64,000 bases of DNA from Liolophura sinensis (Eukaryota; Mollusca; Polyplacophora; Chitonida; Chitonidae), in NCBI RefSeq assembly GCF_032854445.1, contig NC_088295.1:40659385-40723384 (forward strand), read 5' to 3'. This document shows, one piece after another, positions 1 to 64,000 of this stretch; the stretch's first letter is position 1, and the number at the start of each line of letters is the position of its first letter. Made by a program: the position numbers and the translations under genes. The notes beneath the pieces are model-generated. The model saw only the letters and a list, made by a program, of their open reading frames with translations, ran no database searches and had not been told where the DNA came from.

Positions 1-1189
1 CACAGTTTTATGCGGCTGACATCTTCATTGACACAAGCAAATCGTTTTAGCATCATTTTCATAATAATTTTATGCATAAATTCCACTGAAAATTAGTTCT
101 TTAAAGTCATAAATGTTGAAGATTTACAGAACTACATTTATTGTGTTTCTCCTGGGTCATGACGCTGCGAAAGGAAAACTTAAGTTTTGGAGATCAAAAA
201 TGTCATGTAAGGTCTTTATGTGCTTCTTAAAGTGTATATTTCCATGCACGTACCAAACTTTAGGTGAAATATCATATATTTATGTCCAAACTCTGAGGAC
301 ACTTTCTTAATAATCTTCTGGAAAGCAGTACATCTACAAGGTAGTGTCTAAAATCCAGTCAAATTCCAATAAATCCACATAAATTTTTTTGATTTTTAAG
401 CACATTTTGACTAACACGTAACTGGTCTGTTTTATGTTTCGGCATGAACTAAATACTTGTAATTAATGCCTACTGGCTCTTAACTTAGTTTAAGATATTT
501 TGTATCAGCTGAGTGGTACAGAAATAGATTCCGGGATCTGTTGTTATATTCAGTTACATTGGCATGTGACCTGAGATAGGCTTGACTGTGTAAAATACAC
601 CCAGAGCTTATTAGCATGTCCAGGTCAGCTAATTAAATGCTAATTAATGCAAATCAATTAACAGAAAATGTGTGAAATCCAAGGTTACTAGTGACAAGTG
701 ATATGCTGAGAAAAGTTTGGCATTTCACCCCCATTCATGGTTCTGAACTCTGGAGTGGTATTAGGACTCCAGTGCCAGTAATTTCTGCCTGGATGATAAA
801 AATCAATGCAAATTTCGGGCTGAGTAAGTCAGATTCCAATAGAAACCTTCCTGGCAGGTTTAGTGTAGCTTCAAAGAGATCAGTGGTATAAACCTCACTT
901 GACTGCACGTTAAGACGAGGTTTTAAACCCAATATTCTGGCAAGACAGATTCCATCGGGCTTGACTGTTGTTACTAGACCTAGTTTATACTTCATTCTCA
1001 TGTATGGATAACATGTTACTCCATGGCAGTTCAAAGCTGATTGGATAAATTGATAGCTGTATTTTTTTTGTTGTAATAAAAGGGCAAAATAAAGCCAAAA
1101 GTTGTTAATTCTTTTTATAAATGTAGTTTTAGCCTATTGAGTTTTTGAGATTGAATATTTCTAGATAACATCAGTTTGTTTAAAGAACT
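1..1189. other. No gene seen
   Basis: AT-rich sequence with short open frames lacking protein-like composition. No repeat recognised. Confidence 0.5.
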
Positions 1190-1550
1190 GCTTTGGTAAG
1201 AGCGTTCACCTCGAAATCGGGAGATCTGAGATTAAACCCAGGTCAGGTCATAGCAAAGAGTTCAAAGACAAGGACTTGGTACTTGTTGCTGCCTTCCTTG
1301 GCACTCCACACTGATGTTAGAGCAAGCAAGCAGGACTTGTTGACCCATTATCTGTATAATGTAACTGGGTGGGGTGTATTGTCTGGTGTCTTCAACATGA
1401 TACTTCAGTGACGGCAGCACTTCGGCAGCATGGACTCGCTGTGTCACAAGAAAATACAATATACATTCATGTCAAATGACTTGTCATCATCACATGACTG
1501 AAAAGTTGTTTAGTACTAGGTAAACCCAAGCATACATGTACATCATACGT
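1190..1550 (+). mobile_element. Family B SINE, copy 1
   Basis: tRNA-like head (TGGTAAGAGCG, GATTAAACCCAGG), body with GACTTGTTGACC and GGTGTATTGTCTGGTGTC, tail near CATGACTGAAAAGTTGTTTA. About 360 bp, parallel to the copy at 1693. Confidence 0.75.
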
Positions 1551-1692
1551 ATAAACATGTACGTATCTTGTCTAGATATACTCCACTGTTCAGAATGATT
1601 TAACGATTAAAACCCACTGTGACGTTAATCAAGACTGCTGTCATCAGGAAAAAGATGTAATTGTGGACTATATTCTGTATTAACATCGACCG

Positions 1693-2068
1693 TTTCAGTG
1701 GCTTAATGGTTAGAGCGTCCGCCTTGATGTGGGGAGACTTGGGATCAAACCCCGAGTTCACATATAGACTTTGTAAATGACACTTGTTGCTGCCGCGCTT
1801 GGCGCTCAGCACTCAGCACTGAGAGGTTAGAGCAAGGAAACAAGACTGGTTGACCTGGTGTCAGTATAATGTGACTGGGTGAGGTGTCATGTCTGGTGTC
1901 TCTGGCATAATATTTCACTGGTGGCAGATTTGGCGGAATGGACTCGCTGTGCCACAAGAAGACACAATATATGTACATACACCTAATGAGTCCTCATCGT
2001 CCTATGACTGAAAAATTGTTATGTACGACATAAAACCCCAAGCATTCATTCATTCACTCATTCATTGT
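1693..2068 (+). mobile_element. Family B SINE, copy 2, with polymerase III boxes
   Basis: A box TGGCTTAATGG and B box GGATCAAACCCC in the head, a body matching copy 1, and a tail of CATTCATTCATTCACTCATT. The better preserved of the two. Confidence 0.8.
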
Positions 2069-2069
2069 A

Positions 2070-4090
2070 TACTGACACTCTGTATAATACATGTATGCTG
2101 CTATAGATTTCTATATTGTGATAAGTATGTCACTGTTAACAATGACGGTATAGATGAAGATGTAATTGTGCAATGTATTTTACATGGACACTCTGTATAA
2201 TATTTCTTCATTGTCATAATTATGCCGCTGTGGTTGACTGTTGGGTTTGGAGAAGATTCCTTTGTTATTTCCCTTGTTTTGTGTAATTCTTTAGTTTGTG
2301 AAGTGAATTTATCTCTGGCTGATGTTGACCCAGTGTAAATGTTTGGTAGATGTGTATGGGCTGTAGTATGGATCAACGAGGTTGTGTTCATAAGAGCAAA
2401 CAAGAAGGTATACCCACGAGATACATTCTTTGTTCACATGGTATGTTATGCAGTGTATTAACAGAACCCATCTGTTGTGTACAGTATAACGGTAACAAAA
2501 AAGAAAGCTGAACTGAAAGCAAAATAATGATTTATTTGTCCATGGGATATGTCAGTAGGATTTTCATTGGATGGTAGGCTTGATGGTATAATGACAAGGG
2601 TTTTCGCTTTGCCTGCTGACCATCTGTATGTTGAAGACAGCTTCGTGACAGTGTTTTGCTTCCAACCAATTGCGCTCAGTATTTGATTAAGCAGGTTGTT
2701 TACACAAGGTTAAACAGGATTTATGAATTGGGATCTACGGACCACATAATGGTTACTAGTGTGAAGCACTACAACAGAATTCCCCTTTTTATTTACACAA
2801 TAAACTCAAACATTTATTTTTCTTTCAGTATTTTCATTTAGACGATTGGAAATACCATTTCATCTAAATAATATTGACATGGGCTTGGTTGATATCCTGC
2901 TAAAAGAAAAAAGAAAAAACATGAAAAATATTATTATTGGTATCTGGGATATGAGTGACCCACATCTGTGGGAAGTATGAACACAGCTCTGGATTTCTGT
3001 TGTCACTAATTGTGGCTAGTGAGGTGCATCTGTGGTGTTTCAGGAAATATGTAAGTCACTGTATATCATGATCTAAGGTCCTTATCATACTATTTGGTCT
3101 TTGTTCAAGGGTACATATATGTCTGGAGCTGTCACATGCTCATTAGCGTATTGCATTGTTTTACCAGGAACCTCAACCCTTTGATTACCCTAAATACTCA
3201 ACACACTGGACCACAGACATCTTTTGGTGTATTAGAGGACTGTTATCTGATGTGGACAGATTGTTTTATAGAAGTCTGTGTGAAGTTGTACACCTGCATA
3301 TACAACACATTTTTGTCGTTAAAACAGATTATTCTGAATTATTGTAAAATGTTTAGGCCATTATTAGTTTTTAAAATATAGTTTACTAATCAAATTTGTT
3401 AGGGATTTATGGTAGTGTATAAAGTTTTCATGTTTGAATTCACCGCCTGCTGACTAAAATTGTCGCTTCTTGTGAGGTTAATATTTATATGAAGTAGTTT
3501 CCTGGGAGTTGTGACTCCTCAGATGTCTTTAGCTTGGCATTCCAGTGAGGCAGCATTTATGAATACATCATCACTGAAATAAGTCTGCTACTGAGAGGTT
3601 TGTTGTAGTTGTAGAATTTCAGGGTAGACACTAGTACAATTATCAGCTGTAAATATGACAGCTGTTTAAATAGTTACATAGGCAGGATACAACATTACGC
3701 TTCCCTCAGTGTTACGGCCAAATAGGGTAGATGTTCCGTATTTAGTGACCTAAATTGATATAGCTTCACTTGTCATTAATCAAGTCGTTTTCAGGCAATG
3801 CCAGCAAATGCCATAGTAATATATGCATAAAAATTCAATTGATTGTGTCTAACTAAAAGCAGTGTACTTGATAGCAAAACTACGTGTTCTCTGAAGTACA
3901 TGTACTTTAGATTATGTCATAATTGCCTGTGTCAGAGTGACTGACATCTACTCAGTTACCCACATACATGACATACACTCTGTCTGTCATTGATCTGCAG
4001 TCACGATCCACAATCTTTTGGCTTCCCTGACTGTACATGTAAATTGTACTATTCCCAAACAACCATCAGCCAATTGTTAAACACCTAACT
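2070..4090. other. No gene seen
   Basis: Non-coding by eye. A diverged echo of 1620-1690 (AAAGATGTAATTGTG) occurs at about 2155-2175. Could hold introns of the possible gene ending near 6.7 kb. Confidence 0.45.
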
Positions 4091-4149
4091 GTGGAATGTA
4101 CTGTGATCTTATTACTTCATGTAATGATAAGTAATTGTGTCACACATCC

Positions 4150-4332
4150 ACAAACTTCTTTGGCAAAGAAGCAGTATTTGGCTGTAGAGAGTCTTTATGC
4201 CGGTGTCAACACCATGTGTGCTGGTGGATTTTTGCACAAGGTGAAAGCTGAAGTTAAGCGTCTTATTAGCATGCTATTACCATTTTATGAGGAGATTTTC
4301 AGTAGGGACTGGGAGCGCATGACCTTGTATCA
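4150..4332 (+). CDS. Possible penultimate exon of an unidentified gene
   Basis: The open frame YLAVESLYAGVNTMCAGGFL then HKVKAEVKRLISMLLPFYEE and IFSRDWERMTLYQ ends at a good donor (CAG followed by GTAACT near 4333). At 5940 an acceptor (CCATTTATTTCAG) would add V, N and a stop, and an AATAAA at 6667 could end the transcript. The 5' limit is uncertain (weak AG near 4169). No family recognised and no upstream exon found. Confidence 0.35.
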
Positions 4333-5014
4333 GGTAACTTGATCTCAGATTGAAATCACGGCGGGAGTCCCTGTGCAGAAATAGCTGACAGCCGTCTGTA
4401 GGTGGAGGGTTACCTGCATATCAGAGGTGTGTGTATTAACACCCTAATAAACCTTACCTAAATTCCTGAATAAGTATAACATAAAGCTCAATAACTGCAG
4501 TAATGAATGCTGTCTTTGGAGCTTTGGACATGCCTTAACCATATTTGCAGATAGGTTCATAGTGTTGCCTTGTCAAGGTTGCTAAACCAGGGCACAGGTT
4601 TCGAGAATTATCACGGGATTTTACAAATATTAGCATCGTCAGGTATGAGATTACACCCCAGTAGCCCTCAAGTCATATTGTGTCTTGTGAGGCTAGGTAT
4701 ATAACTATAGCATAGTCCCATAAGTGGGAATAGATCAACAGTTTGCCAGGCCATTGAGATTACTGCGATCTCTAATCTGTCATGATTTGGGCTCTTGACC
4801 TATTCTCAGGGGATGCCTTTAGGGGACAGCCTTTCTCGCATGATTGTGTCATGCTACACTATCTTGGCACCATCAGTGTTTATGTGCATCACCACAGTTT
4901 TATATTTATGTAATAACAGGGAATAATCATAGGCTTGTGTCATAGTCTAAAGTTTAAATCTGTCTGGTGCCATTTTTTCTCAGGTTTTAAATTGATGCAT
5001 ATTTGATTTATTTT

Positions 5015-5140
5015 ATATTTATTTGGTGTTTTACACCGTCCTCAAGAATATTTCATGTATACGACAGCCGCCAGCATTGTGGTGGGAGGAAACTGGGCAG
5101 AGCCCAAGGGAAAACCATGACCATCCACAGGTTGTGATGC
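5015..5140 (-). mobile_element. Family A SINE, 3' fragment
   Basis: Reverse copy starting TTTATTTGGTGTTTTACACC and running to the GGTTGTGGATGG-type block. Head lost. Confidence 0.8.
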
Positions 5141-5541
5141 GTATTTTATGTGAACACAAATAGTTTGCAAAATATAGAAATACCAATGTATTTTTTATCC
5201 TCAATAACATATCCTTATTTCGTCCTTCATCAGTTAAACATGAGGCTTCATAGCAACATCCTATTTCACAAAACTGTTTTTTTTTTTTTTATCATTCTTT
5301 GCCATGCATAAGAAGTTTATGAAGTGTGTGACTTTTACAAGGAGCACCCATAATGCACTAGCTTACTGAATTTACTGAACATAAGAAAATGTACAAAACT
5401 GAGCCCAAGAGCTTTAAAAAGTACCTTTGCTGGACACAGTGGTTTCTTCAGGACGCCATCTCTTACAAATCTTACTAATTTCACGTATACATGTAGTATA
5501 GTAAATTTTCTTAAAGTGTGGGGTAAGAAACAGTCAAATAA

Positions 5542-5805
5542 GGGGGCCTCCGTGGCTCAGTTGGTTAGCGCGCTAGTGCAACATAATGACCCAGGAGTCT
5601 CTCACCAATGCAGTCGCTGTGAGTTCAAGTCCAGCTCATGCTGGCTTTCTCTCCGGCCGTATGTGGGAAGGTCTGTCAGCTACATGCGGATGGTCGTGGG
5701 TTTCTCGCGGGTTCTGCCCGGTTTCCACCCACCATAATGCTGGCTGCCGTCGTATAAGTGAAATATTCTTGAGTACAGCGTAAAACACCAATCAAAAAAA
5801 AACAA
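5542..5805 (+). mobile_element. Family A SINE, full length
   Basis: Head GGCCTCCGTGGCTCAGTTGG (A box) and GAGTTCAAGTCC (B box), body CGTGGGTTTCTCGCGGGTTC, tail GTGAAATATTCTTGAGTACA with a short A-rich end. About 264 bp. A good reference copy for the family. Confidence 0.9.
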
Positions 5806-6666
5806 GTAAATCCTCACAAAAGCTATAAGTCATTATTTTTTAGTAAAGGTGACAGGTAATCACAGGTGACTGGTAAGTCTTCCTGATGCTAGCTAGGATT
5901 ACAGACCTCCAGAACTTTACACTTTTCCATTTATTTCAGGTTAACTGATACATTCATGGCATTGAGTGGTTTTCCACATGCATGAATACTGAATACAATA
6001 GAAGGACTGAGTTGGGAAACTTCAACCAATCATGAGCTGTGAAAAAGACTGCCGTGAAAGACGACTACCATTGCCTGACCTATCAAACACAATGGAACAG
6101 ATGAACCATGGCAAGATCTTGTGTCATGAGGTCTGTTTGACAGCCAAGCACCTTGAATACAAACTCTGGTATTGTTACCACTTTAATATGTAACCTGTTT
6201 GCTCATTGGGCAAGATATTTCTCAGTTTGTGTCATGAACTTTGAACCTTGACATTGTACATGCCTTGCTGGAAAATGTGGAAAAGCATTGGGATTGAATT
6301 CTATTAAAGTAAATGTAACTGTACCTAGCCGTGTAGACTTTCTGTTACTTTTCTGCGCTTATTTGAGTGTCATCTGAGAACTACATGTATTCTGTAAAAG
6401 TAAAGTAACATTTACTTTCATCTCTTAAATCGCTACTAAATCCAATACTAGAAGTTGAAAAGGGTTTCAAAACTTATGTGTTGATGTCAGGTCATATGTC
6501 TCTTTGTTTTTTCGAGGAAGAACAGGTTCATACTTTAAATAGGTGGAGAAAACCTGCTTTGAGTGAATTGTGTATTTGAGTCATAGTTGTGTGTTTTGTA
6601 TATTAATGACATCATGTTTTACATAGAACATCATCATCTGGCATTGTACAGAAGTCATTGTTAGTA

Positions 6667-6672
6667 ATAAAT
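6667..6672 (+). terminator. Possible poly(A) signal of the unidentified + strand gene
   Basis: AATAAA about 720 bp after the proposed terminal VN-stop exon at 5940. Confidence 0.3.
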
Positions 6673-7917
6673 GCTTATTTAAAAAGGTACCATATGGTTT
6701 TATTGTGATTTAATGTCCTGGAGTGATTTTTATTTGTTGTACCTCTTCCGCCTGATTTTCCCATGTAGAAACCTGACTGCTTGGGTGTGCCTGATACAAG
6801 TTGTAATATACACATACTTGATTACCAGGATGTGGGTTGATAGGTAAATTACTGTGTATAACCTAACATGTCATCCATGACAATCTAACTCATTATGCCT
6901 TATTCCAAGAGTTTCTGTTAATCTTTGAAAGGTATTTTGACATTTTCAAAGGTAAATAAAAGATTACTTCCGAGAAAAAAGTTTGTTTTTGCCTCTAAAA
7001 ATGCCTCGCCACAATATACCTGAAACATTGCCAATGTGGCATTAAGAGGCAGTGTCTTAGTGCACATACTGTAATTAATGATTCAGTGGAAAAACATGGA
7101 TTGAAAACACTTCTAAACAGCAATTATATCACATTTCAGTTTTCCCATCGATTCTCCACGTATGCCTCCACATGCGAAAGGCACTCTACTGTGAGGAACT
7201 GCTAACAAAAAACAATCAGACAATGAAATATACATGCAGGCAGCAAACCTGTCTTTTACAAATGACTCAAGCGTACAATTCTGTTTACAACAAAGAGTGA
7301 ACACCTGTATAAAACAATACAATACCATGTGCCATAATGTACTTTAATGCCATAAGAATAGGCTATGACACCTTCAGGCCTAGTGGTTTGCTTGCCATTA
7401 CTATGTGAGCAGTGTCTTGAGTTTTCTTGCTGTGATTCCTTTTCCTTCAGTATTTTTGGTTTCATTGTTTGCTGCTCCAGCTGTTTTGAGAACACAGACT
7501 TGGGTGAATGGATTCTTGGCCTGTTTTCAGACATATGATAATTTTGTGGATACAAGGATTTTCAGCTCACCTGCATGAAGTACAGGCGTAGCTTATGCCG
7601 GCGCTGGCATCAAAAGACAGGTAAAACAGTATTAAGGTAAATGTTACGGGTGGTATCAAAGGTGTCGAGAATCATTTCTGATTGGCTGGTGTGAGACATA
7701 GTCAGGCTGTGTTTTGCCGAAGATGAATTTTAGGTATGGTACATGTATGCAAGCGTGACCAAGGCTGCAAAATTTAACCCGGGTAACCCTATCTCAACTG
7801 TCAACCAGTTACCCTCCATTCTGTATCCCTTTACAAGCACAGAATGTCTTGATCTCTGGTTGTGCACACCTTTGAGGAATAATAAGACAAGCCGGATGTT
7901 GCGTCTTTCATGTCCCA

Positions 7918-8232
7918 TGTGCACATTAATTATAATAAATTACAAAAATTCATGACTGAGCTTCTTGTGTATTGTTACCAGTGTTAAGATAAATGTTAAC
8001 GTTGGTACTTGTATCTCAAAAAGTACTGCTTTTATTGAGTTCATACTGTGCATAAATATGAAGCACAGTAACAAGGCAGGGATGTTCCATTGTGGATGCT
8101 CTGTGTGCATACTAATTACCATAAATTACAACATTGAGGACTTAGCACCTTGTGTATTGGAGTCAATGTTAAGATAAACATTACAGTTTACATACATGTA
8201 AAGTACTGTAACATGGGAATATTCCATTGTCA
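7918..8232 (+). repeat. Tandem duplication, period about 186 bp
   Basis: GTGCACATTAATTATAATAA at 7918 recurs as GTGCATACTAATTACCATAA near 8104. TTGTGTATTG, GTTAAGATAAA and AAAGTACTG blocks follow in both. The second unit runs into the family A SINE. Confidence 0.7.
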
Positions 8233-8237
8233 CTGGC

Positions 8238-8438
8238 CTCTCACCATTGCAGTCGCTGTGAATTCAAGTCCAGCTGATGTTGTCTTCCGCTGCAGCCGCA
8301 CGTGGAAAAGCCTACCAGCAATGTCCAGATGGCCTCTCAAGCTCTGCCCAGTTTCTTCCCACCATAATACTGGCTGCCATCTTATAAGTGAAATATTCTT
8401 GAGTATGGCATAAAACACCAATCAAATAAATAAAATTG
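8238..8438 (+). mobile_element. Family A SINE, 5' truncated
   Basis: Starts in the B-box region (GAATTCAAGTCCAGCTGATG) and keeps the body and tail, ending AATCAAATAAATAAA. Confidence 0.85.
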
Positions 8439-11400
8439 CAATGAAGCCAGTGTTTCCAAGGCTTAATATTGTCGTTTTTCCGAGTGCAACAGAAACACTA
8501 CATTTGATTCTGTTGTATTTGTGTTGACATGCTCCTTGTGAATTTTAGAGGCTCTGTTAACCCCAATAATTTTGTTGGCACATGAAAACCGAATTACAGT
8601 AATGTTTTATAAACATGTTAGCATCGCAGTTCGTCGAGGTTTGCTGGTCCCCCGCTGGGGTAAATGACATTCATAAGCCAAATGCATATGACGTCGCCCA
8701 CTGTTCTTTCATAGCTATATATACAAGACAGCTGTATAAAGTTCTTATCCCCCACTGCTGTCATTGTTATTGGTCAACTCTATCGGTGATTTATTGGCTT
8801 TGCTTTTGTCAAAATGAACCAGAAATCCTTGCTGTGAGGCTGCAATTGGGAACTAGTCAGCCAGGTGAATTTGAGAATGCCTTGTATTGAGTTCTGGCTG
8901 ATTTGTGTTGATGAATCACTTATTGATAAGCCAGAGTGCTCATTGACAAGCGGTAATTTTTTTCTCTGTAAGCTGTGGTGCACATATATACCTTGAATGC
9001 ACACTGTTTGGCATCGTAACACAAGGGTCGTGATTGGGGGTATGTTATTTTTTATTGTATTTTTAATATGTTTAGAGGCATTAAAATAGCCACGCATAAA
9101 CAAAGAAAACAAATGGTCACTACTTGTGGTATGGAAATTTGTTGTTTCATTGCAAAAATTTTAATACAGGAACAAGCCTCCATTCTTTTACAATTTTAAA
9201 CAGTTTGCTATTGAACCCACCCATCTTGACCCTCAGATGTCTTTCCCATGCCACGCAAGCCTTTCAGCATGTATATATCAGAATTAAGTGCAAAAGTACT
9301 AAGAAAATTGTTCATTCACATCCAGCATTCTGAGGAGACCTATGTTTCATCTACACTCCATCAACGTTATTTTTAATCGTTTAAGGTGTTCTTTAAAACC
9401 ATCGGTTAATACACGTAGCGCTTTAATAGGAACCATTTGTAACAAAGACGCTTTGTACACCGAATAGTGCAATAGTCGAAATTACTCGAAAATATTTGAC
9501 CCAATATGTATCCAGTCTACTCTGGAATTGCCTCGTGTCCACATGTATTTTTTCATCTTTTTCACAAAATCAGTGTTCATCACTCGATTCTAGAACAGTT
9601 TTACGAAGAGCAACCATTTACAAGTATGCACACGTAATAGGATAAAACAAACGTTTGCGGTAGGAACCAGTGTTCACTTGTAGCGATGATGTATCCTGAG
9701 CGTGAATTCACGTTGAGATTGGAATTTCGCGCTCCTTTATTTTCACATTTTCATGGATTTCTGAGTTTATGTATCTGTAGGTAAAACGTACTCAAGACCA
9801 GTTGTTCTTGTGGGGTATTACACCGTGTGTTCGTATCCACTTCCCACCCTCTGAGGAACGTCGCTGGTGATGTTCTGCCTTTAGTGTAAACTATAATCTG
9901 AACGGTACACATTATTCTCCAGCATAGTGATAATGTTTAAGTGTGTTCTTCGTATTTTAACAGATATTTGTTTCTGGACGGGTTTTACCGTCTGTCTTTG
10001 GGTTTAATGTTGGAAGTTTTCATTTTCATATCGAAAACCAATGGCTGGTTCATGGTTCTGATATCTTTGGTCACAATGTCTGTGCCATATAATGCTTAAG
10101 TGATTTTCATTTAATGTGTTCGCTGTAAATAATGTTCAGAAATCAAAACACCGCCACTGTATAACTGGTTCTTTTTCTAAACTGGGTATTCTATAACGTA
10201 TACCATACAGCAGGTGTAACATTTCCCACTGGCATATTGTACATGTTAAAATAAAAGGAAGCCACCTGCTCTATGTATGAAGTATTACATATCATATCTT
10301 GATGCTTCACGTAAAATAATCAAAGAAACAGGTTTCTCGTTATGCTGACCTTTATTATAAAACACTTGTGCTTAATGATTAATTTGGTGTCTTAAGGAGA
10401 GCCTCCATATTATCTTGTATAGCAAGACATGGATATTTCACAACTACTTAATACACATTGGCATATGAATTTGTCAGATGATTCCATTTACCATTTCCCC
10501 AATGGCATGGCCAGGGTAGCCTATATGCACATGATAATTTGCCAAAAACGCCAACTGAATACACCTTAATTGCTCGTGAACTAATACTTGAACATGTGAT
10601 TTAGGCATCAGAAACTGGATAACCCGTATGGAATATCAGCCGTATCTTTCTATCGTCATTGCAAGAAACCTGCTGCATTTCTTTTGCATAATACCTTGCA
10701 TGTTGTCTGATATTATGCCTTGCTGTATTTCAAAAACCTTTTATATTGCCATATGTAAAAACGCCGACGATACAGTGTTGGCTTCCTCAACGTCTGTAGA
10801 CAAACAATTTTGCAATCCAGTCTTGCAAAACACCACCGTAGACTTGACAATTTATTCTCAAAAGCCATTAATGGAAAACTGGTATCTTGTACGCATTTAA
10901 ACCCCTTCAAAGTACACAGTATGGAATCTATAAATGGCTATGCAGATACAGCCTGCTGTGAAGATTCAATAAAGATTTTGTGCCTTATCTGACTCCTATG
11001 TTAATGTCTTTATTGAAAGCGTTTATTAAAACAGACAACGACCTTGAAAGTAGCTGCGTACTGTATGCACAGTAAAACCTCACTTCGCCTCCTATCGCTT
11101 GTCAGATGTTATTGATCGCCATTAGAATTTCACTAGGACTACCCTGAGGGGCATTTGGGGAGTACATGTGGCAACTCGCTGGGTGCACTCTACCTGTATG
11201 ACTTTTAAGGCAGGTAGAGGTGTTATTACGGTGTCATATTGATCTTGTCTCCGCCTTATCTGCCGTCTACACATGCACACACCGTGTTAGCCACGCGACT
11301 AGAGATCAGTAAGCTTGCCATTAACATGCCTTATATAGGTACGACACACTTTCATATCAGAAATATGCTAAAGGGGGATTCCGTAATTGTACAATTCACA

Positions 11401-11458
11401 GATGTCAATGTGATCCAGCTTATGACATAATCAAAATGATATGGCTCAAAGACACAGA

Positions 11459-11590
11459 ACTGCGGATGGTGGTGGGTTTCCCAGGGGCTCTGCCCGGTTT
11501 CCTCACACCATCACGCTGGCCACCGTCGTGTTAGTGACATATCCTTGAGTACTGGGTAAACACCAGCCAAATAAATTAATAAATAAATAC
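11459..11590 (+). mobile_element. Family A SINE, 3' fragment
   Basis: GGTTTCCCAGGGGCTCTGCC through TCCTTGAGTACTGGGTAAAC and an AAATAAAT tail. Confidence 0.8.
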
Positions 11591-11721
11591 CGGTACCATA
11601 CACTGACATCATGGAAATTGCTGAGCGGTCAAATGGCCCAGCTCATGAACAATTTGAGATCATGGGCGGTATGCTCATTTTGGTTGGGTGAAGAATGGAT
11701 TCCTTGCTTAGTTAGTATATT

Positions 11722-11905
11722 GCTTGTTGTTTAACGCCGTACTCAAAAATGTTTAACTTATGTATGATAATTGCCAGGTTTATGGGTGTGAGGGTGTAAA
11801 CCACAGACCTTTTCGGCTAGTTATCTACGACCTTTATCCACATGTGACATGCGCCATATTGGTGGAAGGCAGCGAACGTCATACATGACCACACAAGAGA
11901 TCGCC
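11722..11905 (-). mobile_element. Repeat fragment related to families A and D
   Basis: GTTTAACGCCGTACTCAAAA then a body with CCAGGTTTATGGGTG, GTAAACCACAGACC and CATATTGGTGGAAGGC. It shares the 3' tail with family A but has a different body, which suggests a shared LINE partner. Confidence 0.55.
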
Positions 11906-12104
11906 ATCTACCGCTTTACGCCTCGAGGCTTTGAGAACAATGCAAGCAGAAGAATCTCGAAGGTTCACCACCCATGATTGGGACTGAAGCTTTTTTTTCC
12001 GTTTGACCTAGTCATAATTGAAAGGAAACTTATGCCAAACCTTTCATCATTTAAATGCCAGTTACACTCTTAAATATGCATTTACTCTTTCATACTGTCA
12101 TACA

Positions 12105-12355
12105 GTCAAAAACCTCAAGAATCTCAAGAACAGCGTTCAACACAATCCACCAAAAAGCTAAGAAAGTATATAAAGTAAAAAAAAAACAAGCAAATTAGGT
12201 CGGCAGTTATCTTGTTTATTTTCAAATCAGGGCATTCAAAACTATGTATACCAACCATAAGGACTTTCCAGGTGAACCATCCCAAGAATTTCAAGAAGAC
12301 CAAGCCGTCAAGAAAATAAGAAAGTATAGAAAGTAAAAAAAACAAATTAGGACGG
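12105..12355 (+). repeat. Diverged direct repeat, about 80 bp twice
   Basis: Both halves contain a CAAGAA-rich block followed by TAAGAAAGTATA and AAGTAAAAAAAACAA, with AAATTAGG after it. Confidence 0.55.
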
Positions 12356-13723
12356 AGTCATGTAAAGAGACGCAGTCAACAGTTGCCAAGCGATGCCGGA
12401 AGGAATGTTCTAGACTCGAGAATTTAATTAGTTTGAAAATTGTATATCATGCATGCTTGCTTATAAGTTGTCGGTAATCAAAAATATGTATTTCAGATGC
12501 GCTTAGACAGCAACTGCAAAAAGCGAGAATTTTACCTTGTGTTTTTGGGCATGTATAGACTATAATTTGGACAGTTTAATTTGAGTATAACAAGTGCCCT
12601 TCCTCACACCTGACACTGGGGCCAGGCAGACGCTGGTGACGTAAGCAACTGTCAATTTCCTAATACATCAGCAGCAGCCTGTTATAAACCACAATCTGTA
12701 TGCCTATGTGTGATCTTGCGTTTTCCTCAGATTGATGTACCGTGTGAATGACCTAAATATGTATGATTAATTACTGGGGAAACCTCAATATGGTCGAGTC
12801 ACAACCAATGTGATAAACCGGTAACTCAAATGGCATAGGCCTAACTCAGATCTCTCAGTGCTTCTAGATTTGTATTTACAATAATTTGCCTATCTGCAGG
12901 AAATCTATACCCTTTGTATTTTATACAAACTCTATATGTGTGAATGAGTATGATATTCAGCTTTGAGCTTATAAATAGGGACATATTACGACATTTCAGT
13001 GTTACCGAACTTTCTACTACACAGATGGTTAACAGTCCAACGTCAAAGGTAGACACGGTCATTAAACACGCACCGCATAACTTGTTTCTTATCGCGATGG
13101 TTAGATCCCCTTGGACTTTGAAACGACGTAGGGGTAAAAGTTGCCTATGTTCATTCGTTGTTGGTCGTTTAAGACGTCACAGTAACTGTTATCTTTTAAC
13201 GTGGACCACTTTGGCGTCACAAAGGGAGATGATCTATGGACATTTTCTGTACAACGTTAAACTGGACTAAAGACTTATGTTGAAATTTGCTTAAAAGAAA
13301 AGACAACACTAGACAAAATGTGTTTGTGGAATGATAAAGTATCCCAATGGAAGTTTAAAAGCACATCTCTTTAGTTGTGTGAAGTCAAAAATCGAGACAT
13401 CGCAGATCAAAGTAAGTGAATTTGCGCACGTTGGGAAAATCGACACCGCCGTCATATTATCAGTTTTAACCAATCATGCGAACCACAGCTGTTTCCGCTA
13501 ACGTCAAGAGAACTTTTTTTTTGCCTTTTAACCATATGACTGTGGGGTATAGAAGTGACGGAAATCATGTTTCCGGTTTCTGTAAAATGGCGTTTTATAC
13601 GGCTTAAGTGTTCCAGACTAAAACTTGATGTATAGGGTTACCCAGCACGTCAGAACCAATTTAACTTCTGAGAGTGTATGGGCCCGGTATCCACCCCTCT
13701 TCCTAAATAACAATAGGGGTATG

Positions 13724-14222
13724 TTATTTGTTGTCTTCTATTAATGCCTCATTACACCCCAGCCCCACAAAAGCATTGCATTTCTTCGCCGTCGAATCCT
13801 GAATACATTTCACAAAGTAAAGACCATATATATAGTACTCCTCCACGTCTGTGCCTAGCTCTGAGATCGGTTGGCCATGTTCCCAGCTCATAGCATTACT
13901 CAAATCGGTGTTCCTGATGGGCCGCTCGAAAGTGGACACCCCTGCCGCTTTGACCATACCCCACGTAGATCTTAAAGTATATCTCGTATGAAAGACACTG
14001 TCCACACAAAGTTCAATTTGTGGTAAGTTTCAAATGCATTTTACTACGTAGAAAAAATTCCAAAACAAAAATCGAATTTTTATTGGAAGTGTACAACGGT
14101 CTTTCGTCTGATATGTACTTCCATTTAGAGTCTTCGTTGCCTTTAAACAAACAAGAACCACCCTCAACCACATGGGTTGTGATTTCAGTATACTCAACTA
14201 CCTCTGAACTACCAGTAAGCAT
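13724..14222 (-). pseudogene. Frameshifted coding-like remnant, family unknown
   Basis: On the minus strand, VVEYTEITTHVVEGGSCLFK then GNEDSKWKYISDERPLYTSN (14222-14030) is followed, after an apparent one-base shift near 14025, by IELCVDSVFHTRYTLRSTWG, VSTFERPIRNTDLSNAMSWE and EEYYIYGLYFVKCIQDSTAK, then a stop at 13724. Codon use looks like protein and the two frames abut, with too little room for an intron. Either a pseudogene or a sequence error in one exon. Confidence 0.4.
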
Positions 14223-14229
14223 TATACGC

Positions 14230-15939
14230 CAGTAATAGCGCTGGGTTATTGCAAATTCTGGCCAACGAGATTATAAGCATATACACAGACAAACAGAAAA
14301 AGTCGAAATCTTTAGATATAAACTTTGATTTATTTTTATTTTGTCTTTGGTTTGTGTACTCTTTGTACCACACCCTTTAACGTTATAAACTAGATCACAC
14401 AAGTCATGAGTATGCTTGCATACAAACAAAGAGGTATACATATGTTCATGGACGGAAAATGATGAGGGGTAGGGGTAGGGGTGGCGGTGGGGAGGTGGTA
14501 ACTATAACAAATGGAGATCTTAATACTCAACACTATATGCAGATCAATCAAACCAAAATATGTACAATTCATATATACATAATAAATATATGTATATCCA
14601 TTATCACAGCTTTTGGATCATTTGTCGCCGACATTTAATAGTCTTTGGCGATTCTATGTACAAATACATATAAATAAGACATCATGTTATTTACATCACT
14701 GTTTAATTAGTGGCATACGATTCGTTTTTTTCCGTTCACACTCGCATTCACACACATACACTCGCACTCGAGATAATGAATCGGGTTTTTCGATAGGAAA
14801 TCATACATATTTAAATAAATGCACTAGATTTAAGGTACCGCTGGACTCAACCTTGTTGAATAATTCAGCGGGTTTCGCACTTCTATTCTACATTCCCTGG
14901 ACAGCACTTAGTACCCTACGGATTTGCCATACGGTTCTTTGATGAACGCACGACCACTTTTGGTTAACAAATATATTTACTATAGGGTACAGGATAATCG
15001 TAACGTATTTAACGATAAACTCTATTAATGCCTCTACTATTGAGTTTATCTCTTCTAATACACTGACCAACAAAAGTATGGACTCGCTGATTTTAACATT
15101 TCCTTGCACGCACTGTGGGAAAAAATTAGTGCAGGCTGTAGACTAAATTCATTAAACTGGGATTTAGAACACATTCACCGGTTCTTAGTCCTGCAAATAA
15201 CGCTAAAAAATACACTTCAAGAAAGTTTAAACAACCGTTTAAACGCCACGCAAATTACAAAATGAATCTGAAGCTATGCAAAAAATGTTCATGAGTAGGT
15301 ATGACAAATGAAACTGGCACCAAATATGGACGGGTTATTATATAACATTAAGCTAGTGAAAATCATTTATGTAGCAATATCAACGAAAAATGCTCGTACA
15401 AAAAAGTTACTGTTTTCTTCTAAAAAAAAATCCACACAATAAGGAATTCACAATCTCAATACCACTCAAACATCCGCCTTATTCTTATGCTACGAAAGTG
15501 TGAAAAAAAACTTGCAAAATGAGTTTATCGTTATATATAAAATAAATATGACCATGGACTGTGGCAAAATGGAAAATGTTTATCAAAATGCGTTATATGT
15601 TTTTATAAAAATGTAAATATCAAAAGTGTCTGGTATATGAACACGTACGTTCCACCTCAGTTTATGCAATACTGGCTAACGTATACTTAATGACTTTCGT
15701 GGTTTGTAATGTAATACTTATCGCGTCTTCAGTCCTTGTACATTTACATAGGACAGGCGCTTTCTTTTCAGACTAGTATGCAATAATAAGATAAATGGCA
15801 ATAGCCTGCTACAGGTGAAAAACACATCTCATGTTGGGGATAATCCTCAATCGATGGAGAATAACAGCAGGATGTTTTAAGATGAGGATGAGTACGTCAT
15901 AAATAAAAAAAAAATCATGTCACTATTACTGCAATGCTT
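14230..15939. other. FoxJ1 downstream region, no gene seen
   Basis: Likely contains the FoxJ1 3' UTR. I found no clear minus-strand AATAAA close to the stop. AT-rich, with a G-run microsatellite. Confidence 0.45.
14464..14500 (+). repeat. G-run microsatellite (GGGGTA)n
   Basis: Four or more runs of three to four G within 37 bp. Quadruplex-capable in principle. Confidence 0.5.
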
Positions 15940-17937
15940 TCAGCATAGATGGGGATCTGGGATGTTGTCAATATCAAACAGATTGTCCACGTCAAATGCT
16001 GAGGGAAGATCATTAGGGTCCCATGATAATCCGTCGTCCTCATATGCCGGGGACTGAGCAACCGGTGTGTGAAGCCCGCTATTGTTCAACGGTCCGTCTG
16101 TCGTAGCCGACTCCGCCGCCTCGATCAACTCTTTTTGATCGGGGAATGTGAAATTTTCACTCCACCAGTCGGGTGCTCTCAAACTGGTGCCACTGACTGT
16201 CAAATCTAAAGGGTCGTTGGTAGTAAAATCTAGAGCTACGTCCTGGGTAAAATCTGTTTGAGAGAGAAGCTCTTCGAGTCCCAAATCGTCCGAGTTGGAT
16301 TCGGACGGCGGTGGGCTCAGTTCCATTAAAGGACTGGCTAATGTTTCGGTTTCGTTGAGCAGATCTTCCGTTTTAATAGTTTGTCCGTCGATTTGGATGT
16401 CTTGACTGAGTATTGAGGACCAGTTGAATTCCCCACTGAACGTATCACTGTCATCGTCGCTCTGAACCACATTGAAGTTCAAGAAAGGGTTTGAGGTGTT
16501 TTCTTTGGAACCACAACTACCCTGAGACAACATGTCGTCATCCTCCACCTCCCGTTTGATCTTCTTTAATGGTGGCGTCGTTAGAGGTGCATAACTATCC
16601 CTGCTGCACCGGCGTTTCTTAAATACACCGTTTTCAAAACTGTCCACGTATTCAGGGTTGATACGCCAGAAACCACCTTTGCCTGGCTCGTCTTTACGGC
16701 GAGGTACCTTCTGGAAGCATTTGTTCAGGGACAAATTGTGTCGAATGGAATTCTGCCATGAACAAAAATGAAAGTTTATGTTATAGAAAACAAATGTCGT
16801 TGTGTGTGGAACATTAAAGGTGATAAAATAAAGAAATCGATAAAGATATAAATTCTTTGTTGCATAATCTATTATCTGGCAGCAATAAATGTACCGATGA
16901 AGTGTCGGTTTCTTTGACACAAATCAATACACCGATTGATTCATTATAAATAAAAATTATAGTCAGCGATCCGAGCGAGAGCGTGCCATGTTCGCCGGTA
17001 TAGGTAAATAGTCACTGTTGACATCAGTCTTGAGATATTTTATGGCGCCATGCACTCGTGGTTTTGTTTGGCACCGTTTCGTCTACCTGCATGAAAGGGT
17101 TAATATTGACACTATCGTCGATGTGTCAAACTGTAATAGGCCGTGTCAGTAGTTTACCTGTATACCGTTGTAGATAACACCTTATCCACAGAGTTATCAG
17201 ATAAGGCTAGTAAATACGTGTGAATGACATACCTGCCAACTGGGTTCCGCCATTCGGTAATACATGAAGTTCTCCGTAATCCAATTGTAGATAGCGGATA
17301 ACGTGATTTTCTGTTTTTGCGTCTCTTGCATGGCCATGCAAATGAGGGTGGCGTAAGAATAGGGAGGTTTCACGGTGTGGTTGGTTTTGTAGTCTATCTT
17401 GTCGTATGTTGACACAGGTGGTGAAATAATGCGGTTATCGACAATACGCTGGTCAAATTTCCCGTTAGGCGTTGAGCTGGCCATGTTGAGAATGGCATTA
17501 GGGTTCACTTTGGAGTCTTTGGTGAGAGGTGTTGATACCTGCTGCTGTGGTTGTGAGGGCTGAGACGGGGAAGCCATTTTCATAATGTTCAAATTCTGCA
17601 GCCAATTTAAACTGGTTAAACTGTCGTCTAAATTCACTGAACCATTGCTGTACGTGTCCATGGGGAATTTGGCTAGCCAGTTCTGTCGAAATCTGTGCGC
17701 CAAGTGTTGGCTTGTGACCACTGGGACTGTATTCCTTCGGCTTACGATCGGTTTCGACGGTGTTGACGTGCAACGAATCTTCACTTTCCCCCCAGCATAA
17801 GGCATGCTCTCGCTGCGACTAATGACTCGGATATTCGCAGAAGAACTGGGCGTGTGTACCCTGTGCACTTGGAGCGGGGACCGCAAATCCGTGATCTCGT
17901 GCATTTCGCCGTTCTCGTCTGTAATATACATCAACAT
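15940..17937 (-). CDS. FOXJ1: FoxJ1 forkhead transcription factor, two coding exons
   Basis: Coding exons are 17937-17233 and 16752-15940 on the minus strand, joined by a GT-AG intron of 480 bp in phase 0, giving 505 residues. The forkhead domain spans about residues 189-285: [36 protein letters not shown] at the exon end, then [13 protein letters not shown] and [12 protein letters not shown]. The intron splits the recognition helix region between Q and N. N-terminal [11 protein letters not shown] and [19 protein letters not shown] are typical of invertebrate FoxJ1. The C-terminal half is acidic with short hydrophobic clusters, as in activation domains. Known role: nuclear activator of motile-cilia genes. 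The start is [12 protein letters not shown] at 17937; no ATG precedes it in the open frame. An AG after a pyrimidine tract at 17943-17944 could join an upstream 5' UTR exon. Confidence 0.95.
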
Positions 17938-18308
17938 ATTGGCTGTAAAATGAGGGGAACTAAAGGCACACACCGGACAGGTGTTCAGAGAGGAAATGGC
18001 CCGAGTCCCCCAAAATAAAACGCTCAGTCAATATTATATCATTAATTATTACTGGGGCTATAGTAGCAGGTTCTGATCACACAAGTTTACTGATCGATGC
18101 CCAAATCGAATCTGACATTTCTGCACAGCCGATGCTTATTTATGTGGGAAGCGGAATATTAAACAAGTCAATACATATTCTCACACCTCCCGGGCTTCTC
18201 CTCGAGAATAATAGAGTCTACCTTGAGCCGTTTGCGATAATCCGGTCTGTGCTGAGACATGTTGGGTCACTAACCCCTCCCTGACTGGCTAACATAGGGC
18301 AGCCACCC

Positions 18309-18353
18309 GAGGCGGGGGGTTGGGGGGAGGGGGTTGGGGGGAGGGGGCGGGTT
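18309..18353 (+). promoter_or_regulatory. G-run tract upstream of FoxJ1, possible G-quadruplex
   Basis: A 45-bp stretch with five or more runs of four to seven G separated by TT, A or C. It lies about 370 bp upstream (on the minus strand) of the FoxJ1 start. A regulatory role is inferred only from position. Confidence 0.45.
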
Positions 18354-19401
18354 AACCCATTGGCCGGCACAAGCAATGCTCAGATCGTATACGCTAACCA
18401 GGTATACTGCAAGCTCAAACCCATACCTATAATGGCGGTTGGCAGTATTACTTTTACGGTGAAAGGCGGTGCTGTTTGTTACACCGCGGGGCATTCCTAT
18501 TCAACAGTTAACCCAGACAGTTAAGCTTTATTCAAGATGGTGGGCAGGGAAGAAGCTAGGCATTAAACAAAAATCCAAACTTTACTATTTACGCTGTGTT
18601 TGAGCAGTTGATACTTACACCAGTAATACCGGCTATCACAACATGTCATTTAATGTTAAATTGACATGTGGAAATTGACACTTGATACAGTTTGTACTCC
18701 AATTTGACCATATGTGGCTACAGGCTCTGTTAGTTCTTGTGTAGGTATGTGACCGTGGGTAAAATCTTAGGGGTCTTACTAATTTCCTGGTTATTCCTTC
18801 CAACGCCGAGATAACCAGCGCGACTGGGTCAGCAAATATATACCTCTCGCCGGTCAGATACATGGTATAGGCCCTAAATACTTGTAAACGTTGTAACTAG
18901 CGATTGTGTTAAAGACAGGCTAAAGGCTAAAATCTATTTGCATTTACTTACCCCAACTTTCCCCAAAGTTTGTGCTCCGATCTGCAAGGCTAGTGGTATA
19001 TCATAACTTTTGTGTGTAGTTTAATCAATAACAACACGCGTGGTTACAATCCAAACTAAAGTAAATACTGTCTCTCTTGTCCATTGGTAACGTTTGTTTA
19101 CACCGTTGCCAGTCTTGCCGCACACGTGGCTTGTGCTGACAATCGACTGGCGTCACAAACAACGATAACGTTGGTTGGAAGACACATCGACGTTCGATGT
19201 ACCGCTACTATCTATTGGCCTGACATGGAATTTTCGCGTGTAGAACTCTTGAAACCCAATAAAGGCGCGAAATGAGTATATTGGCTTACAGCTTGTTTCG
19301 TTCACGAATACACACCCTCAAACACTGTGCGTTGACAGAAGTAAACATATCATACATGTGATCAAAACGTATGCCTTATTCTTTATCACTTAGGCTATGT
19401 A

Positions 19402-19655
19402 TTTATTTATTTATTCATTTGATTGGTGTTTTACGCCGTACTCAAGAATATTTCACTTATACGACGGCGGCCAGCATTATGGTGGGTGGAAACCGGGCAC
19501 AGCCCGGGGGAAACCCACGACCATCCACAGGTTGCTGGCAGACCTTCCCACGTACGGCCGGAGTGGAAGCCAGCATGAGCTGGACTTGAACTCACAGCGA
19601 CCGCATTGGTGAGAGGCTCCTGAGTCATTACGCTGCGCTAGCGTGCTAACCAACT
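19402..19655 (-). mobile_element. Family A SINE, full length, 13-bp target duplication
   Basis: The complete element in reverse. The direct repeat CTTAGGCTATGTA occurs at 19389-19401 and 19656-19668, showing retrotransposition. Confidence 0.92.
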
Positions 19656-20689
19656 CTTAGGCTATGTAAGTTTGAAATATAACTTAGGCACTATTCATTT
19701 ACTCTATTGAAGAACGTAGGCCTATTTTATATGTAATCTATGTTATTCTTTGGTATAGTTTATATTCAGTTATAGGCCTATCTGGGATGTATTGTATCGC
19801 TTCGTAACTTTATATAATACAAGCTATCTGGAATATAATAAATCTCGTATTTCTTTTAGCCTATTTCGTATTGTTTTTGATCTCAATCTTTTAACTAATA
19901 TGTCGTGTAGCGGACATAATGGACTCATGACATAGCACTTTTGCCCCCTACATATGTCTCTAAGCTACTAACTGTGAATGCATAATAAATACAGGAAAGC
20001 AAATATGATGAAAGTACTGCCGGCAATCTGCCCATATTTGGAAGATTTAATAGTGCTTAATAGCATCAGGTCATGTATATACCTACATAGCGATTATTGC
20101 TCCACCGTATATATAAACTTATCCGCTTTTGATGACAGATATATAGCTTACAATTGCACTCAATCAATCAACGCGGCTTAATCTATTCTGACGTAACGAG
20201 CATAGATTACATCAAAATCCTTCTTACATTTATTAAATACGTTTTTTTTTGTACTGACAAGTAAACCGTGATAGGCTATAATACTGACCCCATATGTCTA
20301 GTGTATTGCTGTGTATGTACACTATTGTAACTTTCGGCGTAAACAGTTCCATATATCGCTAATTGCTGTTGCCGCTGGCGATCGGAGGTTAGGCATTCAA
20401 TGTCATAGTATATGCAGGGAGACTAAAGGGTTGGTGGTAGAGATGACTAAAAAACACTTGGTTTTGCACATATTAACCAAAACCAGGTCGTTTATTATGC
20501 AAAATCAAGTAGTTTTATTGTGTAAAATCAAGCGGTTTTATTATGCAAACATAGTGGTATTCAATGATCTCTACCCCCACCTCTCCCTATATCGATGTGC
20601 ATAGCACGACTAAATGTGAGTATCTGTATTTAGCAAATAAAAATTTTGGCAGTATAACGTAGACAGTTTAACCAATCATCATCACCGCA

Positions 20690-20815
20690 CAGCCTGCGGA
20701 TGGTCGTGGGTTTCCCCCGGGCTCTGCCCGGTTTCCACCCACGGTAATGCTGGCCGCCGTCGTATAAGTGAAATATTCTTGAGTACGGCGTAAAACACCA
20801 ATGAAATAAATAAAT
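20690..20815 (+). mobile_element. Family A SINE, 3' fragment
   Basis: GGTCGTGGGTTTCCCCCGGG through GAGTACGGCGTAAAACACCA and the AAATAAATAAAT tail; close to consensus, so fairly young. Confidence 0.85.
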
Positions 20816-21263
20816 CATCATCGCTTATATTTGGAGCATGAAAGTTTCATATCAAAAACAGTAAATATTAGTCCATTCGTCTCTTGCTTTCACGCAGTTG
20901 TGCCAAATATACCCCGATCGATCTCCAGACACTATTAAGTCTGGTTTTGAGACAAAATATCTCGCGGCTTTTTTTTTTAAAGGTCACATGCAGCAGTGTC
21001 ATAAGTTGTGAGTTTACCGTGGGCAAACCCGCAAGCCAGCGGGGAAAAAAACATATATAGTTCCACAACTATAACGTAATCATACGTGCTGTAGCACTTT
21101 CAAATTTACGGATTTCGAGCTGTGTTTTTGTGTCTAGAATTTCCGTTCAAATGTATAACCATGACCGTGGATTTAATCATTATTCTATTTTGTATAATTC
21201 TCCATTTCCATACATCTTAAAGCACTTCCAGCAGTCTATGGGATGCAACCATGCATGTAACCA

Positions 21264-21292
21264 CCCCCACCCCCACCCCCACCCCCACGTCA
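21264..21292 (+). repeat. (CCCCCA)n microsatellite
   Basis: Four or five CCCCCA units; the minus strand has regular G5 runs. Confidence 0.7.
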
Positions 21293-22989
21293 ATTACTGC
21301 AATATTACTGTACACTGAAATTCCTTCCAGCGCTTAAGGCGGTTCTCTCCCACGTTATACTACCCAACAAGACAGTAGGTACAAAACCTCCTATGTCCCT
21401 CCACACAGATTTAGGAATCAAACGATGTGGTATAACGATACTGTTGTCTGCCCCAAGCCAAACCGGATTAATCCGATTATCCTGAATGAGGCAATGGTTT
21501 TACAGACTGAAATCGACTCACACTGATTATTAAGGATTAATCAATAACACCAACATGTTCTTGTTCGCCCCCGCTGTACAATGCTTTTTTTTTTCAAAAA
21601 GTATGTTTCTGTTGAATTGAACTCTCCACTGCCGTGAAAGATTAATTAAGCAATAACAGAACAAACAATTCTCCCCGCAGCCTTGATCAATGGAATCAGC
21701 GCCGTGTTGTCTTGAACAACTTGTGTGTAACTATTAAATATCCGAACATGCAGATTAACATCGGAATCGCCATTTTCAAATATGTATTAGCCACTTAAGT
21801 TTCATTCTTTCAGGAGTGAACATATAGGGATGTTCAAATTATGTTTACTATTCAATGGATGAACTATGTCTGCTCACAGTAGGTGCATGTGTATTTACAT
21901 GGAGAATACCAGCTGATTGCACATGCATTTAATATTTTCCTCTGAACTTCATCAGGCGCGTGGAAATAAAAGACAATCGGAAACAACATTTCCTTAAATG
22001 TTTATGAGAAAAAAATCAGAAAACAGTTTTGAAACAATTTGTGACGGAATTTTGTCTCATTGGCTATTAACTTTTAAACTGAATAAACAAGACTTGTCAA
22101 ATAGGTTTAATTTCACAATGAAGTAGAGAGTTATTACAGTTTGTAATTATTTGCTGCGATCTACATGTTCGCTAAAGTAATTTTTGGACGACGTCGAAAA
22201 TGACATTTTACTGTCGTCTGAACAGTTTTCATTCGACAGTTTCAATGTATGTTTGCGACTGTTGTATCTCAGCATATATTTTTATTTCACACATTCACGG
22301 ATACGGGAGGCCCATAAAATATTTCTCCTATGTTTTGACACATTCGCATGAGGCACAAATACGTAATTAAACTGAGTATTGTCAAAAATAAATAAAAAAA
22401 ATGTTTCACTCACGACACATCGTAACTTTGGTCAAACATGCAATAAACAGATTTATGGCCTATACATAAGATTAATAAGCATCAGTCCATACTATATCTA
22501 TATAGTTTATAGGTGAAACCAAAAGTAGCCTGGGGAAATAACTTTAGCAGACCATTATAAATGTTGCATGTATTCCTCTTGCATTTTGACATAAAGATAA
22601 TCGCTTTCTTTATTTGTCATAAATGATATCAAAATCATTAGCGGGATCTGACATATTGTTCTTTATTTTTGTGTTTGTTTTTGACGGTTTTCAGGTTATG
22701 AGAAATGTCAGGCATAAGGTTAATTGTTGCTTTGTTTCAAGCTTTACAGCTATTCGTTTACTTTTCCGCGTGCTCGGTATAACCTATCAATTTATGTGTT
22801 TGACAAGTCCTAAGCACATTGCTAATTTGTTTGTTTATCACATGTAATTATCCGTTAACAGTTCACAGACAAGTATTGTGCACACGTAGAAAGTAGTATT
22901 ATGACATTGGAATTCTCCTATAGTTAGATATGAACCTTTACTCTTAATCACCCAAAGCTGATAATACTGAGTTCTTTAAATAGGCTCTG

Positions 22990-23082
22990 TACTGGTGACT
23001 TTGTTAAAAAAAACAAAACAAGACAAAAAAAACCAACAAAACCCCCCCCAAAAAATAACAACAAAAAAAAAACAAACGATCA
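22990..23082 (+). repeat. Low-complexity A/C-rich tract
   Basis: Runs of A with interspersed C, including CCCCCCCC. No coding content. Confidence 0.7.
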
Positions 23083-23614
23083 GCGTAAATCCAATCGAGA
23101 TTTTGCTATTATTTTAGAATAGCCCAAATAATTACCTTTCACAAAATATCAGCCTTGTCAGTGCACTTGGTACCGTTCAAAATTGGTAATTAGGTGTATA
23201 CATTTTACAATGCGGGTTGCATTGTGACAGTTTTCAAACTTTAGAATCATTTTAACGATTTAAGTATTTTATATTCTTTTTAAATATGATTAGATAGCAC
23301 AGGTAATCTGATATTTGCTGAAAAGTATTAATTTTGAGCTGTTCTTGGTAAATACAGAAAATATGATTTTATGAACGAATCTGGATTTTTTTTTGCCCAA
23401 AATCTCCGATATAGCCTATATGATAGGGTTTCTAATATAGAGAGATGTTGACTGTGCTGTCAGTTGTGAGTTATGGTAAACTTATAGAAATGGGATATAA
23501 GTGCTTAGTTCTGTATTCCATGAGTGGAAAATTTGAATACTGTATAGAAGCGATAAGTTTCAACACTGGGGTTGTTCCCTTCATAGTCAAGCCAATTATA
23601 CACGAAGAACTATA

Positions 23615-24345
23615 TGCGCTACATGGGCGTGACAGGCAACTCTGTCTGTCATGCACTACATGGGCGTGACAGTCAGCTCTGTCTGTCATGCACTGCATGG
23701 GTACAAAGCCATCTGTATCTAACATGCATTACATGGGCACAAAATATGGTTCGTCTGACATGCACTACATACGCACAGTCAGCTCTATCTAACATGCACT
23801 ATATTGGCACAGTCACTTATGTCCTACATGCACCACACTCACAAAGTCAGCTCTGTCTGACATGCACTACATGGGCGTGTCAGTCAGCTTGGCACAGTCA
23901 CTTATGTCCTACATGCACTACATGCTCATAAAGTTAGTTCTGTCTGACATGCACTACAAGGGCACGAAGTCAGTTCTGTCTGTCATGCACTACATGGGCG
24001 TGACAGTCAGTTTTGTCTGTCATGCACTACATTGGCACAGTCACTTACGTCCTACATGCACTACATGCTCACAAAGTTAGTTTTGTCTGACATGCACTAC
24101 ATGGGCACGAAGTCAGTTCTGTCTGACATGCACTACATGGGCTCAAATCATTTTTGACTGACAAAAGGTGGACACAAAATCTGTTCTGTTTTATAGAGCT
24201 GACTGTCACGCCCATATAGTGCATGACGGACAGAGCTGACTATCACGCCCATGTAGTGCATGTCAGACAAAGCTGACTGTCACGACAATGTAGTGCATGT
24301 CAGACAGAGCTGATTGTCACCCCCACGTAGTACATGTCAGACAGG
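23615..24345. repeat. Minisatellite with an inverted block
   Basis: About 15 units of 34-37 bp on the + strand (consensus pieces GCACTACATGGGCGTGACAG and TCAGCTCTGTCTGACAT) cover 23615-24165. After a gap of about 30 bp, four units of the same sequence run in reverse orientation (24196-24345). Units vary and show alternating subtypes, for example CACTTATGTCCTACATGCAC. Confidence 0.92.
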
Positions 24346-24349
24346 GGCA

Positions 24350-26380
24350 ATACGGAGTTATCTGTAGGCTGGTGGAGGACTAAACTCTCTGGGTGCAACC
24401 CTTTCAAGTGTAATTACCAGTAACGCGTTTCTCGGGTTTTTAGAATATAATATCTTTGTTATCAGATATGTTTCCAGTAATTAATATCAGAAATGAAGTA
24501 ATCTACTGTAAATCCTTTAATTCAAATGCATGGATTAAAATTAAAATGTATTAGTATATAAAGACCTCAAAATATTACAAAGTGCTTGTCTCAGTACCAT
24601 GTACTAGATGCATATAGAGGCCTATATCTATATCACAAGAGCATCGGACAGATCCTTTGGCCGTTTTCCCAACTTTGCCTTCACAATACATGTATCTGAA
24701 AGCTAAGCTGGCAAGAATAAAAACAAAATCTCACATCTATAGATTGCAGCATTTCTATGTATAGGCCGGTAACTGGTAGAACGTTCTTGTGTGTGAGCAT
24801 ATGACTTGTATTACGGCCGACTTTATGCACTTATACTTGGAGGATTCCACGCGTGGATTATTTGCTGCGATCTACTGCTTAATGGCATTGTGATGACCTA
24901 AGTATACGCCATTATATCGTATGGATTCGGATTATGTCTAATATCAACGACACAATCGATACTTATATATGCCACGATAAACAGACGCGGGATTTAATAT
25001 GAAATCCCTGAAATCAAAGACCCTATAGAGGAGAACTTCAGAATAGAATTTTATAGTTTACTGAGTTCCTGCAGATCAAAAGAAAAATGTTTTGAAATCC
25101 GCGGGAGTCTACTCACTCAAGTTTGTGCATCAGCCTCTATTACACCTAAAATGATGACTTATGGGGGCCTAATACGGTCACTTTATGAATGTTTTTGCAT
25201 ATGTATGAATGTTGTATAGCCACTGTTCTTTCTTCCAGTTCAAAAGGGTGAAAAATATATTCTTACCTTTGCGTCGAACGTTTTAACACTACCCAGGCAT
25301 TTTGTCATACACTTATGGCTATTAGTTGTGACGACTTTGTGCTTCAAGTATGCCCGGGTATAACTCTTTTCAAATGCAATTTTCAATCTTGCCCTCTGGC
25401 CTTTTCCTCTGATAATCTTGTATTATATTGCTACGGCTTGGTGTTTAGCGTAAGGGAGTATATAAAAGACCACGTTCTCATCTGTTCAGAGCCTCGAGTC
25501 GGCATGGCTTTCTATTGATGCAGCACTACTTGTGGATTCAAAGTAGTGGAAACTTGAGACATCGTCAAAAAGAAAACAGACTGCTGTTGGCTATTTCAGC
25601 AATTACAGTTCATCTACAAATTAGCCTAATGTGTCAATCTCACGTATGTTTTTGTGGTGCTTTAATGAGAAAATAGTTCCTGTGCAGATTACATGAACTA
25701 TACTGGATGAGTAAACGATTTATCTCTACATGATCTTGGAATATTTTAATTTCTTTGTACGTTTTTAATTAGTGACGGCTAAAGATAACTTCATTGTCGT
25801 TTACTCAATAACTCAGTGAAGACCTATGAAAAGTGATTCACCCAATATTAACAATGTTGCAAAACACACCAGTCAAATAGAGAAAATAAGTGGGTTTACT
25901 CGGATCATAAGAATACTGTACGCATACTTATTTACTTTTTGAGTTGATTGTTTTTTTTTAAACCGTACTCAAGAATATTTCACTTTTCACTATGGACGGC
26001 GGTGTCAGTGCAAGTATACGACAGAGGTCATTTTTAAGAGCGTAAGAACCAGAAAAGCCCTGGTGGAATCAATGTTCTTCACCAAGTACCTAATGAATTA
26101 GAGATAAAGAAACTTGAAAAGAATTTACGTTTTCATTGGTCAATGAAGAGTCTGTGATTGATTGATTGATTCTCCGTGTTCAGTAATTTTTAATTTATGC
26201 GATGGTAGTTTGGCATACACTTTATAGAACAGCATTCTGTCATATTCAACATGATATTCTGTTAGTCTACTAGAGACTTTATGTTGAATTAATACCATGT
26301 GTGAGTTATATTCAAAATATAACATTCTAGCATCACCCAGACAACAGACTTTCTGTTTAAATTAATAGATTAAATATTTG
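24350..26380. other. No gene seen
   Basis: Unique-looking AT-rich DNA with one SINE tail at 25940. Confidence 0.45.
25940..26015 (-). mobile_element. Family A SINE, tail fragment
   Basis: Contains AACCGTACTCAAGAATATTT and a GACGGCGG block; the remainder is lost. Confidence 0.6.
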
Positions 26381-26384
26381 TGTG

Positions 26385-26515
26385 CAGGTTTATGGGGATA
26401 AACCACCGGTCTTCATCAATCACAAGGCAAACCTGACATAGAGACACGGCGGAAGCAGCCTGGCTAAGGCCTACCAACCGTAGAGAAACAGCGTGTCATG
26501 TCCGGCTCATTTAGA
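26385..26515 (-). mobile_element. Family D repeat fragment
   Basis: Has GGTTTATGGGGATAAACCAC and a downstream CGGCGGAAGCAGCCTGGC block like the body of the repeat at 11722. Confidence 0.4.
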
Positions 26516-26587
26516 CCGGCTTAATTTGGATATACTTAATGTGAATTAACTGCACCTTTTATTGGTTTAATCCTCACAAAAATACTT

Positions 26588-26940
26588 AGTCCCGTCCCAG
26601 AAAAAGGTTCGTCAGGGAGTCGTCGAGTCAGTGAAGCACGCATTTCACATACCATTCTGTCAAACCCGAGTTCGACACGAGCAGATCTACCTCGTCAGTT
26701 TCTATCTATATTCATCCGCGGATATTACTTTCAGCACCAAAGAATGTTCCCCTTTTGGCAACGAAAAGGGTTTTCCAATGCTTGCATTGGACACCATCGA
26801 TTCTCAATCGTCCCGAAAGTGTGACAGGATACTTGCCGGAGAAACTTCGGCCTGTATGGTCAAGCAGTGTTACAAGGCAACTTGTCGGACGGTCCTTCGT
26901 TAAAATTCCAACATCTGTATGATCAAGCCGAATTGTAGGA
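26588..26940 (-). pseudogene. Decayed fragment of the 635-residue secreted-protein family
   Basis: About 350 bp aligns by eye with 34400-34760 of the intact paralogue, the part coding for residues about 70-190. Shared words include CATTCTGTCAAACCCGAGT, CTCATCCGCGGAT-like and AAAGAATGTTCCCC-type blocks. Reading frames are broken by substitutions and small indels, with a partly duplicated AACATCTGTATG segment near 26909. No start or stop of the gene is present. It marks an older third copy about 2 kb downstream of paralogue 1. Confidence 0.8.
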
Positions 26941-27204
26941 TTAGCATCGAAATCGCAATTTTTAATCAGTGGGGAGCATGTGCCTTATATAGTAACTAAG
27001 CTTCGAAATTTTGATGTGACTATTGCCATATTCAACGCATATTTATTTTTAAAGAATGATCTATGCTGGTCTGCAGCGTACAAATTTATATAGGTTATAA
27101 ATGGATGAAGGCCAATCGATTACTTTTCATATCTGAACCTAAAGGTTTAGAAAAAGTTGCACGTGACGTCAATGAGCCCGATACAAACGAATGGCGACAT
27201 ACTT

Positions 27205-27350
27205 TATGGGTGAGTGAGTGCTTGGGGTTTAACGTCGAACTCACTATCCCCTTCACGCTGAACACCAAGCGAGGAAGTTATAACTTCCTCTTTTAAGGTC
27301 TTAGGTGTGACTCGACACAGGATTGACCCTGGATCTACCGCCTCCCGAGG
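27205..27350 (-). mobile_element. Repeat fragment with GTGAGTGAGTGCTTGGGGTT end
   Basis: Matches the reversed tail of the family B type (GCTTGGGGTTT then AACGTCG). The body contains a short palindrome, GAGGAAGTTATAACTTCCTC, at about 27273-27292. Confidence 0.55.
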
Positions 27351-28309
27351 CGAACATACTTTATGGATATGGTGCATACAAAGCCCACATTGTTCACAAT
27401 ATATTTGGTTGCATATTATGTAATTATGACTTCTAAGAAAATAAATAAAGCCATTTTCAGCTACAGTTTTGATTTGTCTGTACTTCATTTACTTCATTTT
27501 TATGTTTGTCTTTAATAATACAAATTATCCTTTACTAAGTTTATTCCTTGCAAAAAGTATGGAAATTCCACTTATAAAGGCTATATGACTTCATATCACA
27601 TATCCGACCTTAAAATGCCATCGACTCGAAGTTTTTCCTGTTTTTTAAATTGCGGTATATTTTAATGCCCAAAATAATTCATAAAACAATTTTAAATACT
27701 CTTTGTGCGATAGTTGCTGTCGAGTATCATTTCGCGTGATTGGATTTTCTATGCTCTTTTTTTAAACCTAAACCGATCTTCTTGTAGAATGTGTTTTATT
27801 TCACAGTAACTGTGGAAAGTTATGAAAGTAATTCAAGTTCGTTTGAATAAATGACATTTTCCCCAAAACTTTCTTGGTGCCTGTAGCCTTTGTGAACTGA
27901 TATCATGTCAACAGTTTCCCTCATTTTATTGCAATGTTTGCGATAGTTGTATATATATAGCTAAGTAACACATATAAGTTGAGACATTCATGCATATTCG
28001 ATGGCTCATTATTTAATTCCCATATGCATTAACACATTCACACGAGACATATAGATACGTAATTACATCAAGAATTTCCAAATATATGTATTTCATATTA
28101 CCTGTACTTCAATTCTTCAATTTTCGCAAATCTTAATAATAACTGTGTACTTCTTGCGTTAAACTCTTACTACAATTTCGCCATTTATTAACGCTAAAAT
28201 TCCTCTGCTTGCATACATTGCGATTAGTCTTAAACATTAAAAGTTTCCTTGCAGGCTTAAATTGTTAAGGCGCTGGAATGCTGCGACCAATGAGGTCATT
28301 TGTCTATAT

Positions 28310-28445
28310 CCCAGTTGGGTTTTACCTGTCTGTGGTTTACTCCGGGACTCTGGTTTCTTCCACCCATAAACCTGAAGGCCCTAATAAATATTAAGTAGAG
28401 ATTTTTTTAAATATAAAATGTTAAACATCAATCAAATCAAATAAA
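28310..28445 (+). mobile_element. Family C/D repeat, 3' part
   Basis: GTGGTTTACTCCGGGACTCT, CCACCCATAAACCTG and the tail GTTAAACATCAATCAAATCA. Confidence 0.6.
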
Positions 28446-28496
28446 TATTTAAAATCTCCAGAAGTGAGCCGCGATGTTTTACAGGCAATGCTCTGG

Positions 28497-28600
28497 GCCC
28501 GGTTTCACTAAGCACTCTTTAACTTTACGTTCACTGAATTACCACGGCAACCGGTACTGTAGGCATAAGGTCGTCATGATAGTTACGAGCTTGTAGTCAA
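28497..28600. mobile_element. Diverged relative of the palindromic MITE
   Basis: Keeps the ACGTTCACTGAATTACCACG and ATAGTTACGAGCTTG blocks, but the terminal symmetry is largely lost. It ends at the start of the segmental duplication. Confidence 0.45.
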
Positions 28601-28881
28601 AAGCCACTTTAACTATATTTTTGCAGCTTACTACATTGGTGATACAGTGCCAGTGGCCTTAATTTCGTATAGAAAAAAGCATCCGCCTTAAAGAAAAAAA
28701 CATTGCAATATACAAGAACTAAAAAGTGGCAAATGATTCAAATTCATCCTGGAATAAACACCAATCAATATAATTGCGCTGCATACGCTGTCAACTCTTG
28801 ACAATAATTCACTGCACACTTTTGACGGAGTCTTAAACATTAAACTAAATGCATGTTGTATATTGCCTACTTTTCAAGCTC

Positions 28882-30789
28882 TCAGGGGAGCATATCCAAC
28901 CGTATGTCTGGGCTGAGGGTGTTATGGCGCGAAACACACTTCCGGTGAAACAAAACTGATGGCGAGAAGAAAGGCTTCCAGTTGCCCAAAATATGGCGCG
29001 TCACTGAGGCGCTTCCTGCTGAGCTAACTTTCTCCACATCGTTGTTGGTATCGTCAACCCACATGGACCGCAGCATCATGAACGGATATGCATTTGTGTC
29101 TCGAGCGTACGTAGCTTCTTCTATTTGCAAAATTGTTTTGGAAATCTTGTTAATTAATTTAAGCCTGACGTTGCCGCCATCCTTGTACGTCAACGTCATC
29201 TGTAATTTCTGTGGATTTAGATCAACGTGTTGAATAGCCGCGTATGGTCTAAAACTAGATGCATCCGTCTGACCAACAATTACGGAAGAACCGAAAGGAA
29301 TCCAGTCCAAGTGGTTCGGAGGTAACGGAAGTAGTCGCACATTTCCATCCTGATACATGACAAATATCTGTTCAAATGACGCAGAATACGGAATACGAAC
29401 GTATACACGAAAGAAGTCCACCCTGGACCACGTTTCTTCTGTGTCAGTCCGCCGGAGTTTCATCGTATTGGGAGACAGCCACCAAAAGTCTACCTCCAAA
29501 CCTTCAACGATCACATCCTTGCTGGAATATATTGTGAATACCTTCTCTCCACGTTCACGCCTCATGTTTAGTCGGATAAAGTCAAATTTAATCGCACCTT
29601 CTTTGCCATTTGGGAATTGTTTGTAATGTGGATTCTTCAAAACCAAGCGGATGGAGTTTTCGGACGACTCCAACCATGTAAAATCTGGAATATCCCAAGT
29701 GTGGAGAGTGTTTTCAGAGGAAAAACTCTTGTAATCAGTGGTAGAGTATTCAGCTGTTCTTCCTCGAAACCTAAGCCCTACCTGAAAATCCTCTCCTGGC
29801 AAAATGTCGGTAAGGTTTATCGTGAGAACAGAGCCGACTTCTGATCCCTGGGAGCCCCGGGAGGGGCCATCCACTCGAAAAGTTAAGTCCAGAGTGATTT
29901 TCTCAACTGAACCAAAGTTTATCACTCCCGGGAAATCTCCACTGGCGCCAGATACCTCGAAGGTACGACTCCCATCCGGGGAGCTGTAGTTTCGAAACTC
30001 ATCCGAGAGGCCGTCGTCATTTCCTATTTGCCAGAGTTCTGAAGAAAAAATGTCACAACTGCTAAAATCGGCTTCACGTTTGTTCAGATTGGTCAAGGGC
30101 TGGTATGTGGGCAGTGAAGCAGTCAGTCGGTATCGCCTGGCAGTGTCATGGTAAACTGGGATCTTAACATTGTCCTCTTCAGCGCACGACGTCGAACGAC
30201 TTCTCTGTTCAACCTTAGCAGGAAGAACGTCATCCCGTCCCGGAGAAAGGTTCGTCTGCGAGTCGTCGAGACAGGGAAGCAGGCATTTCACATCCCATTC
30301 TGTCAAACCCGAGTCCGACACGAATAGATCTACTTTGTCAATTTCTATTCCATACTCATCCGCGGATTCTACTTTCAGCACCAGAGAATGTTCCCCGCTT
30401 GGCACCGAAAAGGGCTTTCCAATGCTTCCGCTGGACACCATCACTCCCCAGTAGTCCCCAAAGTGCGAATGTTGTTTGCTGGAGAAACTTCCAACATCTG
30501 TATGGTCAAGCCGTATTACCACCTTGTCGGACCGTCCGTCGTTGGAATACACCCCATTTGAAATGGACACATAACTTGTACGACGTAAACAAAACGTCAG
30601 CGTGACTTCCTCCCCTGGGGTCAAGTGAACAGTTTGCCCTCCTGATGCATCAGCCCTGTTGCGTAAAAAGGTGGAGTTGGGCATGAACCTTTCAGCTTCT
30701 AGAGGAAAGACAACTGCCGAAGCGACATGTGGTCCAATGGCAAAGACAAGGAAAAACACTGAACTGAAGCTTTGTCTCAGAGTTGCCAT
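28882..30789 (-). CDS. Secreted 635-residue protein, paralogue 1 (function unknown)
   Basis: A single-exon frame from ATG at 30789 with an N-terminal signal peptide (MATLRQSFSSVFFLVFAIGP, cleavage likely after ASA near 25). Residues about 28-155 look like a galactose-binding-type beta-sandwich (LEAERF, YVSISNGVYSNDG, DEYGIEIDKVDLFV). A linker with Cys, Ser and Asp follows, then a second beta-rich region at about 250-410 (IFSSELWQIGNDDGLSDEF to GAIKFDFIRLNMRRE) and a further beta-rich C-terminal part. No transmembrane segment and no enzyme motif. Family not recognised; a carbohydrate- or matrix-binding role is only inference. It lies in direct tandem with the copy at 33059-34966 and has no introns, unlike DDX47 and FoxJ1. 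A TATA box lies about 200 bp upstream. Confidence 0.88.
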   Translation of the reverse strand: MATLRQSFSSVFFLVFAIGPHVASAVVFPLEAERFMPNSTFLRNRADASGGQTVHLTPGEEVTLTFCLRRTSYVSISNGVYSNDGRSDKVVIRLDHTDVGSFSSKQHSHFGDYWGVMVSSGSIGKPFSVPSGEHSLVLKVESADEYGIEIDKVDLFVSDSGLTEWDVKCLLPCLDDSQTNLSPGRDDVLPAKVEQRSRSTSCAEEDNVKIPVYHDTARRYRLTASLPTYQPLTNLNKREADFSSCDIFSSELWQIGNDDGLSDEFRNYSSPDGSRTFEVSGASGDFPGVINFGSVEKITLDLTFRVDGPSRGSQGSEVGSVLTINLTDILPGEDFQVGLRFRGRTAEYSTTDYKSFSSENTLHTWDIPDFTWLESSENSIRLVLKNPHYKQFPNGKEGAIKFDFIRLNMRRERGEKVFTIYSSKDVIVEGLEVDFWWLSPNTMKLRRTDTEETWSRVDFFRVYVRIPYSASFEQIFVMYQDGNVRLLPLPPNHLDWIPFGSSVIVGQTDASSFRPYAAIQHVDLNPQKLQMTLTYKDGGNVRLKLINKISKTILQIEEATYARDTNAYPFMMLRSMWVDDTNNDVEKVSSAGSASVTRHILGNWKPFFSPSVLFHRKCVSRHNTLSPDIRLDMLP

Positions 30790-30991
30790 GACAACTTATA
30801 TATATGGGCTATGTGTATAGTAAAACTGTAACTCAACTCAGATTTGAAAGGCCTTTTTTCTCCCTCTTCCTGTAAGTTTGTCAGAATCGTGGCAACACTT
30901 TTGTCATATGACAGTCCCGTGGAAGTAGTCTCAAGAGAGGACATGAGCGAGCGTTGTGAGCAGAGAGGAGCTTAACTCCAGCCGCGCGCTG

Positions 30992-31000
30992 TCCTTATAG
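30992..31000 (-). promoter_or_regulatory. TATA box of paralogue 1
   Basis: CTATAAGGA on the minus strand, about 205 bp upstream of the ATG. A start site about 30 bp downstream would give a 5' UTR of roughly 175-180 bp. The position is conserved in the other copy. Confidence 0.6.
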
Positions 31001-31079
31001 TGTGAACAGGACTTAAATAGATTATGCCATTGGGTAGATATACGCTAGAGAATGCCATGAGTCACAACATTCCTTTTGC

Positions 31080-32755
31080 TGCAAGGAGACTCACCATGGA
31101 AATAAAAAAAAAACACGTTCTTTGAAGGCTTCGTCAAAGTCGGCCAAGGTTTATTTCTTGTACATGCCTATTATATGAGCCTGTAAGTCTATACGGTATA
31201 TCTAGCTTGTAGGTAAAAATCAGTACCCAAATGCGGCGTATATATATGATACTCTGTTTTTGTTTTCATTTATTACAGTTATCAATTTACGTGAAATGCC
31301 CGGTAACTCTATAGCTGCTTTGTTTTAGGTTATAGTTAATCGCCTACATTTCCGGAAGCTATATAGTATAGAGTTTGATGAATATGGGCCAACTCCCAAG
31401 AGAAATAATTTGTTAGTTCTTCACGGTTGTCGGTTAAGATATAAAACATAGACAAGTATATGTTGTACACATGCAAAGGGTCAACTTGCCCCACGGTTAG
31501 GTGTTTTTGGTATCTATGGTTTGAATCCCATGCATAACCAAGTAATAATAACGGGCTCGTTAATAAGGAGAGTTTTACACTTAAGCAGACTGGGGTTGTC
31601 AAGTTTGACTGAAGTCAAAATGTAAAATGCTATTCTAATGCATAATCGTCACAATATTCTTTTTTTTTTTGTTCGTGGGTTTCCCGCTGGCTCTGCTCGG
31701 CCGCCGTCGTATGTTGAGCTAAATATTCTTCAGTATGGCGTATAACACCAGTCATTAAAGAACTACTACAGTGTGAAGACCTGAATGTCTTACAAGGAGG
31801 GTTAAACGATAATGATTGAGATAGTCTGAATTGCTTGCCCAATTTGTTAAAAAAATAGGAATGAATTCAAACCTCCGTCACCAGTTTCGAAGCATAGTAC
31901 GGAATAAAAGTTTTCTGTTGTTTCCAATTTGCCTGGTCTGATGTCATGCAAGAACACCTGGCGTCACTCATCCCTGACGTATAGCAACAAATGACGACGC
32001 CTTTCAAACGCGCACGGCGTCATTCCACCATAACTGCCTTACTGGACGTCACATCTAGTTGACTCCTTGTCACATAAGGAACATTATCACGTCACATCAG
32101 GAAAGTTTTACCCAAACTGCGGAAGATATTGTTCTTGAGGACTCTTCACTTATACGAGTAAAATAGTGTTATCCTTCGTAAATCTTTTTGAATCCTGGTG
32201 TTAGGTCTGTTCCCTAGAGCATCCTTTATATCATTTTAATATTTCCGCGTAGCTTCTCCTAGACTACAGTAGCACTTTAACTTCCCACAAACAACCAATA
32301 CATTTTTTATGCTGTAGGAGTTTGAGTACGGGTGACTGATGTGGTGTTCCGGTTGTTCTAACATTTCGCATCCCATTGCCTCCGTGTGGCCATTTGCCAT
32401 CACACTAGCTGTCGTCGCTGATCTGGGTTTTCTCTCTGCTGTACGTCCTGATTATATCACAGAACTGCAGAACACAGGTTAATCTAATGAGTAATCAAGC
32501 ACATCAGAAACACTGGCCGTGGGCGGCTTTTCAACTGTTTTCGATCCTCTTCCGAAATCACTACCCTATTTTGTTGTCCACCTTGCCACCTTTTCAAAAC
32601 TTATCATATCAAAGATCTAACTATGAAAGTAAATGTGAAGGCCTTAAATGAAAACTTGTTTTTTGACCCTTCGACTAACATTATTAGTTCAGCTTCATGA
32701 ACATTTCCGATAAATGTGTTATATTCTCAAAGTTTAGAGAAAGTGCTTGCATAGT
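31080..32755. other. Spacer between the duplicated secreted-protein genes
   Basis: Non-duplicated sequence with a short SINE relic. It presumably includes the 5' regulatory region of paralogue 1. Confidence 0.5.
31671..31760 (+). mobile_element. Family A SINE, short internally deleted fragment
   Basis: TCGTGGGTTTCCCGCTGGCT joined to GGCCGCCGTCGTATG, then AAATATTCTTCAGTATGGCG. Confidence 0.7.
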
Positions 32756-33058
32756 TAAAAGGCACTTTAACTATATTTTTGCCGCTTACTACATAGGTCA
32801 TGCAGTATTGTTTTTTTTTTTAAAGACCAGTGACCTTAATTTCGTATAGAAAAAAGCATCCGCCTTAAAGAAAAAAACATAGCAATATACAAGAACTAAA
32901 AAGTGGCAAATGATTTAAATTCATCCTGGAATAAACACCATTCAATATAATTGCGCTGCATACGCTGTCAACTCTTGACAATAATTTACTGCACACTTTT
33001 GACGGAGTCTTAAACATTAAACTAAATGCATGTTGTATATTGCCTACTTTTCAAGCTC

Positions 33059-34966
33059 TCAGGGCAGCATATCCAACCGTATGTCTGGGCTGAGGGTGTT
33101 ATGGCGCGAAACACACTTCCGGTGAAACAAAACTGATGGCGAGAAGAAAGGCTTCCAGTTGCCCAAAATATGGCGCGTCACTGAGGCGCTTCCTGCTGAG
33201 CTAACTTTCTCCACATCGTTGTTGGTATCGTCAACCCACATGGACCGCAGCATCATGAACGGATATGCATTTGTGTCTCGAGCGTACGTAGCTTCTTCTA
33301 TTTGCAAAATTGTTTTGGAAATCTTGTTAATTAATTTAAGCCTGACGTTGCCGCCATCCTTGTACGTCAACGTCATCTGTAATTTCTGTGGATTTAGATC
33401 AACGTGTTGAATAGCCGCGTATGGTCTAAAACTAGAGGCATCCGTCTGACCAACAATTACGGAAGAACCGAAAGGAATCCAGTCCAAGTGGTTCGGAGGT
33501 AACGGAAGTAGTCGCACATTTCCGTCCTGATACATGACAAATATCTGTGCCATTGACGCAGAATACGGAATACGAACATATACACGAAAGAAGTCCACCC
33601 TGGACCACGTTTCTCCTGTGTCAGTCCGCCGGAGTTTCATCGTATTGGGAGACAGCCACCAAAAGTCTACCTCCAAACCTTCAACGATCACATCCTTGCT
33701 GGAATATATCGTGAATACCTTCTCTCCACGTTCACGCCTCATGTTTAGTCGGATAAAGTCAAATTTAATCGCACCTTCTTTGCCATTTGGGAATTGTTTG
33801 TAATGTGGATTCTTCAAAACCAAGCGGATGGAGTTTTCGGACGACTCCAACCATGTAAAATCTGGAATATCCCAAGTGTGGAGAGTGTTTTCAGAGGAAA
33901 AACTCTTGTAATCAGTGGTAGAGTATTCAACTGTTCTTCCTCGAAACCTAAGCCCTACCTGAAAATCCTCTCCTGGCAAAATGTCGGTAAGGTTTATCGT
34001 GAGAACAGAGCCGACTTCTGATCCCTGGGAGCCCCGGGAGGGGCCATCCACCCGGAAAGTTAAGTCCAGAGTGATTTTCTCAACTGAACCAAAGTTTATC
34101 ACTCCCGGGAAATCTCCACTGGCGCCAGATACTTCGAATGTACGGCGCCCATCCGGGGAGCTGTAGTTTCGAAACTCATCCGATAGACCGTCGTCATTTC
34201 CTATTTGCCAGAGTTCTGAAGAAAAAATGTCGCAGCCGCTAAAATCGGCTTGACGTCTGTTCAGATTGGTCAAGGGCTGGTATGTGGGCAGTGAAGCAGT
34301 CAGTCGGTATCGCCTGGCAGTGTCATGGTAAACTGGGATCTTAACATTGTCCTCTTCAGCGCACGACGTCGAACGACTTCTCTGTTCAACCTTAGCAGGA
34401 AGAACGTCGTCCCGTCCCGGAGAAAGGCTCGTCAGTGAGTCGTCGAGACAGGGAAGCAGGCATTTCACATCCCATTCTGTCAAATCCGAGTCCGACACGA
34501 ATAGATCTACTTTGTCAATTTCTATTCCATACTCATCCGCGGATTCTACTTTCAGCACCAGAGAATGTTCCCCGCTTGGCACCGAAAAGGGCTTTCCAAT
34601 GCTTCCGCTGGACACCATCAATTCCCAGTAGTCCCCAAAGTGCGAATGTTGTTTGCTGGAGAAACTTCCAACATCTGTATGGTCAAGCCGTATTACCACC
34701 TTGTCGGACCGTCCGTCGTTGGAATACACCCCATTTGAAATGGACACATAACTTGTACGACGTAAACAAAACGTCAGCGTGACTTCCTCCCCTGAGGTCA
34801 AGTGAACAGTTTGCCCTCCTGATGCATCAGCCCTGTTGCGTAAAAAGGTGGAGTTGGACATGAACCTTTCAGCTTCTAGAGGAAAGACAACTGCCGAAGC
34901 GACATGTGGTCCAATGGCAAAGACAAGGAAAAACACTGAACTGAAGCTTTGTCTCAGAGTTGCCAT
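33059..34966 (-). CDS. Secreted 635-residue protein, paralogue 2 (function unknown)
   Basis: Same length and layout as the gene at 28882-30789, with roughly 14-16 amino-acid differences over 635 residues and no indels (about 97-98% identical by eye). Differences include MSNST for MPNST, YWELM for YWGVM, NRRQADFSG for NKREADFSS, and SMAQIF for SFEQIF. Signal peptide, beta-sandwich region, GNDDGLSDEF segment and C-terminus are all kept, so both copies appear functional. The duplicated block extends past the coding region on both sides. It is not a retrocopy insertion, because the flanks and the TATA region are duplicated too. Confidence 0.88.
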   Translation of the reverse strand: MATLRQSFSSVFFLVFAIGPHVASAVVFPLEAERFMSNSTFLRNRADASGGQTVHLTSGEEVTLTFCLRRTSYVSISNGVYSNDGRSDKVVIRLDHTDVGSFSSKQHSHFGDYWELMVSSGSIGKPFSVPSGEHSLVLKVESADEYGIEIDKVDLFVSDSDLTEWDVKCLLPCLDDSLTSLSPGRDDVLPAKVEQRSRSTSCAEEDNVKIPVYHDTARRYRLTASLPTYQPLTNLNRRQADFSGCDIFSSELWQIGNDDGLSDEFRNYSSPDGRRTFEVSGASGDFPGVINFGSVEKITLDLTFRVDGPSRGSQGSEVGSVLTINLTDILPGEDFQVGLRFRGRTVEYSTTDYKSFSSENTLHTWDIPDFTWLESSENSIRLVLKNPHYKQFPNGKEGAIKFDFIRLNMRRERGEKVFTIYSSKDVIVEGLEVDFWWLSPNTMKLRRTDTGETWSRVDFFRVYVRIPYSASMAQIFVMYQDGNVRLLPLPPNHLDWIPFGSSVIVGQTDASSFRPYAAIQHVDLNPQKLQMTLTYKDGGNVRLKLINKISKTILQIEEATYARDTNAYPFMMLRSMWVDDTNNDVEKVSSAGSASVTRHILGNWKPFFSPSVLFHRKCVSRHNTLSPDIRLDMLP

Positions 34967-35180
34967 GACAACTTATATATATGGGCTATATGTATGGTAA
35001 AACTGTAACTCCACTCAGATGAGAAAGGCCTTTTTTTTCTCCCTCTTCCTGTAAGCTTGTCAAAAACGTTGATGCTGTGGTTTGTACACTTTTGTCATAC
35101 GACAGTCCCGTGGATGTAGTCTCAGGCAAGGACATGAGCGAGCGTTGTGAGCAGAGAGGAGCTTAACTCCAGCCGCGTGC

Positions 35181-35191
35181 TGTCTTTATAG
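35181..35191 (-). promoter_or_regulatory. TATA box of paralogue 2
   Basis: CTATAAAGACA on the minus strand at the same place relative to its gene as the proximal copy, and closer to the TATAAA consensus. Confidence 0.62.
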
Positions 35192-36003
35192 TGTGAACAG
35201 GACTTAAATGGATTACGTGATTGGGTAGATATTTGGAACAGAATGTCATGAGTCACATTCCTGTTCCCGTCAGATGTGGTTCCCTGGGCAAACAATTAAG
35301 TAGCTATACACCTCATACAGGCATTTTCATCGTCAGTATCGAAGACAATGGTTTTACGTGTACTGTGAAACGTTTTACCCAGACGACTGCGCCAAATTCT
35401 GACACGTACGTGTTAGGCTAGTAGATTGTTGTTGGATGAAGTACAAAAAAAATTGTCCATTTCACCGTTATTCATTAACCGGTGTTAATGAGGATGTCCC
35501 ACAATTGCCTTGTTGGACTTCACACTAAAGGTTTTGTTGTGTACTCTCGGATGATTGTCTCAGCTATACTTAGACTCGAGATCAAATGAACTGTTCCACT
35601 GTGTAAACTAAGATGACACAATGCTAACGTAGCATTTGTTTTAGTTGTGTAATTTCTGGATTTAATTGGATAGTCACGTAATGAGATAGGGTGTATTTAG
35701 GCTTGTTAGAACATTTTTTCGTCTTGTTTCGCTTGAAATAAAATACTGGAGGTAATAGGTATATATGTAACGTGAGATTTACAAAACGTTACCCGATTGT
35801 ACAAATGAAGTGTCACTTGGCGTGTTCTGAGTATTTGTAAATGACATGGTGTAAACTTTTTATCTCAGATGACACCAGCGGGCTTGTGCGCTGGTCTTGT
35901 TGGTATTATGGCGCCAATCGAGAACGGGTTGCAACATCTACAGAACCAAAGTACAGATCGCTTGAATAATTTACACACATAGCGAGCGTCATGTACCGAT
36001 CGT

Positions 36004-36235
36004 TTATTTATTTGATTTGGTGTTTTACGCCGTACTCAAGAATATTTCACTTATACGACGGCGGCCAGCATTATGGTGGGTGGAAACCGGCCAGATTCCG
36101 GGGGAAACCCACGACCATCCGCAGGTTGCTGGCAGACCTTCCCGCGTACGGCCGCAGAGGAAGCCAGCATGAGATGGACTTGAACTCACAGCGACCGCAT
36201 TGTTGAGAGACTCCTGGGTCATTACGCTGCGCTAC
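36004..36235 (-). mobile_element. Family A SINE with 9-bp target duplication
   Basis: Reverse copy lacking the extreme head. ACCGATCGT flanks it at 35995-36003 and 36236-36244. Confidence 0.9.
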
Positions 36236-36521
36236 ACCGATCGTCGTGCAGCTGTAACAATCACAATACCTTTACAGATAGAACATACAAGATTGAAGTG
36301 ACACGTAATCCATATATTTTACATATCCCCCAACTTTAGAAGAGTCTCTCTGATCTTATAACTCAATAAAAAAAAAATAAAAAAGAAAAGAATTTAGCGG
36401 GGCCGTGAACGATTTGCCTGGAATGCGAAGGTAGCCTGGCGACCCAGACATAAGCAACGCAGACACAACCCTAGAGGTGGGCGTGCACCAGCCGACAATC
36501 CACTGTCCAAAAGAAACATAC

Positions 36522-36634
36522 ATTGCCAAGCATTACGCTAGTTTCACTGTCTCTGTCTGTGAAGGCGGGCGTGTATTTATTTAATTCGGAGAATTGTACG
36601 TTCTCTTGGGAGATTCCGATAGCCCTCGCTTTTG
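36522..36634 (+). repeat. Left arm of a 114-bp inverted duplication
   Basis: Reverse complement of 37068-37182, with one 2-bp indel and very few mismatches. Reads in frame as LSVKAGVYLFNSENCTFSWE and IPIALAF on the + strand. Confidence 0.9.
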
Positions 36635-37067
36635 CTCATCAGTATAGTTTCAGCTCGGCCAGACTTGGGATACCCCTGTTGGTGATTCCCCGGCTGTTAA
36701 ATGAGAGTAAAATAGTCCAGCGGTTACAGCAGGTTTCATGGTATGCCCTGGCCAACGTGACTTAAGTCCCCCTTCAGCCGATCACAGACGGGCCAGAGGG
36801 CTTTGCTACACAGCCGGCCAATGATATATTGGACTGCGTGTCTCTTGCCACGTCATGGTCGTCGTAGTTGTTGTTCTGGCATATTGTTTTTATACTTATT
36901 GCTATGCCCGTTGTAGGCCGTGTTGTACTACCTATGTGTGCTCCAACGGCTCTGTTATTGATGACACTGTTGTTGGGTATACGCCAGTGTCCGCAGATTC
37001 CCCTACACCTGCTAATATTTTTTTTTTTTGCAGCGCGTGACCCGCGTTTCATGCGTAACCCTTTTCC

Positions 37068-37182
37068 CAAAAGCGAGGGCTATCGGAATCTCCCAAGAGA
37101 ACGTACAATTCTCCGAATTAAATAAATACACGCCCGCCTTCACAGACAGAGAGACGGTGAAACTAGCGTAATGCTTGGCAAT
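37068..37182 (-). repeat. Right arm of the 114-bp inverted duplication
   Basis: The same LSVKAGVYLFNSENCTFSWE reading occurs on the minus strand, inside a longer coding-like stretch. The spacer between arms is 433 bp. Confidence 0.9.
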
Positions 37183-38094
37183 AACTTCCCCAGAAGTCTG
37201 CAAGATGAATTCCCCAGTCATGAGTTCCGCGAGCTGTGAGGGCGTATCGTTAGTCTGAGACAATTTAACCATACATGCCGGACTGGACGAGTTACGTAGA
37301 ACATTTGTGACACACGGGATATGATCGGGACTAACGTGACATTCCCGTAGCACACCCGTGAAGAATATCCAGAGCAGCGGCTGGGGACGACATACCATCC
37401 AGATCGAGTAACCAACCCTATGGATTGCACCGCGAATGCAACAGTTACAAAATGGCCAGGGAATGGTATGGGTGTAGGCCACAACCACAACTCATAGTCC
37501 ACATAGGCGTCATTGTCAACCAGCGGCAGGGTGGCCACGTACGTTAGCAGCTGCGCGAGGGCTTGCAAATCGCGAACCTTGACCGCATCTGCCATAGCCT
37601 CCTAAATAACGTCTGATTTCACTGACAAGCTCGCTACTTTAATGGGGCTTAAAAATGGGCTGAGCTTGGTGGTGTTAAATTATATGTGTACATGTACAGA
37701 CAACCAGCCATCGTCTGAATACAGCGCTATCACGTATTCGAATCCATCTCTCTCTGCACGAAGTCAGGAAGCTTTCCAGGTACATGCATTATATGCGTCA
37801 ACCAGCAACCTTTGGTTACCTACTGACAAATTTTCCCAAGTGTGATGTACAGATCGGGCGGAAAAATTCGTCAGTACTTGGCAAAGGTAGCTTGTTTACG
37901 CGTATATACGTGAACTGGATAGTTCAACCTTAGATAGCAGTTTAAACAATTCAAAGCACGATTTTGTCCAACATGTCTCGTGAAAAACGCACACCTTGTG
38001 AACCGGCTGAAGACAAATGTTTCTGCTATAACTCATGTGTATAAGATCACCATGCAACCCAATTACACAGTCATGTCATTATAAGATAATGTGA

Positions 38095-38152
38095 CCGCTT
38101 TGGTGGCCTAGAGGTTTGAGTGTCCGTCTCGACGTCGGGAGACCTGGGCCGG
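38095..38152 (+). mobile_element. Family B SINE, head fragment
   Basis: Only the tRNA-like head is present: GCTTTGGTGGCCTAGAGGTT, then GTCGGGAGACCTGGG. Not a tRNA gene, since no cloverleaf 3' half follows. Confidence 0.5.
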
Positions 38153-38280
38153 TTAACTAGCTTAGCTGGTTAGCAAATTTTGTCTAAGCTGCTTCACAAA
38201 GAAAAACGCAGTTTTGTCTCCGGTTTTCGGGCGTAGTCCAAAACGCTTAGCCCTCTATAGGCTACGGACGATTATTAACA

Positions 38281-38706
38281 TGGCCGGTGGGTTGATGAAC
38301 GCTCAGTTCAGGCGAATTATGAGACGCGAAGGGGCGTTTGTCGACCGGCAAAACCCCTTCGAGTCATGGAACGACGATGGTTTCGATTTCACTGTACCTA
38401 ATTCTTAATATGATCAGAGAAGAAACTGAGCAGCCAACGGGAAAGAGCCACGTCCTGCCTACTTTACTGCACCTTTGCCTGGCTCTGGGTTTTATAGTCA
38501 CTGGATCATGCCTGATAGTAATTGGCGGTACCCTCCCAAGGGTCAGCAGAGCAACGGTGTATGGATGTATCTGGCGGGTTTGCTGTGCCTTAATGAAATT
38601 CCTACTCGGATTTGTTCATATGCCGCAGCATGCTCGCCTGGAAAAGGTCAAAAAAGGCTTCTTCAATCTTACTTGTTCGTTCGCATGCTGTTATCTTTGT
38701 TGTTAA
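38281..38706 (+). pseudogene. Broken PIF/Harbinger transposase, N-terminal half
   Basis: Frame 1 gives MAGGLMNAQFRRIMRREGAF then VDRQNPFESWNDDGF. After a frame change, frame 2 gives EQPTGKSHVLPTLLHLCLAL, then GFIVTGSCLIVIGGTLPRVS and RATVYGCIWRVCCALMKFL with a GFVHMP block. This order (NPLE-like motif, LPxLLxxLxxLxFxxTGS, VSxxTVxRxxxRV, FIxFP, GFY-like) is the helix-turn-helix N-terminal half of HARBI1/Harbinger transposases. The frame change near 38400 and the missing DDE domain make it a relic. It is a different lineage from the fragment at 53522. I found no terminal repeats for it. Confidence 0.75.
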
Positions 38707-39164
38707 CTGTACAACGAGACATTTAGAGCTGGTAGTTAAGAAGAAGCCAACACTGTTACCGCTGTACTAATCTCCCTTTTGGAAGTAGTCTCCCTTTTTG
38801 TAATTTTAGGAAATACTTCGTCTTGAGCAGTGGTGCGTCAACTGACAGATACCTTCACCGATAATAAACTGGTAACTAAAGGCACAAAGGAGGTCTGATT
38901 CTCCTGCTTGTCATTTTACCACTACATCAATGCAAAATTAAGTAAGAAATATTTGCATTAATTAAAACAATTGTTTATCACAGGTTAGAGACTAGTTATG
39001 ATCACCGGTGATTGATTTATACAATTATAGACTTATTATTTTCGATATGCAAATAATTTGTCCACTGAAGGGTTTTCCCCGTTAATATTTTCTTGCTCGG
39101 TCAATTTCTCCTTGGGCTACCATATGGATCGTATTAGTAGTTCATTTACAAGGAAACTTTTTCC

Positions 39165-39372
39165 GCAATGGCCCAGGAGCTTTTCACCAATGCGGGCTCT
39201 GTGAGTTCAAGTTCAGCCCATGCTGGCTTCCTCTCCGGCCGTACGTGGGAATGTCAGCAGCAACCTGCGGATGATCGTGAGTATCCTCCCACCATAATGC
39301 TTGCCACCGTCATATAAGTGAAATATTCTTGAGTGCGGCGTAAAACGTCAATCAACTAAATAAATAAATAAC
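39165..39372 (+). mobile_element. Family A SINE, head truncated
   Basis: From ATGGCCCAGGAGCTTTTCAC to the AAATAAATAAATAA tail; carries a deletion in the body, where the TTTCCCCC...GCCCGG block is missing. Confidence 0.85.
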
Positions 39373-40948
39373 AAGGAAAATATTTCAGTAAGGCATTATA
39401 GACCAAAGGGATTTGGAACCTCATCAAGCAGATGAAATGGGCTGTAATATGGGCCATACCTGCACACCAAAAAAGTTGAAAATATTAAACGCATTGGTTT
39501 AGAATGCGACTCTGGATAGTCTTTTTTCAATTTTAACAGTATGCAGAAAAGTAGTATCATAATAAAAAAAAAGTTAATGAATAAAAATGTTATTGAGTAT
39601 TTTCAATCTTGATTAAAAATAATTTTCATTTCAGAAATATTTATAGTCTGGTTGCCACATCGATCCTAGGCATTGGGAAGTGGTTCTCAAGACGATTACT
39701 AAAGGAATACAAAATACAGTAATATACATTACTGGTTTTAAAATTGTTACCATGAGTCCAATTTTTCATTTCATTTAGAACTCTGACCAGTTGAGTATGG
39801 TTCATTTCAATGGCTGACAACCATGGAAAACAACTTTTGGCTTGAATGGAAAATTGTTCTGGAAATGAAATAAAACTGACCAAGCCATAGGCATGCACTT
39901 TAACTATCCTGTACGAGAGATTCAAGCTGAATATCTCAGCCATGAAGGCCTGGACGTTGACAATGAATTTCAGGACTGCCTTCCTTGCTATTTATGAAGT
40001 ACTCCTCTACATCCGTGATTTTCACCAATGGCCCACCCTTTGTTCATTCTGGTTATTACTATATATTAAGTCAGCTTTTTTAAAACTTGAATCAACACAA
40101 CCATGCATTAAAAAAATGTCTCATTTATATTTTGATATTTGGATCATGATTTTATGTATTTGAGTGTTTTTATTTTGAATGTTTTAGTTGCAGGTTATCA
40201 GAGACATGTACAAATACCTTCTGTGACACTGTACATGCCGTTTTGTACGTTGTAGGGTCTTGATGCCTGAAATACATGTATAAATGTTAAAGTTAACTAA
40301 ATTTGTATTAAAATCTTATCCTACTGAGCTCAGATTGGAGCTTCATAAAACAAATGTTTGATTTTTTGACATCTTAATTAGCATCTAGGTGTTAACTATC
40401 AAAATGCAACAACAAAAGTGATATCTAACTTAATTAAACATACCTTTTATAAGTGATGGAAATCTTGACATTTCACCTTTATATAAATAATACATAATTA
40501 ATATTAGAACTTAAAAGCTAATGTATATATAAAAAAAAACACGTATCAAGAAAATCTGTTTTATTGTTATCATTCACTGACATTTAACATGACAAACTGT
40601 GTTTCATTTAAGCTAAAACAAAAGATTTTTTCTTCAATCTCACCTTTTTGGTTCACGTTCTTCTATTTCTTCTTCACGTCTTCCACTTTCGAATGACATC
40701 TGTGTTGTGACTGAAAAGAAAAGCACTGACAAAAGGTGAAGTTATAGATATAAGATGACACAGTTAAAAAATGTAATAACTCTTAAAAGAAAAGTTTTTG
40801 GGAACAAAGTTTAGATCCTCTGAAAAGTGAATCTGCACCACTTGAATAATGAACAATGAGACACACATTGTATATACTACAAAGAAAATTATTTGAACGA
40901 TTCCAAAGATTACTATTTTGTAGCATGCTGATCTACCTATTCAATGCA

Positions 40949-41152
40949 TCAGTAATGTTTTGCCAAGCGTTTCCATTTGTTGGTGACACCAGGCCCGAAG
41001 TTTGCCTCCAAATTCTGGGAAACTTTTGAATATTCTACAAACAAAAGTAGCTCCTCTGATTTGGTGATGTTGGGCTTCGTTTTTCTGTCCATCACTGGTA
41101 GTGCAGGTAGGGGAATTTCACACATGGACCTGAAACACAAATTCCTTATCAT
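40949..41152 (-). pseudogene. SANT/Myb-like DNA-binding domain remnant
   Basis: Minus-strand frame KPNITKSEELLLFVEYSKVS, then QNLEANFGPGVTNKWKRLAK. This resembles the Myb/SANT-like domain (NAIF1/Myb_DNA-bind_5 type) found in host proteins and in the second ORF of Harbinger elements. A likely acceptor (TTTGTGTTTCAG) precedes it at about 41131. A one-base shift after LAK would continue as ITDALNR and stop, so the present frame probably carries a frameshift. It may be part of an old Harbinger copy. Confidence 0.4.
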
Positions 41153-42420
41153 TTAAAGTAACTACTTGAGTAATTCCTAAACAATTAATTTCCTTATAAA
41201 TTCAAAATCAGCTGCCTTTTTTTTCTCTAGTCATTTTGACATTATAATATATAATACGGCTTTGAATTTCTAAGGTAACAAACCAAACTGTAACGTTATC
41301 TTGTTCCACAGAAGCAGTTCAAAATTCTGATTTCTATTTTTTTCTGTTTGTTTATGTTGCATTTTTAAATTGTAACACAAACTAATCGTAAGGAGGTAAT
41401 ACTTTACCTGAAAAAAGCAGTTATCTCAAAAAATTCCCACAAAAAAAAAAAAAAAATCTAGCGAAACCAAATTTCCAAGCTAAAAATTAATTCAACAATG
41501 CTGAATTAAGCTAAAAATTGGATTTATATACTATTCTGTAACATTACATGCTGTCTAACTGTAATAAATATTGTATAAAAAATGTTAGTAAAAATTATCA
41601 TAAAATTTATAGCATTTAGCAAAACCAAATTTCCAAATTTGTGATTTCAAAAATCTAAAATTTTTGATTTCTATTCTATAACAGTTGATTCCATCTAAGT
41701 ACAATAAAATTATTATAAAAACTGATAGTAATTAAAAAATGAGCAGACGATACCTTTCTTCAGTAACGTCATGGAAATTTACGTCACCGGGCATGAATTC
41801 CCAGTACATGTGCACTGACTCGACAATGCATGGCTGTGCCTGTCACTTCTACTGTTCTAGTTCTGGTAATGCATTTGATGTGCGTTCGAAGTGATGACAG
41901 GAAGGTTAGACATAATCAACGATTTCAAAGCACATAATGAGTTTAACCGACACAATAATGCATAAAAGATCAAAGATCACAAATCCTTCCGCCTCGACAA
42001 TCTTTAGTAAATCCTTAAGTCTGAAAATTAAAACACGATTCATAAAGTGGAAGGCGCATAAATAGGTCAACTGCTTGTCAGATACAACAACACAAATAAC
42101 TTCATAGTACGTGCAAACGACATAAAATACAATTCGTTCAAGGCCTAATAAATTCACAAAAATAAACGTTTCTGACATAATCTCAAAACATAAACTCTGC
42201 TGTGTCACCGCGTAACTTTTCAACACTGTTCTTTAACTCAGTACACTAAAGATTTCCATTTCCGGTTTGAGCGTAACCGCTACACTAAGCCGGCTATGGG
42301 TTTTTGTGAAATGGCTTAGTCACTTTTTCAGTTGGCCGCCTTAAGATAGCCGATGACCACAAAGTTACTCGGCTATGGGAAGTCTGTAGACGTTTTGTGA
42401 AACCAGTCCTCAGCACGAAT

Positions 42421-42517
42421 CCCTCTTAAAGTTAAAGAGCACGTAACTACCATGGCGACGCGACGTAATGCCTACAGTGCTGGCCATGGTAGTTACGTGC
42501 TCGTAACGTTAAGAGGG
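42421..42517. mobile_element. Palindromic MITE-like element
   Basis: The arms 42421-42455 and 42483-42517 are reverse complements (CCCTCTTAA..., CACGTAACTACCATGG and its mirror), with a spacer of about 28 bp. A diverged relative is at 28497-28600 (GGTTTCACTAAGCACTCTTT, GATAGTTACGAGCTTG). Confidence 0.7.
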
Positions 42518-42680
42518 CGTCTTGCGAGTGGACCCTGGTCATGGCAAAGAATTTAACAAAGTACTTGTTCCTGCCTCGCTTGGTGATCAATGCAGAGAGG
42601 TCACAGAAATTGAACAGGACTGGTTGATCGCAACGTGGGATACCATGTTTGGTGTCTTTGGCATGAACTTTTGAACACAT
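42515..42680 (+). mobile_element. Family B SINE fragment
   Basis: Diverged body (GACTGGTTGATCGCAACG, GTTTGGTGTCTTTGGCATG); head weak and tail missing. Confidence 0.5.
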
Positions 42681-42839
42681 GTTCGCAAGCACATCATTAT
42701 ACATCACCATAACACCCCGAGATGTTTTAGAATACTCCAATGAAAACTGTAAGAAGACGTTGTGTTGATGTTGTGCGGACAGACGGGTCGTGATACAGAC
42801 AGATAAGCGCAAAATAGGTTTCAGATTTGACACTAAAGA

Positions 42840-43088
42840 GGTGGTTAGTGTGCCAGCGCAGCACAATGACCCAGGAGCCTTTCACCAATGCAATCGCTGG
42901 GAGTTCAAGTCCAGCTCATGCTGGAATCTTCTGCTGTACGTGGGAAGTTCTTCCAGCAACCTGTGGATGGTGGTGGGTTTCCTCTGCGTTAAGCCTGGTT
43001 TCCTCCCACCATAATGCTGGCCACCGTCGTATACATGAAATATTTTTGAGTAGGCCACGAGACACCAGTCAAGTAAAAAAATAAATAT
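42840..43088 (+). mobile_element. Family A SINE, diverged
   Basis: Head weak (GGTTAGTGTGCCAGCGCAGC), B box GAGTTCAAGTCC kept, tail GAAATATTTTTGAGTAGGCC. The long minus-strand open frame across it (42882-43571) is repeat plus AT-rich DNA. Confidence 0.85.
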
Positions 43089-43097
43089 TCGAACACA

Positions 43098-43296
43098 TAC
43101 ATGGGAGGCATGCAAAATACACCTTTGTTCCTTTTGAGACCGTAGGATATTAATATTGATATAAAAAAGGTTTATTTTGCAATCAGTCACTATTACATTT
43201 CCATATATATATATATATGCATGGTAGGCATGTAAAACACACCTTTGTTCCTTTTGAGACTGTAAGAGATTAATATTGATATAAAAAAAGGTTTTA
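43098..43296 (+). repeat. Direct duplication of about 76 bp, spacing 121 bp
   Basis: 43098-43172 and 43219-43294 share ACACCTTTGTTCCTTTTGAG and TTAATATTGATATAAAAAA. An (AT)n stretch lies between them. Confidence 0.75.
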
Positions 43297-43299
43297 AAA

Positions 43300-45280
43300 A
43301 GGTATATATATATACACATACATACAGAACACAGCATATCCTTCACATTAAAATGACAAAAAACAGCAAGAAATATTTCACCTATATCAATGAAAGTGGC
43401 TCTTTCTGAGTGAAATAATAATGAGAATACATGTATGTATGAATATGGAGGGTTGAAAAGTTTACAAGTGAACCGATCTGTGACCACTACTGGTATTAAT
43501 GTGTCAAAATATATGAAAATCAAAAACCATTCAAAGAAAATGAATTTCAATTTAAGAAAAATTCTGAGCATGATATATTATTATACCGGTATAAGAATTA
43601 TCCAGACTTATAAAGGACTACTTATATACACACACATCATTCCAATCTCTTTCACTTGCCTATAAAAGCAACAAGAACCAATGAAAAAATACTATATTCT
43701 ACATTCTTCCATATTCTCCACACTTCTAAATTCTCTTTCACATTTTGCATTAATAAGAATGACAAGAAAATAAGAAACTTCAAAGAATGAGCACTTACCG
43801 GAAAGATGGCATATTATAAGATCCTAACATGTCTCATAAGAGTATAAATTTTGGGTAGATCTATACATAATTCGACCATTTCTATGTGTCCGCCCCAAAC
43901 TGTACAAAGTTTGCTCAGTGCCTGTATCTAAAGCTGTGTTTGTTTACAACTTGTCAATATCCTTATGGATTGTTTTTTTCTTTCTTTCTTTGAAAGTCTG
44001 AAATTAGTATCTCCGGCATCATAAAACTGAGTGTGCATTAAGAGTTACACTACTTAGGTACCATGTGAAAAACATACAATACTTTACCCTTGAATTCTTC
44101 AACTGATTGAATCTTATCTCAATAAACAACAAATTTCACAATAAACTAAGAGCTGTAGTGTTATGGACCAACTGATAAGAATGACCATCACACATTAGAA
44201 TAAATGTTCATAAAGATTTTAACAAAATATCTGTAAATACATTAAAAAGAAAAATCAAATAATGTTAACCACAATTGTAACGTATCATATCCACTGTGCA
44301 CAAATAAGCTCTCTCCATATGCAACGTGTCTGAAAACATGTCGGGTTTGGTAACAGAAAACTGATCATATAAGGTATCTCAAAACCAGTAAATGTCAACT
44401 TCACGTACGCATTCACTGTCAAACTCAGTTCAAATAAAAAAAAAACATAACACTTTATTATCACAATGTGGAGTTAAAACGAATTACAAACCTGTTTAAT
44501 ATAGGGAAATATACAACATATTCATATAAAACTGATTACACAGGTCAAGTCAATGTGAACATTTGACAAGGGAGGCAGCTTAACCTGTAACCGACTAAAT
44601 GTCATCTATTCTGCTTATACAAACATGTATAACAATTTACATCAATACAAACTGTAAATCTGATAAATATAACTTTACCCTATTTCACATGGAGATGAAA
44701 TAGTCATTTCACTGTAACCACACACAAACTTCAAAACTATTTGTACATGCATACTGTAATTCTTTAACTATTTTGCATGTTTCCAAGCTGTTTATTCAAG
44801 TAGTATCTCTGAGCATTACTGTGTGTAGTCTGATAAAATTATACTTTTTGTAAAGCCCTGAAACTGGCCAACCCAAGCAAAGTAGTTTTGTTTCCAAATT
44901 CAAATTAAAAATTTACATAAACTGAACTTAGGTTGAAAAGGTTGAGGAATTAGGGTATATATACATAATTGACAAACTTTTACATACTGCATGTATTTAA
45001 CTACAGTGAAGAACATAATTCAGCACGAAATAAGTAAAATTTTCTTTCAAAAAAACAAAATAAACAAAACTGATGAAAAATATTACACAAAAACTTCCAT
45101 TTTGAAGTTAATTAAAAGATGACCTTGTCAACAATTTACATTTACTTACATATGTATTAAATCTTCTATGGTTTGTAAGTACTTAACTTGGATTTCTCGT
45201 GAACATGTGCATCGAACAGGTCTCCTGCATATGTTTGTTTAAATAAACTGCAAATGACACAATGCATGTATCTAATCGAC
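43300..45280. other. AT-rich stretch, no gene seen
   Basis: Simple (TA)n patches and short repeats only. Confidence 0.5.
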
Positions 45281-45283
45281 ACT

Positions 45284-45289
45284 TTTATT
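45284..45289 (-). terminator. Poly(A) signal after the orphan exon
   Basis: AATAAA on the minus strand, shortly after the stop codon at 45373. Confidence 0.4.
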
Positions 45290-45372
45290 GAGTTTATTTT
45301 AATATTGTTTTGAAACTTACATTGAACCTATCAGGATAGTGTCTTTCTGGAGCTAGCCAGTCTCATTGCCCA

Positions 45373-45547
45373 CTATGACCAAGATACCAAGCATGATGCC
45401 CCACCAAGCACTCTAGACATATCTTCTCTTGCTAAGAAGTCACCACAGAAGTATACAAATGTCTTGCTTGGAAGTGTTACATAAACTCTAGACTCCCATT
45501 TGTAGGGCAGATGCTTCAATTTATCAGCCAACATACCGCAGTAATAC
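45373..45547 (-). CDS. Terminal exon of an unidentified gene
   Basis: On the minus strand, an acceptor (ACTCTTCTAAAG) is followed by an open frame YYCGMLADKLKHLPYKWESR, then VYVTLPSKTFVYFCGDFLAR, then EDMSRVLGGASCLVSWS and TAG. The composition looks like real protein, and an AATAAA (minus strand, 45284-45289) lies about 85 bp after the stop. I do not recognise the family. Upstream exons are not visible between here and the VIT/VWA gene, so this could be an orphan exon, a gene that spans the VIT/VWA gene, or a relic. Confidence 0.45.
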
Positions 45548-46056
45548 CTTTAGAAGAGTAAATATTAAAATAGAACATGTATATATCCATAGCAAATCAG
45601 CCAGATATATACATATATATATACATACCCACATACACATATATAGGTAATAACACAGCAAGGATAAATGTCATAAAAACAGAGGCATCTATGCAGATCT
45701 TAGATACAGTTAATCCCCAAATCTATGGGATGCATTAATATATAACCTTCCATTTTTTTTTTTACTGGGATCATTTGCTCAGTTGTTCCAAAAATCTATG
45801 AATGACCCAACAGCAGAATACATATATCTGTCTTCTGACAGTAGGAGGCACACGCTGTTATAAATCCACTTTGCTAGAACAATTAATTACTGTAACTTAA
45901 AAACTTTTTGCATACAGAAGAATATACCTAATAAAACTTACGAAAATAAATCTGATTTTACTGGAAAATTTATCATTTACATGTCACAGCCTAACTTTTG
46001 AAAAGGTTGAGAAATTTAGGATTGTTTGCTCGACAAACAAAAAAAGGCGTTACTTA

Positions 46057-48153
46057 CTACAAAGTAAGAAAAGTAATAAGACTGCCGGCTGAGGACAGTA
46101 GGACGGTGAGTAGGGAGGTTAGGTACAGCAGTACCATGGATGGAACACCAATGGAGCTGGCTTTTCCCAAAGAACTCCCGACTATTGCACTTATAGCCAT
46201 ATCCCGACTTAATTCATTCTCTACACTTCTAGATGATTGAGTGATCACCATACTGGTCACCGGAGTGACAAAATTATAACGCAGCGATAAGGCAATAGCT
46301 TCCTGTTCCAAAGCAGCTTCAACGGTTTTGTTGGGTGCAATGGACATTTCGCGAATCAGGTCTTTAATTTTCAGGTAAGCCCGAAGCTTTTCAGCAAAAC
46401 CAGCACTCCAAGGTGCGACATTGGTGTCGTATGTATTTTGGCCAGTTACAGGAATGTTATAATTTACAACATCAGTCTTTCCACTGGCGCTCACTTGGGC
46501 TGACCAGGACTGTGGTGCAGATGGAGTTATCTCTCCAGCCACAATAATTTCTGAACCCTTAAAATACTGAGGGAAAGTGGTGCTGGTCAGTGTGGCAACT
46601 TCCACTGCATCTGTGTCATAAGTCACATGAATGTCCAACAAAATTACAGATTCAATTTCAGTGAAGAAGTTTGACAGTTGGCTGACACCATCAGTGTCCT
46701 CATAGATCTGTCGAGCAAATCCCAAATTCTCCCAGGATAACTGCTGTAGGAAGTCAATGGAGACACCCATTCCAAAACCAAGTGAGAAAATGGGAAGTTT
46801 GCTTTCTATATTCCAAGTCCGCACATTTTTACGAATCTTTACTGTGTTAGTTTCCCCTACAGATGGCATCCCATCTGTCAAAAATACAATCATCCTGCCT
46901 CTACGCTCACTTAAACCGGTCATCAACTGAGACAAAGAGTTACCCGCCTCTCTTAAGGCAGCATCAATGTTTGTACCACCGTCGGCTTTGACATGGTCAT
47001 CCACGAACCTCTTAGCTCGAGCGATGTTTTCAGCAGATCCTCGTATCGGGCGGGGCTCCCATGATCTCACGTTGCTTGAAAATAAAAGAATATTGAAGTA
47101 ATCATCAGGTCTCAGTTGAGACAGAATTGTCTTCATGGCCTGACGAGTTTGGATGATCTTTTCCCCTGACATTGACCCACTGACATCAATAACAAATGCC
47201 ACATTTTTATTCAGGGTGACCAGGTTTGGGTCAGATGGGGCGATGTAGTGAACAAAGTAACCACTGTCAACCAGCAACACTCCTCCCCTTGACTCTTCAT
47301 TTTCTCGCCTCACGTCATACTCAATTATGAATTCACCATCCGATCCCTTCTCTGCATCTAATTTTCTCTGTGCAGCGATAGACATGGTGTAGGCTACAGA
47401 CTTGAATGTATCAGAGGCTGTCAGTTGAACATCAGGAGTGCGTGAGCTTTCTAACAGTGTGCTTTCCCCTGGGGGTGAAAACTTGAATGAAGCGAATCCC
47501 TGGGGCTCATACAGCTGAGCACTTAAAGTGAGGTTCTCCACCGTTTGTCCAGGCCTTATGCTTATCCTTTGCCTGTACACCCCAAGCCTTCTTTCCAACA
47601 GCTCAGAATACAGCAGTTTGAATTCCACTTCACTCTCGGCAGCTACGTTGATCGAGATTTTGAAATTTTCCATCCCTCTTGGGCTCGGCGTGTAAGTGTC
47701 AGTGCCGACGTGGCCTGCAGATTCCCCCTTGGACTGAGCATCCTTGTACACCTGTTCGGCCGCACTTTTATTCATCACGTCCGCAATAAACCAGGTGTCA
47801 TTTATCAACATGGAGAAGTTGGAAATGAAGGCCGTCTCTGGGATCTGCACAATGAATTTTGCTTCTCTAGACTCCATTTGATCATTCATCACCACACTTT
47901 CCACCAAAACTTGCGTGTACCTTGAGCTGGTTCTAGAGTCGATGTTCATTTTCACGATATTCGCGGGTGGAGCGATAACGTCGTTGTTGACAAATCTGCG
48001 ATGTCGCATAGGCACAACAACAACATCATTCTTGAACGTGAACTCGGACTCGCGCCTTGCTACCAAATTGTAACCGCGGACTTTCATCGTTGTGAACAAA
48101 ATCAGTACGACGGCAAGGTTTGTTAACCCGCACCTTAGTGCCTGACCCGCCAT
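46057..48153 (-). CDS. Inter-alpha-trypsin inhibitor heavy-chain-like protein (VIT + VWA), possibly GPI-anchored
   Basis: A single-exon frame of 698 residues from ATG at 48153. Signal peptide MAGQALRCGLTNLAVVLILF. A VIT domain covers about residues 60-180 (VVMNDQMESREAKFIVQIPETAFISNF, with AEQVYKDAQSKGESAGHV). A VWA domain starts near residue 315 with NVAFVIDVSGSMSGEK; the metal site is complete (DxSxS, Thr in GGTNIDAAL, Asp in LTDGMPS). Then comes the LSLRYNFVTPVTSMVI block seen at the end of the conserved ITIH region. The tail (VPSMVLLYLTSLLTVLLSSAG...) is hydrophobic and ends the protein, which suggests a GPI signal or membrane anchor. The ITIH C-terminal domain of the longer vertebrate proteins is missing. 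Known family role: hyaluronan and matrix binding. Confidence 0.9.
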   Translation of the reverse strand: MAGQALRCGLTNLAVVLILFTTMKVRGYNLVARRESEFTFKNDVVVVPMRHRRFVNNDVIAPPANIVKMNIDSRTSSRYTQVLVESVVMNDQMESREAKFIVQIPETAFISNFSMLINDTWFIADVMNKSAAEQVYKDAQSKGESAGHVGTDTYTPSPRGMENFKISINVAAESEVEFKLLYSELLERRLGVYRQRISIRPGQTVENLTLSAQLYEPQGFASFKFSPPGESTLLESSRTPDVQLTASDTFKSVAYTMSIAAQRKLDAEKGSDGEFIIEYDVRRENEESRGGVLLVDSGYFVHYIAPSDPNLVTLNKNVAFVIDVSGSMSGEKIIQTRQAMKTILSQLRPDDYFNILLFSSNVRSWEPRPIRGSAENIARAKRFVDDHVKADGGTNIDAALREAGNSLSQLMTGLSERRGRMIVFLTDGMPSVGETNTVKIRKNVRTWNIESKLPIFSLGFGMGVSIDFLQQLSWENLGFARQIYEDTDGVSQLSNFFTEIESVILLDIHVTYDTDAVEVATLTSTTFPQYFKGSEIIVAGEITPSAPQSWSAQVSASGKTDVVNYNIPVTGQNTYDTNVAPWSAGFAEKLRAYLKIKDLIREMSIAPNKTVEAALEQEAIALSLRYNFVTPVTSMVITQSSRSVENELSRDMAISAIVGSSLGKASSIGVPSMVLLYLTSLLTVLLSSAGSLITFLTL

Positions 48154-48265
48154 GTTTCCGATTTTAAAAATGGCCGCTTCTCACTTGAAATGCTCCTGGA
48201 TCAGGGACTGGAAGAATATTTACGTACAAACAGGGCAGGATGTAACGGGTAAAGGGGCGTGGCGG

Positions 48266-48275
48266 CTATTTATAG
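48266..48275 (-). promoter_or_regulatory. TATA box upstream of the VIT/VWA gene
   Basis: CTATAAATAG on the minus strand, about 113 bp before the ATG, with a GC-rich segment (GCCGCCACGCCC) directly after it. A start site about 30 bp downstream gives a short 5' UTR of about 85 bp. Confidence 0.6.
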
Positions 48276-48599
48276 CATTCATTACCGTGTGGGTAGCGAT
48301 GTCTCTGGGCTGTAAAAAAGTGTGGTGCAATCTGACCTATTTTGTTTTCAGATGTAGAACAGATCGTTCACAGTACGGAACCGCGGAAGAGACATATTTT
48401 TCTCTTTGGTCATTTAAAAAAAGGGGAATAACACAATTATTCTGCTATCGCTGGAGGGGTGGTAGGGAGGAGGGCATCTCTTCCCCCCCCCCCACAATCA
48501 ACCAATCAAATACTCATTTTTTACATTGGAAACTGAATCGGGGAAAATTTATTCCCCCCGTTTTATCGCGGATTTAGTTTCTTTGTTCTTTTTGAAAAT

Positions 48600-50070
48600 A
48601 AAAAAAATGAACAGAATCATTTTACTTGCTTTATGTTTTTGAGTTTTATGTCGTGCTTAACAATTTTTTCATTCATATGATGATGAAATTTATTTACTGA
48701 AAAAGAAACTGTTTGTGCGTAAAGAGCTTCCATAATTAACAGTTTATCTTTTCAATATATATTGTAATAAGTTTTAATATTAATCTCCCCATAATATGCT
48801 TTAGCTTACTGACCAATGAAAAGTTCATTCACATAAATTTAATAATCAAATTAATAAACGCAAACTTGTGGCAATTCCAGACAATTAAGGTGAATTAATA
48901 GTTACCATTTTAGCCAGGGTATGTACTGCTAAAAGTAAATACACGCCACAGACCAAAAATGTAACCATATTTCCCTATATATGGGTTTATATGTAGTTAT
49001 ATCCTAATAGCCATGTAGGCTTTAAAAATAAACACCGAGCTCCAATATGCCATGCGCCTTTACAATGTAGGCCTACATACGGGCTATTTAGCTATACAGG
49101 ACAACGTGTATAACTTTGTATGCTGGTGAAACTTGGACAATGATGAACAACATTTTATTTACTAACTTTGCTTTATCCCTTAAATACTCTTAATCTAAGC
49201 AGCTTGTATACATACTCTCTACAAAGTACTGTGTATACTATAGCGATACACAGTGTTGTGGCAAAATGCACATCCACAAAACTGTGTACCAGCAATACAC
49301 AAATTGTGTATAATTCATGCAATACATCCACATAGTTCATGGGCCAAGGCCCAAAATTTCACATATTGGTACCACCCAAGGTAGCTAAATCTCCTTGCTG
49401 TTTTTAAGTTGGTATATGCCTTTAGTTCATGTTTTGATATGATAGCCCGCGCAAATGGGTAGCTTTGAATGGGTTATACCCCCTTTAATAAACATACGTT
49501 TTGTTCAATGTGCTAACTCGTGTATTGCTAACAGTCAATCAATAACGGCGCTATTTGAGCCCCCGTTCAACTCAGAAACAGAGTGTTTACCTTAAGGGAT
49601 ATTTCCTTAACTAATCCAAGCTAATCTTTTCCAGCATAATGGCAGATTTGTTGACGAAAGATGACATTTTAGCCAACTAAAGGAGGTGAACTACAGGGGC
49701 GAGAAGGACAGCATCAGCAGCTTTGTTTGCAGCAAGAAAACGACAGAAGGCATAAGTTTATGTTTGTAACATGTTAGGGCACTCTGTTGTGGTTGTGGTA
49801 ACAATTAACTGTTGACTTCAGGTCCAAATATCCAAATGGTAAATTCCAAATGACACACAGTAGGGGTCTTTCCATAACCTCGAACACCAAAGGAAACTGC
49901 AAGACCTTTGATTCTTTCAGAGAGACATTCACACTGTCACTTATCTGTCAGCGGGTATCATGGATGTTTAATCAACATCTTGCTCCTTAATTTGATGTGT
50001 TAATTGCATGGTGGCTTTAATTACAGAACCCTGGGTGTTAGCAGTCAATGGTTCGTTAACACCGCTGGAA
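48600..50070. other. Intergenic, no confident gene
   Basis: A short + strand frame ATGGCAGATTTGTTGACGAA near 49639 runs 13 codons to a stop; it could be a decayed first exon but has no support. Confidence 0.4.
48630..48692 (-). mobile_element. Family B tail fragment
   Basis: TTTTATGTCGTGCTTAACAA then TTCATATGATGATGA, the reverse of the family B 3' end. Confidence 0.5.
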
Positions 50071-50074
50071 GAGA

Positions 50075-50350
50075 CTACTGTTCATGTAAAATCTGGAGCA
50101 TCTTATGCACGACTGCAGGATCGAGGTCCGTCTTGTGTAGGGCAAAGATTCTTTGGTCAAGTTTTTGCTGTTCAAAGTATGCTACCATCTGCTCCAAGCT
50201 AAGCAAACTGGCCAGGAGGCTCGTCTGTTTTCGTCCATTAGAGAACAACTGCATCTCTATGACAATCCTTGAAACACCTTTGTCTGCTTTATTGGTAGGA
50301 GAGAGTACACTCACAGTTTCATCTCTAATGAGCAAATATCTTAAGTCTAT
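50075..50350 (-). CDS. Possible exon of an unidentified gene between the VIT/VWA gene and DDX47
   Basis: A minus-strand frame with protein-like composition: SVLSPTNKADKGVSRIVIEM then QLFSNGRKQTSLLASLLSLE and QMVAYFEQQKLDQRIFALHK, ending LDPAVVHKMLQILHEQ and TAG. An acceptor-like TACTTACAG lies near 50380, but that frame has a stop before joining, so the 5' border is unresolved. It has no ATG of its own upstream. It could be a terminal exon or a relic. Confidence 0.35.
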   Translation of the reverse strand: MDLRYLLIRDETVSVLSPTNKADKGVSRIVIEMQLFSNGRKQTSLLASLLSLEQMVAYFEQQKLDQRIFALHKTDLDPAVVHKMLQILHEQ

Positions 50351-50687
50351 CAAAAAACGTTTTGAGTGGAACGCTCTGTAAGTAGTTGGTCTATCCCTAG
50401 AAAGTCTACAAGTGATAAGTACAGGTTAATAACAAGGACTTTTGGATAGTACATTCAAGTCCTTGTCATGGTGAAAATACTACTGAACTAGCAGTCATGT
50501 TACATTTTTGAAATTTGTCTGTATTCGAGTCTTCTTGTTGGTTGTCCACCGCTCGTTGTAGAATGTTCCATCACTGACGTGAAAGATAATAATGTATGTA
50601 TACATCGAGTTAGAAAGGAGTAATTGTATTTTTTTAAAATATACACATATATACTGTATCAAGCATGAATTTTATTATTACTTTTTT

Positions 50688-50795
50688 TTTATTTGATTGG
50701 TGCTTTACGCCGCACCCAAGAATATTTCACTCGTACGACGGCGACCAGCATTATGGCGGTAGGAATTCCGACAGAGCCTGCGTGCATGTGGAAAT
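50688..50795 (-). mobile_element. Family A SINE, 3' fragment
   Basis: TTGATTGGTGCTTTACGCCG through CCAGCATTATGGCGG; the remainder is lost. Confidence 0.8.
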
Positions 50796-51139
50796 CAGGC
50801 ATGAATTATTGTTAACAATGGTTTCATTTATTTCTAAATCAAATTAAATATATTCGGTGCTTGCACATATGTTTAGTTCTGCAATTGCTTAATTTGCTCT
50901 GTTATATAACATCATCCAGAAGCAATGGAAATTACGAAAAACTGATTGACGAAGTTTCGTGAATGTGGCCAATTAGCAGCTTACATTAATCTGAATGCTG
51001 GTCGGTTTGGTTACACCAAGTAGTTATTGATTCCAGCTAGCCCATAACTACATAGATTTACAGTCATATGCAATATTACGGAGATCTTTGTAGCCTGAAT
51101 ATTCAAGCTGGTGGCCTTTATTTACTCCAAGTTACTTTT

Positions 51140-51340
51140 TTCACACTTTTGTCCCTTGGACTAGTCAGATCACGTGTTCGAATCAGCACCCGCTTCTTTC
51201 TGCTGCGGCTTTTCGTGAAGATGTTTGTCAGGTACTTCACAAATGTCGGTGGTAAACTAGGGGTTTCCTCTGTTCTTAAACCTGACCTTAAATCTTGAGC
51301 ACGGCGGGCATTAAACACCATGAATCAATCAATCATTTTG
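51140..51340 (+). mobile_element. SINE-like repeat (family C) just upstream of DDX47
   Basis: Has a polymerase III B-box-like GTTCGAATC near 51175, a body with GGTACTTCACAAATGTCGGT, and a tail ending in AAACACCATGAATCAATCAA. It ends about 100 bp before the DDX47 start codon, so it lies in the promoter or 5' UTR. The 5' limit is uncertain. A diverged relative is at 28310-28445. Confidence 0.6.
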
Positions 51341-51445
51341 TTGGGGTAGGGGAGGTAACAAGAGTAAGTTGCTCTCATGTTCCCCACACAGTTGACTGGC
51401 CACTTAAGATGTCACTGCGTGGAGATTTCGCGTGAAAAAGCAAAG

Positions 51446-54400
51446 ATGGCGGCCACGGGCGACAGCATGGCGAGTACATCAACAAATGTCGATGGTACAG
51501 ACAACAAAATAGAAAAGATTACATTTAGCCAATTGGTATGATGCTTATCTTAACTTGAACTACCTTTCCCTGTGTTGAAATGTTTGGGTCTCTGTCCAGA
51601 ATTTGAATGAACTAGCCTCATGCACCTTTTGATGCGAAACCACGACAACTGCACCTCGTTCAATCCCATTGTAATCATGAATAAGACTGCGAATCCTTCA
51701 TTGGGCTAGTTGAATCCGAGCAAGGTTGACTGGTCAGACCTGAATAAATCATTATTTTGTGAAGATGTTTGTCAGGTACTTCACAAATGTCGGTGGTAAA
51801 CTCGTGTTTCCTCTGCTCTTAAACCTGACCTTAAATCTTGAGCACGGCGGGCATTAAACACCATGAATCAATCAATCAATCATTTTGTTGGGGTAACAAG
51901 AGTAAGTTGCTCTCATGTTCCCCACACAGTTGACTGGCCACTTACGATGTCACTGCGTGGAGATTTCGCGTGAAAAAGCATTATTCGACCTGAATAAATC
52001 ATTATTTTGTTCTTTACTTATTTAATTAGAATTCAATTAATTAACAAAATGAACGCCAAAACTTGTCCATGGACATCCATACTCTTGAGTCTTTACGTTT
52101 TTTTCAGAATCTGAGGTGCAGAATCGAAAAATAAGTGAAGACATATAACTTCCAGCTAGCTCTAAATGATAGACTCGGTGATAATTACATAGGCCTACAG
52201 TGAGCTAATGTTTATTTGCTTTGAAAATTTGCTACAAATAGAGTTCTTATTTAAATGAAAGTAAATATTTTTTTGATTGATGTTATGAAGTAGACCTATT
52301 CAAGAATTACATTTTATAACTCAGGATGACTATGCTACTCTCTTTCATATTTGTACTGACACTTGCCTACTCATGGATCAGTCCCCTTCAGCCTGGTAGG
52401 ATGAATTGTAAAATTTGGCAAAACAGTAGATTACTAACCTTCCTCACACATCCAGCCACTCATTTACAATGCACAGGGTCCTTGGGAGTCTGATTGTTAA
52501 AGTCCCAAGATGTCAATCATCTCAAAGGTAAATGCCCATTCTTGTTTATTAAAGTTCCCATCTCTGTTGACTTCTCATTTAGGAAATGGCCGTCATCTAC
52601 ATGGTGCGCATGCACGGCTGGATACAAAACTATCGTATTATGTCCTTTTATTTTTATACAACCACATGCTGGCTAGTTTTAGTCCCGTTGACTTTAGATG
52701 ATACAAATAGTGCGTCAGAGAACCAGACTAGAGCATGTGCCGTGGTTTTGACATGTGACCTCCACAAATGAGTCGGCCATTTTGTATCCAGCTGCCTGGC
52801 CGTGCAGATGGCAGCCATTTCATAAATGAGAATTCAGTGGAGAGGGTGACTTTAATAAATATGGATGGATATTTACCTCTGGGATGATCAGCGTCTTGGG
52901 ACTTTAACAGTCAGGTGCCCTAGGACCCTAAGCATTGCAAAGGGGTAGCTAGATGGGCATTGTAGCTTAGTAATCGTCTGTTTTCCGAAATTATACAATT
53001 CATCCTACTAGGCTGAAGGGCAGCAATCCATGACTATGCTAGTCCCTGCAAGTGTAGTCATCCAGGGCTAACATTTCACAACAGCCAGGTTAAAGAGTTG
53101 AGGATTGCAAGAAGAACCTTGGGGGGAAACCTGTGCACCTCATTATATATGTATATATACATAGTTTTAAAATCATGTCACAGCTGCTCTGATCCAATCA
53201 TCAGCACACTCTTTAGTCACATATCTAAGAGTACTGGGGTGAAAACAAACCAAATTTAACCCGGGTGAGATAGGTCTTGAATAAGATTTTAGCATGACTA
53301 ATGAAAAATATAGTTTTAGGTAAGAATTTTTTCTGGAAAATTAATCAGAATGTGCCTAACCTTCAAATGTAAAGCTGAGATTCCATATACGCGGTATGCG
53401 GTTTGCGGTATACGGCACGCGGTACGCGGATACGGCATGCGGTATGCGCTTTCTCTGATTCCATTTATGTGGTAACCTATGCGTTTTCTTTCATTCATGG
53501 TGCATTTTTATCAGAGCAAACATGTCGCATTCCTCCATTTCACGACGTGTGGCTTTAGAGCAAGATTCAGACCTTGCCATAATAGCAATGTCATATAAGT
53601 TGTTGCAACTAAAGAAGCGTAAAAAGAGAAAACACCGATGGTGGGTCCACAGTATTTTGCGGCAAAGAGCTCAGCAGGGAGCTTTACATAACTTGGTCTC
53701 GGAATTGCAGCTGGATGGAGAAAAATTCCAACAGTACTTTCGTCTAACCAGAGAACAATTTAAACAAGTTCCGACCACGTGTCGGGGAAACACCCCACCA
53801 GTGACGTCATTTCTTGGGATACCCTGTCCGGTTTTGAAAACGCATACCGCACCGATCGCTACATGGTGCGATTGATTTTGTCGTATACGTTTCCGCATGA
53901 AAAAACGGATCTGCGACCGTACCTATGGAATCATTGCAACTTATTATCCGCATACCGCGTACTGTATACCGCTACCTCATGTAAGGAATCTCAGCTTAAT
54001 AGTTTCATTGTTGTGTAGTACTTTAAACTTCAGAAATCTGCAGAAATCAGCATTTCACCCCTTTATCTCAAGGTTCTCCAGCTTCCATTGCTGTGGGGCC
54101 TTGGTTGCACTGAGTTGTTCTTCAGCAATATGATTGATTCATGTCACGTGGCAATGTTTGTCGGTTTCTCGCTGATGGTTACTCTTGGCAGTCCGGTCTG
54201 CGTATGCCAATGGTGTTCAACAGCAGTGAACCATCACTGCATTTAAACAGGTATGTTTGAGATTGCATGTACTAGTACACTGACTTAGTGATGTTTTCAA
54301 GCTTAGTGATGTCTTCATGTGTTATTTTTATCTTCAGGGTGTCATAGATGTTTTGTGTGAGGCATGTCAGCAGCTGAAATGGAAGACACCATCAAAGATA

Positions 54401-57400
54401 CAACAGGAAGCTATTCCAGTGGCTTTGGCAGGTACATAATGGGTTTGTGGTACATGTAGCTACAGTACCCTATTTCGTCTAATTTTTGGAACATCTGGCC
54501 GGCTCATTTTTGTAATTGTAAGAGGAATATTGAGTTTTTTTTCTCACGTGGTTAGACCATCAAATGATGAGCATCCTCATATCTTTAGTTTTTCTATGCT
54601 TTTCCAGTGTTATATTCTTTCTACTTTCAACACTGTTGTCTATCACAAAAATAAGCAGAAGTAGGGCATATGCATGTTACCCAAACTACATGTAAACAGC
54701 ATATATATACATGTTACAAAACCAAAGAAATAAAGAAGGGTGACCATTATTATGTTTTTCACATTTGGTTTTGCTGCTAGTATATCGTGTATATACTTTG
54801 CATATAATACACAACATTTTAAAATAAAATACAAGTATCCTGCATGGCATAATTTCTGTGAGTGGTGAAAGATTTAATAGTTCATGTAACAAATGGCAGG
54901 TTATTTATCAAAGAACTGTTTGACATAAAATTTTGTTCATGCTTAAGTTACTCATTTTGCCTGATTCTGAAAGTTCTGTTTATCATAGGAATGTGTTTTT
55001 TTTTTAAGGTAAGGTGATCTACAAAAACTGATATTTCATTTTGCTTATCTTTATTTGCCAGTAAAAAGCACTTTTGGGGGCTAAATTTTAGGTCATTTAA
55101 ATTACTGTATTTGCAAGGTAATTTCTTAAAGCTTCAAAACTTCATTTATATAGGGAATGATGTGATAGGTCTTGCCGAGACGGGCTCTGGGAAGACGGGA
55201 GCGTTTGCCCTGCCCATTCTGCAAGCTCTGTTAGCCAGCCCTCAGCGACTATTTGCCCTAATACTCACACCCACAAGGGAGCTGGCCTTCCAGATATCAG
55301 AACAGTTTGAGGCCTTGGGCACAACGATTGGTGTAAAATGTGGTAAGGAAGCTACATTAGGGTGTAACTCATTATAGTGTAATGAATGAAGCATTAGTCA
55401 AGACTAAATACAAAGCTCTAACAAAACCCTTGTCAGCTATATTCCAAGTTTAAAATTATCCTTTATATGTTGCAGACTTTTGACTCATAATTCAGTGAGT
55501 CACACGCCATCAAAGCATAAGTGAGCTAGACTAACTTTGGGTACAGCTATATGTTGCTTCTGGTCAATAGGATTGAATACTATAATTAGAGCATACTGGC
55601 TAACAATATTTACAAGGCCGCACAGTCTCGTTGTTTGAAATGTTCATAACCTCTGAACTTGTTTTTCAAACAGCATAAAGTTTCGAAACTAATGCTTTTG
55701 AAATGAGCATACTGTGGCCTTCTTTGGGGTTTATTATTGGCTCTTTATATTTTTTCATTTAAAAAAATTGTCATCAAATATTTCAACTGGCAACATGATT
55801 TATGCTGTTTCAACAGCTTAAAGTGCAGAGATAGTTATTAGATAAGGCTTGCAATATGAAATATGACTAAATTGTGCACCAGTTAGCATACCTAATTTGT
55901 TAGCGGTAATCCAGTGGAAATTTGGACATTCAATTATGAAGAGCCTTGGGCTCTGCCTGGTTTCCTACCATCTCATAATGCCGGCCCCCATTGTATAAGT
56001 GAAATATTCTTGAGTATGTCATAAACCACCAAGTAAATAAATAAATTGTGAAGCAACATTCCATGTTTAATTACAGATAAATGGTAATATCTAAATTATA
56101 GATAAAAGGTAAATAAATACTGTTAACTGAACTGCCATATGGTGTTATCTGCAGGCTTTCAGTATTTTCATGTTTTTCAGCTGTAGTTGTGGGTGGAATA
56201 GACATGATGACACAGTCATTGATGCTGGCAAAGAAACCTCATGTTATAATTGGTAAGATGGATATTTGTCAACTTTCCCCATTTGGGGAAAAGATTCTGT
56301 CTCTTGCTTCTCAGCTTGTTTCTCGCCATCTTCATCATTCACATGGTACATTGCTTGTCTCCCTTGATTACTGAAATGTTATGTAATTTTCTGACAAAAG
56401 CCTGTGTCAGTGTAAGTGCAGTTTCAGAATTTTGCCATAAGCTCTAGAAAATGTTAACTTACGGGAGGTTTTACAATGTCTTTGATGTAGCCAGTTCATT
56501 TTATAGCAGATTTACTTGTCTCCTTTCACTAGCCACACCAGGAAGACTAGTCGACCATTTGGAGAACACAAAAGGTTTTAGTCTGAGATCTCTGAAATAC
56601 TTGGTAAGTGGACAAGCTATGACATTTGAGGGAATTCAGGTTATTTATTTGATTTTTTCAGTTAGATTGTGTTGAATGTTATGCATATTGTGGAGATATT
56701 TACATCTATTTATGAAAAGTTAAATTTAGCCTTTTCACATCAGTTAACTTTCATGTGCAGTTTTTTCAGTTTTAAACAGAAGGTAATTATCAGTTACCCC
56801 ATCACATTTTTGGTACTTGTTTTCAGTATCTTTTGATACTTTGGGCTTATGATGCAGTAAGCCTTTACTGATAATGATATAGTCAAAAGAATGGTGGAGA
56901 GTCAGAGTTGTTCTGGTTGCTGTGGTGATGTTTTACTTCATCTTACATTTTAATGATTAAAAGAGGCCTCTGACCTGCAGCCTGTGGATGGTTGTAGGTT
57001 GAAAAAGTAAAAATTCAGGCCATTGGGGAAGAAAATTATTCCAAGTGTCTTTCTAGATCAGCTCCAACATGGAATTTTTCGTTACCATCTATGACGTATA
57101 ACTGTTCAGCATGGTTTTTTTTTTTCAGGTTATGGATGAGGCAGACAGAATATTGAACATGGACTTTGAACAAGAGGTATGGATAGCCATTAATAGTACA
57201 CAGATTTTGTATGAAGACTTATCGACAACAGTGAGCAGACAATATTTCTGATATAAACAACGCTGATGTTTATGGCAGATTATGGAAGCGCTTCTGTTAT
57301 TAAATAATACAAAATGTGTGATCGGGATAAGTTGACAGGAATCCATGTTATTGGAAAGTTCACAGGAAGTTTCTATTTTTGAGACAGTTCAATATCCAGC

Positions 57401-60400
57401 CCAGGATTCTAACCATTATATTTTATCATTTATAAATGTATATATTTCTTTGTTTCTTGAGTCTATGATTGTATATTATGATGATGTGTTGTACCATGTG
57501 TTTACACTTTCAGGTGGATAAAATTTTAAAAGTTATACCAAGGGAGAGGAAGACTTATCTGTATTCTGCAACAATGACCAAAAAAGTAAGATCTTTGGTT
57601 CAGTCCAAGGATATATTCATGACTGATTTTGGCATTCACAGTATGTTAGTGAAATAATTTTTATATGGAAAGAATAGTTTATTTTTCAAGTGTTCAACTT
57701 TTGTAAATTACAGAAAAGATAACAAATACTGAATATTATACACCGTTAGTATGCCATAAAGGATACCATGACAAGATTTGTTTTTATTATAGGGAAAATG
57801 TACAAGCTGAGGTTATCGCTGAAATTGGACATGATACTTTAACAAACCCAGTTTAGATTTTATGTCTCACAATATCTGATACACATAGTTTATGTATCGC
57901 ATAGGTTATAATCTGATTTACTATATTTCACCTAACATTTCATTAATGAATCTTTTAATTGTAAGTTGAGCACCAAGTAGTGTTTTATGATGTTTAAGTA
58001 AGTCTAAAAATTGTTAGGCGAAATTGCCGTATCTATATGTATCATCTTATGTTATTTACTGCTTTATCTTTATATCTGTCATCTTCTCTTATTTATTGCT
58101 TTGTCTTTATATGTGTCGGGGGAGTGGGGGGGGGGGCTCCGTGGCTCTGTTGGTTAGAGCGCTAGCGCAGTATAATGACCCAAAGGCCTGTCACCAATGT
58201 GGTCTCTGTGAGTTCAAGTCCAGTTCATGCTGACTTCCTCTGCGGTCATAAGTGGGCAGGTCGGCCAGCAACCTGTGGAAAGCCATGGGTTTCCCCTGGG
58301 ATCTGCCTGGTTTCCTTCCACCATAATGCTGGCCGCCGTTGTATAAGTGAAATATTCTTGAGTACGGCGTAAAACACAAATAAAATAAATAAATAAATTA
58401 TATGTGTCATCTTCTGTTATTTACTACCTAAATTTTATATGTGTCATCTTCTGTTATTTACTGCCTTATCTTTGTATGTGTCATCTTTTGTTATTTACTG
58501 CCTTATATTTCTATGTGTCGTCTTTCAGTTATTTACTACCTTTTCTTTTATGTGACATCTTGTTATTTACTACCTTATCTTGTGACATCTTCTGTTATTT
58601 GCTACCTTATCTTTATAAGTGTCATCTGTCGTTATTTCATGCCTTATCTGTATATGTGTCATCCTCTGTTGTTTGATGCTTAATTTTAATATATGTCATC
58701 TTCTGTTACCTACTGTCTTTATTAACATGATTCACGGAAATTGTTTTGTGATTTTATAGGTTGCAAAATTACAAAGGGCCTCTTTGCAAAATCCTGTCAA
58801 AGTTGAAGTTTCAACAAAATACCAAACGGTAGAAAAACTCCAGCAGCATTATATCTTTATCCCCGTTAAATTTAAGGTAAGAATGATTGTGTGATTGTGT
58901 GGAGAAGTAACTGTTGCACAGTGTAAGTAAGAAATCAGTGATTAAGTAGATAAATGTTGCCAGTATGAAGAGAAAATGAGTTCAGCATTTTGATAATTCA
59001 TCTGTTCGTCCTTTTGAAGAGATCTGCTACTGGTTGGTTTGAGAATTCACATTCTAATACATTTTGCTAAGAGATAAGTCTTTTTGCAAGTCTTTTAACT
59101 TTGTAATTTCATACCACTGTCAAATTAAAGTAGACAGGAAGGCATAGCAAACATCCACAGAATAAAGCTGTAATTCATTAAGTTCATTCTAGGCTGTGAA
59201 TTTAGAGTTTAAATTCTTTTTTGATTCTGAAAGACTTTTTTTTTTGTTGCTCTATTTATGTAGCAGTGTCATAGTTTTTCAAAATTCTGTAGTGTAGGGT
59301 TATTTATGGGGTTTTTTTTTATTGTTTTTCAAGATATATACCTGATGTATATGTTGAATTGTTTGGCTGCCGTAGTTTGGGATTATTTATTTTCTCATTT
59401 TATTTTTTTTACCCCTCAGCCAATTTTGGTCATGGGGTATTGTCGTAGTGGACGGTGTGTGTGTCTGTCCATTTGTCAGTATCTTTCTAAATGCTCTTAA
59501 ACGGTTTAGCCCAAATTTGCCAAAATTACACCACAATTACACCTTGGTACAAGGTAGAACCCTATTGATTTTCACTGACCTTGACCTTTGTCTTCAAGGT
59601 CATTGGGGTCATTTAAGTGAAAGTTTACAAAAGGCTTGTAAACATGATACCTCTAGAACGGTTTAGCCCAAGTTCACCAAACTTACACCACGGCAGTCTG
59701 AAATAAACCAAAAAGTTGTTATCCTAAAAAGGTATTCTCCTTCTTCATGTTTCACGACTTCCTAAATGCCACTCCAAGAAAATCTACACATTATGACATA
59801 CCACCGTTAAGTTGGATCTATTCATCACATTGTACATGTGCTCAAGGCTGAGGTGTTATAAGTGCATTGCATGGCATATTGCACGGTCAGGATATGTAGG
59901 CCTACCTGGCATATATATTGAATGGTTTGGTTCATGTAGTTTTGGGTTATTTATTTGCGTGTTTCATTGTTCTGCAGGATGTGTACCTGGTGTACATATT
60001 GAATGGTTTGGTTCATGTGGTTTGGGGTTATTTATTGGCGTGTTTTATTGCTCTGCAGGATGTGTACCTGGTGTACATATTGAATGGTTTGGTTCATGTG
60101 GTTTGGGGTTATTTATTTGCGTGTTTTATTGCTCTGCAGGATGTGTACCTGGTGTACATATTGAATGGTTTGGTTCATGTAGTTTTGGGTTATTTATTTG
60201 CATGTTTTATTGTTCTGCAGGATGTGTACCTGGTGTACATATTGAATGGTTTGGTTCATGTGGTTTGGGGATTATTTATTTGGGTGTTTCGTTGCTCTGC
60301 AGGATGTGTACCTGGTTTACATATTGAATGAACTGGCTGGAAACTCATTCATGATCTTCTGTAGCACATGTGTGAACACCATGAGGGTAGCACTTATGCT

Positions 60401-63023
60401 TCGTAACCTTGGCCTGACTGCAGTTCCCCTCCATGGCCAAATGAGTCAGGTAATGTGGGTTTGAATATAGCTGAAGACAAAACCTAATCGAATTACTTCA
60501 ACATGACTTTCTCGCTATTGTATGTGTGAAATATTGCCGTTAAGTCGTAATCATTCATTCATTCATTCATTCAGCATGACTTCATGATAAAATTTACCGG
60601 CTTGTTTGAGTATACATAATGGTTTGCACACGTAAAGTCTATTTTATTTTTTTCAGCTGTTGAATTTAGATCCTTGGACTGAAAATGGTAGTCAGATTTT
60701 TAGTATGTGTTTTTCCATTTCCAGGCCAAAAGACTGGGTGCCTTGAACAAGTTTAAGAGTAAGAATCGTTCTATCCTTATCGCAACAGATGTTGCCAGCA
60801 GGTTAGTTCATTCTGCATATTAATTTTAATCGTTTAAAATTACTGAATTTGTAAGTGGTTTATGCGTAATTTGCATACATTGGTTTTGATTATGTGGAAT
60901 GTGGTGTACCTTATCCCACACAGAACGATCTTCATAGTTAATATAGAGAGAATGAAGACAGACAAACATGTTCCCCTATAAGTGACAGTGTTTAGAAGTC
61001 CCAAAATGTTAACAAATTGAAACTGTGTGAAGATAATAAATTTACAGTAATAATATGTATGTGCTGATACCTCTGATTATAACCAGAAAAAATTGCGTAT
61101 GGTTCTTTAAAGAGTGGCTGTGGTTTTCTTTTATATCTAAACAAATTGTTCCTTGAATATTTTATTCCATCACTTTCAGAGGCCTTGATATTCCTCATGT
61201 TGATGTGGTTATAAATTTTGACATCCCAAGCCACTCCAAAGACTACATTCATCGTGTGGGGAGAACTGCCAGAGCAGGCCGAGCAGGGAAAGCCATAACT
61301 TTTGTTACACAGTTAGTACAATCTGTTTTTTTAGTAACACAATTGTGACAGTTCAGAAGTTCAGTTATTTAAATTGTGGGTACGTGTTACTTTCTTAAGA
61401 TCTATGCTAGGTGCTGATCTTTGTAGTCCTGCTCCAGATGCATGTATGTGCCTTGTGTAATGGTGAAAAACCTTACCAAACTGCAAGTCACATGAGCATT
61501 ACCATGTTAATGCTATACAGCTTTTTGGGCATCGTGTCTTGTGCATGGCTTTTTAGTGAAGCATCACTGTACATGTAAATGTGCAGGAATTAAAACTGTC
61601 CCACTACAAGGAGACTACTAGAGTTTTCATGAAATGATCTGTAGAATGAAGAAAGCAGTTATAAAACCAAATGCACGTGAAGTACCAAGAACCACCTTCA
61701 AAAAACAGCAGTATTTTTTAGAGTGCACCTAACCATTAAGTGGCACAGTAATCTTATTCTCACTATCTCTAATCTGTGGAGATCACTCTGGTGATTATAC
61801 ACTGTCCGCTTTGCACTGTCATGGCTTCCCTTTATGATTGACACATATCCCAGGTCTCAAACTATCTCACTGTTCATAGGGCCCTTGGTGACAGTAAGCA
61901 ATTGACGACATTTGTGGATCGGTTTACAGTGTCTTATTTTCTTTGGAGACCAATTGTCTTGCAACAGTATGGCATTCAAGTCTGTTCATCAGTTGTGGGG
62001 AAGTTTGCAAGTTACTTGCCAAAGATTACGCTCACTGAGTGCCAAATTGGGTTGCTAACAGCAGTGATGATTCTGAACATTTCACAGCTCACTGATTCTC
62101 TTGAGGAAATTTGACAAAGGTGGACAGTTCTGTGTGGCAACTATTTAGTGACAGGCAGTGCCTGCGAATGGTTGTGGGTTTCCCTGGTGCTCTGCCTGGT
62201 TTCCTCCTCCCGTACTGCTGGCGGTTGTCATATATGTGAAATATTCTTGAGTACAGAGTAAAACACCAATCCTGTAAATGTTTCTTTGGTGTAACAACTG
62301 AGGTGAGTGTACCACTGTTTCTAGGTATGATGTGGAACTTTACCAGAGGATAGAGCACCTAATAGGTAAGCAGTTGCCCCTGTACAACACTGAGGAACAG
62401 GAGGTTATGCTGCTCATGGAAAGGGTGACGGAGGCTCAGAGATACGCTAAAATGGTGAGTTAATAACAAGGAGGTTTCCTTAAGTGAGGAGACCAAAGAT
62501 AGAGTGTAAAACCAAGAGGCCAGTTTGGTATTTGGTATTTTGTTTCAGATGATATGAGCTATTAAATCATAGGCTAGGGATATGCATGGGCAATGTCTTG
62601 ATGATCAGTAGCTCAGAATATTCTTTTTTGTAGTCAGCTTTTTTAGATGATACAGAGGCATCAGAAAGTAGAATATTACATTTATTTAACAACCTTTTGG
62701 AAAAGTAAAGATATGAGTATGTTCTTCTTTAGATGGTCTAACGATGTTAGAGAAAAAAAAAGCTCAGTATTCCTGCTACAATTATATATATATTGGCTAA
62801 AATGAGCAGCCCAGTGTCCCAGGAAGATATAGGGTACATATAATTAAGAAAACAGTTTAAATGTAAATGACATCTGGTGACATTTTCTTGATGAGACTGG
62901 TATACTTTATTTCAGGAAATGTCAGAACTGAGCAACAGGAAAAAGAGACAAAAAGATGAAGATGAAGACACGGAAGAATCATCAGGTGTGCGGAAAAAAT
63001 TTAAGAAGAAAAGAAAATATTGA
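51446..63023 (+). CDS. DDX47: DDX47 (Rrp3-type) DEAD-box RNA helicase, 13 exons
   Basis: Exons read by eye: 51446-51535, 54338-54431, 55154-55342, 56181-56252, 56533-56603, 57129-57176, 57514-57585, 58760-58876, 60303-60449, 60725-60801, 61180-61311, 62325-62454, 62916-63023. All junctions are GT-AG and phases agree; the product is 448 residues, close to vertebrate DDX47. Motifs: Q-motif region with F27, Walker A AETGSGKT (69-76), PTRELA (101-106), ATPGR (from 149), DEAD (175-178), SAT (206-208), HGQMSQ at the end of exon 9, ATDVASRGLD across exons 10-11, HRVGR (350-354), and a Lys/Arg-rich tail. Family knowledge: nucleolar ATP-dependent RNA helicase in pre-18S rRNA processing. The start ATG opens [10 protein letters not shown] and is the only sensible one upstream of the Q motif. 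Exon 1 is about 2.8 kb from exon 2, across an intron rich in mobile DNA. Very sure of identity; exon borders not tested with RNA. Confidence 0.96.
51737..52010 (+). repeat. Duplicate of the DDX47 upstream region inserted in intron 1, with 24-bp flanking direct repeats
   Basis: 51761-51980 is a near-identical copy of 51217-51442: the 3' part of the SINE-like repeat plus the DDX47 upstream sequence, ending 3 bp before the start codon. It is flanked by an identical 24-bp direct repeat at 51737-51760 and 51987-52010, which looks like a target duplication. No poly(A) tail is seen. It could be a retroposed (3' transduced) copy or a template-switch insertion. Confidence 0.82.
52354..53060. mobile_element. 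Foldback element with long inverted arms in DDX47 intron 1
   Basis: The left arm (about 52354-52629) and right arm (about 52780-53060) are imperfect reverse complements over nearly their whole length, with a central loop of about 150 bp. Matching blocks include TTCAGCCTGGTAGGATGAAT on the left against its complement near 53005-53025, and GTTAAAGTCCCAAGA near 52496 against TCTTGGGACTTTAAC near 52895. No transposase is present. I could not define exact ends or target duplications, because the outer 30-40 bp are diverged. Confidence 0.8.
53373..53996 (+). mobile_element. Deleted PIF/Harbinger element with TAA target duplications
   Basis: A 624-bp element bounded by AGCTGAGATTCC and its exact complement GGAATCTCAGCT, flanked by TAA (53370-53372 and 53997-53999), the TWA-type target site of PIF/Harbinger. 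Next to the left end are repeated GCGGTATGCGG/GCGGTATACGG words, and related words occur inside the right end; they look like sub-terminal transposase-binding repeats. It encodes the start of a transposase (separate entry) but lacks the DDE nuclease, so it is non-autonomous. It lies in DDX47 intron 1. Confidence 0.88.
53522..53875 (+). pseudogene. Truncated Harbinger-type transposase N-terminus
   Basis: An open frame of 117 codons from ATG. Residues about 30-85 contain a basic stretch ([11 protein letters not shown]), then [19 protein letters not shown] and a [16 protein letters not shown] helix, the pattern seen just upstream of the nuclease domain in Harbinger/ALP1-like transposases. After about residue 88 the reading becomes unrelated and stops, as expected if the catalytic part was removed by an internal deletion. 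Residual internal coding part of the element bounded at 53373 and 53996. The family call rests on the WVH...FRLTREQF pattern plus the TAA target sites. Confidence 0.7.
54000..54337. other. End of DDX47 intron 1, no gene seen
   Basis: Unique-looking sequence between the Harbinger element and exon 2; no coding signal or repeat recognised. Confidence 0.5.
55935..56047 (+). mobile_element. Family A SINE, 3' fragment, DDX47 intron 3
   Basis: Only the body from GGGCTCTGCCTGGTTTCC onward and the tail (GTGAAATATTCTTGAGTATG, then AAATAAATAAA) are present. Confidence 0.8.
58020..58720 (+). repeat. T-rich minisatellite, unit about 37 bp, interrupted by a SINE
   Basis: Degenerate units of the type TATGTGTCATCTTCTGTTAT plus TTACTGCCTTATCTT lie on both sides of the SINE at 58118-58397 (two or three units before, about eight after). 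The SINE target duplication is part of a unit, so the array predates the insertion. Confidence 0.8.
58118..58397 (+). mobile_element. Full-length family A SINE in DDX47 intron 7, 11-bp target duplication
   Basis: tRNA-like head with CTCCGTGGCTCTGTTGGTTA (A box) and GAGTTCAAGTCC (B box), then the family body and the AAATATTCTTGAGTACGGCG tail ending in AAATAAATAAA. The direct repeat TTATATGTGTC flanks it at 58107-58117 and 58398-58408. A run of G directly precedes the head. Confidence 0.9.
59918..60302 (+). repeat. 81-bp tandem array duplicating the exon 9 splice acceptor of DDX47
   Basis: Units of 81, 81, 81 and 82 bp each contain TCTGCAG followed by GATGTGTACCTGGTGTACAT, that is, the polypyrimidine/AG acceptor plus the first codons (DVYLVYILN) of exon 9. 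Exon-like starts fall at 59978, 60059, 60140 and 60221; the true exon 9 starts at 60303. The array is open for 137 codons because 81 is divisible by 3, but the last unit has one extra base, so splicing to any upstream copy would enter the real exon out of frame and meet a stop at about 60331. An older, diverged copy is at about 59325-59400. Confidence 0.93.
60525..60575 (+). repeat. Repeat tail with (ATTC)n in DDX47 intron 9
   Basis: AAATATTGCCGTTAAGTCGT followed by five ATTC units. It resembles the 3' tail of the family B repeat at 1693-2068. Confidence 0.5.
62160..62275 (+). mobile_element. Family A SINE, 3' fragment, DDX47 intron 11
   Basis: Body GGTTGTGGGTTTCCCTGGTG and tail GTGAAATATTCTTGAGTACA, ending about 50 bp before the exon 12 acceptor. 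Confidence 0.8.
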
Positions 63024-63239
63024 TCATGTATAAAAAAAAGCTTAAATATTATTTATATCTGTTTTGTTTTCTTTCTCTGTTGAAAGCTGTTAGTGAATCA
63101 CATGCATATGTGTTAATAAGATATAATAAGCAAATAAGTTGCCATTGAGTTTGAAGCCAGTCCTGAACCATACATGTTTGGATTACCATGTTCTTTAAAT
63201 GACCATGAGTGAATGAGCGACCAAGGCAGAATTGTGTTA

Positions 63240-63394
63240 AGGCCAATTTCCACTGCACGCCGAGCTGTAAAATCCAGCACATTGCAAGTCACGTTGCATA
63301 GTAATTTCCACTGCACATTGGAAATTGTTATACATAACAAGTAGAGATCTATTTTATGACGTTGCATTGCGCAGCGTGCAGTGGAAATTGGCCT
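63240..63394. mobile_element. MITE in the DDX47 3' UTR, TTA target duplication
   Basis: A 155-bp element starts AGGCCAATTTCCACTGCACG and ends with its reverse complement, giving near-perfect terminal inverted repeats of about 21 bp. It is flanked by TTA on both sides (63237-63239 and 63395-63397), the target duplication expected for PIF/Harbinger or ISL2EU-type elements. No coding capacity. It lies between the DDX47 stop and its poly(A) signal, so the mature mRNA should carry the hairpin. Confidence 0.85.
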
Positions 63395-63529
63395 TTACAG
63401 TTCTGATCTTTACATGTTTGAATGAAAAATTATAAAGTAACTGAGAAAAAAACTGTCATTGGCTTTGAAAGTGTATGCTTGCTAATCCTGCTGATATCAC
63501 ACACTGTGTAGTATGACATTGTGCCTAAC

Positions 63530-63535
63530 AATAAA
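63530..63535 (+). terminator. DDX47 poly(A) signal AATAAA
   Basis: Canonical hexamer about 507 bp after the DDX47 stop codon, in otherwise non-coding sequence. It is the first strong AATAAA in sense orientation after the stop that I could find, so the 3' UTR is inferred to span about 63024-63550. Confidence 0.55.
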
Positions 63536-63954
63536 GCTAAATTGCAACATAAACATGTTCCCGTTTTTCGTGTTCCCGTTTTTCCTCTCAAATATCAGTG
63601 CACAGGACACATTGGGTAAGCTTCCTCGAGTTTCGTATACTACATACATTAAAACCTCAGGGCATTTTCACAAAACCTTGTTAATCAAGTATCTCCTGAC
63701 TGACTGTTCTTTGTAAGATTTATGAGGAAAGTTTTGTGAGTGTGTCACAGGACCCATGAAGCAGGGAATTGCAGAGAAGGTTTACGGCATAAAATGCCAA
63801 TCTTTGAATTGGGGCTAGCCCCAATAGGCCTTATACAAATGATATACCAACTACATGTAACCATTCTGTTAATATCTCTTGTTGGCTGTTACCAGATGGA
63901 TTAATAAATGAAAATCAGATTGCATCCATTTTCGAATTTAGGCAGCGGTAGAGA

Positions 63955-64000
63955 ATGTATGTATGTTTGGGGTTTACGTTGTACTTTACGATTTTTCTGT
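63955..64000 (-). mobile_element. Repeat tail cut by the window end
   Basis: GTATGTATGTTTGGGGTTTA then CGTTGTACTTTACG, the same end as the repeats at 27205 and 48630. The rest lies outside the window. Confidence 0.45.

Follow-up and report, generated by a model that had tools for sequence, protein, structure and literature searches.

The DDX47 gene lies on the + strand of the analysed window, a stretch of 64,000 nucleotides of a chiton genome (C1:40659385-40723384). The gene was located with tblastn, for which the human DDX47 protein served as the probe. Eleven collinear exon matches were found at 54338-62454, with an identity of 66-85%. The peptide translated from exons 8-12 contains the Pfam domain Helicase_C at residues 42-147, and the boundary between exons 8 and 9 is in phase 0 according to the translation. 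No second DDX47 was found genome-wide; the other matches were more distant DEAD-box helicases of lower identity. As DDX47 matches well at one locus only, a productive acceptor giving a working message must exist there. DDX47 and its yeast orthologue Rrp3 have a role in ribosome biogenesis. The features of the region from exon 8 to exon 9 are listed in Table 1.

The assembly searched comprised 609,464,459 bases in 632 contigs. The chiton assembly GCA_032854445.1 is described with 609.5 Mb and 632 scaffolds (PMC11068029), and its species label was emended from Liolophura japonica to L. sinensis (PMC12441733). One contig (C99) contained seven COX1 copies at a spacing of ~15.5 kb, i.e. a concatemer of the mitochondrial genome, which is also present as a contig of its own (C632). 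The concatemer is probably an assembly artefact of the circle. The mitochondrial genes ND3-ND2-COX1-COX2-ATP6 follow each other on one strand, which is a molluscan order.

Several other features were observed in the window. A forkhead-domain gene was found on the - strand at 15943-18027, with the domain split across two exons. Repeats of 34-37 bp (ACATGCACTACATGGGC...) occupied 23614-24344, first as direct arrays and then as an array of reverse orientation. Two near-identical uninterrupted ORFs of 637 codons each lay about 4 kb apart on the - strand (28885-30795 and 33062-34972). Their weak similarity to a CBM domain of polysaccharide lyases does not reach the Pfam cut-off, and the pair is a recent tandem gene duplication. 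Another uninterrupted ORF on the - strand (46060-48180, 707 codons) encodes VIT and VWA domains, resembles the inter-alpha-trypsin inhibitor heavy chain and is possibly a retrocopy. Intron 7 of DDX47 contained 37-bp minisatellite arrays at 58034-58114 and 58398-58708, which stop ~50 bp 5' of exon 8 and carry no exon sequence.

Table 1. Features of DDX47 from exon 8 to exon 9, in positions of the window
Feature	Position	Strand	Description
DDX47 exon 8	58760-58878	+	tblastn, translation; ends ...PVKFK, then gtaaga
Intron 8 with productive acceptor	58879-60302	+	contains the whole array
Oldest decayed units	59288-59397	+	partial unit at 59288-59360, then the left part of a second unit from 59361 to about 59397
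Dispersed repeat inside one ancestral unit	about 59398-59880	+	at least 127 matches to 59410-59900 in the assembly
Right part of the repeat-split unit	59881-59924	+	GGTCAG/GATATGTAGGCCTACCTGGCATATATATTGAATG; nhmmer
Unit A0	59925-60005	+	53 nt from the intron end, 28 nt from the start of exon 9; decoy acceptor 1 with 59978 as first exonic base
Unit A1	60006-60086	+	decoy acceptor 2 at 60059
Unit A2	60087-60167	+	decoy acceptor 3 at 60140
Unit A3	60168-60248	+	decoy acceptor 4 at 60221
Unit A4	60249-60330	+	82 bp, extra A after GGGG; authentic intron 8 end and exon 9 start, acceptor at 60303
True DDX47 exon 9	60303-60449	+	147 nt, 49 codons; ends ...GQMSQ, then gtaatg; tblastn, translation
TGA common to all four decoy isoforms	60329-60331	+	translation; 118 nt 5' of the exon 9 donor

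TRF reported a single array at 59903-60330, with a period of 81 bp, 5.3 copies and 93% matches. With several copies of a unit well above ~10 bp, the array is a minisatellite. In each unit, 53 nt from the end of intron 8 (GTTTGG...CTGCAG) are joined to 28 nt from the start of exon 9 (GATGTG...GAATG). The array is a direct repeat across the 3' splice site containing both the intron end and the exon start, i.e. a boundary duplication of the CBS 844ins68 type. The TCTGCAG acceptors of the five units are spaced by 81, 81, 81 and 82 bp. Every unit represents a complete 3' splice module: the branch-point-like words TTCAT and TTTAT (YTNAY, at about -44 and -25), a polypyrimidine stretch and TCTGCAG/GAT, with the slash marking the junction.

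The 28 nt of exon 9 recurred with one mismatch in each decoy, and a DNA search of the whole 609-Mb assembly found the array unit at the DDX47 locus only. Taken together, these two results exclude chance. A unit belonging to a dispersed family was considered as well and was rejected, as the genome-wide search matched no other locus. The first-pass annotation had described a tandem array of decoy 3' splice sites built from the start of exon 9, with four full decoys 5' of the true site at 60303. TRF, the acceptor positions and the exon-9 recurrence all confirm this description. Of its unit content, the TCTGCAG acceptor held, while the exon piece was not limited to the first nine codons: the 28 nt correspond to nine codons and one base. 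The core of the 81-bp array was also correctly placed, and only its limits have to be extended, since decayed units occur from about 59288 onwards.

These older units document a longer history of the array. The acceptor of the oldest unit now reads TTTTTCAAG/ATATATACCTG, the former CAG having become CAA. With a profile of the unit, nhmmer matched 59288-59397 (E 6.5e-5) and 59881-59924 (E 1.2e-3), both over the window. The second decayed piece, matched at 59361-59392, reached E 0.28 over the whole window and 0.0032 over the intron. Independently, the genome-wide DNA search matched 59288-59404 with 75% identity (E 6e-13). The left part of the split unit stops where the dispersed repeat starts, and the right part resumes where the repeat ends. 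Hence, the repeat entered a pre-existing array.

Among units A0-A4, the pairwise differences were lowest between A1 and A2 (1 of 81) and between A0 and A3 (2 of 81), and 4-8 of 81 for all other pairs. According to these unit identities, the array grew stepwise, over several rounds of amplification. The units follow the pattern A-B-B-A-B, which requires at least one block duplication and one single-unit duplication. Read from the unit sequences, this mosaic implies that the copy number has changed in the past. As the closest units differ no more than alleles do (the heterozygosity of the source animal is 1.24%; PMC11068029), the copy number is probably still changing and variable. The assembly contains a single haplotype and no second allele for comparison.

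The reading frame leaves 60303 as the sole acceptor allowed for a productive DDX47 message. Translation from any of the decoys passes through the 81-bp units in frame without a stop, at 27 residues apiece. The extra A gives the last unit 82 bp, and exon 9 is therefore out of frame from any decoy. The frame arithmetic of the first-pass annotation, including a stop near 60331, agrees with the translation (Table 1). The predicted decoy isoforms thus carry a premature stop before a junction, as is characteristic of poison exons and AS-NMD. A stop more than 50-55 nt 5' of a junction marks an mRNA as a target of NMD, and by this general rule the decoy mRNAs would be NMD targets. An allele without the extra A would lead to an in-frame product. 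This product would probably not work because at least 27 mostly hydrophobic residues would be placed just before the Helicase_C core.

The acceptors were scored with a matrix made from 45 acceptors of the same genome, which is somewhat noisy: 10 were taken from DDX47 and the rest were placed automatically beside DEAD-box or myosin exon matches. The true site scored 8.3 and the decoys, from left to right, 7.6, 6.8, 6.8 and 8.5, with a training median of 10.1. About 2% of the + strand AGs in the window score ≥7.6. All five acceptors are of similar, middling strength. A stronger true acceptor was therefore rejected as an explanation; strength cannot account for the choice of the last site. Likewise, the strong selection that a first look at the sequence had suggested for the most downstream acceptor is not visible in these scores. 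An upstream acceptor is transcribed earlier and can win. The likeness of the decoys to the true acceptor makes a substantial use of decoys possible.

Exon 9 resembles coding sequence in its composition (24% A, 23% C and 29% T). Behind a decoy acceptor, 28 nt of exon are followed by T/G-rich sequence, and the whole extension consists of 44% T and 10% C. A G-run (GGG or GGGG) is located ~46-49 nt 3' of each decoy acceptor, and exon 9 contains none in its first 80 nt.

We checked the distribution of variable sites between the intron and exon pieces of the units. In the four 81-bp units, none of the six variable sites was located in the exon pieces (binomial P about 0.08). After adding the last unit, it was one of nine (P about 0.13). 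Conservation of the decoy exon pieces was thus not significantly above that of the intron pieces across the five units (binomial test). Exon 9 starts with a quasi-palindrome of 23 nt that forms a hairpin (e.g. 60221-60244), with a stem of 9 bp in the decoys and 8 bp in the true exon. The stem of the true exon is shorter because of a synonymous change from GTG to GTT. The fold of the exon start was -7.9 kcal/mol in the decoys and -4.8 kcal/mol in the true exon. An RNA hairpin masking the decoys was rejected: its retention in the old copies was at chance level (256 of 500 shuffles in one test, P 0.22 in a second). The fold of the whole array was not unusual (z -0.79). The exon-start hairpin might favour duplication at its site.

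The array is a locus-private boundary minisatellite, which arose by repeated tandem duplication of the end of DDX47 intron 8 (53 nt) together with the exon 9 start (28 nt). We consider it likely that its copies are mostly read as intron and that it is a tolerated burden and not an evolved switch. The most downstream acceptor (60303) would make the working mRNA, and it would win because it alone opens into a full coding-like exon that ends after 147 nt in a good donor. The decoys would be disfavoured, as they run after 28 nt into T/G-rich, intron-like sequence with a G-run. Upstream copies would mostly be treated as intron. The occasional use of a decoy would lead to a frameshifted mRNA, which NMD would be expected to remove. 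A part of the G-runs in acceptor choice at DDX47 can be proposed by analogy, carried over from human CBS.

If sizeable decoy use occurred without regulation, DDX47 output would drop with the copy number, and the array would act as a mild hypomorphic VNTR. The near-identity of decoy and true acceptors in sequence and score argues for such leakage, as does the stop that every predicted decoy isoform meets 118 nt before the next junction. In addition, human ABCA7, a donor-side analogue, makes an out-of-frame isoform that keeps one repeat unit (PMC5954066). However, the decoy extensions are intron-like in composition (44% T, 10% C). Moreover, strong leakage should be costly because DDX47 and Rrp3 act in ribosome biogenesis. 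Overall, we regard a leaky array as unlikely. That a variable-copy array of equally strong acceptors sets DDX47 output, with each unit adding frameshifted mRNA destroyed by NMD, seems quite doubtful. A regulated poison switch, in which a controlled choice of decoys tunes DDX47 via NMD, had been proposed in the first-pass annotation. One stop is common to all predicted decoy isoforms, and passages in PMC11357089 and PMC6547761 present poison exons as an established control in RNA-binding protein genes. Known poison exons, however, are typically deeply conserved, whereas the array units, with 1-8 differences, look recent. The frame outcome also depends on a single base in the last unit, constraint on the decoy exon pieces is not significant and the hairpin at the exon start was kept no more than by chance. 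With neither a regulatory element nor constraint found in the array, the switch gained no support, and we judge it very improbable.

An incipient gain of an intron or micro-exon would likewise involve a duplication crossing an intron-exon boundary, as in potato RdRp (PMC4974935). Yet the duplicated exon piece contains no usable donor. Among the donor-like sites of the unit, the best (CAT/GTGGTT) agrees with the consensus at 6 of 9 positions, has no G at -1 and +5 and would leave introns of ~42 nt to the next acceptor. Recursive splicing (ratchet) does not help either: all array acceptors read CAG/GATGTG, and as the AG is followed by GATGTG, the AG/GT site is not formed. Such a gain is therefore extremely improbable here. 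The last alternative is an assembly artefact, either a false tandem expansion or a base error behind the 82-bp unit. One haplotype was assembled and the G-run adjoins the extra A, which would be compatible with an error. However, PacBio HiFi reads with a mean length of 8.3 kb at 14x (PMC11068029) can span the array of 430 bp. The units carry distinct substitutions, and the old decayed units speak for a long local history. The array is almost certainly no artefact.

The DDX47 array is a natural competition assay, with five near-identical 3' splice sites placed serially before one exon. As these sites lie in a conserved single-copy gene, junction counts would show the weight of position, exon context and G-runs versus acceptor strength. 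The locus also indicates that boundary duplications can expand to arrays and last until they are invaded by a dispersed repeat. If copy number did set DDX47 output, the array would be a heritable throttle on ribosome biogenesis in the chiton.

Duplicated acceptors (CBS), donor-side splice-site minisatellites (ABCA7) and boundary-crossing duplications (potato) are already known. For an expanded acceptor-side array, no report was found in open-access text with a few phrase variants; phrases for duplicated acceptors gave nothing direct or the potato case only. There, as in DDX47, a duplication crossing the boundary copied the branch site, polypyrimidine tract and 3' splice site (PMC4974935). In potato RdRp, the copied exon piece provided a donor and a new intron arose, whereas the DDX47 unit has no good donor. 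The predicted decoy isoforms resemble poison exons and AS-NMD in that a junction follows their premature stop at a distance of more than 55 nt. Poison exons are conserved elements under regulation, and the DDX47 decoys are at most putative ones.

In CBS 844ins68, the duplication takes in the last 52 nt of intron 7 together with 16 nt from the start of exon 8, and splicing removes the upstream copy (PMC7490669). CBS c.844ins68 and DDX47 thus share a tandem copy of intron end and exon start (52+16 nt and 53+28 nt, respectively) and more than one acceptor. A title cited in PMC7490669 assigns the silencing of pathogenic CBS 3' splice sites to G-runs, and G-runs, implicated in CBS by that title, occur in each DDX47 unit. 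CBS has one extra copy, which is polymorphic and was studied experimentally. DDX47, in contrast, has at least six extra units (four intact and two decayed) from several rounds, known from the genome sequence alone.

The ABCA7 intron 18 VNTR is similar in that the minisatellite units bear the splice site of the adjoining exon (PMC5954066). When the site of the next unit is used in ABCA7, one unit is kept, which leads to a frameshift and a premature stop (PMC5954066). The ABCA7 repeat is located on the donor side, has 25-bp units in 12 to about 427 copies and has demonstrated length effects, whereas the DDX47 array is located on the acceptor side, with units of 81 bp and a copy number taken from one assembly. 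If decoy use were substantial, the DDX47 array would be the acceptor-side counterpart of the ABCA7 VNTR.
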